The notes under the pieces were generated by a model that worked only from the letters and a program-made list of their open reading frames with translations, ran no database searches and was not told the DNA's origin. From an uncultured beta proteobacterium (GTDB lineage: Bacteria > Pseudomonadota > Gammaproteobacteria > Burkholderiales > Casimicrobiaceae), in contig CAIWHR010000472.1 in assembly GCA_903912485.1 (NCBI GenBank), forward strand, positions 1-54,941: a stretch of DNA of 54,941 bases. Direction: 5' to 3'. Position 1 is the stretch's first letter. Every line of letters begins with the position of its first letter. Below, piece after piece: positions 1-54,941 of the stretch. The position numbers and the translations under genes were made by a program.

Positions 1-12
1 GGCCGGCGCCGG

Positions 13-375
13 TCATTTCACGTGGCCCATCACCCAGGCGGCCACCTGGTAGGGGCTGAAAGGCTTGATGAAGTAGGCATCGGCGCCGCGCGCGCGGGCA
101 CGCTCGCTGTCTTCGGCCTGCCCGCGGGCGGTGATCATCGCCACCAGGATGTCCCGGGTCTTCGGGTCGCCCTTGATGAGTTCGAGCACCCGCAGGCCGT
201 CGATCTCGCCGGGCATCATGACGTCGAGCAGGACGACGTCGGGCCGGTGGTGCAGGATGGCCTCGAGCGCGGAAGTTCCGTTCTCGGCTTCGGCGATCTC
301 GAACTCCCTCCCCAACGTGACGCTGAGCAAACGGCGAATGTCGGCGTGGTCGTCGACGACCAGGATGCGTGGCAT
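13..375 (-). CDS. Single-domain response regulator (CheY-like receiver)
   Basis: This 120-residue protein is a stand-alone phospho-acceptor receiver domain with no output domain. The acidic pair D8-D9 (LVVDDH), the phospho-acceptor D51 (VVLLDVMMPG), the conserved T82 (MITARG) and K104 (FIKPFSP) are all in place, so it should be phosphorylated by a histidine kinase and signal by protein contact. No kinase lies in the window; a partner may lie beyond the left edge. It is transcribed in the same direction as the dehydrogenase gene upstream at 467-1489, with a 91-bp gap, so it may have its own promoter. No strong ribosome binding site precedes the ATG. Family assignment is secure; its pathway is unknown. 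Confidence 0.93.
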   Translation of the reverse strand: MPRILVVDDHADIRRLLSVTLGREFEIAEAENGTSALEAILHHRPDVVLLDVMMPGEIDGLRVLELIKGDPKTRDILVAMITARGQAEDSERARARGADAYFIKPFSPYQVAAWVMGHVK

Positions 376-466
376 GGAAAGTGGGGAAGGACGGGACTAT
401 GAACCTTACACGGTTTTCGGCCGATTCATGGAATAGTTGAGCCCCATCTCGGGGATCTTCCGCAGG

Positions 467-1489
467 TCAGCCCGGAACATCCTGCCACCCGCCGCTGACC
501 GCCGACGCGAACAGCGCCTCGATGATCCTCAGCGTGACCAGCGAATCCTCGATCGGCCAGCTCGGCACCGCCTCGCCGCGCAGGTAGCGGGAGAAGCGCT
601 CGACCTGCAGCGCGTATTGGTTCACCGGCTCGAAGGCGTACGTCGCCGTTTCGACGGCGCCGACGCTGCCCCGGTCGCCGACGCAGACGCGGCACGGCGA
701 CGGCCGCCCGTGTGCGAACGGAAAGTCGCAGCGCAGCCAGCCGTTGGCGCCGAGGACCGAGAACTGCTGGTGCGAGCCCCAGCCCGACGGTCCGCCCTGC
801 GTCGCGACGGTGAAGCTCGCATGGCGACCGCCGTAGTCGAGCAGCGCGGTCGACAGGCGGTCGATGCGGAACGCGGGGTCGCGATCCAGCGCCGCGACGA
901 CCCGCCGCGGCGCGCGCCCGAACACGGCGCTGCACGCGCTGATGGCGTAGGATCCGAGGTCGTAGAGCGCGCCGCCGCCCTGCTCCGGGTTGTTGCGGAT
1001 GTCGTCGGGATCGTGGAACTGCTTCGCCATCGTGCACTGCACCGCCAGCGGCGCGCCGATCGCGCCGGCGTCGAGCAGTTCGCCGATCTTCGCCCACTGC
1101 GGATGGTTGCGGTACGAAAAGGCCTCCTCGATGTGGCGAGCGCTGCGATCGCGCGCCGCCTGCAGCGCGACGACGTCGGCGGCCGACAGGCACAGCGGTT
1201 TTTCGCATAGCACGTGCTTTCCCGCCTCGAGCGCGCGCACCGACCACGCGACGTGCAGGTGGTTGGGCAGCGGGATGTACACCGCGTCGATGTCGGCGTC
1301 TTCGAGCAGCGCATCGTAGGAGCCGAAATGTCGCGGGATGCCGAACTCCCGTGCCGCGGCGGCTGCCCTGTCGGCGCCGCGCGACGCGATGGCGACGAGG
1401 CTGGCGTGCCGCGCCTGCGCCATCGCGGGAATGAAGCGGCCGGTCGCGATCGCAGCGACGCCGAGCACGCCCCAGCGGACCGGAGTCAT
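467..1489 (-). CDS. Gfo/Idh/MocA family NAD(P)-dependent oxidoreductase
   Basis: The 340-residue product has an N-terminal Rossmann fold (RWGVLGVAAIA, residues 5-15) and the family's EKP motif at 96-98 (LCEKPL), whose lysine acts in catalysis. The later GALYDLGSYAI segment matches the family's second catalytic region. Such enzymes oxidise or reduce sugars, inositols or their phosphates; the substrate cannot be read from sequence. The ATG at 1489 was chosen because the fold begins three residues later and it lies 13 bp after the stop of the hydratase gene; a longer frame upstream runs into that gene. It is the last gene of a five-gene minus-strand run that begins with a periplasmic binding protein, suggesting a catabolic role. 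Confidence 0.9.
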   Translation of the reverse strand: MTPVRWGVLGVAAIATGRFIPAMAQARHASLVAIASRGADRAAAAAREFGIPRHFGSYDALLEDADIDAVYIPLPNHLHVAWSVRALEAGKHVLCEKPLCLSAADVVALQAARDRSARHIEEAFSYRNHPQWAKIGELLDAGAIGAPLAVQCTMAKQFHDPDDIRNNPEQGGGALYDLGSYAISACSAVFGRAPRRVVAALDRDPAFRIDRLSTALLDYGGRHASFTVATQGGPSGWGSHQQFSVLGANGWLRCDFPFAHGRPSPCRVCVGDRGSVGAVETATYAFEPVNQYALQVERFSRYLRGEAVPSWPIEDSLVTLRIIEALFASAVSGGWQDVPG

Positions 1490-1502
1490 TGCGGGCCGCC
1501 GC

Positions 1503-2294
1503 TCAGCGGCCCTGCCACTGCGGCTTGCGCTTTTCCGCGAACGCCCGCGGCCCTTCCAGCGCATCCTCGCTCGCCAGCATGCGCTCCGCCGCCGGATAGC
1601 GCCGGCGCATCGCCGCGGCGAGGTCCGGCTCGGCGACGCTCTGCAGCATCACCTGCTTCGACGCCTCCAGCGCCAGCGGCGCGCAGGCGAGGAGCTCGCG
1701 GGCGAGCGCCTGCGCGCCGGCAAGCGCGTCGCCGCGCGGAACGACCGCGTTGACGAGGCTCATTCGCAGCGCCTCCGCCGCCGCAATCCGGCTGCCGGTG
1801 AGCACCAGCCACATGGCGTCCTTCATCGGCATCTGCCGGGCGAGGCGCTGCAGCGCGCCGCCGCCCAGCGCGGCCAGCCCCACCCGCGGCTCGGGCAGCG
1901 CGAACTCGGCGTGCTCGGCTGCGACGGCGAGATCGCAGGCAGCGACGATCTCGACGCCGCCGCCGAGGCACAGCCCGTTCACCGCCGCGATCACTGGCTT
2001 CCACAGGTCGAAGCGCGTGGTGATGCCGGCGAAGCCTCCCGGCGGGTATTCGTAGTTGCCGGTCACGGCCAGCGACTTGAGGTCGGTGCCGACGCAGAAT
2101 GCGCGATCGCCGGCGCCGGTGATGATCGCCACGCGCAGCTCGGGGTCGGCGGCGTAGACGTCGAATGCGCGCTCGAGCTCGACGTGCGCCGGCAGGTGCA
2201 GCGAATTGAGGACTTCGGGACGCGTGATGGTGATCGTCAGGACGGCGCCGTCGCGGTCCAGCCGGCAGTACCCGAAGCTGTCGGCGTCCGTCAC
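1503..2294 (-). CDS. Enoyl-CoA hydratase/isomerase family protein (crotonase fold)
   Basis: This 263-residue protein has the usual crotonase length. The oxyanion-hole regions are visible as GAGDRAFCVGTDLKSL and NGLCLGGGVEIVAACDL. Both acidic residues used by true hydratases appear present, in the GGGVEI segment and in FALPEPRVGL, so hydratase activity is plausible, though crotonases also include isomerases, hydrolases and dehalogenases. It starts 1 bp after the SDR stop codon, so the two are almost certainly co-translated. In this operon it may act on a CoA thioester made from the imported substrate; the actual substrate is unknown. Confidence 0.9.
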   Translation of the reverse strand: MTDADSFGYCRLDRDGAVLTITITRPEVLNSLHLPAHVELERAFDVYAADPELRVAIITGAGDRAFCVGTDLKSLAVTGNYEYPPGGFAGITTRFDLWKPVIAAVNGLCLGGGVEIVAACDLAVAAEHAEFALPEPRVGLAALGGGALQRLARQMPMKDAMWLVLTGSRIAAAEALRMSLVNAVVPRGDALAGAQALARELLACAPLALEASKQVMLQSVAEPDLAAAMRRRYPAAERMLASEDALEGPRAFAEKRKPQWQGR

Positions 2295-2295
2295 G

Positions 2296-3036
2296 TCAGT
2301 ACGTCGCGCGGCCGCCGGAAAGGTCGAACACGAACCCGGTGGTGAAGCTGCATTCCGGACCGGCGATCCACGCCACCATCGCGGCGATCTCGGGAATGCG
2401 CAGGAAGCGGTTCATCGGGATCTTGTTCCTGGCGTTGGCGATGTGCTCGGCCGTCATCTCCTTGAACAGGTCGGTCTCGGTGATGACCGGGGCGATGGCG
2501 TTGACGAGCACGCCGGAACCGACGAGTTCGCGCGCGAGCGACTTGGTGTACCCGATCACGCCGGCCTTGGCGGCGGCGTACGCGGCGATGCCGGGCGCGC
2601 CTTCCTTGCCGGCGATCGACGCGACGTTGACGATGCGGCCGTAGCCGCGCGCGCGCATCCCCGGCACCGCCGCGCGGCAGCAATAGAAGACTCCGGTGAG
2701 GTCCACCGCCAGCACCTTGTCCCAGGCGTCGAGCGGGTACTCCCACGACGGCGCCACCGGACCGTTGATGCCGGCGTTGTTGATCAGGATGTCGACCTTG
2801 CCCAGCGCCGCCTCGGTGGCGGCGAATGCACGCTCGACCGCCGCGACGTCGGCGACGTTCACCGTCTGCAGCTGCGCCGGCGCGAACCCCGCCGCCTGCG
2901 CGTCGAACGCCGCGAAATCGACGTCCCACAGCGCGACCCGGCAGCCTTCGCCGGCGAGCCTGCGCGCGATGCCGAGGCCGATGCCGCGGGCCGCGCCGGT
3001 GACGATCGCCGACTGGCCTTCCAGCGTGGGATTCAT
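2296..3036 (-). CDS. Short-chain dehydrogenase/reductase (SDR), classical type
   Basis: The 246-residue product carries the cofactor motif TGAARGIG (13-20), NNAG (86-89) and the catalytic S140, Y153 and K157 (YAAAK), all intact. The length and motif spacing fit the FabG-like classical SDRs that interconvert secondary alcohols and ketones. D38 after the second strand (ALWDVD) suggests a preference for NAD. It sits between a Gfo/Idh/MocA enzyme and an enoyl-CoA hydratase, with a 31-bp gap before it and a 1-bp gap after it, which fits a role in stepwise oxidation of a polyol or sugar acid. Substrate unknown. Confidence 0.92.
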   Translation of the reverse strand: MNPTLEGQSAIVTGAARGIGLGIARRLAGEGCRVALWDVDFAAFDAQAAGFAPAQLQTVNVADVAAVERAFAATEAALGKVDILINNAGINGPVAPSWEYPLDAWDKVLAVDLTGVFYCCRAAVPGMRARGYGRIVNVASIAGKEGAPGIAAYAAAKAGVIGYTKSLARELVGSGVLVNAIAPVITETDLFKEMTAEHIANARNKIPMNRFLRIPEIAAMVAWIAGPECSFTTGFVFDLSGGRATY

Positions 3037-3067
3037 CGCCGCTCCTGCCTCGATACAGTGCGAAAGT

Positions 3068-4093
3068 TCATTGCCGTTGCCGCTGCGCGGTGAATTCGGC
3101 GAGACAGTCCTCGACGACGCGCGCGGTGCGCGCCGCCGTCCCGCCGTTGCTCGCGCAGCGCCCGACGCCGTTGATCTCGTCGACGATGGTCTGGATCAGC
3201 GGCTGGTGGACGTACGGCGGGTCGGCCACCGGAATTTCCTCGACGGCGTCGCCGCGCAGGACGCGGATCGGCATCGGCGGGCGGCCTCCCGGCGGCGACA
3301 GCGGCGGGAACGTGGAAAACACGATGCGTCCGGTCGAACCGACGATCTCGTTGGCTTCGTCGTCGCAGTCCGCGGCGAAGCACCAGGCCCCGCTGCCGTG
3401 GACGCCGGAGCCGAAGCGGTACGCGGCGGACACGACGTCCTCCGGCGGGTACGCACCGGCCTGGTTGCCGGCGAACGCGCGCACCGATTCGATCGGCCCC
3501 AGGATGAAGTCGAGGATGTCGAGCGTGTGGGCGGCGGCCTCGAAGAAGATGCCGCCGCCGGAGCGCGCGGGATCCAGCCGCCACTCCCAGAACGGCATGC
3601 GCATCGCCTCGGGGGTCGGGAGGCGCTGGAAGTGCCGGGTGATCACCATCCGCACGTCGCCGATCGCGCCGCCCTGGATCAGGTCGCGGACCTTGAGGAA
3701 GCGCGGCAGCGCGCGCCGGTAGTAGGCGACCCACAGCGGAACGCCGGCGTCGCGGCAGGCGGCGCTCATCGTCAGGCAGTCGGCGTGCGTCATCGCCATC
3801 GGCTTTTCGGTGAGCACCGGCTTGCCGGCGGCGGCGCAGCGCAGCACGAGGTCGCGGTGCGATTCGGTCATCGTCGCGACGTAGACGACGTCGACGTCGG
3901 GCGCGCGGATGATCGCCTCGGCGTCGTCGTGCCAGCGGGCGACGCCGTGGCGCCGCGCGAAATCCTCGGCGCGCGCGCCGTTGCGGTCGGCGACCGCGAC
4001 CAGTTGCGAGTGGGCGGCCCGGTACAGGCCCGGCCCGCTCTTCATCTCGGCCACCTCGCCGCAGCCGATCATGCCCCAGCGTATCGTCTTCAT
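3068..4093 (-). CDS. Gfo/Idh/MocA family oxidoreductase (second copy)
   Basis: This 341-residue protein has the Rossmann start IRWGMIGCGEVAE, the EKP motif at 96-98 (LTEKPMA) and an EAAAHTLDILDF segment that supplies the family's catalytic histidine region. It is a paralogue of the enzyme at 467-1489, not a recent duplicate, since the two differ along most of their length. Two different dehydrogenases of this family beside an SDR are a common arrangement in inositol or rare-sugar degradation, where each acts on a different position. It is the first enzyme gene after the binding-protein gene, 85 bp downstream of it. Confidence 0.9.
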   Translation of the reverse strand: MKTIRWGMIGCGEVAEMKSGPGLYRAAHSQLVAVADRNGARAEDFARRHGVARWHDDAEAIIRAPDVDVVYVATMTESHRDLVLRCAAAGKPVLTEKPMAMTHADCLTMSAACRDAGVPLWVAYYRRALPRFLKVRDLIQGGAIGDVRMVITRHFQRLPTPEAMRMPFWEWRLDPARSGGGIFFEAAAHTLDILDFILGPIESVRAFAGNQAGAYPPEDVVSAAYRFGSGVHGSGAWCFAADCDDEANEIVGSTGRIVFSTFPPLSPPGGRPPMPIRVLRGDAVEEIPVADPPYVHQPLIQTIVDEINGVGRCASNGGTAARTARVVEDCLAEFTAQRQRQ

Positions 4094-4178
4094 CGTTGGT
4101 GTTCTCCGGCGGCCTTCACCCCGGCCGTCCCCCGCGGACGGGAGAGGGCCGGGGCCCGAGCCGCGCGTGAGTGACCCG

Positions 4179-5324
4179 TTACTTCGCCGCCCAGGCGGGC
4201 TTGAACGTGTAGAAGACTTCGGCGCGCCCCTTGGCGATCTTGACGAAGAAGCTCTCGCGGTCGATGTCGCCCTTGGCGTCGTAGCGGACGTCCATCAGCA
4301 CGCCCGGATAGTCCTTGACCGCGATCGTCGCGCCGTGGATCGCCGCGGCCAGCGCCTTGGTGTCGATCCTGCCGACCTTGTCGGTCATCGCCTTGACCAC
4401 CCACATCCCGACGTAGCCCTTCATCGCGTTGTGGTCGGGCCGGCTCTTGTACTCGGCCTCGTACCTCTTGACGAACGCCTGCATCGCCGCGTTGGGCGCG
4501 TCTGCGGTGAGGCCCACGTGCGCGATCACGCCGTTGGCGGCGTCGCCGGCGAGTTCGAGCACCTTCTCGTTGACCAGCGTCGTCTCGCCGACGATCGGCT
4601 TGTCGTAGCTCTGCTTGCGCAACTCCTTCAGCGCCCGCGCCGACTCCTCCTCGTGCAGGTAGACGAACAGCGCATCGGCGTTCGACTGCTTGGCCTTGAG
4701 CACCGGCCCCGAAAAGTCGATCTGTCCGGGATCGGTCGAGATGTCGGCGACGACCTTGACGCCCAGCTTCTCGAATTCCGGCACGATGACGTCGCGGCCG
4801 CCCTTGCCGAAGTCGTTGTTGACGTAGACGACGGCGACGGTCTTCGCCTTCAGCGTCTCCTTGATGTAGGCGGCGACCTTGGGCATCGCGATCGACTGCG
4901 TGAACGACGTGCGGAACAGGTACGGGTTGCCCTGCTGCGTGAGGTTCGCCGCTTCGCCGGCGACGATGTTGGTGATCTCGGCTCGGCGCGTCTCGTTCAT
5001 CGACACGATGATCGAGCCCGAGTACACCGGCCCCATCACCACGTAGGCGCCGGAGTCGATCGCCTTGGCGGCGAGCGCCTTGGCGATGCCGGGGTTGGTC
5101 TGCGTGTCGAACGACGTGTAGTCGATCTGGCGGCCGGCGAGACCGCCGGCGGCGTTGATTTCCTTGACCGCCATCTTCACGGCGTTGTTGAAGTTGGTGC
5201 CCACCGTGGCACCGCCGCCGGACAGTTCGACCAGCCCGACGATGGGGACCGGCTGCGCGCCGGCGAGAAGCGGGACGGCGGACAGCGCGAGCGCGGCCGC
5301 GAGACTGCGGAACGGGTGCTTCAT
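4179..5324 (-). CDS. Liv-type ABC transporter periplasmic substrate-binding protein
   Basis: The 381-residue product starts with a signal peptide (MKHPFRS, then a hydrophobic run ending in an AGA-type cleavage site) followed by the type I periplasmic binding fold, with the family's IVGLVELSGGGATVG opening and a VVYVNNDFGKGGRD middle strand. Such proteins capture amino acids, amides, aromatic acids or other small ligands for LivHMGF systems. The start at 5324 is supported by a strong GGGAGGAG site; the longer frame upstream has no signal. No permease or ATPase lies next to it. The only LivHMGF set in the window (27180-30544) lacks its own binding protein, so the two may work together. Confidence 0.92.
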   Translation of the reverse strand: MKHPFRSLAAALALSAVPLLAGAQPVPIVGLVELSGGGATVGTNFNNAVKMAVKEINAAGGLAGRQIDYTSFDTQTNPGIAKALAAKAIDSGAYVVMGPVYSGSIIVSMNETRRAEITNIVAGEAANLTQQGNPYLFRTSFTQSIAMPKVAAYIKETLKAKTVAVVYVNNDFGKGGRDVIVPEFEKLGVKVVADISTDPGQIDFSGPVLKAKQSNADALFVYLHEEESARALKELRKQSYDKPIVGETTLVNEKVLELAGDAANGVIAHVGLTADAPNAAMQAFVKRYEAEYKSRPDHNAMKGYVGMWVVKAMTDKVGRIDTKALAAAIHGATIAVKDYPGVLMDVRYDAKGDIDRESFFVKIAKGRAEVFYTFKPAWAAK

Positions 5325-5464
5325 GGTTCTCCTCCCAAAGTACCTGGATCGATCGAATGGCCGGCGTGCGGGTCTTGGCAAGCTGCGACCGCGGCGTCCC
5401 CGAACGTCTGGGGTTCGTTCGACGCCCAGGCGCAAACGGCCCGCATCGCCGGATGCAGGGGATC

Positions 5465-5530
5465 AGGATAGGACGGTGCTTGCCCGTTGTCCATGCAATG
5501 AAAGCAATCGATCACATTGCAGAACGCAAT
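5465..5530 (-). promoter_or_regulatory. Putative promoter with GCAAT operator repeats upstream of the binding-protein operon
   Basis: On the minus strand TGGACA (5493-5488) and TATCCT (5470-5465) are separated by exactly 17 bp, resembling a sigma-70 promoter for the gene starting at 5324. Just upstream of the -35 box the pentamer GCAAT occurs at 5495-5499, 5504-5508 and 5526-5530 and inverted at 5516-5520, giving two overlapping inverted repeats (GCAAT-N7-ATTGC and ATTGC-N5-GCAAT). That position would suit an activator or repressor site. Prediction only. Confidence 0.4.
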
Positions 5531-5581
5531 GAAGGTCGCGGCGCGCTGACCCGGAGCCGGTGCTGTGCCAGAATTCGCCTC

Positions 5582-5728
5582 ATGAACTTCGACGACGCCC
5601 GCATCCGCTCGGTCGCGCAGATCCTGCGCGACGGCGGCCAGACCATCGTGCTGCCGCGCTTTCGCGATCTCGCCGCCGCCGTCGCGGGCGGCCACTGCGA
5701 CGTCGCGCTGTTCCGCAAGCTGGGCTAG
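5582..5728 (+). pseudogene. 48-codon fragment resembling the N-terminus of an inositol monophosphatase-family protein
   Basis: The predicted peptide contains ILRDGG and TIVLPRFRDLAA, which resemble the conserved opening of inositol monophosphatase-family proteins (a helix ending in I-x-P-R-F-R-x-L). The catalytic part of that family (the E-x-x and D-x-D-G-T regions) is absent, and the frame stops after 48 residues, directly before the ATG of the FAD-dependent oxidoreductase. This may be a truncated gene or, less likely, a short coupled leader for the next gene. No good ribosome binding site precedes it. The resemblance is from memory of the family and is modest in length. Confidence 0.4.
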
Positions 5729-7003
5729 ATGCGCATGGATCGGAAGACGCGGCAGCGCTACGACGTGGTCGTCGTCGGCGGCGGCGCGGCGGGGATCGCC
5801 GCCGCCGTCGGCGTGCGGGAGGCCGGTGCACGGGCGCTGCTCGTCGAGCGCTACGGCTTCCTGGGCGGCGCCGCCACCAATGCCGGCGTGCTGTCGTACT
5901 GCGGCTTCTTCATCCGCGGCGATGCGTGCCGGCAGATCGTCGGCGGCGTCGGCGGGCAGGTGCTCGCGACGCTGTCGGGTCTCGGCTTCGACGTCGCCCC
6001 GGTGCGCGCGCCCAGCGGCAACTGGATCGTCATGCTCGACCCGGAAGCGCTCAAGGTCGCGCTCGACCGCATCGTCGCCAGGCCGGGCATCGACTGCCGC
6101 CTGCATTGCACGCTGATCGGCGCGCATCGCGCCGGGCCGCGCCTCGACGCGATCACGCTGTACGACCACGCCGGAGCGTTCGACGTCGAGGCGGCGGCCT
6201 TCGTCGACGCCTCCGGCGACGCCGACCTCGGCGCCGCCGGAGGCGTTCCGGCATTCGCCGCGGGGTCCGCGCGGCAGCGCCAGCACGCGTCGATCACGGT
6301 GCGCATCGGCGGCGTGCCGGCGGACGCGGCCGTCGACCGCACGCTGCTGGCCGAACTCGTGCGGCAGACCGATGCCGGAGCGTCGAAGGCTCACCTGCGG
6401 CGCCACGGCGGCCACTTCATCCGGCTGCCGCGGTCGAACGACCTGTGGTGGATGGGTATCGACCTCGTCACCGACGGCCTCGATTCGGGCGATCTCGGTG
6501 CGGCCGAGCAGGACGGACGCGAGCTCGCGTGGCGCTTCGTCGAACTGCTGCGCGCCGCGATGCCGGGCTTCGACCGTGCGTTCATCGCCGCGACCGGCCC
6601 GCAGCTCGGCATCCGCGACAGCCGGCAGCTCGCGACCCGGTATTGCCTGACCGCGGATGACGTGCTGACCGGCCGCGCCCGCGACGACGCCATCGCCTGC
6701 GGCTGCTGGCCCGCGGAACTGCACGGCGGCGATGGTGGCCCCAGCTTCGAGCCGGTCGGCGGCGACGGGTTCTATCACGTCCCGCTGGCCGCGATTCACG
6801 CGTCCGGGCTCGACAACCTCTGGGTAGGCGGCAGGGCGATCGGCTGCGACGAGCGCGCGTACGGATCGCTGCGGGTGATGGGGACGGCGTTCGCCACGGG
6901 TCAGGCCGCCGGAATCGCGGCGGCGCAGTTTGCGCGCAACCCGACCGAAGTCGGCGCGAATGAGGTCCGGCAGGAGCTGCTGCGGCAGGGCGCGATCCTC
7001 TGA
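5729..7003 (+). CDS. FAD-dependent oxidoreductase
   Basis: The 424-residue protein starts with the ADP-binding motif VVVVGGGAAGIAAA (13-26) and an acidic E40 at the end of the second strand, typical of FAD binding. The sequence ERYGFLGGAATNAGV fits the FAD_oxidored type of flavoenzyme, and a second glycine-rich stretch near the C-terminus (GTAFATGQAAGIAAAQFA) closes the FAD site. Members oxidise diverse small molecules. The ATG directly follows the stop of the 48-codon fragment; a second ATG at 5735 is possible. It diverges from the binding-protein operon, suggesting a shared regulatory region and possibly the same pathway. Substrate unknown. Confidence 0.85.
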   Translation: MRMDRKTRQRYDVVVVGGGAAGIAAAVGVREAGARALLVERYGFLGGAATNAGVLSYCGFFIRGDACRQIVGGVGGQVLATLSGLGFDVAPVRAPSGNWIVMLDPEALKVALDRIVARPGIDCRLHCTLIGAHRAGPRLDAITLYDHAGAFDVEAAAFVDASGDADLGAAGGVPAFAAGSARQRQHASITVRIGGVPADAAVDRTLLAELVRQTDAGASKAHLRRHGGHFIRLPRSNDLWWMGIDLVTDGLDSGDLGAAEQDGRELAWRFVELLRAAMPGFDRAFIAATGPQLGIRDSRQLATRYCLTADDVLTGRARDDAIACGCWPAELHGGDGGPSFEPVGGDGFYHVPLAAIHASGLDNLWVGGRAIGCDERAYGSLRVMGTAFATGQAAGIAAAQFARNPTEVGANEVRQELLRQGAIL

Positions 7004-7078
7004 CCAGCGTTGCCGGGCGGGGTGAATCGACAGACCGCTCCGAGACACCCGAGACCGGCTGACACGCCGACGACGGCG

Positions 7079-7711
7079 CTAGAACATGGCTTTCACCCAA
7101 CCGGCCATCATGCCGATCAGGACCAAAGCCCGCAGCTTGAACAGTGCCACGGTGTCGCCGGGCTGCGGCTCGGGCCTGCCGCACCGTGGATCGGAGCGCT
7201 GCAGCGCGCCGGTCATGCTGTGGTCGATCGGAATGGCTTCGCAACCATGGCCGCTCTCGCAAATGAAGTCCCACGGTTGGCGTGCCGGCACGTGGCAGGC
7301 GAAGCAGTTCTTGCCGAAGCGATTGTTCACGTCGGCCAAGCCTCGCGTGCGGATCTTCGAGCCGCTCTCGCCGACCTCCAGCTCGAAGAACTCCCAGTCG
7401 CCGGTAGCCGGACTGAATCCCGGTTCGCGCTTGACCATGGCTTCGGTCGGCACCAGTTGAACGACCGATCCCGGGGGATACACGGCACCATTCGGCGCGT
7501 TGGCGGCTGCAAGCGTGCCGGGCGTGTTCCCCAGCAGATTGTCGATGTAGAAGTGCCGCACCGGAACCATTTCGCGGATGCAGCGGAAGCTGCCCTCATT
7601 CACCATGACCGCGTTGGGCTCCGGGACATCGATCGCCTGGCTGCCGGCGGCAATGCCCAGTCCCATCGTCAGCATCGCCGCTACCCGCCGAACGAGCCTT
7701 GCCGTATCCAT
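7079..7711 (-). CDS. Exported mono-haem c-type protein of unknown function
   Basis: The 210-residue product has a hydrophobic N-terminal signal segment ending near SQAIDVP and one haem c motif, CFACH (136-140). The centre (YPPGSVVQLVPTEAMVK, then WEFFELEVGESG) resembles the beta-rich fold of cytochrome P460-like proteins, but this is a weak likeness and the P460 cross-link cannot be judged. Four further cysteines (C44, C151, C157, C177) could form disulphides in the periplasm. The C-terminus is hydrophobic. The second ATG, at 7711, is preferred because GAGG lies six bases before it. It lies 87 bp after the SRPBCC-SDR gene and may be the last gene of the BLUF/folE run. Confidence 0.65.
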   Translation of the reverse strand: MDTARLVRRVAAMLTMGLGIAAGSQAIDVPEPNAVMVNEGSFRCIREMVPVRHFYIDNLLGNTPGTLAAANAPNGAVYPPGSVVQLVPTEAMVKREPGFSPATGDWEFFELEVGESGSKIRTRGLADVNNRFGKNCFACHVPARQPWDFICESGHGCEAIPIDHSMTGALQRSDPRCGRPEPQPGDTVALFKLRALVLIGMMAGWVKAMF

Positions 7712-7797
7712 CATCTGCCTCGCTGTGCAATTTCTGACGCGTCGAGTCGGACGCGGGCGATGGTGCGCAGGGCCGAAGCCACGAAGCCGGGGCCCGA

Positions 7798-9216
7798 CTA
7801 ACGTTTGCCCAACCCTGTCGCTTTCCGACCGGTCAGTCTCGCCAGCGCATCCCACAGTTGCTGCCGCCCCTGCGGCGAAGGATCGGTGCCGGGAAAGACA
7901 TGGGTTGTGTGCGGCTCGCGGTCGAGCCAGAAGACGCCGCTCGCTCTGGCCGCTTCCGGCGCCGCCGCAAGCCAGGTGACGGTGTCCGCACCCTCTTCCG
8001 CGGTGCGCAGGAGGCGCCGTGTGATGGTGTGGAATCCGGGGAGTGATCCCGCGACACCGGGCGTATCCGCCCATCCCGGGTGCATCGCGTGGACGACGAC
8101 ACCGCTGTCCTTCAGCTGTTCCGCCCAGATCTCGGTCAGGACGACCAGTGCGCGCTTGGTGCGGGCGTACGCCCGGCTGCCGTCGTAGGCGCCCTTTTCA
8201 TACTGGAGATCCTCCGGAGCGAGGCCCGTGGCATACATGCCGCCGGAGGAGACGTTGATGATCCTGGACGGCGCCGACTCGCGCAGGCGCGGCAGCAGCA
8301 TCTGGGTCAGCAGGTAGGGTGCGAGCAGGTTGGTCGCCAGCGTGGTCTCATTGCCCTCGGCGGTCGTCGTTCGTCGGTTGAGGAGAACGCCGGCATTGTT
8401 CACGAGGACATGGATGCAGGGTTCCTCGAGCAACCGCTTCGCGAGCTTCCTGACATCGGCCAGCAGGCTGAGATCGGCCAGCGCGACCGCGACCTCGTCG
8501 TTGCCGGTCGTGGCGACGATCTCCCGTCGGGTGGCCTCGGCCTTGTCAGGGTCGCGACCCACCAGAATCACGCGTGCGCCCAGGTCAGCCAGCTGCGAAG
8601 CGGCGGCTCGTCCGAGGCCCGACGTGGCGCCCGTGATCACCACCGTGCGCCCGCGGAGCGAAACGGCCAGCGGCTTCCATCTCCGCTGGTGCCAGCGGTA
8701 GCCCAGGTTGGTGAAGCCGACCAGTCCCGGCACGATCAGGCGGTCCTGAAGATCGGTCAGCCGGCTGCGTCCAGGCGGTGGCGGCACTTCGGTGAGCGCC
8801 GCCTGAAGCCCGCGCACGGCACTCTTGCCGACGCGGTCGAGCGCCCCCTTCAACCATCGCTCGGCGCAGCGCAACGCCCCCAGCATCGAGATCTCCGCCG
8901 TGTACGTAATGCGGGTGCCTCCCGGTGTTGACGCGAACGCGATGTCATCCAACGCGTGGATGGAATCGCCCTTCCCCTCCAGCACCACGCGCTGCGGCGG
9001 CGCGTACTCGCGGACGACGTACGTCATGGGAATCGAGCCTGGCCCGAACCTGACCCGCAGCGCGAACTCCGTGCCGACCCCGACCGGGCCCCGACCGGTC
9101 TTGCGGGAAGCGACGACGCCCGGGTCCCATTGCGCCGTATTGCCGAAGTTGCTGGCGTAGGCGAAGACTTCGTCGATCGGTCGCGGGACTTCGATGGTTT
9201 CCTGGAGGCGAATCAT
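7798..9216 (-). CDS. SRPBCC-SDR fusion protein (DHRS12-like)
   Basis: The 472-residue protein joins two domains. Residues 1-145 form a START/SRPBCC ligand-binding fold (ETIEVPRPIDEVFAYASN opening), and residues from about 185 form an SDR with TGATSGLG (195-202), NNAG (273-276), S323/S324, Y350 and K354 (YARTK). The SDR half resembles the dehydrogenase/reductase DHRS12 group. The SRPBCC part probably holds a hydrophobic substrate for the reductase. The frame extends upstream past 9216, but that part overlaps the BLUF gene and shows no domain, so the ATG at 9216 was chosen; it lies 17 bp from the BLUF stop. Genes of this type often sit in light-induced loci with folE and cyclopropane-fatty-acid synthase, as here. 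Confidence 0.85.
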   Translation of the reverse strand: MIRLQETIEVPRPIDEVFAYASNFGNTAQWDPGVVASRKTGRGPVGVGTEFALRVRFGPGSIPMTYVVREYAPPQRVVLEGKGDSIHALDDIAFASTPGGTRITYTAEISMLGALRCAERWLKGALDRVGKSAVRGLQAALTEVPPPPGRSRLTDLQDRLIVPGLVGFTNLGYRWHQRRWKPLAVSLRGRTVVITGATSGLGRAAASQLADLGARVILVGRDPDKAEATRREIVATTGNDEVAVALADLSLLADVRKLAKRLLEEPCIHVLVNNAGVLLNRRTTTAEGNETTLATNLLAPYLLTQMLLPRLRESAPSRIINVSSGGMYATGLAPEDLQYEKGAYDGSRAYARTKRALVVLTEIWAEQLKDSGVVVHAMHPGWADTPGVAGSLPGFHTITRRLLRTAEEGADTVTWLAAAPEAARASGVFWLDREPHTTHVFPGTDPSPQGRQQLWDALARLTGRKATGLGKR

Positions 9217-9233
9217 GGCCGGCGTGGGACGGG

Positions 9234-9683
9234 CTAACGTGCCACCGACGGCGAAAGGCTCGCCTGTCCCATGATCGACGCGCGTGCCATCAGTTCGTGG
9301 AGCAACGCCATCGAGGTCTTTCCCGAAAGGCCATAGGGATCGAGGGTGGCGGTCTCCGAATACCTGAGCAGCAGCGACGCGTTTACCTGTTCCAGGTTGA
9401 CCCGGCCCATCGACCAGCTCGCGAAATCCCTTTCGCTGATTTCCTCGTAGGAAAGAATGACGACGTCGCTGTGGCGGGGATCGGCGGCGATCCGGTTGTA
9501 CAGTGCATTGACCTGCATGCGCCCGCCCTCCAGGCATTGCAGAAAGATGGGGCCGCTCGAGCAGAGAACGCCGGTGATTCCGCTCTCGGGGTTGTTGGCC
9601 TTGGACTGCAACAGGATATTGCGCAACTGCTCCTGCGATGCATCGTCGACCGCCCGGCTTGCATACACTAAACGTACCAACAT
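9234..9683 (-). CDS. BLUF-domain blue-light photoreceptor (short type)
   Basis: This 149-residue protein is a BLUF (FAD-binding blue-light sensor) domain with a short C-terminal tail and no output domain. Residues of the photocycle are present: Y7 (RLVYASR), N31 before SGITGVL, Q49 (FLQCLEG), W90 and M92 (SWSMG). It should bind FAD and act through protein contacts, as short BLUF proteins such as PixD do. The start at 9683 is supported by GGAG six bases upstream; an ATG five codons earlier lacks such a site. It lies 26 bp downstream of folE and 17 bp upstream of the SRPBCC-SDR gene, so the three are probably one transcript. Identification is secure, target unknown. Confidence 0.95.
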   Translation of the reverse strand: MLVRLVYASRAVDDASQEQLRNILLQSKANNPESGITGVLCSSGPIFLQCLEGGRMQVNALYNRIAADPRHSDVVILSYEEISERDFASWSMGRVNLEQVNASLLLRYSETATLDPYGLSGKTSMALLHELMARASIMGQASLSPSVAR

Positions 9684-9709
9684 GCAGTTCTCCACCATTC
9701 AGATGAGTT

Positions 9710-10438
9710 TCAACCGTTCTTCTTGCTGAGCAGCGAGAGGAATTCTCGGCGCAGGTCGGGATCCTTGAGAAACGAGCCCCGCATCACGCTGTTGGTCATG
9801 CGGGAATCCGCATCTTTCACGCCGCGCCAGTGCATGCAGAAGTGGTCGGCCTCGATCACGATCGCCAGACCATCCGGCTTGACCTTGTCCTGCAGGATGT
9901 TGGCCAGTTGCATCACCGCCTCTTCCTGGATTTGCGGCCGGCTCATCACCCAGTCGCAGATGCGCGCGTACTTGGACAGGCCGATCAGATTCGAGTGCTC
10001 GTTGGGCATGATGCCGATCCAGACTTTGCCGAGAATCGGGCAGAGGTGATGGGAACAGGCGCTGCGCGCGGTGATCGGGCCGATGATCAGCAGCTCGTTG
10101 AGCTGTTCGACGTTCGGAAACTCGGTCACGGAGGGCATCGCGTGATAGCGGCCCTTGAACACCTCGGTCAGGAACATCTTGGCGACGCGTCGCGCGGTTC
10201 CCTGCGTGTTGTGATCGCTCTCGGTGTCGATGACCAGGCTCCTGAGCACCTCGGCCATCTTCGCTTCCACCTCGACCCGAAGCTCGTCCACTTCGCCGTC
10301 CATGACGTAGGCGGAAATGTTGTCGTTGGCGTAATGGCGCTGGTTGGCGCGTTTCAGCCGGGAGCGGATGCGCTCCGACACGGGCAGGTCGCGGTCTTCT
10401 TCGATTTTGCGCAACAAGGCGGTGGGATGGGTCGTCAT
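9710..10438 (-). CDS. folE: GTP cyclohydrolase I
   Basis: The 242-residue protein catalyses conversion of GTP to 7,8-dihydroneopterin triphosphate, the entry to folate and pterin synthesis. The zinc ligands C128 and H131 (ACSHHLCP) and C201 (HFCMHWRG) are intact, and the substrate-binding region (LIGLSKYARICDW) is typical of type IA enzymes. The start at 10438 has AAGGA five bases upstream; a longer frame to 10465 is possible. It is probably a second, conditionally expressed copy: its neighbours are a BLUF sensor and remains of a LitR-like regulator, and folE copies in such light-controlled loci may supply pterin for photolyase-type cofactors. No photolyase gene is present in the window. Confidence 0.93.
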   Translation of the reverse strand: MTTHPTALLRKIEEDRDLPVSERIRSRLKRANQRHYANDNISAYVMDGEVDELRVEVEAKMAEVLRSLVIDTESDHNTQGTARRVAKMFLTEVFKGRYHAMPSVTEFPNVEQLNELLIIGPITARSACSHHLCPILGKVWIGIMPNEHSNLIGLSKYARICDWVMSRPQIQEEAVMQLANILQDKVKPDGLAIVIEADHFCMHWRGVKDADSRMTNSVMRGSFLKDPDLRREFLSLLSKKNG

Positions 10439-10600
10439 GCGCTTCCTTGGTGGTGGTTCATGCACATTGGTGGGGTTGCGGACGCGGTCGCCGGGCCGTG
10501 CGTTGCCAAGCGCCGCCCGCAGCGCCCGGCGAGCACCGCTGCCGGCAGCGTCAACGCGGGGAGGCTGCCCGTCAGCGCGCGCGACGGACCGCGGCCGCGG

Positions 10601-10882
10601 TCAGCGCGCGACGAGCGTGTACTGCCCGACATCGGTGGACCCGGTCGCAAAGCCCGCGGCGCAGTACGCGAGGCAGAAGTGCCAGCAGCGCCGGAAGCGT
10701 TCGCCGAAGCCCTGCGCGCGGATCGTGTCCGCGTGCGCGTCGAACGCGGCGATCCAGCGTTGAAGCGTCTCGGCGCAGTCCCGGCCGAAGACGTGCACGC
10801 CGACGGCTCGAGGTCGGCCGCCCGCGCTGCGGCGGCAATGCGCGAGGGTGAGGCCATTCAGGTCTTGTATGGTTTTTGTCAT
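10601..10882 (-). pseudogene. C-terminal remnant of a cyclopropane-fatty-acyl-phospholipid synthase
   Basis: This reading frame of 93 codons ends in a segment (FGRDCAETLQRW, then RFRRCWHFCLAYCAAGFATG) that closely resembles the last 60 or so residues of SAM-dependent cyclopropane-fatty-acid synthases. The SAM-binding and catalytic part, some 300 residues, is missing. The first 15 or so codons (MTKTIQDLNGLTLAHCRR) do not match the family and may be the start of another deleted gene, so a large internal deletion could have joined a promoter-proximal start to a distal end. Its ATG sits 17 bp after a plausible transcription start, so it may still be translated as a leader to folE. Confidence 0.6.
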
Positions 10883-10952
10883 GGACAAAAATGAGCTTTG
10901 TTGCAACAATACGGTCAATATGATCTTCTGTCAATACGTTGTCCATGACAAA
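10873..10952. promoter_or_regulatory. Divergent promoter region with palindromes between cfa and litR remnants
   Basis: On the minus strand TTGACA (10934-10929) and TATTGT (10911-10906) are 17 bp apart, a good promoter for the cfa-remnant/folE run. On the plus strand TATGAT (10919-10924) with TTTGTT (10897-10902) 16 bp upstream could serve the litR remnant. A perfect 12-bp palindrome TTGTTGCAACAA (10898-10909) overlaps the minus -10 box. GTCAATA occurs twice in direct orientation (10914-10920, 10930-10936). Both start codons lie inside copies of the 14-mer TTGTCCATGACAAA in inverted orientation (10939-10952 plus, 10890-10877 minus). Confidence 0.55.
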
Positions 10953-11145
10953 CATTGAACCTGGATGCGGTTCCGGCATCGTCCTCGACATCGGCGGCGC
11001 GGAGCGCGAAACCGGGCGGTCCAAGGACGTCCTGCGGATGTGGGGGCGCCGTTACTGCTCCCCCAACCCGGCGCGCGACGAGAACGGCGAGCGACAAAAC
11101 GCGCTCGCCCGCGAGTTGATGCGGCAGGCGCATGGGATTCGATGA
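10945..11145 (+). pseudogene. Degraded fragment of a LitR/CarH-like MerR-family regulator
   Basis: The 66-residue product contains a MerR-type DNA-binding segment, LDIGGAERETGRSKDVLRMW, followed by GRRYCSPNPARDENGER, which matches the start of LitR/CarH proteins (consensus W-E-R-R-Y-G-F-P-x-P-x-R-D-x-x-G-E-R). The conserved E and G of W-E-R-R-Y-G are changed to G and C, several residues after GER appear deleted, and the frame stops before the rest of the DNA-binding domain and the whole cobalamin-binding domain. The protein cannot be a functional B12 photoreceptor. Divergent placement from a cfa stub, folE and BLUF matches known LitR-type loci, which supports the identification. Confidence 0.55.
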
Positions 11146-11233
11146 CCAGGAAGTCGGGGCGGAGGTTCACTCTCCGCTTCCCGAACGTGGCTGATGGGGC
11201 AGAGGGGCTTATTCCTCCTCCCCTGCGATGAAC

Positions 11234-12235
11234 CTACTTTGCAAACGGCGCCGGACGCTTCGTCAAATCGGACGAAGGTGGCAGAATCGGCAGCTTGAAG
11301 TTGGGTTGGTCACCGGTCAGCGTATCAAGGAAAGCGACGACCTGGGCATTCTCTGCAGCGGTAAACGTCTTGCCGAGCTGGATGCGCGCCATGGTGTCGA
11401 CCGCTTCCGGCAAAGTATCGGCAGCGCCGTCATGGAAGTAGGGATACGTCATTTTCACGTTGCGCAGCGTCGGCACCTTGAAGTTGAAGCGGTCGGCATC
11501 CTTGCCGGTAACTGCGATGCGCCCCTCGGCCGGATTTGTCGACTTGTAGGGTTCGACGACGCCCATCTTCTGGAAGGAATTACCGCCGACTGCCGGACCG
11601 TTGTGGCATGCTGCGCAGCCGCTATCCTTGAACAGCTTGTAGCCTTTCAGCTCGTTGCTGCTCAACGCCTTGTTGTCGCCCTTCAGCCACTTGTCGAAGC
11701 GCGAATTCGGCGTTACCAGCGTTTCCTCGAAGACGGCGATGGCATGAGTCACCTCGTGGATATCGATCTTGTCGCTCTTGAAGACCTGCTTGAATTCGGC
11801 CACATAGCCGGGGATCGATTGCAGCATCTCAATCGCCAGATCATGCGTGAAGGCCATTTCGCCCGGATTGGCGATCGGACCACCGGCCTGCGTCTCAAGA
11901 TCCTTGGCGCGACCGTCCCAGAACTGGGCGACATTCATGCTTGAGTTGAGCACGGTAGGCGAATTGATCGGGCCTTGCTGCCAGTTGTGGCCGATCGACG
12001 TCTTCAGGTTGTCGGTACCACCCATCGAGAGGTTGTGGCAGGAGTTGCAGGAAATGAAGCCGGATCTGGACAGGCGAGGATCGAAGAAGAGCTTCTTGCC
12101 CAACTCGACCGTCGCCGGGTCTTGCCCCTTGGCCGCCGGAATCGGCTGGATCGGCTCCTTGGCGGCCGCGGAAAGTGCCGGACCGGCGGCAAATAGCGCA
12201 GCGATGGAAACGGCAATCAACAGGGTGTTCTTCAT
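11234..12235 (-). CDS. Dihaem cytochrome c peroxidase / MauG family protein
   Basis: The 333-residue periplasmic protein has a cleavable signal peptide (MKNTLLIAVSIAALFAAGPALS) and two haem c motifs, CNSCH near residue 65 and CAACH near residue 210, as in bacterial dihaem peroxidases that reduce hydrogen peroxide with electrons from small cytochromes c. The second-domain segment KVPTLRNVKMTYPYFHDGA is typical of the CcpA group. AAGGA lies eight bases before the ATG. Base composition (about 58-60 % GC in the lines counted) is lower than in most neighbours, suggesting a separate origin. It is a single-gene unit, with 402 bp of unassigned sequence upstream. Confidence 0.92.
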   Translation of the reverse strand: MKNTLLIAVSIAALFAAGPALSAAAKEPIQPIPAAKGQDPATVELGKKLFFDPRLSRSGFISCNSCHNLSMGGTDNLKTSIGHNWQQGPINSPTVLNSSMNVAQFWDGRAKDLETQAGGPIANPGEMAFTHDLAIEMLQSIPGYVAEFKQVFKSDKIDIHEVTHAIAVFEETLVTPNSRFDKWLKGDNKALSSNELKGYKLFKDSGCAACHNGPAVGGNSFQKMGVVEPYKSTNPAEGRIAVTGKDADRFNFKVPTLRNVKMTYPYFHDGAADTLPEAVDTMARIQLGKTFTAAENAQVVAFLDTLTGDQPNFKLPILPPSSDLTKRPAPFAK

Positions 12236-12637
12236 TGATCAATTCCTTGAATGGTTGAACGTGTTTCATTGCGACAACTTCCGAAGAAGTGGAAAGATCG
12301 TAACCTGGCAGGGCAAAATGGTCTGTGCGTCGCCGCACAGTCTTTCCGAGGATCGGCAGAAAGTGCCGGTTAGCCGTGCCTCTGCCGGCTCGGGCGAACA
12401 AGTGAGCGTGGACCACGAGCGTGACGTTCGGGTAGGCGTGGTCAACCTGACGCGACAGGAACATCAGGTTCAGGTCGTCGGCGATCAGCAGGCGCGCGCA
12501 GTTGTTGCGGAACGAGAGAGCCGCTCGTCATGCTTCGTCCGCTCTGCTGACGGGCGGAGGACGGCTTGGTGTCGACTGCCGCCGGCCGGAAGCCGACATT
12601 CGGCCTGCGAGGCCGATTTGACGAACGGCGGCCTTCG
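12236..12637. other. Intergenic stretch without a recognisable gene
   Basis: The 402 bp between the peroxidase and GNAT genes hold overlapping open frames on both strands, none with a family match or good start site. A minus-strand frame around 12505-12300 has even codon use (reading LLIADDLNLMFLSRQ and onward) and could be the remains of a gene, but I do not recognise it. The AT-richer part near 12236-12310 probably carries the peroxidase promoter. Confidence 0.4.
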
Positions 12638-13222
12638 TCAGCGGGTTGTCGCATAGACGCGCATCGTTCTCCTCGTGCCGTCAGGGTCGCAACGCTCGCT
12701 CTTCAACGTTCCCTCGTGCTCGAAACCCAGCCGCTCGGCAACCCTCCAGCTTCGCTTGTTCTCTTCGTCGCTGCCGCACCAGACCCGCCGCGCGCCAAGA
12801 TACTCGAAGGCAAACCCGGTGACTGCGGCAGCAGCTTCGGTGATAAGCCCACACCGTTGGTGGCGTTTGCGACACCACCATCCGATCTCGAACACGCGGG
12901 TATTCCAGTTGAACCGATGCAGGCCGCAGTTACCTACGTGTTCGCCGGTGTCGCGGCGAAAGAGCAGCATGGGAAAGTCGGCTCGAATGATCCAGTTTGC
13001 CGCGCCTCGACGGCAGAACTCCTCCGTCTTCTCCACGGGCTGGTCTTCCATAGCCCAAATCATGGAGGCGGGGTATTGACGCAGGTCGTCCAGTGTCTCG
13101 ATGACCGAAGCGTTCAGGATTGCGCCATCACCCGGCTGAGGCGCACGAAGCAGCAGTCTTTCGGTCTCGATATCGTCCGGAATGTCGAGAAGGACCGGGT
13201 TGAATGCGGGCTTGGTCGTCAT
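12638..13222 (-). CDS. GNAT family N-acetyltransferase (RimJ/RimL type)
   Basis: The 194-residue protein follows the RimJ/RimL plan: an opening TERLLLRAPQPGD strand, a central VGNCGLHRFNWNTRVFEIGWW region, the acetyl-CoA site (CRKRHQRCGLITEA, a variant of R/Q-x-x-G-x-G/A) and a final RVWCGSDEENKRSWRVAERLGF segment in which the usual N-x-x-S pattern is kept. Such enzymes acetylate protein N-termini, antibiotics or small amines. It stands alone between two unassigned stretches, so its substrate cannot be inferred. Confidence 0.88.
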   Translation of the reverse strand: MTTKPAFNPVLLDIPDDIETERLLLRAPQPGDGAILNASVIETLDDLRQYPASMIWAMEDQPVEKTEEFCRRGAANWIIRADFPMLLFRRDTGEHVGNCGLHRFNWNTRVFEIGWWCRKRHQRCGLITEAAAAVTGFAFEYLGARRVWCGSDEENKRSWRVAERLGFEHEGTLKSERCDPDGTRRTMRVYATTR

Positions 13223-13554
13223 GAGCGAGCAACTGCCTCCGGTGATGCTTGAGCTTCCCAGAAAAACCGTGCTTTGCCAAGATCGAAGATCCTTCGAGAC
13301 TGCGCGCTATGTGCCGTCGACTCTGTTCGGTAGCGCTCGCTGCGCCGGCTTTCGGGCATCGGGAGCCATGGGGAGCCGCGACCCGATTGGCGCGCTGGGT
13401 GGCCGACCGCACGGAAGGGGAAGGACGATTCGGGTATCTTCAATGCGTGTGGGCCGGGCCGGGTAAAGAACGTGAACCATCACGCCCGTTACCCGGCGAC
13501 TCGGAGTCCGCGCGCACGTCACTCGAACGCAGGTGCCTTGAAGGAGTCACAACC
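13223..13554. other. Intergenic stretch upstream of SOUL and GNAT genes
   Basis: This divergent gap must hold the promoters of the GNAT gene (minus) and the SOUL gene (plus). I see no convincing -35/-10 pair and no additional gene; the short frames in it are not supported by a family match. Confidence 0.4.
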
Positions 13555-14241
13555 ATGAGCACGAATGCCATCCTCGGCGCGGAGCGAGTTGCCCGCGCGT
13601 TCGACATGCTGCGTCGACGCATCGGTCTTGCCATATTGCTGCCGACGGCGGCGTTCTGGAGTGTTGCTGCAATGGCCATCGACGAACCTGGGCACACCGT
13701 GACCGAGCGCGAGGAGCCGTTCGAGATCCGCGACTACCAGAGCTATGTCGTTGCCGAAACCCTTGTCGACGGCGCGTTCGAGAGCGTCGGCAACGAGGGC
13801 TTCCAGCGGCTTTTCCGCTACATCTCAGGCGCCAACCGTGCCGCGGAGAAGATCGCGATGACGGCGCCGGTAGAACAGGAGGCCGCGTCCGCCAGGATCC
13901 CGATGACGGCGCCGGTGGAACAGGAGCGGGCCGGCGGGCGATGGCGAATCGCGTTCGTGCTGCCCGGGTCGTACACGCTGGCGACCGCGCCGCGGCCGAC
14001 CGACGACCGGGTCGTGCTCGCGGAAGTGCCGCCACGACGGATGGCTGTCGTGCGCTACCGCGGAACATGGAGCGAGGCGCGCTATGGCGAAGAGCTCGCC
14101 GGGCTAAGGAAGTTCATTGACGAGCGCGGGCTGACGGCGATCGGAGAGCCCGTCTTCGCGCGCTACGATCCGCCATTCATGCCCTGGTTTCTCCGCCGCA
14201 ACGAGATCCAGATCCGGGTGCAGACGCCTGCCGCGCGCTGA
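13555..14241 (+). CDS. SOUL-family haem-binding protein, exported
   Basis: The 228-residue protein has a hydrophobic N-terminal segment (about residues 22-42) that should act as a signal peptide or anchor, followed by a SOUL/HBP domain: EREEPFEIRDYQSYVVAET, two copies of a MTAPVEQE-like loop (IAMTAPVEQE and IPMTAPVEQE), and a C-terminal RRNEIQIRV strand. SOUL proteins bind haem or other tetrapyrroles. The repeated MTAPVEQE element is partly expected in the family, but the short spacing suggests a small internal duplication. AAGGAG lies eight bases before the ATG. Neighbouring light- and haem-linked genes make a tetrapyrrole role plausible. Confidence 0.9.
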   Translation: MSTNAILGAERVARAFDMLRRRIGLAILLPTAAFWSVAAMAIDEPGHTVTEREEPFEIRDYQSYVVAETLVDGAFESVGNEGFQRLFRYISGANRAAEKIAMTAPVEQEAASARIPMTAPVEQERAGGRWRIAFVLPGSYTLATAPRPTDDRVVLAEVPPRRMAVVRYRGTWSEARYGEELAGLRKFIDERGLTAIGEPVFARYDPPFMPWFLRRNEIQIRVQTPAAR

Positions 14242-14419
14242 TGCCCACCCGATCGAGCGGGCAGCCAGCTGCAAGCCGGTGTCCGCCGCTCGCGTGGACC
14301 ATGACGGCGCCGACGAGCAGTTCCCTGTTATCCATCGCCGCTCACGACTGCCCGGATCCGAAACGCGATGAGATCTCGCATGGCTGCCTCGCGACGCGCG
14401 GGAAGCCGATAGGGTAAGC

Positions 14420-14647
14420 ATGGCGACAGAGGAACTCGTGCGCATAATGAACCGGTTCGGGGACGTGGATGTCAAGGAAAGGGATGTGCTGACACTGGAC
14501 TTCGTCGACGGTGTCACCAGGGTCAAGCTTAACGGGCAGGCCGGAGGCGTCATTCCGGGAGAGGCGTTCAACCGCGCGCTCACCCGGATCTGGCTGGGCG
14601 ACAAGCCGGCCCACCGCTCCCTCAAGAAGGCGATGCTGGGCGGATGA
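14420..14647 (+). pseudogene. C-terminal fragment of a chalcone-isomerase-like protein
   Basis: The 75-residue frame ends in VIPGEAFNRALTRIWLGDKP and a SLKKAMLGG tail, the characteristic end of bacterial chalcone-isomerase-like proteins (I-W-L-G-x-x-P). Such proteins are about 190 residues with an export signal; here the first two thirds are gone, with an in-frame stop at about 14369. The frame ends in an ATGA overlap with the next gene, so it could still be translated and couple to it. In other genomes, as I recall, such genes occur in the same loci as litR and cyclopropane-fatty-acid synthase, which links this stub to the remnants at 10601-11145. Confidence 0.5.
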
Positions 14648-15672
14648 CCCCGATGGCGTTCATGGCCAACCAATCGGTGCTTGTCACCGGTGGCAGCGGT
14701 TTCATAGGCAGCCACCTCGTTCGCCGACTGACCGAGCACGGCTGCCAGGTCTCATGTCTGGTGCGCGCGAAATCGCGCGTCGACGAATTGCGGGCGACAG
14801 GCGCCAGGCTCGTCGTCTGCGACATTGCCGATCGCGCACGGATTGCCATCGCCCTCGCGGCGGCGAATGCTCGCGTCGTGTTCCACGTCGCCGGCCTGGT
14901 CCGGGCGCTGGACGCGGAAGACTTCATGCGGGTGAACGCCGGCGGCGTCGAGGCGGTCGCGCAGGCGTGCGCCGACCAGCACGACCGTCCGGTCCTCGTA
15001 CTGGTCTCGTCGCTTGCAGCCGCAGGTCGCAGCGGCGACGGGCCGGTCGCCGAGAGCGCCTCTGCGGCGCCCGTCTCGGATTACGGTCGCAGCAAGCTGG
15101 CCGGAGAACGGGTGGCCATCAGGTATGCGGACACCCTGCGCATCACCGTGGTGCGGCCGTGCATCGTGTTCGGCGCCGGGGACCGCGGGATGTACGAGGT
15201 TTTCAAGCCGATCGCCCGGTCGGGCCTGCATGTCGTCGTCGGCTCCGGCGACAGCCGCTTTTCGCTGATCGCCGTTGCGGACCTCGTGGAGTGCCTCTTG
15301 CTCGCGGCAGAGCAGGGCGAGCGGCTCGTTCCCGGCATCGCCGGAAAGGGCCTCTACCACGCCGCCGCGGAAGATGCTTCCTGCGTCGAGATCGGCCTGG
15401 CGGTCGCACGTGCGCTCGGCAAGCCGCCGCCCCGCATTCTCCGCGTCCCCGAGTGGTCGATGCGGACCATCGGCCGGTTTGGCGACGCCGTGTCGCGAAT
15501 CCGCGGTCGCCCCGGTTGGGTCGGCAGCGACAGGATACGCGAGGTTCTCGCCGGATCGTGGACGTGTTCGTCCGGAAAGGCACGGCAGCAATTCGGCTGG
15601 TCGCCGGCAGCCTCTCTTGCCGACCGGTTGCATGAAACCGCGCAATGGTACCGGGATGCGCGCTGGCTTTGA
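14644..15672 (+). CDS. NAD-dependent epimerase/dehydratase-type reductase, candidate ceramide reductase (CerR-like)
   Basis: The 342-residue extended SDR has the cofactor motif TGGSGFIG (15-22), S122/S123, and the catalytic Y147 and K151 (YGRSK). Such proteins include sugar-nucleotide epimerases, 3-beta-hydroxysteroid dehydrogenases and the bacterial CerR, which reduces the 3-keto group in sphingolipid synthesis. Absence of sugar-nucleotide genes and proximity to a serine-palmitoyltransferase-like fusion and a bCerS-like GNAT favour the last. It is on the plus strand, convergent with the rest of the candidate cluster, with a 27-bp gap to the GNAT gene. The first ATG gives an ATGA overlap with the upstream stub; ATGs at 14653 and 14662 are alternatives. 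Confidence 0.75.
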   Translation: MTPMAFMANQSVLVTGGSGFIGSHLVRRLTEHGCQVSCLVRAKSRVDELRATGARLVVCDIADRARIAIALAAANARVVFHVAGLVRALDAEDFMRVNAGGVEAVAQACADQHDRPVLVLVSSLAAAGRSGDGPVAESASAAPVSDYGRSKLAGERVAIRYADTLRITVVRPCIVFGAGDRGMYEVFKPIARSGLHVVVGSGDSRFSLIAVADLVECLLLAAEQGERLVPGIAGKGLYHAAAEDASCVEIGLAVARALGKPPPRILRVPEWSMRTIGRFGDAVSRIRGRPGWVGSDRIREVLAGSWTCSSGKARQQFGWSPAASLADRLHETAQWYRDARWL

Positions 15673-15699
15673 GCGGCCGTCGCCGCTGCCGCCGGCCCC

Positions 15700-16827
15700 T
15701 CACAGCATGCGGTCGTAGATTCGATAGGTCTTGGTCAGCCTGGTTCCGGCCCGCCTGAGCGAACCGCGCGAGGCCTCATTGCTCTCGAGCACCCATGAAA
15801 ACTCCCAGCCGCTGAGACCCCAAGGCTTGGCGGATTCGACGAGGCGGTCCAGCAGCACGACGCCCAGGCCCGATTGCTGGTGCTCCGGCAGCATCGTCAC
15901 GGCCATCGCCCGCGCGACGTTGATCCGCTTGCGTCCCCAGAGAAGCCTGAAGACGCCGAAGGGCAACAGCCGGCCATTCAGTTTGCGGATGATCTGGTTG
16001 TAGTCGAGAAGTGCCAGCACGGCGCCGACGGCCACACCGTCGACCATGGCGAAGGCCGCGAATTCAGGCGCGATGATCTGCCCCAACTCCGCCGCGATGT
16101 GCGCCACCTCGCCCTGCTGCAGCGGAGTGAAGCCCCAGGTACCGTCGAGCGCGCGGTTGTAGATCTCGAGGAACGTCCGGATCTCCGATGCAAGATGTTT
16201 CCGGTCGAACCGGCGCACGACGAAGTCATCGCCTTCCAGCGATGCCATGACCGCAGGCCTGTAACGGTCGACCAGCTTCGCCAGCAGCGCGACATCCATC
16301 TCGTAGGCGTACATGTCCTGGGTCTTGACGAATCCGCACGCCTCGATCAGCGCGGCGTAGTACGGGGGGTTGTAGGTCATCAGGAACACCGGCGGACTCC
16401 CGAATCCGTCGATCAGCAGGCCGCAGGTGTAATTGAGGGAAGGATTGACCGGCCCTCGCCACGCGGTCATGCCGCGTTGCAGGAGCCAGGCACGGCCTGT
16501 CGCGAAGAGTTCGCGCGCGACCGCGGGGTCGTCGACGCACTCGAAGAAGCCGAAGAACCCGCGCTTCTCGTCGTACTTGGCGTTGTGGGTGTCGTTGACG
16601 AACACCGCGAGGCGCCCGGCGACCTTGCCATTGCGTTCGGCGAGCAGCGTCACCATTTCCGCGTGGTCGAAGAAAGGGTGCCGGCCCCAGCCCAGCAGCA
16701 GGCGCTCCTGCGAGAGGATGGGCGGGACCCAGTTGGGGTCGTTCGCGTAGATCGCCCACGGCAGCCGCTGAAAACGGCGCCGATCGCGCCACGACGTCGC
16801 TGCTCTGACGGAGATCGTATCGCTCAA
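15700..16827 (-). CDS. GNAT-like protein, candidate bacterial ceramide synthase (bCerS-like)
   Basis: The 375-residue protein is larger than usual GNAT enzymes and belongs to the group with an RRFQRLPWAIYANDPNWVPP opening, a GFFGFFECVDD segment and a late acyl-CoA-binding stretch (LPEHQQSGLGVVLLDRLVE). The ceramide synthase described in Caulobacter (CCNA_01212) is a GNAT-superfamily acyltransferase encoded near spt; this protein has similar size and context, so N-acylation of a sphingoid base is proposed. No ATG fits: the best start is TTG at 16827, giving a TTGA overlap with the stop of the upstream gene, like the ATGA overlaps elsewhere in this operon. Specific function is inference. Confidence 0.65.
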   Translation of the reverse strand: MSDTISVRAATSWRDRRRFQRLPWAIYANDPNWVPPILSQERLLLGWGRHPFFDHAEMVTLLAERNGKVAGRLAVFVNDTHNAKYDEKRGFFGFFECVDDPAVARELFATGRAWLLQRGMTAWRGPVNPSLNYTCGLLIDGFGSPPVFLMTYNPPYYAALIEACGFVKTQDMYAYEMDVALLAKLVDRYRPAVMASLEGDDFVVRRFDRKHLASEIRTFLEIYNRALDGTWGFTPLQQGEVAHIAAELGQIIAPEFAAFAMVDGVAVGAVLALLDYNQIIRKLNGRLLPFGVFRLLWGRKRINVARAMAVTMLPEHQQSGLGVVLLDRLVESAKPWGLSGWEFSWVLESNEASRGSLRRAGTRLTKTYRIYDRML

Positions 16828-17798
16828 TGGATCCGCCGATCGGCGATGACCTGCCGGCACACGTCCGCGATATTCTCCGCGGCGGAATCGTTCTGCACCG
16901 GCATCAGGCGACGCAGGTCGTCCACCGGAAAATCCGAATGGATCTCCTTGCCCAGTGCCAGGCCGACGAAGGCCGTGGACGAGTACCGGGTGATCAGCAC
17001 GTCGCAATTGGCGATCATCTCCTCCGCGCTGCCCTCGGTGAACGTCAGGGCGCCCGGTGCGTATTGCCGTACTTCGCCGACGGCGCGCACCATGTCCTCG
17101 TTGGGGTGGAACTTGAAGATCATCGGGCGGCCGTCGGCGATTGCCACGGCACTGCGAATGAAGTCCACCCGATCCTCGCCGCGGAAGACCTCGCGCAGCG
17201 GCGACGTGCAGACGAGAACGAAATTCCGGTGCGGAAACGCATTGTCGCGATAGCGTTCGCAATGGTCGAAGTTGGGGATGCCGGTGACGACGATCTTCTC
17301 CGCATTCGCCCCCTTGCCGACGAACAAGTGCCGGTAGCCTTCGCTGGCGACGCAGAACGCCCTGTAGGCGTCGCTCAAGCCCGTCGCGGCGGTCCCCGCC
17401 AGCCACAGCGGCAGCGAGCGGTGCCGCTGCACGAGGCGGAAGGTCCTGTCCTCCGGGTCGGTGATGCCTTCCTGGACGAGGACGACGCGGCTGGCGCGGA
17501 TGTTCCTCTGGACGAAAACATCGGAGCAGGTGACCACGAGGTCGTACGGGCCGCGCCGTCCCTGGTAGTCGATAGCCAGACCCGCGGCACTCAGGTATTG
17601 CCGGCAGCGTTCCGCAAGCTTGGCGCCGATGATCGTGAATTCCAGCAGTTTCAGCCGACGCATTGCTTCCTGCAAGCCGTCGCAATAGAAGGGCGTGAAC
17701 GCCTGCCCGTAATCTGCCAGCTGCCGCGAGATCTGGTGCATCTGCGTCGTCTGGTTCATCGAGCCGCAGATGAACAGGATTCGCTTCCCGCCGTTCAT
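16824..17798 (-). CDS. GT-B-fold-like transferase of unknown substrate (glycosyl- or glycerophosphotransferase-like)
   Basis: The 324-residue protein has two Rossmann-like halves. The first begins RILFICGSMNQTTQMHQI and contains a strand-loop VLVQEGITDPED; the second has VTGIPNFDHC, FKFHPNED and DVLITRYSSTAFVGLALGKE, reminiscent of the nucleotide-binding end of CDP-glycerol glycerophosphotransferases and UDP-GlcNAc 2-epimerase-type GT-B proteins. No export signal is visible. It is tightly coupled both ways (ATGA overlap with the permease, TTGA overlap with the GNAT gene). In the proposed sphingolipid locus it could add a polar head group, but this rests on position alone. Confidence 0.55.
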   Translation of the reverse strand: MNGGKRILFICGSMNQTTQMHQISRQLADYGQAFTPFYCDGLQEAMRRLKLLEFTIIGAKLAERCRQYLSAAGLAIDYQGRRGPYDLVVTCSDVFVQRNIRASRVVLVQEGITDPEDRTFRLVQRHRSLPLWLAGTAATGLSDAYRAFCVASEGYRHLFVGKGANAEKIVVTGIPNFDHCERYRDNAFPHRNFVLVCTSPLREVFRGEDRVDFIRSAVAIADGRPMIFKFHPNEDMVRAVGEVRQYAPGALTFTEGSAEEMIANCDVLITRYSSTAFVGLALGKEIHSDFPVDDLRRLMPVQNDSAAENIADVCRQVIADRRIH

Positions 17799-18910
17799 GT
17801 GCTCTCGTCCCATCGCGTCTTGAACGTGCCGGCGACGAATACGACCGCGGCGAAAGCGGCAATCACGGCGACGGCCCGCAGCGTAGCCGCGTCGTCGACG
17901 AAGATCATCGCCGAGCGCAGCGCCTCGTTCACGTAGTAGAGCGGCAGCAGCTTGGCGAATGCCTGCAGGAAGGCCGGCATCATTTCCACCGGAAAGAACG
18001 TGCCGGAGAGGAACATCATCGGGAACAGGAACGCGTTGGCAACCGCGGAGGCGCTTTCGGCCTCCTTGGCGAAGGGCGTGAGCAGCATGCCGATGCCAAC
18101 GAACGCGATGACCTCGACGACGATGATCAGCGGCAGCCAAAAGCCGATGTGCAGCCGGACGTCGAACACGAAGTAGCTGACGAGCAGGATGGCGACGGTC
18201 GAGATGACGGAAAGGATGAGCTGGTAGACGATGCTCGACGCGAGCCAGTCTGCACGCGTGATCGGCGTGGTGGCGAGCTTGCGCAGGATGCCTTTCTGAC
18301 GCAGTTCGGCGTTCATGTTGAGCGCATTCGACAGGCAGGAGGTCATGATCGCCATCGCGATGATGCCGGGAACGAAGAAGTCGATGAAGCGGTAGCGCTT
18401 CGACAGGATCGATGCCGCGACGAGCGTGAGCGCCGGGGGAGTGCCGGCCGCCGTCTGGTTGGCGGCGGCGACGACCCCATCGAGGAGCTGGATCTTGGTC
18501 TCCACCGCTGTCGAGCTTGGGTCGTACACGTACCGGATGGGCACCGGAACGCCCGCCTGGGCGCCAGCGACGCGCTGCTTCTGCAGAGCCTCGAAGTCCT
18601 TCGGAATCACGAGCAGCAGGTTGAGCTTGTGGTCCTTTGCATACTGCGTTGCATCGACGGCGACCGGCACCACGACGACTCTGAACGCGGCGCCGGCGGC
18701 GAGCGCTTCGAGCAGCCTTGCCGACGCTGCGCTGCCGCTGTTGTCCTGCACCGGCAGGTCGAAGTTGAGATGCTCGGGCTTGGTGAATATCGTGCCGAAC
18801 ACGAGCACGAGGATCACGGGGAAGGCAAACGTGAAGAACATCGCCGACCGCTCGCGATAGAAGCTCCTCAGTCGCACGCCCAGGTTGGCGTGGATGATCC
18901 GTGGTGTCAT
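17795..18910 (-). CDS. ABC-2 type transporter permease
   Basis: The 371-residue membrane protein has one N-terminal transmembrane segment (MFFTFAFPVILVLVFGTIF), a large extracytoplasmic domain of roughly 150 residues, and five or so C-terminal segments, the layout of ABC-2 exporters such as DrrB/YhhJ. The FFVPGIIAMAIMTSCLSNALN and PMMFLSGTFFPVEMMP segments are typical. It overlaps the ATPase gene by ATGA and the transferase gene by ATGA, so all are co-expressed. As an exporter beside lipid genes it could move the finished lipid or a precursor out of the cytoplasmic leaflet. Confidence 0.88.
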   Translation of the reverse strand: MTPRIIHANLGVRLRSFYRERSAMFFTFAFPVILVLVFGTIFTKPEHLNFDLPVQDNSGSAASARLLEALAAGAAFRVVVVPVAVDATQYAKDHKLNLLLVIPKDFEALQKQRVAGAQAGVPVPIRYVYDPSSTAVETKIQLLDGVVAAANQTAAGTPPALTLVAASILSKRYRFIDFFVPGIIAMAIMTSCLSNALNMNAELRQKGILRKLATTPITRADWLASSIVYQLILSVISTVAILLVSYFVFDVRLHIGFWLPLIIVVEVIAFVGIGMLLTPFAKEAESASAVANAFLFPMMFLSGTFFPVEMMPAFLQAFAKLLPLYYVNEALRSAMIFVDDAATLRAVAVIAAFAAVVFVAGTFKTRWDEST

Positions 18911-19854
18911 CGTGCGTGGTCGCCGACGTCCGTGGCAGGCTTTGCGGCAGTCAGCTTCAGGAACACCTCCTCGAGATTGGGCTTGCGCACGTCGACGCCG
19001 CCCAGCGCGAGCCCGGATGCCGCGATCTCGTCGAGGATGCGGCGGACGTCGTCGGGTGTCTCGACCGGAACGCACAGGCCGCCTTCGCCAACGGGGACCG
19101 GGGCAAAGCCAAGGTTGCGGAGCAGATCCGCGGCTGCGGCGTCGATCGACTTCAGCGTCAGCCGCATCTGGTCGGCGTGCGCCTCGGTCAATCTGACCGG
19201 CGAGTCGATGGCGACGATCCGCCCCCGGGAGATGATCGCGACGGTGTCGGCCAGCAGTTCGGCCTCTTCCATGTAGTGAGTCGTGAGAAACACGGTCTTT
19301 CCGCGATCCTTCAGGCCCTTGAGCACGTCCCAGACCTGGCGCCGGGCCTGCGGATCTAGCCCGGTCGTGGGCTCGTCGAGGAAGAGGATCTCCGGGTCGT
19401 TGACCAGCGCGACGGCGATGCCGAGGCGCTGCTTGAGGCCGCCCGAAAGCGTGTTGAACCGCGCCGCGGACCTGTCGCGCAGGTTGGTGAGATCCATGAG
19501 GGCGTCGATGTCGGCATCGCATCCGAACACGCGGGCGTAGTACTGCAGGCTCTCGCGCACGGTGATGCGATCGAACGAGCTGAAGTTCTGCGGCAGGACG
19601 CCGATCCGGCGTACCACCTGTGCCTTGCGCTTCCCGACGTCCATGCCGAGCACCGTGACGGTTCCCGACGTAGGCGCGCGGATGGTCTCGATCACCTCGG
19701 CGGTCGTGCTCTTTCCGGCGCCGTTGGGGCCGAGGAAGGCGAACACTTCGCCCTGCTCGACGGTGAACGAGATGTCGTCGACGGCCGTGAACGCGCCGTA
19801 GCGCTTGCGGAGCCTGTCCACCACGATGGCCGGCCCGGTGCTCGTCATGATCAT
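18907..19854 (-). CDS. ABC-2 type exporter ATP-binding protein (DrrA/CcmA type)
   Basis: The 315-residue protein has Walker A GPNGAGKST, Q-loop LPQNFS, signature LSGGLKQR, Walker B ILFLDEPTTGLDP and the switch histidine in LTTHYMEEAE. The C-terminal extension of about 90 residues is common in ATPases of drug or lipid exporters. It pairs with the permease encoded by the next gene through an ATGA overlap. The gene begins 36 bp after the large fusion gene's stop, so it probably belongs to the same transcript. A second ATG two codons in is an alternative start. Confidence 0.92.
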   Translation of the reverse strand: MIMTSTGPAIVVDRLRKRYGAFTAVDDISFTVEQGEVFAFLGPNGAGKSTTAEVIETIRAPTSGTVTVLGMDVGKRKAQVVRRIGVLPQNFSSFDRITVRESLQYYARVFGCDADIDALMDLTNLRDRSAARFNTLSGGLKQRLGIAVALVNDPEILFLDEPTTGLDPQARRQVWDVLKGLKDRGKTVFLTTHYMEEAELLADTVAIISRGRIVAIDSPVRLTEAHADQMRLTLKSIDAAAADLLRNLGFAPVPVGEGGLCVPVETPDDVRRILDEIAASGLALGGVDVRKPNLEEVFLKLTAAKPATDVGDHAR

Positions 19855-19890
19855 GTATATCGCTGGTGCGGGATGGTCGCGACGGCCGTG

Positions 19891-22800
19891 CTAGAGCTGC
19901 GCGAGTTCCTCTGCGATCGCGTCGACCGCGCCGCGGATGAGCGACTCGGTGTGATTGACCGTGATGAATACCCGCAGGCGCGTGGCCCGCTCGGGCACTG
20001 CCGGATGGATGATCGGCTGGACGTTGATGCCGCGCCGGAACAGGGCGCGGGAGAGCAGGATGCAGCGAACCGAGTTGCCGACGATGATAGGGATCACCGG
20101 CGTTCCCCCGGCGCTGCCCGTATCGAGCCCGCGTTCGCGCGCGAGTCGGAGGAAGAGGCTCGACAACTCGCGGAGCCGCGCGACCCGCTCGGGCTCGCGG
20201 TCGAGAACGGTCAGCGCGGCCAGCGCGGCGGCCGCGTTGGGCGGAGAGAGCCCGACGCTGTAGACGAACCCGGGTGCCGTGTACTTGAGGTACTCGACGA
20301 GCTCGATGGAGCCGGCGATGTAGCCGCCGCAGCTGGCGAACGACTTGGACAGCGTGCCCATCCATACGTCGACGCCGGAGGGTGCGATCGCCGCGTGTTC
20401 GCTCAAGCCGCGCCCGGTCCGGCCCATCGTTCCGAGCGAATGGGCCTCGTCGACGTAGAGCATCGCCCGATGTTTCTCCTTGATCGCGACGAAACGCGCC
20501 AGGTCCGGAAAGTCGCCATCCATGCTGTAGACGCCTTCGATCGCGATCATTACGCGGCGATGGCTGTGGCGGATGCCCGAGAGGAGCACGTCGAGTGCGC
20601 GCCAGTCGTTGTGGGCGAATCCGCGGCAGGTGGCCCCGGACAGTCGTGCGCCCTGCAGGATCGAGTTGTGTGCCAGGACGTCGTGCACGATGAGATCGCC
20701 CGGCCCCAACAGGTGCCCGATGGTCGTGACGTTGGTCGCGTGCCCGGAGACGAAGACGATCGCCGCAGGCGTGCCGAGAAACGTCGCGAGCGCGTTCTCG
20801 AGGTCGCGGTGGACCTGCTTTTCGCCGGAAACGAGGCGGCTGGCCCCCGCGCTTGTTCCGTAGCGATCGACGGCCGCCTTGGCTGCCGCCGTGACCGCCG
20901 GATCGCGGGCCATGCCGATGTAGTCGTAGGCGCAGAAGTTGGTGAGCGCCTGGCCGTCGATGTGGGTGCAGCCGGCCGTGGCCTGCGCCAGGGGTTCGTC
21001 GCCCTGGTCCACGCGGAAGTAAGGATTGGTTTCGTGGATGGCCAGCAGCATGCGCTTGTGGCGCTTGAATTCCAGGTATTCGGGGAACATCGCCACTTCG
21101 TAGTGTGCCACCGGGACCGTGCGCACGGCGACGTCGGAATGCGGGTGGTCGACAAGGTGCTTCTGTACGGCAGCGGCGAGGTCGCCGAGGGTTATCGACG
21201 GGCTGTAAACCGTGTCCGGCAGGTGGCGCCCGAAACTCTTGTCGAGCGCCGCAATCAATTCGACGAACTGCAGCGAATCGAGGCCCAGCGCCTCGATCGG
21301 CGTCCCGGGCGTCACGTCGGCGAGCGCGGTGCCCGACATCGCGAGCGCGTGCCGGCACACGGTGGCGAATGCGGCGCAGGGCGCGGGAAGCTCGGCCGGC
21401 GGGGCAGGCAGCGAAGCCGCGGGCGCGCATTGCGCGGGCTGGCGTGCGAGGGGTTTCAGTTCGTCGGCACGGAATGCCGCGCAGACCGCGTGGCGCCTGA
21501 CTTTTCCGCTGGACGTCTTGGCGATGCTGCCGCAGCGGATCAGGACGACGACATCGAGGGCAAGGCCATGCGTCGCCAGCACCGCGGCGCGAACCGCGCC
21601 GATGACCGGGGCCAGGTCGCCGCTCGCTTCACGGATGACTTCGTGCACGAGGACCAGGCGCTGCTCACCGTGTTCACTGAACGCGAACGCTGCACCGAGG
21701 CCGGAGACGAGCAACGGGTGGCTCTGGCGGGCGGTGGCTTCGATGTCCTGCGGATGATGATTGAGGCCGCGCACGATGATGAGGTCATCGATCCTGCCGG
21801 TGATGTACAACTGCCGGTCGTGCATGAAGCCCAGGTCCCCGGTCCGCAGAAAGGGTTCGGCGCCGGCGTCGTCCAGTCGCCTGCGAAACGTCGCTGCCGA
21901 CTTTCCGGGACTGCGCCAGTAGCCGCTGCCCACGGAGTCGCCGGCAATCCAGATCTCGCCAATGCGGTCGGGAGCCGCCCGCTCGCCGGTCTCGGGCTCG
22001 ACGACGGCCACGCGCAGCGATCCGACGGGCCCGCCACAGCCGACGAGCCGGCGGGCGCCGGGCGCGGCGTCGGGGAGCGGCACGACCCGGTTCTGCGCCA
22101 GGGCGCTGTCGGCGAACGCGCGTACCGTGGCGCCGCTTCCTGCCTTCGGTCCGGTGACCATCAACGTCGCCTCCGCCAGGCCATAGCAGGGATAGAAGGA
22201 GGTGGGCCTGAATCCGCACGGAGCGAATGCCTCGGCGAAGCGGGCCAGCGTGGCAGGCTCGACGTTCTCGGCGCCGATGAACGCGACGGACCAGCTGGAG
22301 AGATCGAGGACCGCGCGCTGTTCCGCGGTGATCTTGCGCACGCACAGGTCATAGGCGAAGTTCGGTCCGCCGGAAACGCTGGCGCGAAACCGGCTGATCG
22401 TATCGAGCCAGAGGAAGGGATTCTGGACGAACATCGCCGGCGCGATGACGACGTTGGGAATGCCGCAGTAGATCGGCGCGAGGATGCCGCCGATCAGCCC
22501 CATGTCGTGACAGGTTGGCAGCCAGAACACAGCCTTCGTGCCGCGACCGACGGCGAAGGCCTCGCTTATGGCCCGCGTATTGGCGAGGATATTGGCGTGG
22601 CTCAGCATCACGCCCTTGGGACGGCTGGTGGAGCCCGACGTGTACTGGATCATCGCCAGCGACGCGGGGTCCGGATGACGTTCGGTCCACCCTTCCCCTT
22701 CGCTGTCGCCGATCGTTTCGGTCGCTATCCAGCGCACCGATGTGCTGCCCGCATCGATCGTTCGCATGGAGGCGGCGATGGCGGCGGTGCTGAGGACCAC

Positions 22801-23355
22801 CGGGGCACCGGCATCGTCGGCAAGCGCGTGAAAGCGGTCGAGGGTTCGCGCCCGGGGCGGGTACGCGGGAACGGCGATGCAGCCGGCGTAGAGCGCGCCG
22901 AAGAAGCCGGCGATGAATTCCAGACCGGGCGGGTAGGCTAGCACCACGTTGCTGCCCGCAAGCCGCATGTCCTGGAGGTGCGCGGCGATCGCCCGTGCGC
23001 GGCGATCCAATTGCGCGTAGGTCAGCGACGCCCGGAGCGTTTCGCCGTCAATTCCTTGCGCGAACGCGACATCGGAGGGGCGTCCCGCAGCGAGGTCCCG
23101 CAGGCATTGGACCAGGCTCGTGCGGCTGTCCCGCGCGTCGCTGCGAGGGCTAAGCGAAGCCCGGATCGCAGCCTGCGCCGCAAGCCCACGCGGCCGGACG
23201 TCGGCCGTGCCCGGCCGTCGGGAAGCCGGGACGTCATTCGCTGGCGAGGGGATGCCGGCGCCACGGACGGAACGGAGGCCGCGCTTCCTTGCGGTGTTGA
23301 CCGGGAGCGGCTCCGTCTCGTGCGCGGCGGACCCCGGGCGCATTTCAAGTGTCAT
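19891..23355 (-). CDS. Tri-domain fusion: fatty-acyl-AMP ligase, acyl carrier, serine-palmitoyltransferase-like PLP enzyme
   Basis: With a start at 23355 the protein has 1154 residues. Residues about 80-630 are an acyl-AMP ligase (YTSGSTSRPKGVMLSH at 239-254; YITGRIDDLIIVRGLNHHP near 517-535; final K of SSGK at 618). Residues 660-735 are an acyl carrier domain with the phosphopantetheine serine S694 (GLDSLQ). Residues about 755-1154 are an alpha-oxoamine synthase (D969 in YVDEAHS, PLP lysine K1004 in GTLSKSF). The expected chemistry is activation of a fatty acid, transfer to the carrier arm, and decarboxylating condensation with an amino acid, probably serine, to a 3-keto sphingoid base. The start is uncertain: ATGs at 23409 and 23343 are alternatives and none has a clear ribosome site. 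Confidence 0.85.
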   Translation of the reverse strand: MTLEMRPGSAAHETEPLPVNTARKRGLRSVRGAGIPSPANDVPASRRPGTADVRPRGLAAQAAIRASLSPRSDARDSRTSLVQCLRDLAAGRPSDVAFAQGIDGETLRASLTYAQLDRRARAIAAHLQDMRLAGSNVVLAYPPGLEFIAGFFGALYAGCIAVPAYPPRARTLDRFHALADDAGAPVVLSTAAIAASMRTIDAGSTSVRWIATETIGDSEGEGWTERHPDPASLAMIQYTSGSTSRPKGVMLSHANILANTRAISEAFAVGRGTKAVFWLPTCHDMGLIGGILAPIYCGIPNVVIAPAMFVQNPFLWLDTISRFRASVSGGPNFAYDLCVRKITAEQRAVLDLSSWSVAFIGAENVEPATLARFAEAFAPCGFRPTSFYPCYGLAEATLMVTGPKAGSGATVRAFADSALAQNRVVPLPDAAPGARRLVGCGGPVGSLRVAVVEPETGERAAPDRIGEIWIAGDSVGSGYWRSPGKSAATFRRRLDDAGAEPFLRTGDLGFMHDRQLYITGRIDDLIIVRGLNHHPQDIEATARQSHPLLVSGLGAAFAFSEHGEQRLVLVHEVIREASGDLAPVIGAVRAAVLATHGLALDVVVLIRCGSIAKTSSGKVRRHAVCAAFRADELKPLARQPAQCAPAASLPAPPAELPAPCAAFATVCRHALAMSGTALADVTPGTPIEALGLDSLQFVELIAALDKSFGRHLPDTVYSPSITLGDLAAAVQKHLVDHPHSDVAVRTVPVAHYEVAMFPEYLEFKRHKRMLLAIHETNPYFRVDQGDEPLAQATAGCTHIDGQALTNFCAYDYIGMARDPAVTAAAKAAVDRYGTSAGASRLVSGEKQVHRDLENALATFLGTPAAIVFVSGHATNVTTIGHLLGPGDLIVHDVLAHNSILQGARLSGATCRGFAHNDWRALDVLLSGIRHSHRRVMIAIEGVYSMDGDFPDLARFVAIKEKHRAMLYVDEAHSLGTMGRTGRGLSEHAAIAPSGVDVWMGTLSKSFASCGGYIAGSIELVEYLKYTAPGFVYSVGLSPPNAAAALAALTVLDREPERVARLRELSSLFLRLARERGLDTGSAGGTPVIPIIVGNSVRCILLSRALFRRGINVQPIIHPAVPERATRLRVFITVNHTESLIRGAVDAIAEELAQL

Positions 23356-23417
23356 TGCGGATGTGCCGGCCTGCTGGTGGATGAAAAGTGCGATGGGCTC
23401 GACGGACATTCGCACTC

Positions 23418-23460
23418 GTGCCCACTCCGTCGACAATGGCCAGCAAAGCCTAGTGGGCAC
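23418..23460. repeat. 9-bp perfect inverted repeat in a divergent gap
   Basis: GTGCCCACT at 23418-23426 is matched by AGTGGGCAC at 23452-23460, separated by 25 bases. It lies between the tri-domain gene (minus) and the SGNH hydrolase gene (plus) and could be a regulator-binding site for either. No clear promoter boxes were identified around it. Confidence 0.35.
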
Positions 23461-23577
23461 TGCGCCAACCGTCCGTGCGTTGCCGAACATACGGCGCACC
23501 GCGCGCGATGGAAGATGCGAATGCGGGCAAGCGTCGCGCAGCTTGTGCCGGCAACTTGCCATCGTCACGGAGAGACC

Positions 23578-24957
23578 ATGTCGTCACCGTCACCGCTGTA
23601 TCCGATCTGCAAACGGAACCCGGCGTTCGCGACGGTCTCCGGGCTCTCGCCCGGGGCTCGCCGACGGCCGCTCGCCATCGTTGCGGCGACGCTGCTTGGC
23701 CTCGCCGGACTGGCGATCGCGACTGCGCCGCTGGCCAGCGATGGCAAGCTCGCCGGCCACTGGTCCGGCACCTGGGCGGCGAGCCCGCAGTCCGCGTGGA
23801 TTCCGCTTGAGTTCAGCGGCCAGACCATTCGCCAGATCGTGCATGCGAGCATCGGCGGCACGCAGGTGCGCGTACGCCTGTCCAACGCGTACGGCAGCAG
23901 TCCGTTGCACATAGGCGCCGCGCACGTCGGCCTGCGCAGGGCAGGCGCTTCGATTGCGGCGGGCTCGGACCGGGTCCTGACGTTCGGCGGAGCGGCATCC
24001 ACGACGATCCCGGTCGGCGCCCTGGCAATCAGCGATCCGGTCGATCTCCGGGTACCCGGCCGCGCCGATCTTGCGATCAGCCTCTGGATTCCCGGGAATC
24101 AGTTGGCGTCGACCGAGCATTCGCTGGGATTGCAGACGACGTATGTCTCGCCCGAGGGGGATTTCAGCGGTGCCGATACCCTGCCCGAGGGAATCACGAC
24201 GACGTCCTACCATTTTCTGGCAGGCGTCGACGTGGGGTCCTCGGCACCCTCCCGCGCCATCGTGGTGCTCGGCGACTCGATCACCGACGGTCTGCACTCC
24301 ACTCCGGACGCCAACAGGCGCTGGCCTGATCGACTTGTCGACCGGATTCGCGCCCACAAGGGTGGCGACAGGATTGCGGTGCTCAATGCGGGAATCAGCG
24401 GCAACCGCATCCTGCACGACAAGGCGGGCACGAACGCATCGGCACGTCTGGATCGCGACGTGCTGGTGCAATCGGGTGCGCGCTACCTGATCGTCCTGGA
24501 AGGCATCAACGACATCGGAATTCCCGGAGGCTCGGCCGCCGAAGATGTCATCGCCGGCCACCATCAGATAATCGACCGGGCGCATGCGATGGGCCTCAAG
24601 GTGTATGGCGGGACACTCACTCCGTTCCAGGCGTTCCTTCCTGGCATCTACTACTCCGCTGAAAGCGAGGCGACCCGCCAAGTCGTCAATCGGTGGATCA
24701 GGACCAGCAAAGCCTATGACGCCGTGATCGATTTCGACCGTGCGCTGCGCGACCCGCGAAATCCGGCCGCGATGCTCCCGGCTTACGACAGCGGCGACCA
24801 CCTGCATCCGAACGATGCCGGGTACCAGGCCCTAGCCGACGCAGTCGACCTGTCGTTGTTCGATTTGCAGAACCCGCCTCGCCGCGCGACCACGGCAAGG
24901 GGCGCGTCGTCAACGCCGGCCGCGCCGAAGGCGAAGCCTTGCCGGTGTCCGCAGTGA
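23578..24957 (+). CDS. Exported SGNH/GDSL-family hydrolase
   Basis: The 459-residue protein has a signal/anchor helix at about 32-50, a beta-rich N-terminal domain of some 170 residues (WSGTWAASPQ opening), then an SGNH hydrolase domain with the nucleophile S234 in GDSITDG, the oxyanion residues in NAGISGNR and GINDIG, and the catalytic D and H in DHLHPNDAG near the end. Such enzymes act on esters of sugars, acylated polysaccharides or lipids outside the cytoplasm. GGAGAG lies just upstream of the ATG. It diverges from the lipid fusion gene and is followed by a convergent acyltransferase-3 gene, so acyl addition and removal may be paired here. Substrate unknown. Confidence 0.88.
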   Translation: MSSPSPLYPICKRNPAFATVSGLSPGARRRPLAIVAATLLGLAGLAIATAPLASDGKLAGHWSGTWAASPQSAWIPLEFSGQTIRQIVHASIGGTQVRVRLSNAYGSSPLHIGAAHVGLRRAGASIAAGSDRVLTFGGAASTTIPVGALAISDPVDLRVPGRADLAISLWIPGNQLASTEHSLGLQTTYVSPEGDFSGADTLPEGITTTSYHFLAGVDVGSSAPSRAIVVLGDSITDGLHSTPDANRRWPDRLVDRIRAHKGGDRIAVLNAGISGNRILHDKAGTNASARLDRDVLVQSGARYLIVLEGINDIGIPGGSAAEDVIAGHHQIIDRAHAMGLKVYGGTLTPFQAFLPGIYYSAESEATRQVVNRWIRTSKAYDAVIDFDRALRDPRNPAAMLPAYDSGDHLHPNDAGYQALADAVDLSLFDLQNPPRRATTARGASSTPAAPKAKPCRCPQ

Positions 24958-24980
24958 AGTGACGGACCCGTATTCCAGCG

Positions 24981-26045
24981 TCAATACGGGAATTTGCGCT
25001 TGAGCCTAAGCAGCGGTGCCTCGACCAGATGCCACATTGCCGTCGCGAGAATTATCGTCAGCCCGAGTCGCGCCGCGAAGGGAGGAAGCCCGCGAACGAA
25101 GGATGACCGCGCCGCGAGCCAATCGACGAGCGGCCACATGAACAGGTGGATGAGGTAAAGGCCATAGCTGATCCTGCCGAGGAAACGAAACGGCGCGAAG
25201 TTGAAGAATCCGAGCAGCCAGCGGCTTTCGGTTTGCCACAACCCCAGCACCATCGCCAGGAACCCGAGCGCAAGCAGCGTCTGCATCGGGGGCGGGTGCG
25301 TGACGTGATCGATCGACGGCGACTCGGGCCAGGACAACGCGAACGATGCGACGACCATGGCAAGACCGGCCGGGAACATCCATTGCCGCGCGGTGCTGCG
25401 AATCGCTTCACCGGTTGCCGAAGGAGCCGCCAACACGACCGCGCCGACCGCCCCCGCGACCAGGAATTCACCGCAGACCAGCGGGATCAGTCCGTACGCC
25501 GCCTTGGGCAGGAAGGCCGCAAAGAGCACATGAAAGCCGATGCTCGCGACCCACAAGGCAAGCAACCAGGACAGTCTCGCGCGTGCGGACCTCAGGAACG
25601 AAAACAACAGAGGAAAGAGAAGATAGAACTGCTCCTCGACGCACAGCGACCAGAAGTGGATGCCATACATCCGCGTGGGATCCCATGCGATGTCCACGAG
25701 CCCGGGCTGTATCCACGTGTAGAAGAAGATCCCCCAGTTCATCACGTAGAGCAGATGGACGGGAAGGTAGGCGATGCCGACCGTGGCTGCGGCCAGTCCC
25801 AGCACGAGGTAGTACGCGGGAAAGATGCGCAAAGCGCGGCGGGCGTAGAAATTGCCGAGTATGTGCGTTCGCGGGCCGGTTTCGCAGGAGATCAGGATTC
25901 GGGTGATCAGGAATCCGCTGATGACGAAGAACAGCGAGACGCCATGACTGCCCCACCAGAAGCGGGCGGCGTCGCTGTGCACAAGGAAGACGGCCAGGAA
26001 CGCAATGAACCGTAGCCCATCGATCTGGTTGCGATGTTCTGGCAT
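24981..26045 (-). CDS. Acyltransferase-3 family membrane protein (OafA/YrhL type)
   Basis: The 354-residue polytopic protein has about ten hydrophobic helices. It starts with the family's IDGLRFIAFLAVFLVHSD, in which the catalytic histidine H23 is present, and contains FFVISGFLITRIL, FYARRALRIFPAYY and FWSLCVEEQFYLLFP, all hallmarks. These enzymes transfer acetyl or succinyl groups onto sugars or lipid head groups across the membrane. No SGNH domain is fused, unlike many OafA proteins; the separate SGNH protein encoded 24 bp away on the other strand could be a functional counterpart. Confidence 0.92.
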   Translation of the reverse strand: MPEHRNQIDGLRFIAFLAVFLVHSDAARFWWGSHGVSLFFVISGFLITRILISCETGPRTHILGNFYARRALRIFPAYYLVLGLAAATVGIAYLPVHLLYVMNWGIFFYTWIQPGLVDIAWDPTRMYGIHFWSLCVEEQFYLLFPLLFSFLRSARARLSWLLALWVASIGFHVLFAAFLPKAAYGLIPLVCGEFLVAGAVGAVVLAAPSATGEAIRSTARQWMFPAGLAMVVASFALSWPESPSIDHVTHPPPMQTLLALGFLAMVLGLWQTESRWLLGFFNFAPFRFLGRISYGLYLIHLFMWPLVDWLAARSSFVRGLPPFAARLGLTIILATAMWHLVEAPLLRLKRKFPY

Positions 26046-26109
26046 CTGCTCGTGGCTGGGCCCAATGGGGGTTCCAGTGTGTCCGTCCGACTTCGGGCCA
26101 TCCGTTCGC

Positions 26110-26327
26110 TACCGAACAGACGGTGTGGCGATACGGCACTCGAAGGCCTGGATGAAGATGACTTCGGGCTCTTCGGGAAGATCGTCAAGGTAGCATCCAG
26201 CGAGCGGCTCAAGCCCGTCACGCATCTGCACGGCTTCGGCGAACCTTTGCTGGACAAGTTGCTGCCCGACAGGATCCGGCCGGCTGAGGATTGCGGCATC
26301 GCGCGAACTCGATCGCCTTCCGGCTGA
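26110..26327 (+). pseudogene. Possible radical SAM protein fragment
   Basis: In one plus-strand frame the peptide DEDDFGLFGKIVKVASSERL followed by KPVTHLHGFGEPLLDKLLPD resembles the segment of radical SAM proteins just after the CxxxCxxC cluster motif (pattern L-H-G-F-G-E-P-L-L). The cluster motif is not present upstream apart from a lone NRRCG, and the frame ends soon after, so this would be a decayed piece. It sits in the 334-bp gap between the acyltransferase and aroD genes, in which I see nothing else. Modest confidence because the match is short. Confidence 0.35.
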
Positions 26328-26379
26328 TGATCGTCGCCTCGCCGACGATCGCTTGCGCAGCTCGCCCCCGGCCGCGCGG

Positions 26380-27156
26380 TCACTTTCCGCCGCGGGCGCG
26401 GCGGATGATGTCGTACACGGCGGCCAGGTCGGCGATGGGGATCTGCCCCGGCGCCGACGCGGCTTCGCCGACGGCGAACGACAGCGACGATCCGAACAGG
26501 CCGCCGACCATCCGCGTCACCGAGCCCAGCGGCCCCATCGCCATGCTGATCAGCGGAATGCGCCCCTTGCCGTCGGCTTCGGCGGTCGCCGCCAGCAGCG
26601 TGAGCACGTCCATGCGGTCGCGCGGCATCACCGCGACCTTGGCGACGTCGGCGCCCAGGCGCTCCGCCTCGAGGAAGCGCTGGACCAGGAAGTCGCGGCC
26701 GGGCGTGTATCCGAAGTTGTGGTACGAGAGGATCAGCCGCGCGCCGTGCGCGCGCGTGCGCTCGCGGACGCGCCTGACGTGCTCGGGCTCGTTGCCCATC
26801 TCGTAATCGATGAAATCGACGAGGCGGCTCGCGGCGACGGCGTCGTAGAGCCGGATGACCTCCTCCTCTCCGATCCCGATGGGCTCGCCGCCCTCCCTGG
26901 TCGAGCGGCGGGTGAAGATGATCGGCAGGTCGCCGACGGCGGCGCGCAGGCCCCGGGCGACGTCGAGCACCGACGCGGTGTCGCCGATGGCGTCGAAGTA
27001 GTCGACGCGCCACTCGATGACGTCGGGCCGCTTGGCGACCACGCTGACCGCTTCGGCGAGGACGCGGTCGCGTGTCTTCCCCACCAGCGGCGTGCAGATC
27101 AGCGGCGTCTCGCCGCCGAACTTCTTGCCTCGTGCATCGATGATCTTTTCCGGCAT
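26380..27156 (-). CDS. aroD: Type I 3-dehydroquinate dehydratase
   Basis: The 258-residue protein has the full type I active site: E48 and R50 (IEWRVDYF), H146 (SYHNF), the Schiff-base lysine K173 (AKVAVMP), R215 (GPLGSVTR) and Q238 (SAPGQIPI). It should dehydrate 3-dehydroquinate to 3-dehydroshikimate by imine chemistry. It is the last gene of a long catabolic run beginning at 38854, 23 bp after livF, so a degradative role (quinate/shikimate-type compounds) is more likely than aromatic amino acid synthesis, where most betaproteobacteria use a type II enzyme. Confidence 0.92.
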   Translation of the reverse strand: MPEKIIDARGKKFGGETPLICTPLVGKTRDRVLAEAVSVVAKRPDVIEWRVDYFDAIGDTASVLDVARGLRAAVGDLPIIFTRRSTREGGEPIGIGEEEVIRLYDAVAASRLVDFIDYEMGNEPEHVRRVRERTRAHGARLILSYHNFGYTPGRDFLVQRFLEAERLGADVAKVAVMPRDRMDVLTLLAATAEADGKGRIPLISMAMGPLGSVTRMVGGLFGSSLSFAVGEAASAPGQIPIADLAAVYDIIRRARGGK

Positions 27157-27179
27157 GGTGACTTTCCTTCGGTGAGTGG

Positions 27180-27926
27180 CTAATGCGCTGTGGCGGCGGC
27201 GGGACTGCCCGCGCCGCCGAGAAACAGGCGATTGAGGTCCGGGTCGCCGAGCAGCTCCGACGCGGGACGGTCGAGCGCGAGGCGTCCCGTCTCGAGCACC
27301 AGCGCGCGGTTGGCGTACTTGAGCGCCGTGCGCACGTTCTGCTCGACCATCACGACCGTCGTGCCGGCGTCGGCGAGCGCTCGCAGCAGTCCCATCACCT
27401 CCTGCACGAGCTTCGGCGACAGCCCGATCGACGGCTCGTCGATCAGCAGCACGCGCGGATGCAGCAGCAGCGCGCGGCCGACCTCGAGCTGCTTCTGCTC
27501 GCCGCCGGACAGCGTCGACGCCTGGTTGCCGATGCGCTCGCGGATCCGCGGAAAGCGGTGCAGCACCTCCTCGATGCGGCCGGCGAGCGCGCCGCGCGGC
27601 AGCGTGATGCCGCCGAGCTCGAGATTGTGCAGCACCGACAGCGAGCCGAACAGGTTGCGCCCCTGCGGCACGAAGGCGATGCCCTCGGCCAGCAGCGAGC
27701 GCGGCGAGCGGCCGCCGATCGCCCTGCCCTCGAAGCGGATCTCGCCCGACCGCGGGACGAGCAGCCCGAACAGCGTCTTCAGCACCGTCGACTTGCCGGC
27801 GCCGTTGGGGCCGATCAGCAGCGTGATCTCGCCGCGGCGCGCGTCGAGCGTGAGGTCGTTGAGGATCGTCAGGCTCGGCGAGTAGCCGGCGACGACGCGG
27901 TCGAACTCGATGATCTTTTCGTTCAT
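27180..27926 (-). CDS. livF: Liv-type ABC transporter ATP-binding protein LivF
   Basis: The 248-residue ATPase has Walker A GPNGAGKST, signature LSGGEQKQLEVGRALL, Walker B VLLIDEPSIGLSP and the LivF-typical FVPQGRNLFGSLSV loop. It energises uptake of amino acids or other small ligands with LivG, LivH and LivM. It follows livG by 73 bp and precedes aroD by 23 bp. The substrate of the system cannot be fixed without its binding protein. Confidence 0.95.
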   Translation of the reverse strand: MNEKIIEFDRVVAGYSPSLTILNDLTLDARRGEITLLIGPNGAGKSTVLKTLFGLLVPRSGEIRFEGRAIGGRSPRSLLAEGIAFVPQGRNLFGSLSVLHNLELGGITLPRGALAGRIEEVLHRFPRIRERIGNQASTLSGGEQKQLEVGRALLLHPRVLLIDEPSIGLSPKLVQEVMGLLRALADAGTTVVMVEQNVRTALKYANRALVLETGRLALDRPASELLGDPDLNRLFLGGAGSPAAATAH

Positions 27927-27999
27927 GGCATTGTCTCGTCCCGATGCCGAAGGAGGCCTCCCCTGGCGGGCAGCGAGCGAATGCGGGCGCGGGGGCTCA

Positions 28000-28743
28000 T
28001 CAGTTGCCGAGATACGCTTCGAGCACGGCGCGATTGCCCTGCACCGACGCCGGCGGGCCCGCAGCCAGCACCTTGCCCTCGACCATGCAGATCACCTGCG
28101 GGCACAGCCGCATCACGAAGTCCATGTTGTGCTCGATGACGACGAAGCTGCCGCCCTGCGTCCGGTTGAGCTCGATCAGGAGCTCGCGCAGCTGGTCGAC
28201 GAGGCTGGGGTTCACGCCGGCGCAGGGCTCGTCGAGCAGCACCAGCCGCGGGCCGGCCATGAACGCCATCGCGATGTCGATCAGCTTCTGCTGGCCGTAC
28301 GACAGCGTTCCGGCGGGCAGCGTCGCCACGTGCTGCAGGCGGAAGAGCTCGATCATCCGGTCGGCGTGCTCGCCCAAGCCGGCGTCGGGCGCGGCGAACA
28401 GCCGGCTCTTCATCGTGCCCTTGAACTCCTGCGCGGCGACGATCAGGTTGTCGCGGACCGAGAGCTTGCCGAACACCTGCAGCGTCTGGAAGGTGCGGCC
28501 GATGCCGCGGCGTGCGAGCTCGAGCGGCGACATGCCGGTGATGTCCTCGCCGGCGAATTCCACCGCACCGGACGTGGGCCGGATCTGCCCGAGGATGCTG
28601 TTGAACAGCGTCGTCTTGCCGCTGCCGTTGGGCCCGATGACGCCGACGATCTCGCCGGGGCCGAGCGCGAAGCTGACGCCGTCGACCGCGCGGATCGCGC
28701 CGTAGTACTTGCGGACGTCCTTGACTTCGAGGAAGACGCTCAT
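28000..28743 (-). CDS. livG: Liv-type ABC transporter ATP-binding protein LivG
   Basis: The 247-residue ATPase has Walker A GPNGSGKTT, the LivG-type IGRTFQTLQVFGKLSVRDNL segment, a signature variant LSYGQQKLIDIAMAFM, and Walker B LVLLDEPCAGVNP. The signature lacks the usual second G (LSYGQ instead of LSGGQ), which is frequent in LivG proteins. The start at 28743 gives an ATGA overlap with livM; the longer upstream frame is a shadow of livM. Confidence 0.94.
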   Translation of the reverse strand: MSVFLEVKDVRKYYGAIRAVDGVSFALGPGEIVGVIGPNGSGKTTLFNSILGQIRPTSGAVEFAGEDITGMSPLELARRGIGRTFQTLQVFGKLSVRDNLIVAAQEFKGTMKSRLFAAPDAGLGEHADRMIELFRLQHVATLPAGTLSYGQQKLIDIAMAFMAGPRLVLLDEPCAGVNPSLVDQLRELLIELNRTQGGSFVVIEHNMDFVMRLCPQVICMVEGKVLAAGPPASVQGNRAVLEAYLGN

Positions 28744-29669
28744 CGCCGTGCCCTTCGCCAGCGGTCGGCGAGCGACAGCACGCCGCCGGGCAGCCAGACC
28801 ATCAGCGCGACGACGGCGAAGCCGAACACCATCAGGTACCAGTTCTGGGCGAAGCGCAGCCACTCGGGCAGCAGGACGACGACGACGGTGCCGACCAGCG
28901 GCCCGAAAAAGCGCCCGGATCCGCCGACGATCACCGCGAGCAGCATCATCAGCGACGCCGGGACGTTGAACGCCGACGGCTCGATGTACTGGACCAGCAC
29001 CGCGTAGTAGGCGCCGCCGACGCCGGCGCAGGCCGCGCCGATGGCGAAGGCGAGCAGCGTGTAGGCGGTGATGTTGACGCCGAGGCTCTCGGCGCGGATC
29101 GGGTTGTCGCGCAGCGCCGCGAACGCGCGCCCCCACGGCGAGCGCAGCAGCCAAGCCAGCAGCAGCGCCAGCACGACCGTCGACGCCAGTGTGAAGTAGA
29201 AGAACGCGAGGTTGCCGTCGAGCTCGACGCCGAACAGGGTCGGCCGGGGAATGCCCGCCAGCCCGAACGTGCCGCCGGTCCACCCCTGCTCGTTGCGCAG
29301 CACCAGGTAGACCAGCACGTTGAAGCCCAGCGTCGCGAACGCGAGGTAGTGGTGCTGGACGCGCAGCGCGGGGAACCCCAGCAGCAGACCGATGACGAAG
29401 CACGACCCGGCGGCGAGCGGCAGCACGGCGAGGAACGGCAGCCCGAGCTTCATCAGGATGGCGACGTGGTAGGCGCCGATGCCGAAGAACGCCGCCTGCC
29501 CGATCGACATCTGGCCGGCGTAGCCGACGACGAGGTTGAGCCCCATCGCCGCCATCACATAGACGCAGAGCAGCGTCATCAGGTAGACGCCGTAGTTCTT
29601 GAGGAACGGCGGCAGCAGCGCGTACAGCGCCAGCCCGACGACGACCGCGACGGTCTGCCGGCGGCTCAT
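28740..29669 (-). CDS. livM: Liv-type ABC transporter permease LivM
   Basis: The 309-residue membrane protein has about nine hydrophobic helices and the LivM hallmarks AAMGLNLVVGYAGQMSIGQAAFFGIGAY and, in the cytoplasmic loop, RGRAFAALRDNPIRAESLGV-type sequence (the EAA-like loop contacting the ATPases). The ATG at 29669 overlaps the livH stop as ATGA and its own stop overlaps livG the same way, so H, M and G are translationally coupled. Confidence 0.95.
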   Translation of the reverse strand: MSRRQTVAVVVGLALYALLPPFLKNYGVYLMTLLCVYVMAAMGLNLVVGYAGQMSIGQAAFFGIGAYHVAILMKLGLPFLAVLPLAAGSCFVIGLLLGFPALRVQHHYLAFATLGFNVLVYLVLRNEQGWTGGTFGLAGIPRPTLFGVELDGNLAFFYFTLASTVVLALLLAWLLRSPWGRAFAALRDNPIRAESLGVNITAYTLLAFAIGAACAGVGGAYYAVLVQYIEPSAFNVPASLMMLLAVIVGGSGRFFGPLVGTVVVVLLPEWLRFAQNWYLMVFGFAVVALMVWLPGGVLSLADRWRRARR

Positions 29670-30544
29670 ACCTTGCGCTCCTCGGCCTTGCCCAGCAGGC
29701 CTTCGGGCTTGAAGATGATCACGACGAGGAACAGCATCAGCGCCACGCCTTCCTTGTACGCTGGCGAGACGTACGCGCCCATCAGGTTTTCGAGGACGCC
29801 GACCAGCACGCCGCCCAGCAGCGCCCCGCGCGTCTGGTTGAAGCCGCCGATGATCGCCGCGTAGAACGCCTTCAGGCCGATCGAGTCGCCCATGTCGAAC
29901 TTGGCGAGGTACGCCGGCGTGACCAGCAGCGCGGCGACCGAGGCGAGCACCGCGTTGATCAGGAACGTGTAGAGCACCATCTGCTTGACGTCGATGCCGA
30001 GCACCCTGGCCGACTCGGTGTTCTGCGCGACCGCCTGCATCGCGCGCCCGGTCAGCGTCCGGTTGAGGAACAGCTGCAGGCCGACGACGATCAGCCCGGC
30101 GACCAGCAGCGTCCCGACGTCGGCGTACGACACGCGGATCGTCCCCAGCGCGAGCAGCCCGTCGGGGAAGATGGCGGGAAACGGCTGCGCTTCGGCGCTG
30201 TACCCCGCCTTGACCGCCGACTTCAGGCCGATCGAGAGCCCGAGCGTGGCGATGACCAGCGGGATGACGCCGTGCTTCAACAGCGGGTCGACGACGACGA
30301 CCTTGAAGCCGTAGCCCAGGATCAGCATCGCCACGACGCAGGCGAGCAGGAACGCGAGCCACAGCGGCGCGCCCGCGACCTTGAGGAAGAAAAGCATCGC
30401 GAACGCCGGCAGCATCACGAACTCGCCCTGCGCGAAGTTGATCGTCCCCGACGCCTGCCAGAGCAGCGTGAAGCCGAGCGCCGCGAGCGCGTAGATCGCG
30501 CCGATCGCCGCGCCGGAAAAAACGAGTTGCAGGAAATCAGCCAT
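29666..30544 (-). CDS. livH: Liv-type ABC transporter permease LivH
   Basis: The 292-residue membrane protein begins LQLVFSGAAIGAIYALAALG, a standard LivH start, and contains the GRAMQAVAQNTESARVLGID loop that docks to the ATPases and the AFYAAIIGGFNQTRGALLGG segment. It is first of the four liv genes, 184 bp after the AroE-like gene. That gap has no gene I can support and may hold an internal promoter or the scar of a lost binding-protein gene. Confidence 0.94.
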   Translation of the reverse strand: MADFLQLVFSGAAIGAIYALAALGFTLLWQASGTINFAQGEFVMLPAFAMLFFLKVAGAPLWLAFLLACVVAMLILGYGFKVVVVDPLLKHGVIPLVIATLGLSIGLKSAVKAGYSAEAQPFPAIFPDGLLALGTIRVSYADVGTLLVAGLIVVGLQLFLNRTLTGRAMQAVAQNTESARVLGIDVKQMVLYTFLINAVLASVAALLVTPAYLAKFDMGDSIGLKAFYAAIIGGFNQTRGALLGGVLVGVLENLMGAYVSPAYKEGVALMLFLVVIIFKPEGLLGKAEERKV

Positions 30545-30728
30545 GCGCTGCCCTCCGTGGCCGCAACGCGACCGGCGCTGCCGCTGCCGGGATCCGGTCC
30601 AGGGGTCGATTGTGCCTCAAGGCCTCCTCCTTGCGCATGGGGCTTCCTGCCCATGCCGGCCCTCTTTCCGAGGGTCGCGGCATCGATGTTTCAGGCCGGC
30701 GGCACGTCAGCCGCTCGATCATCGCCGC

Positions 30729-31562
30729 TCAGTACGAGACCTGCGCGACCGCGCGGAGCTCGTCGGGCGTGGTCGTTCCGAAGCCGAAGAACTCGGTGTA
30801 GGCCGGGATCATCTCGAACAGCATGTCGGTGCCGATCTGGTAGCGGCAGCCGCGATCGATCGCCGCCCGAAGCAGCGGCGTGATCTCCTGCTTCATCACG
30901 ACCTCGCCGACGAAGGTCTCCGGCGCGAGGCGCGCGACGTCGAACGGCAGCGGGTCGCCGGGCTTCATGCCCAGCGGCGTCCCGTTGACGACGAGATCGT
31001 AGCCGGCCGGGTCGCTGGATCCGACGCGGACGTCGATGTCCGGATAGTGCCTGGAGAGCCGCTTCGCGAGGCCCTCCGCCGACGGCGCGTGAACGTCGAA
31101 CAGCGTCATCATCGCGGGGCCCTCCGCCGCCAGCGACGCCGCGATCGCGCAACCCACGCCTCCGGCGCCGACGACCAGGCACGAGGCCCCGGCCAGCACC
31201 AGGCCCTTGCGCTTGACGCCGCGGACGAAGCCGGCGCCGTCGAACATGTCGCCCACCAGCTTGCCGTCGGGGCGCAGCAGGAGCGCGTTGCACGCCCCGG
31301 CGATCTGGACGGCGGTGCTCGCCTCGTCGAGCATCGCCACCGTCGTCACCTTGTGCGGCATCGTCACCAGCGCGCCGTGGAAATTGGTGAACCTGCGGAT
31401 CGACGCCAGCGCCGCCGCGTAGTCCTCTCCCTTCACCCCGAACGGCACGACGACCGCGTCGATGCCGCGGCTCTCGAACCAGGGGTTGTAGATCAACGGC
31501 GCCTTGAACGATTCGGTCGGGTAGCCGATGTGGGGGATGAGCCGGGTCTTGCCGCTGATCAT
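30729..31562 (-). CDS. Shikimate dehydrogenase-like (AroE-family) oxidoreductase with altered substrate residues
   Basis: The 277-residue protein has the AroE fold: the catalytic lysine K71 (TMPHK), D109 in GDMFDGAGF and the NADP loop GAGGVG near 135. Two substrate-recognition motifs are changed. The usual S-L-S pair that grips the shikimate carboxylate is replaced in IGYPTESFKAP, and the N-T-D triad is M-F-D. It therefore probably oxidises a different cyclic or acyclic polyol, not shikimate itself. It lies between the TRAP binding-protein gene and livH in the same direction, within a catabolic operon, which also argues against a biosynthetic role. Confidence 0.85.
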   Translation of the reverse strand: MISGKTRLIPHIGYPTESFKAPLIYNPWFESRGIDAVVVPFGVKGEDYAAALASIRRFTNFHGALVTMPHKVTTVAMLDEASTAVQIAGACNALLLRPDGKLVGDMFDGAGFVRGVKRKGLVLAGASCLVVGAGGVGCAIAASLAAEGPAMMTLFDVHAPSAEGLAKRLSRHYPDIDVRVGSSDPAGYDLVVNGTPLGMKPGDPLPFDVARLAPETFVGEVVMKQEITPLLRAAIDRGCRYQIGTDMLFEMIPAYTEFFGFGTTTPDELRAVAQVSY

Positions 31563-31682
31563 GGTTGTCTCGCGCCGCGTGTTCGGGTTGGGGGCTTGCT
31601 CATCGGCTGATTCTTGCTGAAGGACTTCCAGGGGGGCGCCGCGGCGCGGGGCGAGCCCCCGCGCCGCGGCGCAACGGCCGGA

Positions 31683-32696
31683 TTACTTGCCGGCGCGAAC
31701 CTTGTCGATCTCGCCGTAGGTCTGCTTCGCGAAATCGGCGCCGACGTTGGCGCTGTACTTGTCGATGACGGGTTTCAGCGCGACCCGGATCCTGGCGACC
31801 TCGGCCGGCGGCAGCTCGGTGTACTCCATGCCGCCCTTCTTGAGGCTGGTGAGAGCCGCGTCCTGCGCGTCGCGCGAGAACTTGCGCTGGTAGGCCTGCG
31901 CTTCCCTGGCCGCGTCGAGCAGGACCTTCTGCTCGTCCTTGGTGAGCTTGTCCCAGCTCTTCTTGCTGATCATCATCGTCTGCGGGTTGTAGATGTGCCG
32001 GGTCGCCGCGAGGTTCTTCTGCACCTCCTGGAACTTGTTCGCCTCGATGACGGTGAACGGGTTCTCCTGGCCGTCGATGGTCTTCTGCTCGAGCGCCGTG
32101 TAGACCTCGGGGAAGGGCATCGGGACCGGGTTGGCGCCCAGCGCGCTGAACGTGTCGATATAGATCGGCGACTGGATGACGCGGATCTTGAGACCCTTGA
32201 TGTCGTCGATGGTCCTGATCGGCCGCTTGCTGTTGGTCACGTTGCGGAAGCCGAGGTCGAAGTAGGCGAGGTGCACGAGTCCCTTCTCGGGCAGCTTGTC
32301 CGCGAGCGTCTTGCCGATCGGACCGTCGAGAATCGCATCCGCTTCCTTCGCGTCGCCGAACAGGAACGGGAAGTCGACGATCGCGAACTCCTTGACCTGG
32401 CCCTGCAGGATGCCGGAATTCATCGACGTCATGTCGATCGTGCCGCCCTGCACCGCCGAGAGGACCTGCACGTCGCCGCCCAGGACGCCGCCCGGAAAGA
32501 TCTTGACCTCCATCTTGCCGCCGCTCTTCGCCTTGACCAGCTCGGCGAACTTGTCGCCGCCGACGACGATCGGGTGGCCTGCCGGATTCGCCGTCGTCCA
32601 GCGGAACGTGTGCTGGTTGACCTGCGCCTGCGCGGCGCCCCCGGCCAGCATCAGCCCGCAGACCGCTGCCGCGATGAGTTTCGTCGTTTGTTTCAC
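31683..32696 (-). CDS. TRAP transporter solute-binding protein (DctP family)
   Basis: The 337-residue periplasmic protein has a signal peptide (residues 1-22, ending GGAAQAQ) and the DctP fold, including the carboxylate-gripping region near IRVIQSPIYIDTFSALGANP that contains the conserved arginine. It delivers an organic acid to the DctQM membrane pair encoded just upstream. The start is GTG at 32696, supported by GAGGAG six bases before it and by the signal peptide beginning there. The gap of 85 bp to dctM and 120 bp to the AroE-like gene is compatible with one operon. Confidence 0.93.
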   Translation of the reverse strand: MKQTTKLIAAAVCGLMLAGGAAQAQVNQHTFRWTTANPAGHPIVVGGDKFAELVKAKSGGKMEVKIFPGGVLGGDVQVLSAVQGGTIDMTSMNSGILQGQVKEFAIVDFPFLFGDAKEADAILDGPIGKTLADKLPEKGLVHLAYFDLGFRNVTNSKRPIRTIDDIKGLKIRVIQSPIYIDTFSALGANPVPMPFPEVYTALEQKTIDGQENPFTVIEANKFQEVQKNLAATRHIYNPQTMMISKKSWDKLTKDEQKVLLDAAREAQAYQRKFSRDAQDAALTSLKKGGMEYTELPPAEVARIRVALKPVIDKYSANVGADFAKQTYGEIDKVRAGK

Positions 32697-32781
32697 TTTG
32701 ATCTCCTCGTTGATTGGAACTGCATCGAACACCTGCGGCGAGCAGGCCGGATTCGCGTGAACCCGTCCGCCGCCCGCAACT

Positions 32782-34062
32782 TCAACCCGCAAACCACTTC
32801 GCCGGTCCCGTGACCAGGATCGGGAAGACGATCAGCAGCGCGAGCACGATCAGCTGCGCGATCATGAACGGCCAGACGCCCTTGATGATGTCGTCCATCT
32901 TGATCCTGGCGACGCCGCAGACGACGTTCAGCACCGTGCCGACCGGCGGCGTGATCAGGCCGATCGAATTGTTGATGATGAACAGCACGCCGAAATAGAT
33001 CGGGTCGATCCCGGCCTGCCTGACGATCGGCATCAGCACCGGCGTCAGGATCAGGATCGTCGGCGTCATGTCGAGCGCGGTGCCGACGACGACGACCAGC
33101 GCCATCATCGCCAGCATCAGCAGCATCTTGTTGTCCATGAACGGCGCGAGCATCCTGGCGACCTCGGCCGGCAGCTCGGCGATGGTGATCAGCCAGGCGG
33201 AGACCAGCGCCGCCGCGACCAGGAACATCACCACCGAGGTGGTCTCCGCGGCCGTGACGATCACCTTGTAGAGGTCCTTCCACTTCAGCTCGCGGTAGAT
33301 GAACATCGCGACGAACAGCGCGTACACGGCGCAGACGACCGCCGCCTCGGTCGGCGTGAAGATGCCGAACTTGAGGCCGAAGATGATGATTCCGGGCAGG
33401 ATCAGCGCCCAGACGCCGTCGACGAACGCGTGCACGACCTCCGCCTTCGTCGCCTTCGGCATCGGCTCGATGTTCTCCTTGCGCGCCGTCAGCCACCAGG
33501 CAACCGCGAGTCCCGCGCCGATCAGGATGCCCGGCACGATGCCGGCCAGGAACAGCTTGGAGATCGAGAGCCCGGCGGCGACGCCGAAGATGATGAAGCC
33601 GATCGACGGCGGGATGATCGGGCCGATGATGCCGCCGGCGGCGATCAGTCCTGCCGACTTGGCCGGATCGTGGCCCGCCCGGACCATCATCGGAAACAGC
33701 AGCGTCGCCAGCGCCGCCGCGTCGGCCACCGCCGAACCCGACAGCGCCGCGAGGATGCAGGAAGCGATGATGACGACGTAGCCCAGCCCGCCGCGCACGT
33801 GCCCGACCAGCGTCAGCGCAACCGCGACGATGCGCTTCGACAAGCCCCCGGTGTTCATGATCTCGCCGGCGAGCATGAAGAACGGCACCGCCATCAGCGG
33901 GAAGCTGTCGGCGCCGTTGATCAGGTTCTGCGCGATGATCTGCGCATCCATCATGTCGAGGTGGTACATCAGCGCTGCGCCGCACACGAGCAGCGCGAAC
34001 GCGATCGGCATGCCGAGCGCCATCGCGCCCAGCAGCGAAAAGAGGAAGACAGCGACGGTCAT
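32782..34062 (-). CDS. TRAP transporter large permease (DctM family)
   Basis: The 426-residue integral membrane protein has about twelve helices and the DctM-type segments GSAVADAAALATLLFPMM, GGIIGPIIPPSIGFIIFG and NNSIGLITPPVGTVLNVVCG. It is the ion-coupled transport subunit of the tripartite system, working with the DctQ-type protein encoded 12 bp upstream and the binding protein encoded downstream. Length and motif order are normal for the family. Confidence 0.95.
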   Translation of the reverse strand: MTVAVFLFSLLGAMALGMPIAFALLVCGAALMYHLDMMDAQIIAQNLINGADSFPLMAVPFFMLAGEIMNTGGLSKRIVAVALTLVGHVRGGLGYVVIIASCILAALSGSAVADAAALATLLFPMMVRAGHDPAKSAGLIAAGGIIGPIIPPSIGFIIFGVAAGLSISKLFLAGIVPGILIGAGLAVAWWLTARKENIEPMPKATKAEVVHAFVDGVWALILPGIIIFGLKFGIFTPTEAAVVCAVYALFVAMFIYRELKWKDLYKVIVTAAETTSVVMFLVAAALVSAWLITIAELPAEVARMLAPFMDNKMLLMLAMMALVVVVGTALDMTPTILILTPVLMPIVRQAGIDPIYFGVLFIINNSIGLITPPVGTVLNVVCGVARIKMDDIIKGVWPFMIAQLIVLALLIVFPILVTGPAKWFAG

Positions 34063-34074
34063 GGCGTTGGCTCC

Positions 34075-34656
34075 TCAGTGCCTGGCAGCGGGGGACGACG
34101 ACGATGCGGTGGACGCGGGGCCGGCGTCGACCTCGACCGCGTGTTTCGCCTCTTCCTCGGACTCGCGGATCTGGATCAGCTCCGCCTCGGACATCCGCCC
34201 GGTCACCGCCTGGAACAGGTGGTAGACGATGATCGCCGCCGCAGAGACGCAGAAGAACACGCCGATCCCGTAGTACAGCCCGGACGACAGACCGGTCGCC
34301 GGCGCGCGGTTGTCGATGTTGATGATCGTCTGCTGCCAGCTGCCCGAAGCGAACAGCCAGACGACGTAGAGCATCAGCAGGTTGCTGACGATGAAGCACG
34401 CCTTCTTGCCCCAGAGCGGCAGCCGCGACACGACCGAGTCCATTCCCAGGTGGGCGCGGTCCTTCATCGCGACGATCGCGCCGACGAACGTCATCCAGAC
34501 GAACAGCCAGCGCGAGAGCTCCTCGGAAACGGTGATCCCCGAATTGAACGCGTAGCGCAGCACGACGTTGCCGAACACCAGGATGACCATGATCACCAGC
34601 GCGGCGGCGATGAACAGCCGCAATGCCTGGAAATACAGGTCGACGATGCGGGTCAT
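34075..34656 (-). CDS. TRAP transporter small permease (DctQ family)
   Basis: The 193-residue protein has four hydrophobic helices and the DctQ pattern: VFGNVVLRYAFNSGITVSEELSRWLFVWMTF near the middle of helices two and three, followed by AMKDRAHLGMDSV. It joins the large permease in the membrane and helps couple the binding protein. A charged, low-complexity tail of about 40 residues after the last helix is longer than usual. It lies 48 bp after the TIM-barrel gene. Confidence 0.92.
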   Translation of the reverse strand: MTRIVDLYFQALRLFIAAALVIMVILVFGNVVLRYAFNSGITVSEELSRWLFVWMTFVGAIVAMKDRAHLGMDSVVSRLPLWGKKACFIVSNLLMLYVVWLFASGSWQQTIINIDNRAPATGLSSGLYYGIGVFFCVSAAAIIVYHLFQAVTGRMSEAELIQIRESEEEAKHAVEVDAGPASTASSSSPAARH

Positions 34657-34704
34657 GGGTCGCTCCTCCGTGCCCGTTGCCGGGCTTCATTGTCTGTGGG
34701 AAAT

Positions 34705-35538
34705 CTAGCCCGTCGCACGTGCGGCGACGTAGGCCTTGAGGGTCTCGAGACAGCGGAAAGCGTGCTCGGCGTAGCCCAGCTCCTCGTGCCGCGCCTTGTT
34801 CGGCAGCTCGATCGAGTAGACGACCGGCGGCAGGTGCGCGAGGATCCCGGCGACGTCGATGCCGCCCTCGCCGACGTACAGCCGCGCCTCGCGCAGGATC
34901 CGGATCATCTCCTGGCGGTCGGTCGGGATCTCGGCCGGCGCGTCGCACAGGTGGGCGAAGTGGAACCACTCGCGCGGCACCGCGTCGAGGTCGGCGGGAT
35001 TGTCCCGCGCGCGATGGAAATGGTGGACGTCGACCATCAGGCCGGCGTTGCTGCGGTCGACGGTGCGCAGCACGTCGACGGCGCCCGCCAGGTTGCGCAC
35101 GGCGGCGATCGGCACGTATTCGAGGTCCATCGTCAGGCCGAACGGCTTCGCCAGGTCGCACAGTTCGGCGAATTTCCCGACGTAGAAGTCGCGCTCGCCG
35201 CCCCAGATGCTGGAGAGAACAGCCTTGGCGCCGAGCTCGGCCGCCACTTCCATCGCCGGCAGGTACTTGGTCGGGTGGACGCCGTCGTAGATGCGGGCGA
35301 GCTCGATGTCGTGGACGCGGACCCCGGTCGACGCCAGCGCCGCCTTCGTCTGCCTCAGCAGCTGCGGGTTCTCGGCCAGCGAGTAATCGGGCTCGCCGGG
35401 CAGCCCCATGTAGATCGGACGGATGCTGATGTAGTCGTAGCCGGCGCGCGCGGCGACGTAGGTCATCTCCGGGGGCGCGCAGCCCAGCACCGTCAGGTGC
35501 GCGAGCGAATACCGCTGCCTCGCCGCCGGCGCGCTCAT
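34705..35538 (-). CDS. Sugar phosphate isomerase/epimerase-type TIM-barrel protein
   Basis: The 277-residue protein belongs to the xylose-isomerase-like TIM barrels (AP_endonuc_2 type). Metal-site positions look filled: E in TMDLEYVP, D and H in GLMVDVHHFHRA, H in HFAHLCDAP and E in VYSIELPNK. It could isomerise, epimerise or dehydrate a keto sugar or cyclic ketone; IolE and 3-dehydroshikimate dehydratase share this fold. The start at 35538 overlaps the TPP-enzyme stop as ATGA, so the two are made together and probably act in consecutive steps. Confidence 0.85.
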   Translation of the reverse strand: MSAPAARQRYSLAHLTVLGCAPPEMTYVAARAGYDYISIRPIYMGLPGEPDYSLAENPQLLRQTKAALASTGVRVHDIELARIYDGVHPTKYLPAMEVAAELGAKAVLSSIWGGERDFYVGKFAELCDLAKPFGLTMDLEYVPIAAVRNLAGAVDVLRTVDRSNAGLMVDVHHFHRARDNPADLDAVPREWFHFAHLCDAPAEIPTDRQEMIRILREARLYVGEGGIDVAGILAHLPPVVYSIELPNKARHEELGYAEHAFRCLETLKAYVAARATG

Positions 35539-37304
35539 CGGTTGCCCGTGCTCACGTGGTGCACCTTCTTGCCGGGCGAATAGATGTCCATGATGTTCCA
35601 GTGGCCCGCGGTGGGCACCGGCTCGTTCTGCATGTAGACGTCGATGACGACCGGGCGCTTCGACCTGATCGCCTTTTCCAGCGCCGGCCTGAACTCGGCG
35701 GCCGAGCCGACCTTGATGCCGTCGACGCCGTAGGCGCGGGCGATCGCCGCGTAGTCGGGCGACCAGGTCTTGCCGTTCTTCTCGAACACCGTGGCGAAGG
35801 TCGTGCCGTAGTGCGCGAGTTCGAGACCGGCGATGGTGCCGAAGGCGTGGTTGTTCATGATCACCCAGACGACAGCGATGTCTTCCTCGAACGCGGTGGC
35901 GAGCGCCGCCGGGTTCTGCCCGAAGCCGCCGTCGCCGATCAGCGCCACGACGACGCGGTCGGGCCGCGCCACCTTGGCGCCCAGCGCCGCCGGCGAGCCG
36001 AAGCCCATGGTCGCGAAGCCGCCCGGAGTGAACACGCTGCCCGGCGTGTAGACCGGGAACTGCTGCGCCATGCCGTTCTTGTTCCAGCCCACGTCGGTGC
36101 ACAGCAGCCCGTCGCGCGGCATCGCCGCACGCAGGTCGGCGAGGATGCGCTCGGGCCGCATCGGCCAGGCGTCGCTCTCCATCGCCTTCCTGTTGCCGGC
36201 GACGAACTTCCTGCGGTTGGCGGCCATCTCGGCCAGCAGCGCGGGCCGCTGCACGCCCTTGGGCGCGAGCTTGCGGGCGACGCGGTTCAGCACGGTGAGC
36301 GCGGCCTTGAGGTCGGCCACCGCGCCGATCGCCACCGGAAAATTGCGGCCGATCTCGGCCGGGTCGATGTCGATGTGGATCAGTTTGGTCGGCGGCATGC
36401 GGAACGTGTATTTCTCCTCCCACGAGCTGCAGTCGGCCTCGGAGAAGCGGGTGCCCAGGCCGAGGATCCAGTCCGCCTTGAGGCACTTGTCGTTGATGAA
36501 TTTGGTGCCCCAGAACCCGGTCATGCCGAGGATCAGCGGGTGGTCGTCGGGCAGCGCGCCCTTGCCCATCAGCGTGTGCGCGACGGGCAGCTGCAGCTGC
36601 TCGGCGAGTTCGCGCATTTCCTTCGCCGCGTCGGCGAGCAGGATGCCGCCGCCGACGTAGAGCAGCGGCCTTTTCGCGCCGAGCAGCGCGTTGACGATCT
36701 GCTCCGCGGTCTCGTCGTCGAGCGAAGGCTTGTGCAGTGTCTTGGTGTTGGCCAGCACGCGCTTCCACAGCGCGCCGTCGACCTCCTTGGAGAATATGTC
36801 CATCGGCACGTCGACCAGCACCGGCCCCGGGCGGCCGCTCTCGGCCAGCGCGAACGCCTTTTCCAGGATTTCCGGGAGGAGGTGCGCCGAGTCGACGCGC
36901 CAGGCGCGCTTGACGAACGGACGGTAGATCTCGTACTGCGACGCGTCGGCGTGCAGGTTGACCTCCTGATGCGGGTGCTTGCCGAAGTAGTGCGTCGGCA
37001 CGTCGCCGGCGATCACCACCATCGGGATCGAGTCGAGCGCGGCGTTGGCCACGCCGGTCGCGGCGTTGGTGAGCCCGGGCGACAGGTGCGTCAGCAGCAC
37101 CGAGGCCTTGTTGGTCGCCCGCGCGTAACCGTCGGCGGCGTGCGCGGCGACCTGCTCGTGGCGGGTGTTGATGAACTTGATCTTCCTGCTCTTCGACAGC
37201 GCGGACAGCACCGCGATGTTGGTGTGCCCGCACAGCCCGAACACGTGCTTGACGCCGCGAGCTTCGAGGTACTTGACCAGCTGCTCGGCGATGAGACCCT
37301 TCAT
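35535..37304 (-). CDS. Thiamine-diphosphate-dependent enzyme (acetolactate synthase/IolD superfamily)
   Basis: The 589-residue protein has the three-domain plan of the family. The cofactor-activating glutamate is E50 (NTRHEQVAAH) and the ThDP-binding motif starts near 457 (GDGGFGQNP, ending MNNHAFG). Members include acetolactate synthases, oxo-acid decarboxylases, sulfoacetaldehyde acetyltransferase and the ring-cleaving inositol enzyme IolD; sequence alone does not choose among them. Pairing with an acylating aldehyde dehydrogenase gene 104 bp upstream suggests it releases or cleaves to an aldehyde that is then turned into an acyl-CoA. GGAGGA precedes the ATG. Confidence 0.88.
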   Translation of the reverse strand: MKGLIAEQLVKYLEARGVKHVFGLCGHTNIAVLSALSKSRKIKFINTRHEQVAAHAADGYARATNKASVLLTHLSPGLTNAATGVANAALDSIPMVVIAGDVPTHYFGKHPHQEVNLHADASQYEIYRPFVKRAWRVDSAHLLPEILEKAFALAESGRPGPVLVDVPMDIFSKEVDGALWKRVLANTKTLHKPSLDDETAEQIVNALLGAKRPLLYVGGGILLADAAKEMRELAEQLQLPVAHTLMGKGALPDDHPLILGMTGFWGTKFINDKCLKADWILGLGTRFSEADCSSWEEKYTFRMPPTKLIHIDIDPAEIGRNFPVAIGAVADLKAALTVLNRVARKLAPKGVQRPALLAEMAANRRKFVAGNRKAMESDAWPMRPERILADLRAAMPRDGLLCTDVGWNKNGMAQQFPVYTPGSVFTPGGFATMGFGSPAALGAKVARPDRVVVALIGDGGFGQNPAALATAFEEDIAVVWVIMNNHAFGTIAGLELAHYGTTFATVFEKNGKTWSPDYAAIARAYGVDGIKVGSAAEFRPALEKAIRSKRPVVIDVYMQNEPVPTAGHWNIMDIYSPGKKVHHVSTGNR

Positions 37305-37408
37305 GGCGATTCCTCCAGTCGTTGTGTCCGGCAGCGTCGCTGCGCGGAAAAATCGTTGCCGCGTGCCCGGGCGCTCTGCGGCGCTTGGCCCGGCGCGAGG
37401 GTCCGGCG

Positions 37409-38854
37409 TCAGGTGGCGATGGTCTCGACCTCGGCTTCCAGCGCCGGGTCGTAGAAGGTTCCGAACAGCTCCTCGTCGGAGGGCTTGTCCTCCTTGATCG
37501 GCACCGACACCCAGGTCGTGTTCAGGTAGTGCTTGAGGTTGACGTTCTCGGAGATGATGTTGCCGCCCCAGGTGCCGCAGCCGAGGCTGGACGTCATCGG
37601 CATCCCGTTGTTGAAAGCGCCGGCGTTGGCCTTCGACTGCGGCTGGCGCACCATGATCCGCGACACCGGCGCCGCCATCGCCAGCCGGTGGATGTGGTCC
37701 TCGTCGAACGAGTAGATGCCGCAGGAGTGGCCCTTGCCGCCGACCTCGTAGATCGCGCGCATCATGTCCAGCGCCTGGTCGAAGCCCCGGTACGGGTAGA
37801 CGGCCAGCAGCGTCGTCAGCTTCTCGCCGGAGTAGTGATGTTCGGGGCCGATGCCGTCGCCGTGGACGATGAGGAACTTGCGGTCGGCCGGGATCTCGAA
37901 GCCGGCGATCTTCGCCAGCTGCTGCGGCGCGATGGCCACCGTCTCGACGGTGCGGTGGCGCTCGTCGTCCCACATGGCTTTGCGCAGCAGCTCCTTCTCC
38001 GCCGGGGAGGCGAGGTGGCCGCCTTCCTGCTGCAGCTGCGCGAGCAGCCGGTCGAAGATCGACGCCTCGATGATCAGGTTGCCGTCGGCCGAGCAGCCCG
38101 AGCCGAAGTCGGACGTCTTCGACAGGCGGGTGTTGCGCGCGGCTTCCTCGATGTTGGCGGTCTCGTCGATGATCATCGTCGAGTTGCCTGCGCCCACGCC
38201 GTAGGCCGGCGTGCCCGAGCTGTACGCGGCGCGCACCATCGGCTGGCCGCCGGTGGCGACGATCAGATCGGCGCGCGCCATCAGCGCCTGCGACATCGGG
38301 ATGTTGACGCGGGTCAGGCACTGCAGGATGTCGGCCGGCGCGCCCTCGCGCTCCAGCGCCTCGCGCATCAGTCGCACCGTCTCGAACGACGTCCTCTTCG
38401 AGCGCGGGTGCGGCGAGAAGATGACGACGTCGCGCGCCTTGATGCCGTAGATGGCGTTGCCGGCCGGCGTCAGGTCGGGGTTGGTCGTCGGCACGATGCA
38501 GGCGACGATGCCGGCCGGCTTGCCGTACTTGACGATGCCCTTCTCGGGCAGTTCCTCGATGATGCCGACGCTCTTCTGCCGCAGCGCGTCGCGCAGCACG
38601 CCGCGGATCTTCATCCGCTTGCCCATCCGGCTCACCGCGTCGCCGAGGCCGGATTCCCCGATCCCCATGTCGACCAGCCGCGTGAACGTCTGCTTGTTGG
38701 CAACCGCCCAGGCCACCGCCTGGCACAGGCGGTCGACCTTCGCCTGGTCGTAGGTCTCGATGATCGCCAGCGCCTTCCTCGCACGGTCGAACACCTCGTC
38801 GAGTTCCTGCTGCTGTTCCTCGTTGATGCCTTTTCTTGCTTCGATGGCGGCCAT
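37409..38854 (-). CDS. CoA-acylating aldehyde dehydrogenase (sulfoacetaldehyde/acetaldehyde dehydrogenase-like)
   Basis: The 481-residue protein is an aldehyde dehydrogenase of the acylating branch (AdhE N-terminal, EutE, SauS). It shows GIVACIVPTTNPD, the GAGNSTMIID segment, the nucleophile C254 in GSGCSADGN and a GKGHSCGIYSFDEDH loop typical of this branch. It should oxidise a short aldehyde to an acyl-CoA with NAD and CoA. The annotation sulfoacetaldehyde dehydrogenase would also fit, but no sulfonate genes are nearby. It is first in the long minus-strand run. The ATG at 38854 has GAGGA nine bases before it; the ATG at 38863 is too close to that site. Confidence 0.87.
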   Translation of the reverse strand: MAAIEARKGINEEQQQELDEVFDRARKALAIIETYDQAKVDRLCQAVAWAVANKQTFTRLVDMGIGESGLGDAVSRMGKRMKIRGVLRDALRQKSVGIIEELPEKGIVKYGKPAGIVACIVPTTNPDLTPAGNAIYGIKARDVVIFSPHPRSKRTSFETVRLMREALEREGAPADILQCLTRVNIPMSQALMARADLIVATGGQPMVRAAYSSGTPAYGVGAGNSTMIIDETANIEEAARNTRLSKTSDFGSGCSADGNLIIEASIFDRLLAQLQQEGGHLASPAEKELLRKAMWDDERHRTVETVAIAPQQLAKIAGFEIPADRKFLIVHGDGIGPEHHYSGEKLTTLLAVYPYRGFDQALDMMRAIYEVGGKGHSCGIYSFDEDHIHRLAMAAPVSRIMVRQPQSKANAGAFNNGMPMTSSLGCGTWGGNIISENVNLKHYLNTTWVSVPIKEDKPSDEELFGTFYDPALEAEVETIAT

Positions 38855-39045
38855 GGCGGACATTCCTCGTGTGAGCGTGGGATAGCCGGCCGCCTCCACC
38901 GCCTGCGGATTGCCCCTTGGCAGGGCTCCTCGGCGCACGGCCCTTCGGGGCTCTTGTGGCGCGGATCTGGGTGTGCCTTTTGGCGCACTTCACCGGCGAT
39001 TTCGACGCTGCCACCGGTTGCCCGCGGCGCGTCGTACCTGTTGTC

Positions 39046-39090
39046 ACCATAGAACCGCCTCAGGGCAGGGTCAAGGGCGCATGTCGACAT
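39046..39090 (-). promoter_or_regulatory. Putative promoter of the catabolic operon with adjacent palindrome
   Basis: On the minus strand TTGACC (39074-39069) and TATGGT (39051-39046) are 17 bp apart, a plausible sigma-70 promoter about 190 bp before the aldehyde dehydrogenase start. A perfect 10-bp palindrome, ATGTCGACAT (39081-39090), lies 6 bp upstream of the -35 box, where an IclR-type activator could bind. The divergent iclR gene starts at 39251. Confidence 0.5.
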
Positions 39091-39143
39091 CATGTGCGCT
39101 GATCGCCCACTTTGTTCGGCATTGTCGGGAAATTTGGAAATAC

Positions 39144-39190
39144 TTGCGTTGGCGCGGGCGCTCATAGTATCTTTAGGGCGCATTTCGCCC
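39144..39190 (+). promoter_or_regulatory. Weak putative promoter/operator of the iclR gene
   Basis: TAGTAT (39165-39170) with TTGCGT (39144-39149) 15 bp upstream is a marginal promoter facing the regulator gene. Directly downstream, GGGCG (39176-39180) and CGCCC (39186-39190) form a small inverted repeat that could be an autoregulatory site. Rest of the 396-bp gap (38855-39250) holds no gene. Confidence 0.3.
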
Positions 39191-39250
39191 GTCATGACCA
39201 CTGAGCGGCTAGCCGTTGACCGCCATTTCAGCATTCGACCCAGGGGCCCC

Positions 39251-40147
39251 ATGCCAAGCAGCAGTGATGCAGACCACCCGCCGCGCATCCCGCCGTCCGC
39301 GCCATCGCCGCAGCCCACCGCTTCGCAGGCGGTTTCGGCGCCGGCCGATCCCGATGCGACGCTCGCCGACACCATCGCGCGCCACGCCGACGACCCCGAC
39401 TTCGTGACCGCGCTGGCGCGCGGGCTCGCCGTGCTGTTGGCGCTTTCCGACAAGAAGCGCCGCATGTCGATCGCGCAGGTCAGCCACCTCACCGGCATCC
39501 CGCGCGCCGCGGCGCGGCGCAGCCTGCACACGCTGGGCAAGCTCGGCTTCGTCGCGGCGGACGAGGCGCGCCGGTTCTACCTGCGCCCTCGGGTGCTGTC
39601 GTTCTCGCACGGCTACCTGTCGGCGTCGCCGCTGGCGGTGCTCGCGCAGCCGGTCCTCGATCGCCTCGGCGAAGCGCTGCACGAGGCGTGCTCGCTGGCG
39701 ACGCTCGACGGCGACGAGATCGTCTACCTCGCGCGCTCGGCGTCGTCGCGGATCATGTCCCCGAACCTCAACGTCGGGCGCCGCCTTCCCGCGTACTGCA
39801 CGTCGGTCGGGCACGTGCTGCTCGCGCATCTGCCGCCGGACGAACTCAACAGCTACCTGGCGCGCGTCCGCTTCCACCCGTACACCGAGTACACGCCGAC
39901 GTCGGCCGACGTGCTGCTGCCGCTGCTCGCCGCGGTGCGGGAGTCGGGCTTTGCCTTCGCCAGCCAGCTGATGGAGCCGCGGCTGTGCACGCTGGCGGTG
40001 CCGGTGCACGACGCCGGCGGCAACTACGTCGCGGGGATCAACGTCATCCTCCAGGGGCGGCTGGTGTCGCGCGCCGACATGGCGGAGCGCTTCTACCAGC
40101 CCGTCGCGCGCGCGGCGATGGAGCTGGGGTCGCTGCTCCTGCCCTGA
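39251..40147 (+). CDS. IclR-family transcriptional regulator (PcaR/PobR-like)
   Basis: The 298-residue protein has a proline-rich leader of about 45 residues, a winged helix-turn-helix at about 55-115 (VLLALSDKKRRMSIAQVSHLTGIPRAAARRSL), and an IclR effector domain containing GRRLPAYCTSVGHVLLAHL, a stretch typical of PcaR, PcaU and PobR regulators of aromatic-acid catabolism. It is divergent from the twelve-gene operon and codirectional with the VOC, TIM-barrel and aldo/keto reductase genes 116 bp downstream, so it probably controls both units in response to the imported substrate or a product such as protocatechuate. The ATG at 39251 was chosen over longer frames with no domain content. Confidence 0.9.
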   Translation: MPSSSDADHPPRIPPSAPSPQPTASQAVSAPADPDATLADTIARHADDPDFVTALARGLAVLLALSDKKRRMSIAQVSHLTGIPRAAARRSLHTLGKLGFVAADEARRFYLRPRVLSFSHGYLSASPLAVLAQPVLDRLGEALHEACSLATLDGDEIVYLARSASSRIMSPNLNVGRRLPAYCTSVGHVLLAHLPPDELNSYLARVRFHPYTEYTPTSADVLLPLLAAVRESGFAFASQLMEPRLCTLAVPVHDAGGNYVAGINVILQGRLVSRADMAERFYQPVARAAMELGSLLLP

Positions 40148-40262
40148 CCGGTCCCGCCGCCGGCGATGGCGGCGGCGGACTGCGGTACGCTATGATCTGG
40201 CGTGCCGCCGCGCCGAACGGCGACGCGGGCAGCGTGCCGGCGGAAGACCACGAGGACATTCG

Positions 40263-41162
40263 ATGACGAACGCGATGGGCCGCGAGGCGGTCACGGAACC
40301 CCTTAACCCGCTCGGCGTCGACGGCATCGAATTCATCGAGTTCGCGACGTCCAAGCCGCAGGCACTGGGCGGGGTGCTCGAACAGATGGGATTCCGCCCC
40401 ATCGCGCGGCATCGCTCGCGCGAGGTCGAGCTCTACCGGCAGGGCTCGATGAACATCATCGTCAACGCGCAGCCGGCCGACGTCCCGCGGACCGTGCAGC
40501 CGGTCGAGACGCCGATCATCAGCGCGTTCGCCGTTCGCGTCCACGACGCCGACGCCGCTTTCCACCGCGCGCTCGAGCTCGGCGCGTGGGAGATTCCGGT
40601 GCGCGCGCGGGCGATGGAGCTCAACATCCCCGCGATCCACGGCGTCGGCGAGAGCCTGATCTACTTCGTCGACCGGTACACCGAGTTCTCGATCTACGAC
40701 GTCGATTTCCACGCCATCCCGACGGTCGATCCGCATCCGCCGGCGCTGGGCGGCATGCGCTTCTTCGGGCTGGTCCAGTACGTCGGCGCCGGCCGCACCG
40801 AGGACTGGGTCGAGTTCTACGCGCAGATCTTCGGCTTCAAGCCGCTGGCGCCGGAAGTCCGCTTCGGCATCCTGCCCAAGGGCCTGCTGCTGCAGAGCCC
40901 CTGCCGCGGCTTCTACCTGCAGCTGATCGAGCCCGACGACACCGCGCAGTACGCGCCGGCGGACGAGCAATTGCAGCGGCTCGGCTTCGGCACGCCCGAC
41001 GTCCTGGCGACGGTCGCGCTCCTCGAGAAGCGCGGCATCGAGTTCCTCGCCTCGGAGAAGGTGCACACCAGCGAGCGCGGCGCGCTGACCAAGGCGCGTC
41101 TGGGCAGCGTGATGTTCGAGCTCGTCCACGACGTGCCGGCGCAGCCGGCGGCGACCCGATGA
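40263..41162 (+). CDS. VOC/HPPD-like protein resembling the C-terminal half of QuiC, metal site degenerate
   Basis: The 299-residue protein has two VOC modules like 4-hydroxyphenylpyruvate dioxygenase (HPPD). In the second module only one of three iron ligands remains: E286 (MFELVHD). The first histidine position falls at about G169 (GGMRFFGLVQYV) and the second is R239 (LQRLGFGTPDV). It therefore should not be a dioxygenase. In QuiC-type 3-dehydroshikimate dehydratases such an HPPD-like domain is fused behind a TIM barrel; here the TIM-barrel gene follows, overlapping by 4 bp. A structural or regulatory partner role is proposed. GAGGA precedes the ATG by seven bases. Confidence 0.75.
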   Translation: MTNAMGREAVTEPLNPLGVDGIEFIEFATSKPQALGGVLEQMGFRPIARHRSREVELYRQGSMNIIVNAQPADVPRTVQPVETPIISAFAVRVHDADAAFHRALELGAWEIPVRARAMELNIPAIHGVGESLIYFVDRYTEFSIYDVDFHAIPTVDPHPPALGGMRFFGLVQYVGAGRTEDWVEFYAQIFGFKPLAPEVRFGILPKGLLLQSPCRGFYLQLIEPDDTAQYAPADEQLQRLGFGTPDVLATVALLEKRGIEFLASEKVHTSERGALTKARLGSVMFELVHDVPAQPAATR

Positions 41163-42049
41163 TCTTCGGCGACTTCGGGATGGACACCGCCTCGCTGGCG
41201 GGCTCGCTCGAGAGCAAGCTCGCGGCGATACGGCGGGCCGGGTTCTCGCAGGTGATGATATCCGCCGGCGACGTCGTCGGCCATCCCGCCGGCGTCGCCG
41301 GCGGCGCGCGCGTCGTCCGCGACAGCGGCCTGCGCGTGACCGGCCTCGAGGCGCTGCGCGATTTCGAGGGGCTCTCCGGCCGGCTGCACGGCTACAAGGT
41401 CGACGTCGCCAAGTCGATGCTCGAAGTCTGCGGCGCGCTCGGCGGCCGCGTGCTGCTGGTCGAGGCGTCGACGTCGACGCACGCCGACGCCAGCGCCGAG
41501 GCGATCGTCCGCGACCTGCGGATGCTCGCGATGCTCGCGATCCCCATGGGCATCCGGATCGCGTTCAAGGGCGTGTCGTGGAGCCGGACGGTGACCGATT
41601 TCTCCGCGGCGGGCGACCTCGTCTTTCGCGCCAACTGCCCGAACCTGGGGCTCGCCGTCGACGCGTTCGACGTGCTGGCGGCGCGCATCCCGCTCGCCGA
41701 TCTCGAAGCGATCGATCCGCAGCAGATCTTCCTGGTCCAGCTCTCCGACTACATGTGGCAGCAGATCCGGTCGGTCGAGGAAGCGGCGACGACGGCGACG
41801 CACTTCCGCGTCTTTCCGGGCGAGGGCGCGCACAGCGACGACCTCGCCCGGTTCGTCAGCGCGCTCGACGGCATCGGCTACTGCGGCGACTACAGCTTCG
41901 ACGTCTACAACGACGACTACCAGCAGATGCCCGCCGAGACCGTCGTCGCGCGCGCGCACCGCGCCGCCGAATGGCTTGCCGAGACGGTGCTGCGGCGCGC
42001 GCTGCCGGTGCCCGACATGGAGCGCCTCGCGCGCAGCAATCGCCGCTGA
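41159..42049 (+). CDS. TIM-barrel protein resembling 3-dehydroshikimate dehydratase, key metal ligands replaced
   Basis: The 296-residue protein aligns by motif with QuiC/AsbF-type 3-dehydroshikimate dehydratases and other xylose-isomerase-like barrels: GIRIAFKGVSWSRTV, GLAVDAFDVLA, IFLVQLSDYMW, RVFPGEGAHSDDL and DYSFDVYND. Of the four usual metal ligands, D168 and Q194 remain, but the glutamate of strand 4 is K137 and that of strand 8 is D248; the nearby histidine of the D-x-F-H motif is D171. The lysine could substitute for the metal or create a new chemistry. The ATG at 41159 gives an ATGA overlap with the VOC gene, so the two are probably made as a complex. Confidence 0.72.
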   Translation: MIFGDFGMDTASLAGSLESKLAAIRRAGFSQVMISAGDVVGHPAGVAGGARVVRDSGLRVTGLEALRDFEGLSGRLHGYKVDVAKSMLEVCGALGGRVLLVEASTSTHADASAEAIVRDLRMLAMLAIPMGIRIAFKGVSWSRTVTDFSAAGDLVFRANCPNLGLAVDAFDVLAARIPLADLEAIDPQQIFLVQLSDYMWQQIRSVEEAATTATHFRVFPGEGAHSDDLARFVSALDGIGYCGDYSFDVYNDDYQQMPAETVVARAHRAAEWLAETVLRRALPVPDMERLARSNRR

Positions 42050-42097
42050 CGCATCGGACCGATGCCCGGCGGCAACTACCGCACAAGGATGCAGACG

Positions 42098-43108
42098 ATG
42101 AAGATGGAGTATCGCCGGCTCGGCGACAGCGGCCTCGAGGTTTCCCCGATCTGCCTGGGCACGATGACCTTCGGCGACCGCAGCAGCGAGGCCGAAGCGC
42201 ACCGGATCATCGCCTCCGCCTTCGACGCCGGCGTCAACTTCATCGACACCGCCGACGCGTACGTCTACGGCGTCGCGGAAAGGATCGTCGGCGCCGCGAT
42301 CCGTGCCAACCGCCGGCACTGGATCCTCGCCACCAAGGTCGCCAATCCGATGACGGCGAAGCCGCGCGACGGCGGCCTGTCGCGGCGCTGGATACTGCAG
42401 GCCTGCGACGACAGCCTCGCGCGCCTCGCCACCGACTACATCGACGTCTACTACCTGCACAAGGACGACCGCGCGACGCCGATCGCCGAGACGGTCGGCG
42501 CGATCGGCGACCTCATCCGGAGCGGCAAGATCCTGTACTTCGGGATCTCGAACTACCGCGGCTGGCGCATATCCGAGGTCGTCAACGAGTGCGCAGCGCA
42601 GGGCGTGCCCCGGCCGGTCGTGTGCCAGCCGTACTACAACCTGCTCAACCGCCAGCCCGAAGTCGAGATCCTGCCGGCCTGCGATTACCACGGCCTCGGC
42701 GTGGTGCCGTACTCGCCGATCGCGCGCGGCGTGCTGACCGGCAAGTACCGCGCCGGCGTCGTGCCCGAGGATTCGCGCGTCGCGCGCCGGGACCAGCGGA
42801 TCATGGAGACCGAGAACCGCGAGGAGTCGCTGGCGATCGCGCAGCAGCTGGAAGCGCACGCCCGGGCGACCGGACGCACGCCGGTGGCGTTCGCACTGGC
42901 GTGGCTGTGGGCGAACGAACTCGTGACCTCGGTGATCGCCGGTCCGCGCACGTTCGAGCAGTGGCAGGACTACCTCGCCGCGCTCGGCACGCCGTGGAGC
43001 GCCGACGACGAGGCGCTGGTCGATTCGCTGGTGCGTCCGGGCTACGCGTCGACGCACGGCTACCACGATCCGCAGTACCCGTTCTTCGGGCGCATCGTCG
43101 ACGCCTGA
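42098..43108 (+). CDS. Aldo/keto reductase
   Basis: The 336-residue protein has an AKR barrel of the type often annotated as Kv-beta-like or tas-like. The catalytic tetrad is present: D and Y in FIDTADAYVYG, K in ILATKVANP and H in VYYLHKDD. The NADPH-binding end ALAWLWANELVTSVIAGPRT is typical. It should reduce or oxidise a carbonyl compound in the same pathway as the IclR-controlled genes upstream. The start at 42098 was chosen because AAGG lies nine bases before it; ATGs at 42062, 42089 and 42104 are alternatives. Confidence 0.88.
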   Translation: MKMEYRRLGDSGLEVSPICLGTMTFGDRSSEAEAHRIIASAFDAGVNFIDTADAYVYGVAERIVGAAIRANRRHWILATKVANPMTAKPRDGGLSRRWILQACDDSLARLATDYIDVYYLHKDDRATPIAETVGAIGDLIRSGKILYFGISNYRGWRISEVVNECAAQGVPRPVVCQPYYNLLNRQPEVEILPACDYHGLGVVPYSPIARGVLTGKYRAGVVPEDSRVARRDQRIMETENREESLAIAQQLEAHARATGRTPVAFALAWLWANELVTSVIAGPRTFEQWQDYLAALGTPWSADDEALVDSLVRPGYASTHGYHDPQYPFFGRIVDA

Positions 43109-43186
43109 CCGCGGCCGCTTCCGGGCGACTGGCGCCCGATTCGGGCGTGAGCCCAAACCGTTCATCCCGAAGTTGAGGCAGCCGAA

Positions 43187-46100
43187 ATGGCACTCCCCGA
43201 CGGCCTCTACGACCTCTTGCTGACGGAGCGGCTGGCGACTCAGGTCGACCCTGGTCGTGCCGATGTTGTCGCGCTCAACGCCGGCGCCGCGGAGTTTCTG
43301 GCCGACGTCATCGCGCGCCAGCTCGAGGCCGTCCTCGACGATGTCGGGGGCGACGACACCGACAAGCTCCGGCGGCAGCTCGAACTGGTCAACGCGCTGC
43401 TGGTCGCGCTGCGGCAGCGACTCGTCGCCGACGATCGGCTGGCCGCTTCCGCCGAAGTCATCGACCTCTTGGCGCGGCCACTTCGCGTCCTCAAGGCGAT
43501 TCGGCGTGACCGCCAGTTCCCGGCGTCACCCGAAATCGGGCTGGCTGCCCCTTGGCTCTTCACCGCCGGCAAGGGTTCGCCCTCGCTGCTGCAGGAGATC
43601 CGGCGCGAGCTCGCGTCGGCGGACGAGGTGGACATCCTGGTCAGTTTCATCACGGTGTCGGGCGTGCGCAAATTGCAGGACGTGCTGCAGCAGATCACGG
43701 CGATGGGCGCACGCGGCGAGACTACGACACGCCTGCGCATCCTCACCACCACCTACACCGGCGCGACCGAGGCGCGCGCCCTCGACGAGTTGGCCCGCCT
43801 GCCGGGCTGCGAAGTGCGCGTATCGCTCGACGGCCGGCGCACGCGCCTGCACGCGAAGGCCTGGCTGTTCCGGCGCAGGACCGGCTTTGGCTCGGCTTAT
43901 GTGGGCAGCGCCAACCTCTCGGGGGCAGCGCTGACCGGGGGACTGGAGTGGACCGTCAAGCTCACGCAACGCGCGCAGGAGGCGCTGTTTGCGCGTGCCA
44001 TCGCCCACTTCGAGGCGCTGTGGGCCGACAGCGAATTCCAGAGCTATGACCCCGACAATGCCGACCACCGCCAAGCGCTGGCGGCCGCCCTCGGACGGGA
44101 GTCCTTCTGCGACGGACCCGCCGCCGCGATCAGTTTTTTCGACCTGCAACCCAGGACCTACCAGCAGGACATGTTGGAACAGTTGGCGGCAGAGCGCGCG
44201 CACGGCCGCTGCCGCAACCTGCTGGTGGCAGCGACCGGCACGGGCAAGACAATCGTTGCGGCGTTCGACTACCGGAACACCTGCCGCATCGAAGGAGGGC
44301 GCCCACGCCTTCTGTTCGTCGCCCACCGCGAGGAAATCCTGCGCCAGGCCATGCGCACCTACCGCGAGGTGCTGCGCGATCCCGAATTCGGCGACCTGCT
44401 CACCGGCAGCCACGAACCTGGGCGATGGGACCATCTGTTCGCCACCATCGACAGCGTGTCGAGCCGCGACCTCGTGGCCACCGTCGGTGCCGACTATTGG
44501 CACAGCGTCGTGGTGGATGAATGCCATCGGTTGGCGGCTGACCGGTTCGACGCTTTGGCCAGAGCCGTTCGCCCCGGCCTTCTGCTCGGGCTGACGGCGA
44601 CGCCCGAGCGCAGCGACGGGCAACCGATTGTGCAGTACTTCGATCAGCGTCCCGACGGCAGCCCGGCCGTGGAGCTTCGACTGTGGCATGCGCTCGACCT
44701 GCAGTTGCTGGCGTCCTTCGAGTATTACGCCTGCGACGACGCCACCGACTTCTCGGACGTCCCCTGGGACAAGGCCGGCGAGCGCGAAGCCGTGGACGAA
44801 CTGGTCACGGGCAACGACGTCCGCGCAAGACTCGTCGTCGCCGAGTGGCGCCGGCTGGCGTCCGACGCGTCGCGATCACGCGCGCTGGTGTTCTGCGTGT
44901 CGGTAGCGCACGCCGAATTCATGACCGACCGACTCAATCGGGCCGGGTTGCCGGCGGCCTGCGTGGTGGGCACGACCACCGCCGAAGACCGGCGCCGTGC
45001 ACCGCAACGCCTGCTGCGCGGCGAACTGTGTGCGCTGGTGACGGTCGACCTCTACAACGAAGGCATCGACCTGCCCATGGTCGACACGCTGTTGCTGCTG
45101 CGTCCCACGCAAAGCCCGGTGCTTTTCCAGCAACAGATCGGCCGCGGCCTGCGTCTCGCGGCCGGCAAGGACAGCTGCCTCGTGCTCGACTTTGTCGGCC
45201 AGCACCGCGCCGAATTTCGGTTCGACCGGCTGCTGTCCAGCCTGACAGGCTTGTCGCGGCGCGAACTGGTCGACGGCGTCGAGAACGGTTTCGGCAGCTT
45301 GCCCCCCGGCTGCCACATCCAACTGCAACGACAGACGCGCGAGCAAGTGCTGCGGGGGCTGCGCGCACTGACCACGCAGAACTGGCGCCGCTTGCGCGCC
45401 GAACTGCAAGCCTATGCCGCCCTGCGTGGCCGTGCGTCCGTGCGCCTGGCGGACTTTCTGCACGACCAGGCTCTGGAACTGGAAGACGTCTACCGCGCCG
45501 GCGCCGGAGAGGGCCGCAGTGGGTGGACGGCGCTGAAACGCGATGCTGGCCTGATCGCCGCCGAGCCCGGCCCCGAGGAGAGCTACTTCAGCCGCCGCTT
45601 CGGCGACCTGCTGCACGTGGACGACCCTCGGCGCCTCGACGTGATGGCCGCCATCGGCGCGCTTGACAGCCAACCGAAGGCCTTCGCTGCGTCGGACGCA
45701 ATCGGCGTGCAGATGCTGGCTTACCAGATCGACGGACGCCACGATCAAGCTGCTGGCCCCGAAGCCTTCGTCGAGCGCCTGTCGCGTCACCCCGCCATCG
45801 GAGAGGAACTCGTCGAACTGTCGGAGCTGCTGCAGGCGCGCAGCAGTCTGGGCACCAGCCCGGTGCCGGGACTGGAAGACACGCCGCTGTGCCTGCACGC
45901 GGCCTACGGCGCGCGCGAAGTGCTCACGGCCGTGGGCTGGCTGACGGCGTCGCGTCGCGCGCCCTTCCAGGCCGGAGTGCTGCCGCTGGCCGGGCGCAAG
46001 GCCGAACTGCTGTTCGTGACGCTCGACAAGAGCGAGGGCTACCACGACCGCATCTCGTACCACGACTACGCGATCAGCGCCGAGCGCTTTCACTGGCAGA

Positions 46101-46357
46101 CTCAGAACAGCGCGGGGCCGGACACGCCCGCCGGACGGCGTTATCTGCAGAGCGCCGATCGCGACCGCGGCGGCTGTTGCAACGGCTGGCAGTTCCAGCT
46201 CTTCGTTCGGCCGCGCAAGAGCGATGGCTACCGCGCCTGCGGGCGAGTGACGCTGGAATCCGCCGAAGGTGGCCGGCCGATGAGCATTGTCTGGAAGCTT
46301 GAAACACCGCTGCCGGCGCGACTGTTCAGTGAGTTCAGCGTCCTGCGCGGCGCCTGA
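43187..46357 (+). CDS. PLD-domain SF2 helicase with DUF3427-like C-terminus
   Basis: The 1056-residue protein has an N-terminal phospholipase-D-type nuclease domain (H222 and K224 in LHAKAWLF, followed by GSANLSGAAL), then an SF2 helicase: Walker A ATGTGKT (349-355), DECH (444-447), GLTATPER and the motif VI QQIGRGLR. The final 350 or so residues fit the DUF3427 group. A single PLD half-site implies dimerisation for nuclease activity. Such proteins are common in defence islands and may cut or remodel foreign DNA. GAGG lies eight bases before the ATG. The MntA/HepT pair follows after 98 bp, supporting a defence context. Confidence 0.85.
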   Translation: MALPDGLYDLLLTERLATQVDPGRADVVALNAGAAEFLADVIARQLEAVLDDVGGDDTDKLRRQLELVNALLVALRQRLVADDRLAASAEVIDLLARPLRVLKAIRRDRQFPASPEIGLAAPWLFTAGKGSPSLLQEIRRELASADEVDILVSFITVSGVRKLQDVLQQITAMGARGETTTRLRILTTTYTGATEARALDELARLPGCEVRVSLDGRRTRLHAKAWLFRRRTGFGSAYVGSANLSGAALTGGLEWTVKLTQRAQEALFARAIAHFEALWADSEFQSYDPDNADHRQALAAALGRESFCDGPAAAISFFDLQPRTYQQDMLEQLAAERAHGRCRNLLVAATGTGKTIVAAFDYRNTCRIEGGRPRLLFVAHREEILRQAMRTYREVLRDPEFGDLLTGSHEPGRWDHLFATIDSVSSRDLVATVGADYWHSVVVDECHRLAADRFDALARAVRPGLLLGLTATPERSDGQPIVQYFDQRPDGSPAVELRLWHALDLQLLASFEYYACDDATDFSDVPWDKAGEREAVDELVTGNDVRARLVVAEWRRLASDASRSRALVFCVSVAHAEFMTDRLNRAGLPAACVVGTTTAEDRRRAPQRLLRGELCALVTVDLYNEGIDLPMVDTLLLLRPTQSPVLFQQQIGRGLRLAAGKDSCLVLDFVGQHRAEFRFDRLLSSLTGLSRRELVDGVENGFGSLPPGCHIQLQRQTREQVLRGLRALTTQNWRRLRAELQAYAALRGRASVRLADFLHDQALELEDVYRAGAGEGRSGWTALKRDAGLIAAEPGPEESYFSRRFGDLLHVDDPRRLDVMAAIGALDSQPKAFAASDAIGVQMLAYQIDGRHDQAAGPEAFVERLSRHPAIGEELVELSELLQARSSLGTSPVPGLEDTPLCLHAAYGAREVLTAVGWLTASRRAPFQAGVLPLAGRKAELLFVTLDKSEGYHDRISYHDYAISAERFHWQTQNSAGPDTPAGRRYLQSADRDRGGCCNGWQFQLFVRPRKSDGYRACGRVTLESAEGGRPMSIVWKLETPLPARLFSEFSVLRGA

Positions 46358-46455
46358 TGGCGGTTCATCGTCGGCGTGTCCGGCGACCCGGTATTCGGGC
46401 GCGCTTGCTAAACTGATGGACGCGTCATGACGACGTCCCAGAGCAGGAGAGCCGG

Positions 46456-46746
46456 ATGAAGCGTGTGCAGGCATTGGAACATCTTGCCCGAAGCAAACCC
46501 GCCCTGGCGGCCCGATACGGCGTCACCGACCTCGCCCTCTTCGGGTCCACGGCGCGTGATGCCGCGCGGGTCGACAGCGATATCGACATCCTGGTGTCGT
46601 TTGACGGCCCAGCCACGTCTGAGCGCTACTTCGGCGTCCAGTTCTTCCTCGAGGATCTTCTGGGCTGTCCGGTCGACCTGGTCACCGACAAAGCGCTGCG
46701 CCCCGAACTGCGTCCCTTCATCGAAAAGGATGCAGTTCATGTCTGA
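46456..46746 (+). CDS. mntA: MntA-type nucleotidyltransferase antitoxin
   Basis: The 96-residue protein is a minimal nucleotidyltransferase with the motif GS (30-31) followed by D42 and D44 (GSTARDAARVDSDIDI). MntA proteins block their HepT partner by adding AMP units to it. GGAGAG lies ahead of the ATG, and the gene overlaps hepT by 8 bp, the usual antitoxin-first order. A catalytic third acidic residue is likely the D of CPVDLVT. Confidence 0.92.
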   Translation: MKRVQALEHLARSKPALAARYGVTDLALFGSTARDAARVDSDIDILVSFDGPATSERYFGVQFFLEDLLGCPVDLVTDKALRPELRPFIEKDAVHV

Positions 46747-47092
46747 CCGCATCGCGCGCGAGTGGCGCTTCTACATCGACGACATGATCGCGTTCGCCGA
46801 AAGAGTCATTGCTTACACCGAGGGCCTGGATCAGCAACGATTCGTCGCGAGCGGCCTCAACTACGATGCCACGGTGCGCAACCTGGAACTGATTGGCGAA
46901 GCAGCGACCCACGTGCCTGAGGCTGTCCGTGCCGCACATCCGCAAGTGCCGTGGCGACTCGTCATCGCCACACGCAACCGGCTGACCCACGGCTATCTCG
47001 GCGTCGACAACGACACTCTGTGGAGCATTGTCGTCTCGGACGTGCCCGCGTTGCTCCTCAGTCTGGGCGACGTCAAGCGCGCTTCGGCATGA
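46739..47092 (+). CDS. hepT: HepT-type HEPN ribonuclease toxin
   Basis: The 117-residue HEPN (DUF86) protein has the intact R-x4-H-x-Y motif at R79, H84 and Y86 (RNRLTHGY), which supplies the RNase centre and the tyrosine modified by MntA. It should cut cellular RNA, perhaps tRNA, when released from control. Its start overlaps mntA; the longer frame reading into mntA is a shadow. The pair together with the helicase may form an anti-phage module or be an independent toxin-antitoxin system. Confidence 0.92.
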   Translation: MSDRIAREWRFYIDDMIAFAERVIAYTEGLDQQRFVASGLNYDATVRNLELIGEAATHVPEAVRAAHPQVPWRLVIATRNRLTHGYLGVDNDTLWSIVVSDVPALLLSLGDVKRASA

Positions 47093-47205
47093 GCGCGAAT
47101 TGGCCTTGCAGGCCGCGGCGCTCGGCACTCTCGGAGGGAAGGCGCGCAGCGCCAGCGATGCACCATTGAGCCTGCCGGCAGCCAGGCGCAACGCGCCGCC
47201 GCGAT

Positions 47206-48105
47206 TCAGCGCTCGTTGGCGACGCCGTGCGGCACGTGGCCCGCGGCGCCGTGCCGCGCCGCCGACTCGACGTGCGTGCGCTGGTCGTCGAAGAAGATGT
47301 CGGCGCCGAACGCGGACAGCACGTCGCCCTTGTCGAGCCCGCCGAGGAAGAACGCTTCGTCGATGCGGATGTTCCACGCGCGCAGCGTGCGGATGACGCG
47401 CTCGTGCGCCGGCGCGCTGCGCGCGGTGACCAGCGCGGTGCGGATGGGGCTCCGGTCCTCGGGAAAATCGGACTGGATCCGGTGCAGCGCGGCCAGGAAT
47501 TCCTTGAACGGCCCGCCCGACAGCGGCTCGCGCGCGGCGTCGACCTCGCTGCGCGCGAACGCGGCGAGCCCCTGCTCCTGGTAGACGCGCTCGGCCTCGT
47601 CGGAAAAGATCACCGCGTCGCCGTCGAACGCGAGCCGCAGGCCGTCGGCCTCGGCGCGCTCGACCGCGCCGGCGACGATCGTCGCCGCCGCATAGCCGTC
47701 GGCGAGCGCGCGCTTCACGTCGCCGGTGTCGGCCGAAAGAAAGAGGTGCGCGCCGAAGGCCGGCACGTAGCGCGACGTCGCCTCGCCCTTGGTGAACGCG
47801 GCGCGCGTGATGTCGAGGCCGTAGTGCTTGATCGCGTTGAACACGCGCAGGCCGGTGTCGGCGCTGTTGCGCGACAGCAGGATCACCTCGACGTACTGCT
47901 TGTCGGGGCGGTTGAGGCGAAGCAGCTTCTTGGTCAGCGCGAACGCCGGGCCCGGCGCCAGGATCTCGTTCTCGTGCTCGACCTGGTAGCGGTGATACGC
48001 GGTGACGCCGTCTTCGGTGTAGATCCTGTGGCTTTCCGCGAGGTCGAACAACGCCCGCGACGAAATCGCGACGACCAGCTGGCCGGCGAGCGTGGGTTTG
48101 GGCAT
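47206..48105 (-). CDS. Cytosolic 5'-nucleotidase family protein (NT5C1-like)
   Basis: The 299-residue protein resembles the 5'-nucleotidase family that includes mammalian cytosolic IA nucleotidase: it opens with LVVAISSRALFDLAESHRIY, contains VILLSRNSADTGLRVFNAI and LRLAFDGDAVIFSDEAE (an unusual HAD-like D-x-D element), and ends with GADIFFDDQRTHVESAA. It should hydrolyse nucleoside monophosphates in the cytoplasm. The ATG at 48105 begins the domain; the frame upstream belongs to the shadow of the esterase gene. It converges with hepT. Confidence 0.85.
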   Translation of the reverse strand: MPKPTLAGQLVVAISSRALFDLAESHRIYTEDGVTAYHRYQVEHENEILAPGPAFALTKKLLRLNRPDKQYVEVILLSRNSADTGLRVFNAIKHYGLDITRAAFTKGEATSRYVPAFGAHLFLSADTGDVKRALADGYAAATIVAGAVERAEADGLRLAFDGDAVIFSDEAERVYQEQGLAAFARSEVDAAREPLSGGPFKEFLAALHRIQSDFPEDRSPIRTALVTARSAPAHERVIRTLRAWNIRIDEAFFLGGLDKGDVLSAFGADIFFDDQRTHVESAARHGAAGHVPHGVANER

Positions 48106-48133
48106 GCGTCGAGTATAGCGCCGGCCCCGGCCG

Positions 48134-48733
48134 TCAGCCGGCGGCACACCCGGCGAAGCGCAGGACCGACGGCAGCTCGGCGGCGAACTCCGCCCAGCCG
48201 TGATCGCCGCCGCCGGCGACGTACTGCCACGCGCCGCGGTAGAACGCGACCGCCTCGCGCCAGTCGAGCACCTCGTCGCCGCTGCGCACCAGCAGCAGAT
48301 ACCGCTCGGGCCGCGTGATGCGCGCAACCGCCAGCGCCCGCAGCTGCGCGAAGTGCTCTTCGATCACCTCGAAGGCTTCGCCGGTGTACAGGTTGGTCTG
48401 CGTGCCGGCGTAAGGCGCCAGGTCTTCGTACGGCCGGATCGCCGGATTGATCAGCACGGCGCGGGCGCCGAAGCGTTCGGCCAGATGCGTCGCGTAGAAG
48501 CCGCCGAGCGAGCTGCCGACCAGCGTCAATGCGTCCGCCGGCGAGCGCACTTCGCGCTCGATCAGCGCGGCGACGCCGTCCACCGCAGCCGCCGGTTCGG
48601 TGGCGAGCGCGGGCACGAACAGCCGCGGCCGGGTGGCGGCGGGCAGCGCGGCGACCGCGCGCACGAGGATCTGCGCCTTGACGCTCCCGGGCGACGAACG
48701 AAAGCCGTGCAGGTAGATCAGCGTCGGACTCAT
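48134..48733 (-). CDS. YqiA-like alpha/beta-hydrolase esterase
   Basis: The 199-residue protein has the YqiA/UPF0227 pattern: LIYLHGFRSSPGSVKAQ at the start, nucleophile S in LVGSSLGGFYAT, an acid near LLLVRSGDEVLDW and the catalytic H in GGGDHGW. It hydrolyses short acyl esters. Its start overlaps the mpl stop (ATGA). The same pairing with mpl is common in betaproteobacteria, which helps place the organism. Confidence 0.88.
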   Translation of the reverse strand: MSPTLIYLHGFRSSPGSVKAQILVRAVAALPAATRPRLFVPALATEPAAAVDGVAALIEREVRSPADALTLVGSSLGGFYATHLAERFGARAVLINPAIRPYEDLAPYAGTQTNLYTGEAFEVIEEHFAQLRALAVARITRPERYLLLVRSGDEVLDWREAVAFYRGAWQYVAGGGDHGWAEFAAELPSVLRFAGCAAG

Positions 48734-50094
48734 CGCCCCGCCGCCAGCCGCGCCAGCAGCCTGGCGTGGATTCCGCCGAAGCCGCCGTTGCTCATCACCA
48801 GCACGTGATCGCCGGGCTGCGCCTCGGCCGCGATCGCCTCGACCAGCCCGGCGAGATCGCGGTGGACGGCGGCGCTGGCACCCAGCGGCGCCAGCGCCGC
48901 CGCCGCGTCCCAGCCGAGGTTTGCGGCGTAGCAGTACACCCGATCCGCGGCGGCGAGGCTGCCCGGCAGCGCGTCCTTCATCGAGCCCAGCTTCATCGTG
49001 TTCGATCGCGGCTCGAGCACGGCGAGGATGCGCGCGCCGCCGACCTTGCGCCGCAGGCCGTCCAGCGTGACCGCGATCGCCGTCGGATGGTGCGCGAAGT
49101 CGTCGTAGACGGTGACGCCGTTGACGGTGCCGCGCACTTCCATCCGGCGCTTGACGCCGCCGAACGAGGCAAGCCCGGCAAGGCTCACCGCCACCGGCAC
49201 GCCGGCGTGCCGCGCGGCCGCGATCGCCGCCAGCGCGTTCTGTTGGTTGTGCCGCCCCGCCTGCCCGAACGCCAGCGTGCCCTGGGCGGCGCCGCCGAGC
49301 AGGATGCCGCCGTCGACCGCGATCGTCCACCCGGGGCCGTTGCCCGGGACCTCGGCCAGGCCGAAGCGCTCGACCTCGCTCCAGGAGCCGCGGGCGAGCA
49401 CGCGCGCGAGGCTCGCCTCGCCGCCGTTGACGACGATGCGGCCCTTGCCCGGCACCGTGCGCACCAGGTGGTGGAACTGCGTTTCGATCGCCGCGAGATC
49501 GGGAAAGATGTCGGCGTGATCGTATTCGAGGTTGTTGAGGATCAGCGTGCGCGGGCGGTAGTGGACGAACTTGGAGCGCTTGTCGAAGAACGCGGTGTCG
49601 TATTCGTCGGCCTCGATCACGAAGAACGGGCTGTCGGTGAGGCGCGCCGAGACGCCGAAGTCGTTGGGCACGCCGCCGATCAGAAAGCCGGGGTCCAGGC
49701 CCGCGTCGTCGAGGACCCACGCCAGCATCGCGGCGGTCGTCGTCTTGCCGTGCGTGCCGGCGACGGCGAGCACCCACTTGTCGAAGAGCACGTGCTCGGC
49801 CAGCCATTGCGGACCCGACACGTAAGCGCGTCCGGCGTCGAGGATCGCCTCCATCAGCGGGTTGCCGCGCGAGACCACGTTGCCGATCACGAAAACGTCG
49901 GCGCCCCCGGCGACGCCTTCGAGCTGCGACGGGTCCCAGCCGTCGGTGAGTCCGATGCCGAGCGCCTCGAGCTGCGTGCTCATCGGCGGATAGACGTCGG
50001 CGTCGCAGCCGGTGACGGTGTGCCCGGCGCGCCTGGCGATCGCCGCGACGCCGCCCATGAACGTGCCGCAGATGCCGAGGATGTGCAGGTGCAT
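48730..50094 (-). CDS. mpl: UDP-N-acetylmuramate:L-alanyl-gamma-D-glutamyl-meso-diaminopimelate ligase
   Basis: The 454-residue cytoplasmic enzyme rejoins recycled cell-wall tripeptide to UDP-MurNAc. It has the Mpl opening HLHILGICGTFMGGVA, the ATP motif GTHGKTTT (113-120), the EADEYDTAFFDKRSKFVHY stretch specific to Mpl, and the C-terminal HNQQNALAAIAAARH and DDFAHHPTAI segments of Mur ligases. The start at 50094 matches the family; the longer frame overlaps the MFS gene. The gene overlaps the esterase gene by 4 bp. Confidence 0.96.
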   Translation of the reverse strand: MHLHILGICGTFMGGVAAIARRAGHTVTGCDADVYPPMSTQLEALGIGLTDGWDPSQLEGVAGGADVFVIGNVVSRGNPLMEAILDAGRAYVSGPQWLAEHVLFDKWVLAVAGTHGKTTTAAMLAWVLDDAGLDPGFLIGGVPNDFGVSARLTDSPFFVIEADEYDTAFFDKRSKFVHYRPRTLILNNLEYDHADIFPDLAAIETQFHHLVRTVPGKGRIVVNGGEASLARVLARGSWSEVERFGLAEVPGNGPGWTIAVDGGILLGGAAQGTLAFGQAGRHNQQNALAAIAAARHAGVPVAVSLAGLASFGGVKRRMEVRGTVNGVTVYDDFAHHPTAIAVTLDGLRRKVGGARILAVLEPRSNTMKLGSMKDALPGSLAAADRVYCYAANLGWDAAAALAPLGASAAVHRDLAGLVEAIAAEAQPGDHVLVMSNGGFGGIHARLLARLAAGR

Positions 50095-50104
50095 CGGTCG
50101 ACCC

Positions 50105-51364
50105 TCAGTTCGCGCGGTGCGGGCGCGCGTGGCGTCGCCACCCGCGCACGAACCACGCGTACGACAGCACATACAGGGCGAGCACCAGCGCGAAGGCGAG
50201 CCGCAGTCCGTCCGCCGTGTCGAGGCCGAGCGAAACGCGCGCGGCGTCGACGGCGATGCCGATCCCCCACTGCGCCGCGAAGCTCCCCGCGAACATCAGG
50301 AGGTTCACCGCGGTGTTGGCGCGGCCGGTGAGGTCGCTGGCGAGGCCGTCGTTCAGCACGGTGAAGGCGAGCACGTTGACGACCACGCCGAAGCCGTACG
50401 CCGACCACCAGAAATAGGTTCCGGGCACGCGGAAGACGATCGCGGCGAACGCGAACCCGCCCAGCGCGTAGCCGGCGGCGAACAGGTGGCGCGCGCCGAT
50501 GCCGCGCCGCGCGAGCCGGGTGGCGAACAGGCCGAGCCCGAGGTAGCCCGCCAGCATGACGACGCCCATCACCAGCAGGTGCCGCGCCGCGACCGCGCGG
50601 GTATACCCCTCGACCTCGATCAGCCACGGCACCGACCACAGGCCCTGGATGGCCATGAACGAACCCATGCCGAAGCCGCCCAGCGGGACGATCCACCAGA
50701 AGCGCGGGTGCGCGAACACGCTCTTCACGCCGCGCCATTGCGCCGCGAAGCCGACCGCGTGCGCATTGCCCGGAGTGTCCGGCACGCGCAGGAAGATCGC
50801 CGTCGCGATCGCGAACGCAGCAACCGCCAGCGCCATGAAGACCACGCGCCACGACGTCACCGTCAGCGCCGCTTCGAGCGGCGCCGTCGCCAGCAGCGCG
50901 CCGCTGCCGCCGGCGACCATCATCCAGCCGGAGAGGGACGCCTGCCGCTGCGGCGGATACCAGGTCGCGATCGCCTTCAGCGGCGCCATCAGCCCGGCCG
51001 CACAGCCGACGCCGATCAGCGCCCTGCCCGCGACCAGTCCCGCGACGTCGGTGGCGGTGGCGAAGGCCAGCGCGCCGAGTCCGGCCAGCAGCAGCAGCGC
51101 CGGCTCGACGCGGCGCGGTCCGTAGCGGTCGAGCAGCATGCCGACCGGAAGCTGCACCGCGGCGAACGCGACGAAGTAGGCGCCGGTGAGAAAGCCCAGC
51201 GACCCCTGCGTCAGCGCCAGCTCGCGCGTGAGGTCCGGCGAAATCACCGCGTTCACCATCCGGAACAGGTACGACAGCAGGTAGCCCGCCGCGAACGGAA
51301 AGTACAGACGGGCAAAGCTCATCGTCGGCTCGTGCACGGCGGAAGCGGGCGCAGGACGCGGCAT
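50105..51364 (-). CDS. Major facilitator superfamily transporter
   Basis: The 419-residue protein has twelve predicted helices. The loop between helices two and three reads GMLLDRYGPRRVEP (G-x-x-x-D-R-x-G-x-R-R), the MFS signature. LIGVGCAAGLMAPLKAIATWYPP is typical of anion or organic-acid carriers. Substrate unknown. The first ATG is at 51364; one at 51322, closer to the first helix, is also possible. It lies 10 bp upstream of mpl, so it may be co-transcribed with it. Confidence 0.9.
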   Translation of the reverse strand: MPRPAPASAVHEPTMSFARLYFPFAAGYLLSYLFRMVNAVISPDLTRELALTQGSLGFLTGAYFVAFAAVQLPVGMLLDRYGPRRVEPALLLLAGLGALAFATATDVAGLVAGRALIGVGCAAGLMAPLKAIATWYPPQRQASLSGWMMVAGGSGALLATAPLEAALTVTSWRVVFMALAVAAFAIATAIFLRVPDTPGNAHAVGFAAQWRGVKSVFAHPRFWWIVPLGGFGMGSFMAIQGLWSVPWLIEVEGYTRAVAARHLLVMGVVMLAGYLGLGLFATRLARRGIGARHLFAAGYALGGFAFAAIVFRVPGTYFWWSAYGFGVVVNVLAFTVLNDGLASDLTGRANTAVNLLMFAGSFAAQWGIGIAVDAARVSLGLDTADGLRLAFALVLALYVLSYAWFVRGWRRHARPHRAN

Positions 51365-51368
51365 CGCA

Positions 51369-51734
51369 TCAGTCGCGGAAGATGAAGTACACGGCGCCCA
51401 GCAGGCAAATTCCCGCCCACACGAAGTCGAGCTTGGGCGGCTGGTCCATGTACACGACCGCGAACGGCACGAACACCGCCAGCGTGATGATCTCCTGCAT
51501 GATCTTGAGCTGCGCCAGCGACAGCGCCGTGTAGCCGATGCGGTTCGCCGGAACCTGGAACAGATACTCGAACAGCGCGATGCCCCACGAGATCAGCGCC
51601 GCGATCCACCACGGCTGCGCCTCGAGGTGCTTCAGGTGCCCGTACCAGGCGAAGGTCATGAACAGGTTCGAGACCGTGAGCAGCGCGGCGCAGGCGAGCG
51701 CCGGGTGGCTGGTGATCGGGGCAAAGGAATTCAT
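51369..51734 (-). CDS. DMT-superfamily small membrane protein (DUF486 family)
   Basis: The 121-residue protein has four hydrophobic helices and matches the DUF486 group: LLTVSNLFMTFAWYGHLK, SWGIALFEYLFQVPANRIGY and QLKIMQEIITLAVFVPFAV are its conserved stretches. These resemble half-size drug/metabolite transporters and probably dimerise. Function is not established. It lies 4 bp ahead of the MFS gene. Confidence 0.88.
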   Translation of the reverse strand: MNSFAPITSHPALACAALLTVSNLFMTFAWYGHLKHLEAQPWWIAALISWGIALFEYLFQVPANRIGYTALSLAQLKIMQEIITLAVFVPFAVVYMDQPPKLDFVWAGICLLGAVYFIFRD

Positions 51735-51814
51735 CGGCGCGGACTTCCGGTGCGGCGGCGCGACAGAGGTCGGGCGACGCCGGGGACCCGCATTATCGCC
51801 CTGCCGGCGCAAAC

Positions 51815-52633
51815 TCAGGTAAAGCTGACGGTGAGCCCCGCGACGCCCAGCGCGCCGTAATCGCTGGTCCACGTCTGCCCCGGCTCCACCGGCCACGCGT
51901 CGGTGACGGTGCCGGTGGTGATCACCTCGCCGGCGGCGAGCGGCGGGGCCCAGGGCTGCGTCGCCAGCACGCGGGCGAGATGCGCCAGCGCCAGCGCGGG
52001 ATTGCCGAGCACGTTCGCGCCCGCGCCGGTGTCGACCAGCGCGCCGCCGTGCCGCAGCTGCAGCGCGAACGCCGGCAGCGCGGCGGCGATCGACGCACGG
52101 TTGTCCGCGGTGACGGCGACGGGCGCGCCGACGATCAGCGCCCCGTGCAGGCCGAACGCGGCGGTGCAGTCGGCCGCGGTGAACTTCCAGTCGGGAAAGT
52201 GGCTCTGGACGATCTCGAAACCGGCCGCGACCCACTCGACGCAGTCCAGGATCGAAGCCGCGTCGTCGACGGCCGGCACCGGCGCCTTCAGCTTGAACAC
52301 GACCTCGGGCTCGATGCGCGGCTGCACGAGGCCGGCGAGCGACTGCGAAGCGCGGCCCGACGGCGCGAACTGCACGGTGCGGTCCCAGGCGTGCGCCCAC
52401 ATCGGCCGGTTGACGCCGTAGCGCGCCCAGATGGTGCGGTTGGTGAATCCGATCTTGCGCGCGACCGACTGCCAGCCGCGCGCGCGCCGGCGGCGCTCGA
52501 TCTCGGCAAGCACCTCGTACGCGGCGGCGACGTCGAACTGCGGCTCGGTCGCGCTGATCGGCGACAGCGTCGTCGCGCTGTCGTACGCCGCCAGCAGGCG
52601 GTCGGCGATGGCGCCGATGGCGGCGGGGGTCAC
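51815..52633 (-). CDS. 2-keto-4-pentenoate hydratase / fumarylacetoacetate hydrolase-family protein
   Basis: The 272-residue protein shows the hydratase subgroup pattern: YEVLAEIERRRRARGWQSVARKIGFTN, a metal-binding segment EPEVVFKLKAPVP with the E-x-E arrangement, and GEVITTGTVTDAWPVEPGQTW. Such enzymes hydrate 2-oxo-pentenoates or decarboxylate 4-oxalocrotonate in meta-cleavage pathways; none of the other pathway genes is nearby. The start is GTG at 52633 in a GTGA overlap with the upstream gene. Confidence 0.82.
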   Translation of the reverse strand: MTPAAIGAIADRLLAAYDSATTLSPISATEPQFDVAAAYEVLAEIERRRRARGWQSVARKIGFTNRTIWARYGVNRPMWAHAWDRTVQFAPSGRASQSLAGLVQPRIEPEVVFKLKAPVPAVDDAASILDCVEWVAAGFEIVQSHFPDWKFTAADCTAAFGLHGALIVGAPVAVTADNRASIAAALPAFALQLRHGGALVDTGAGANVLGNPALALAHLARVLATQPWAPPLAAGEVITTGTVTDAWPVEPGQTWTSDYGALGVAGLTVSFT

Positions 52634-54849
52634 GTCAGCACCCAGCGCGCGACGTCGCCGCCGCCCGCGGCGGCTTCGAGGAAGCCCGCCAGCACCCGCA
52701 GCGGCGCGTCGTCGTCGACCAGGCGCTCGAACCCGGCGGCGATCTCCCGCGAGAGATCCGCGCGCAGGCCCGGGTTGCGGCCGAGATCGACGGCGATGCG
52801 GACGTAGTCGCCGCGATCGCGCGCGACCAGCTGCGGCAGGCCCATCCGGTGCAGCATCGCCATGCTCTGGCGCCCCCGCATCAGGTCTCCCGGCAGCGTG
52901 ACCAGCGGCAGCCCGCAGGCGAAGGCGTCGAGGCTGGTGTTGCCGCCCGACCAGCGCAGCGTGTCGAGCACGACGTCGCAGGCGGCAGTCAGCGCGAGGT
53001 AGGTCTCCCGCGGGACCAGCGGCAGGACGCGGCAGCACTGGTCCGCGCGCATCCCGCGCGCTTCCAGCGCCGGCGACAACCGGCGCATGAAGGCCTCGGT
53101 GACCAGCGGATGCGCGGCGGCGAACAGAACCAGCGTGGCGTCCGGCACCTCGCAGAGCACGTCGGCGAGCAGCGCGTCGTTGTCGGGATGGATCTTGAAC
53201 AGCGACTGCGGGCACAGGAACAGCGTGCGCCCTGCGGCGAGGCCGAGTTCGGCGCGGCTGGCCTTCGCCACCGCCGGCGGACGTGGGTAGCTGGTTCCGA
53301 TGCCGGGGAGGCCGACCAGGCGCTCCCGGTAGCACGCGCCGGCGCCGGCGGGTTCCATCGCCGCCGTCGTCAGGAAGTAGTCGATCGTCGGGTGCCCCGA
53401 GGTGACCGGATGCCCCCACGCGCAGCACTGGACGGGTGCCAGCCTCATCCCCGCCAGCGTGAACGCCACGTCGTGCATGCCCAGTTCGGGGTAGACGAGG
53501 ACGTCGAGCTCCGCGTCGCGGATCGCGCCCGCCATCCCGCGCAGCGAGCGCCCTCCCAGCGGCAGCGCGTCGGCGGCGCCGGGAGCGGCCGCCGCGGCGG
53601 TCGCGTCGGCATGGCGCGCCAGGTCGAACAGCCGGACTTCGAAACGCCCGCGGTCGAGGCCGCCCTGCCAGCGGCCGAAGTACGCGCCCACCGTGCTGCT
53701 GTTGAAGAACCGCGACGCGAAGCCGACGCGGATCCGGTCGCGCGCCGGGCGGCGCGGCATCGGCGCGCGCAGCGACGGGTCGGCGCTGTCGAGGTAGCCG
53801 CCCAGCCAGTCGCCGTAGCGCGTCTGCAGCCGCAGGTCGTCCTCGCCCTGGTAGGCGAGGTAGAAGTTGGTCCACTGCACGCGGGCGATGGCCCGCTCCG
53901 GCGGGACGCCGGGTGGGGCCTGCGCGAACGACGCCGCGAGCGCGTCGAGCCCCACGCCGAACCGCCGCCGCTCTTCGCCGACGGCGGCCGCCGACGCGTA
54001 AACCTGCGGCAGCGTCAGGTGCAGTCCCAGCGCCGCCGCGACGTTGGCGGGATCCTGCTGCAGCGAGCGCCGGAAGGCGTCGCGCGCCGGCTGCACTTCA
54101 CCGCTCTCGGCGAGCACCGCGCCCAGCGCGGTCAGCTCGCTGGCGCTGTGCGCCGGGTCGAGCGCTATCGCCCGCGACAGGCTCTGCGCCGCTGCGTCGG
54201 TCTGCCCCATCGCGCTCTGCGTCGCCGCCAGCGCGACCCACGCCGGCCGGCTCGCCGGGTCGCCCGCGAGCAGTTCGCGAAAGGCCCGGCCGGCCTCCGT
54301 CCAGCGTCCCGTCTCCCGGCACAGCAGGCCGAGGTTGAAGCGCGCGACGCGGGACGCCGGATCGATCGACAGCGCGCGCGCGTACGCCTGTTCGGCTTCC
54401 GCGAGCCGGTGCTGCCCGTGCAGCAGCTCGCCCAGGTTGTTCAGCGCCGCGATGTATTGCGGTCGCTGGCGCAGAGCGTCGCGAAACCACGCGATCGCCT
54501 CGTCGCCGCGATCGAGTTCGGCCAGCATCACGGCCAGGTTGAAGCTGATCTCGGGCGCGGCGACGTTCAGCGCCGCGGCGGCCTCCAGCGCCGCCACCGC
54601 GTCGTCCCGCCTTCCCGCGGTGCGCAGCGCCCCGGCCAGCGCCAGCCGGAAACGCGGCGTTGCCGGATGCTGTTCGACCAGCCGCTGCGCGACGCGCACA
54701 GCCTCCCGAATCGCGTCGGGCGTCCCGGCGCGAAGGAGGTCGCCGACGTCGGCCAGCGGATCGCGGGAAGCCGCGGTCGGCGCGGCGGCGATCGTCGACG
54801 GGAGGGATGCAGCTGGCATCGGTGCAGGCCGGTCCGCGGGTCGCTTCAC
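52630..54849 (-). CDS. TPR protein with O-GlcNAc-transferase-like (GT41) domain
   Basis: The 739-residue protein has about seven TPR repeats (residues roughly 30-275) and a C-terminal GT41 domain (about 340-739) with FFNSSTVGAYFGRW, CAWGHPVTSGHPTIDYFL, LFLCPQSLFKIHPDNDALLADV and the UDP-binding end LRWSGGNTSLDAFACGLPLV. It may glycosylate proteins such as flagellins or adhesins with GlcNAc or a related sugar. The start is GTG at 54849, overlapping the stop of the partial gene at the right edge as GTGA. Confidence 0.9.
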   Translation of the reverse strand: MKRPADRPAPMPAASLPSTIAAAPTAASRDPLADVGDLLRAGTPDAIREAVRVAQRLVEQHPATPRFRLALAGALRTAGRRDDAVAALEAAAALNVAAPEISFNLAVMLAELDRGDEAIAWFRDALRQRPQYIAALNNLGELLHGQHRLAEAEQAYARALSIDPASRVARFNLGLLCRETGRWTEAGRAFRELLAGDPASRPAWVALAATQSAMGQTDAAAQSLSRAIALDPAHSASELTALGAVLAESGEVQPARDAFRRSLQQDPANVAAALGLHLTLPQVYASAAAVGEERRRFGVGLDALAASFAQAPPGVPPERAIARVQWTNFYLAYQGEDDLRLQTRYGDWLGGYLDSADPSLRAPMPRRPARDRIRVGFASRFFNSSTVGAYFGRWQGGLDRGRFEVRLFDLARHADATAAAAAPGAADALPLGGRSLRGMAGAIRDAELDVLVYPELGMHDVAFTLAGMRLAPVQCCAWGHPVTSGHPTIDYFLTTAAMEPAGAGACYRERLVGLPGIGTSYPRPPAVAKASRAELGLAAGRTLFLCPQSLFKIHPDNDALLADVLCEVPDATLVLFAAAHPLVTEAFMRRLSPALEARGMRADQCCRVLPLVPRETYLALTAACDVVLDTLRWSGGNTSLDAFACGLPLVTLPGDLMRGRQSMAMLHRMGLPQLVARDRGDYVRIAVDLGRNPGLRADLSREIAAGFERLVDDDAPLRVLAGFLEAAAGGGDVARWVLT

Positions 54850-54941
54850 TGCAGCGGCGCGCGCCGCTGCTGATAACGCTGGTACACCTGCGCCCAGCCC
54901 GGATCGACCACCGCGCCCGACGCGTCCGCTGCCGCCGGCAC
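54846..54941 (-). CDS. Partial coding sequence at the right edge (C-terminal 31 residues)
   Basis: An open frame enters from the right edge and ends at the TGA at 54846-54848, overlapping the GTG start of the GT41 gene. Its last residues read DPGWAQVYQRYQQRRAPLQ. The coupling and absence of stops support a real gene, but 31 residues do not identify a family. Confidence 0.5.
   Translation of the reverse strand: MPAAADASGAVVDPGWAQVYQRYQQRRAPLQ

Follow-up and report, generated by a model that had tools for sequence, protein, structure and literature searches.

Can a single bacterial polypeptide activate a fatty acid, load it onto a carrier of its own and condense it with an amino acid to give a sphingoid base? 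In Caulobacter, serine palmitoyltransferase (Spt) prefers its acyl chain bound to a carrier, and a dedicated acyl carrier is preferred in Rhodobacteria (PMC9386255). The question is raised by a fused gene in a stretch of 54,941 nucleotides from an uncultured beta proteobacterium of the Casimicrobiaceae, referred to here as the window. The original prediction read this gene as a self-loading sphingoid-base synthase joining an acyl-AMP ligase (FAAL), a carrier and an Spt-like PLP domain.

The fused gene lies on the minus strand, which the original prediction left unstated. It starts with an ATG at position 23355 and stops at 19891, and it comprises the following features.

19891-23355, minus strand: fused FAAL-ACP-alpha-oxoamine synthase (AOS), 1154 aa (P0001), defined by the ORF, Pfam, NCBIfam and solved relatives.
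21454-23091, minus strand: FAAL domain (AMP-binding plus DIP2-like C-terminal subdomain), residues 89-634, from Pfam.
21166-21333, minus strand: carrier (PP-binding) domain, residues 675-730, with phosphopantetheine serine S694, from Pfam; GLDSL is invariant in the aligned fusions.
19894-21090, minus strand: AOS region used in the trees, residues 756-1154, from Pfam, the residue alignment and its own clade in the trees.

Pfam found the predicted adenylation, carrier and PLP domains, with all four matches above cut-off: AMP-binding (residues 89-480, 3e-63), the DIP2-like AMP C-terminal domain (524-634, 4e-13), PP-binding (675-730, 1e-7) and Aminotran_1_2 (PF00155, 804-1147, 7e-42). S694, within GLDSLQ, and K1004, within GTLSKSF, lie in this one intact frame exactly where they had been predicted, and the catalytic residues are invariant in an alignment of four fusion sequences. 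The opposite strand is also open, with a mechanical ORF of 1022 aa (19873-22941) overlapping the fusion gene. The domain matches and the conservation in other assemblies argue that the minus-strand frame is real and not due to chance. AlphaFold2 confidence from four-row alignments was low, with a pLDDT of 38.5 for the whole fusion and 42 for the 324-aa protein encoded nearby.

The source genome is an assembly of 644 contigs with an estimated contamination of 4.9%, which might favour an artefactual joining of separate genes. Such an artefact has next to no probability and is refuted by the recurrence of the fusion in independent assemblies. A scan of genome contigs found it at full length in two Burkholderiales assemblies, at 75% (L010) and 77% (L011) identity and with the same gene order, and residues 139-1154 were found in a third assembly (L009, 72%). 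A more diverged fusion is present in another genome of the class, G578, described below. Furthermore, the C-terminal part of the fusion occurs in a Phycisphaeraceae bin (L013, best segment 64%), more diverged three-domain proteins occur in two Pirellulaceae bins (L012 and L056), and the FAAL-ACP-AOS architecture was seen in L010, L011, L012 and L255.

Downstream of the fusion, the window carries the following genes.

18907-19854, minus strand: ABC transporter ATPase (DrrA/NodI-like; PF00005, TIGR01188 below cut-off), conserved in L010, L011 and L013.
17795-18910, minus strand: ABC-2 type permease (PF01061/PF12698), 64-88% identical in L010, L011 and L013.
16824-17798, minus strand: 324-aa protein (TIGR04396, 27 bits against a cut-off of 125), 72-86% identical in L010, L011 and L013.
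15700-16827, minus strand: predicted GNAT-like N-acyltransferase, bacterial ceramide synthase homolog (CerS/bCerS; YghO, CC_1154 family, by homology to YghO), start TTG.
14644-15672, plus strand, convergent with the operon: NAD-dependent epimerase/dehydratase, candidate ceramide reductase (CerR-like; 29% to BL21 ECD_02852).

By the ORF coordinates, 36 bp separate the fusion from the ATPase gene and the next three junctions are 4-bp overlaps, a spacing that suggests a single transcript from the fusion through the GNAT gene. The same downstream order of ATPase, permease, 324-aa protein, GNAT-like protein and convergent epimerase was found in L010 and L011, the L009 contig ends inside the ATPase gene, and in L013 the ATPase, permease and 324-aa genes are present before the contig ends. 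The ABC and 324-aa genes of this Phycisphaeraceae bin are 64-72% identical to the Burkholderiales copies, a closeness that makes transfer or misbinning possible. No Pfam match was obtained for the 324-aa protein, and its weak resemblance is to surface carbohydrate biosynthesis proteins; it is possibly a head-group glycosyl- or glycerophosphotransferase. Searches of PDB sequences with the GNAT and 324-aa proteins returned nothing usable.

The GNAT gene suggests a link between this operon and sphingolipids. Its product aligns end to end with E. coli BL21 YghO, the only named member of the family that was compared directly (31% identity, 201 bits), and is 28-37% identical to proteins encoded near canonical Spt genes. 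Both yghO and CC_1154 are listed as the acyl-CoA N-acyltransferase (aca) gene needed for dihydroceramide synthesis (PMC9386255). Homology over the full length to the YghO/CC_1154 family, together with the link with Spt, places the gene at 15700-16827 as a predicted ceramide synthase homolog. The epimerase matches BL21 ECD_02852 at 29% and 101 bits; in the tree it lies apart from HpnA (99* branch), nearest to two epimerases adjoining Spt-like genes of sub-cut-off score (93, unstarred). With 29% identity in a large family, this gene is a candidate and no closer than CerR-like. CerS and CerR are reportedly defined by Stankeviciute in 2022 and Olea-Ozuna in 2021.

To analyze the association of this ceramide synthase homolog with Spt, 229 genomes from the class were searched both with the NF047599 model of Spt (E <= 1e-120) and with the window GNAT protein (E <= 1e-10); the window's own genome was left out, so that 228 remained. 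GNAT matches were present in all 13 genomes with a strong Spt match, 11 of which exceeded the curated cut-off, as against 2 of the 215 others (Fisher p 2e-19, a value that ignores the shared ancestry of the genomes). One of these two, G512, has only a weak GNAT match (E 2e-12), and no AOS was found in the 15 kb read. The other, G578 (GNAT match at E 1e-74), belongs to a family different from that of the window's genome. This strongest exception to the rule, opened afterwards as a test, carries a fusion in place of Spt: on one strand and closely spaced lie a CerR-like gene (5428-6420), a FAAL-ACP-AOS fusion of 1114 aa (6476-9820) and a CerS homolog (9862-10995). The sphingolipid setting that had been predicted is thus well supported by the CerS homolog in the operon, the CerR-like neighbour, the co-occurrence and the same trio in G578.

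The ancestry of the PLP domain tells a different story from the one predicted. It is a fold-type I PLP domain of the AOS superfamily, with K1004 (Schiff base), H896 (PLP-stacking), D969 and H972 (DEAH) and R1128 (carboxylate-binding) aligned with all references, and the solved relatives of the C-terminal part of the fusion are Spt, KBL, ALAS and BioF enzymes. It scores below the curated cut-offs of three NCBIfam Spt models (NF047599, 255.6/500 bits; NF047600, 292.1/640; NF047603, 196.2/670) and of the BioF (344.6/426.45), KBL (219.7/493), ALAS (246.1/338.55) and CqsA (141.1/428) models, and its BioF score exceeds each of its Spt scores. In the trees, canonical Spt, that of E. coli BL21 among them, group in a 100/100 clade that excludes the window AOS, which also lies outside the BioF, KBL, ALAS and CqsA clades. 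The clustering with BioF, KBL or CqsA that was named as refuting the original prediction was thus not seen, but neither was placement within Spt, so that on this point the prediction is neither refuted nor cleanly upheld. The window AOS belongs instead to a 100/100 clade made of the fusions, Planctomycetota AOS and AOS that adjoin large polyketide synthases in genomes from the window's order. The way this clade joins Spt, KBL and BioF is less firm (support 88/85), and grouping it with Spt was not rejected by the AU test (p-AU 0.19). BioF (contig C417, 470.7 bits) and KBL (contig C256) are both present elsewhere in the window's own genome, and on that ground a simple reading of the fusion as either enzyme is rejected; no Spt above cut-off was found there.

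The AOS of the polyketide clusters, 48-61% identical to that of the window, are judged by their gene setting probably of the RkpG/WcbT type. Of 17 such loci read, 16 have in common a long conserved ORF (2212-2762 aa), and the one of these that was scanned encodes a highly reducing polyketide synthase. The conserved neighbours scanned include Capsule_synth, polysaccharide export or ABC-2 genes, and plasmid records show the same PKS-AOS pairing in Sinorhizobium and Pseudomonas. The rkpGHIJ genes were reportedly described by Kiss in 1997. An AOS beside PKS and capsule genes is what the rkp and wcb clusters also show (PMC3908369). Common to these systems and the window fusion is a chain taken from a carrier domain; they differ from the window in that the chain is made by the highly reducing PKS, the AOS is usually a separate gene, capsule genes are present and a CerS homolog is missing, the GNAT query giving no match at E 0.001 in loci L132-L148.

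A similar result was obtained for the FAAL domain. Its best matches are models and structures of FAALs and not of CoA ligases; the best solved relatives are 7r7g (488 bits) and 3kxw (418 bits), with FadD32 among the others, and in the tree it falls outside the AasR clade (100*), among other FAALs. In the Rhodobacterial system, AasR, AcpR and Spt (Caulobacter CC_1165/1163/1162; BL21 ECD_02851/02853/02854) perform the same order of chemistry as three separate proteins, in a pathway that also includes CerS (YghO/CC_1154) and CerR homologs, whereas the window has one chain of different ancestry. FAAL and AOS are 34% and 33% identical to their BL21 counterparts, both in other clades, and the BL21 carrier gave no BLAST match to the fusion. 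The FAAL and AOS trees rule out a direct fusion of a Caulobacter-type aasR-acpR-spt set. The predicted parallel with Caulobacter consequently holds for function and fails for ancestry: on its sequence, the fusion would follow the same dedicated-carrier logic as Rhodobacteria, in one chain assembled from other parts. The Pirellulaceae proteins have the same three-domain order (AOS 53-55% and FAAL 44-47% identical to the window fusion), but, unlike at the window operon, neither a CerS nor a CerR homolog was found in the stretches searched at their loci (19 kb in L056, 7.7 kb in L012). Natural-product systems include carrier-fused AOS and FAAL fused to its own carrier, as in the ACP-AOS and FAAL-ACP didomains of PigH and TamA; we know of none, judging by their descriptions, that joins all three domains in one chain in a ceramide setting.

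Several residues bear on the amino acid used. Common to the window AOS and Spt, and absent from BioF, KBL, ALAS and CqsA in the aligned set, are the motif EG-x-YSM and the Ser that precedes the PLP lysine. The PLP-lysine motif reads GTLSKS in the window AOS and GTFSKS in Spt, where it has been termed SPT-characteristic (PMC10196870). The Asn52 of S. multivorum Spt, which contacts the serine hydroxyl through water (PMC10196870), is replaced by Tyr in the window AOS and in most of its clade; each of the five NF047603 (alphaproteobacterial) Spt has Tyr there as well, so that it is no argument against serine. The equivalents of Ser81, His138, Thr241 and Ser243 are retained, and the loop following K1004 is HPAVP where Spt has PPATP. 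We infer that serine is probably the amino acid substrate. A tentative alternative, to which we give a minor share, is that the same chemistry uses alanine, glycine or another amino acid and yields a 1-deoxy-type or novel N-acyl aminoketone lipid, still processed by the CerS and reductase homologs. AOS family members use differing amino acids, alanine and glycine are poor substrates of Spt itself (PMC10196870), and both the Tyr and the C-terminal loop could be read in this way. However, the Tyr shared with alphaproteobacterial Spt and the four retained residues argue for serine, and the partner genes are those of serine-based ceramide synthesis.

Two further readings give the fusion another role. 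It could make an aminolipid that serves a surface polysaccharide as anchor or precursor, the role proposed for RkpA-RkpG and WcbR-WcbT, with the FAAL replacing the PKS as acyl source. This we regard as improbable. The nearest AOS relatives adjoin highly reducing PKS and capsule export genes, the 324-aa neighbour has a weak match to a model for surface carbohydrate proteins and an ABC-2 exporter is present, but no Capsule_synth gene and no highly reducing PKS was found among the flanking genes scanned, and the CerS homolog absent from the capsule-type loci read is present in G578 and in the window operon with its two full copies. Less probable still is a natural-product synthase making a secondary-metabolite aminoketone unrelated to membrane lipids. 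The grouping of the FAAL with other FAALs and not with AasR, and the DrrAB-like exporter, would fit such an enzyme; against it stand the CerS and CerR-like homologs, conserved together, and the flanking genes scanned, which include no assembly-line gene.

The reading we prefer, with a probability of about 0.7, is that the fusion acts as a self-contained sphingoid-base synthase at the head of a ceramide-type lipid operon, its activity and use of serine being deduced from sequence and gene context. As the original prediction had it, all the parts for acyl activation, loading of its own carrier and hand-over to the AOS are present in a single polypeptide. The FAAL domain would adenylate a free long-chain fatty acid with ATP, and the acyl group would move to the carrier of the same chain, onto the phosphopantetheine arm attached at S694. 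This arm would offer the resulting thioester to the PLP domain, in which PLP bound to K1004 would form an aldimine with the amino acid, most likely L-serine. Decarboxylative condensation would then free a long-chain 3-oxo base. In the presumed order of later steps, the GNAT product would N-acylate the base and the epimerase-like protein would reduce its 3-oxo group, giving a (dihydro)ceramide-type lipid, to which the 324-aa protein might add a head group before export, perhaps by the ABC transporter. Several observations weigh against this synthase: a PLP domain outside the canonical Spt clade and scoring higher on BioF, nearest AOS relatives outside the fusions in polyketide and capsule clusters devoid of CerS homologs, and the HPAVP loop. 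There is, furthermore, the precedent of a Nostoc AOS that has conserved Spt residues and yet formed no 3-oxo-sphinganine and had no Spt activity in E. coli (PMC8895605).

On balance we lean towards a model in which two AOS lineages serve the committed step of ceramide synthesis. One would be canonical Spt, working with AasR and AcpR as separate proteins; the other would be an AOS of the polyketide/capsule type, joined in one chain to a FAAL and a carrier. Both would feed the same CerS family, and surveys based on the Spt clade would miss the second. If so, Spt-based surveys may underestimate the sphingolipid capacity of bacteria, and the first step of the pathway would have been rebuilt from other parts while the downstream ceramide synthase was kept. 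With the conversion of fatty acid, ATP and amino acid to a sphingoid base in one protein, it would also be easier to study the acyl hand-off from carrier to AOS and to make long-chain bases. A limited literature search found no description of a FAAL-ACP-AOS fusion, and an earlier mention is possible. In a Black Sea survey, AOS homologs outside its Spt-like clade were treated as not involved in sphingolipids, and some of its Spt hits were parts of longer proteins (PMC11334938).

The fusion of fatty acyl-AMP ligase, carrier and alpha-oxoamine synthase (FAAL-ACP-AOS) is also found in a family other than that of the window, where locus L255 (contig C207 of G578, 5428-10995) carries a CerR-like epimerase gene, the fusion and a CerS homolog as neighbours on a single strand. 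In the tree, the AOS of this fusion falls in the polyketide-linked AOS branch (95/93), apart from the window's AOS. The fusion may therefore have originated, or been kept, on more than one occasion. In the stretch available around the Pirellulaceae fusions (L012 and L056), no CerS or CerR homologs were found.

From 17 genomes, out of 300 in the order, AOS genes were read (L132-L148) that share 48-61% identity with the AOS domain of the window. All but one of these 17 loci share an ORF of 2.2-2.8 kaa, a polyketide synthase where scanned, and several carry capsule genes; no account of their lipid product was found in the literature searched. A Streptomyces anthocyanicus plasmid (L216, 4299-9119) encodes a 1607-aa KS-AT-ACP-AOS protein, whose AOS part is 52% identical to the window's.

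An epimerase gene immediately adjoins the AOS gene at L231 and L232 (G708 and G595); these AOS proteins score 423 bits, below the serine palmitoyltransferase cut-off of 500, and weak CerS homologs in both genomes lie on other contigs.

Elsewhere in the window, a 579-aa frame (7798-9537) joins a polyketide-cyclase-like domain to a short-chain dehydrogenase. The 324-aa protein at 16824-17798 has no Pfam match and a weak surface-carbohydrate likeness; its relatives (53-55%), in G656 and G516, are encoded away from any AOS gene.
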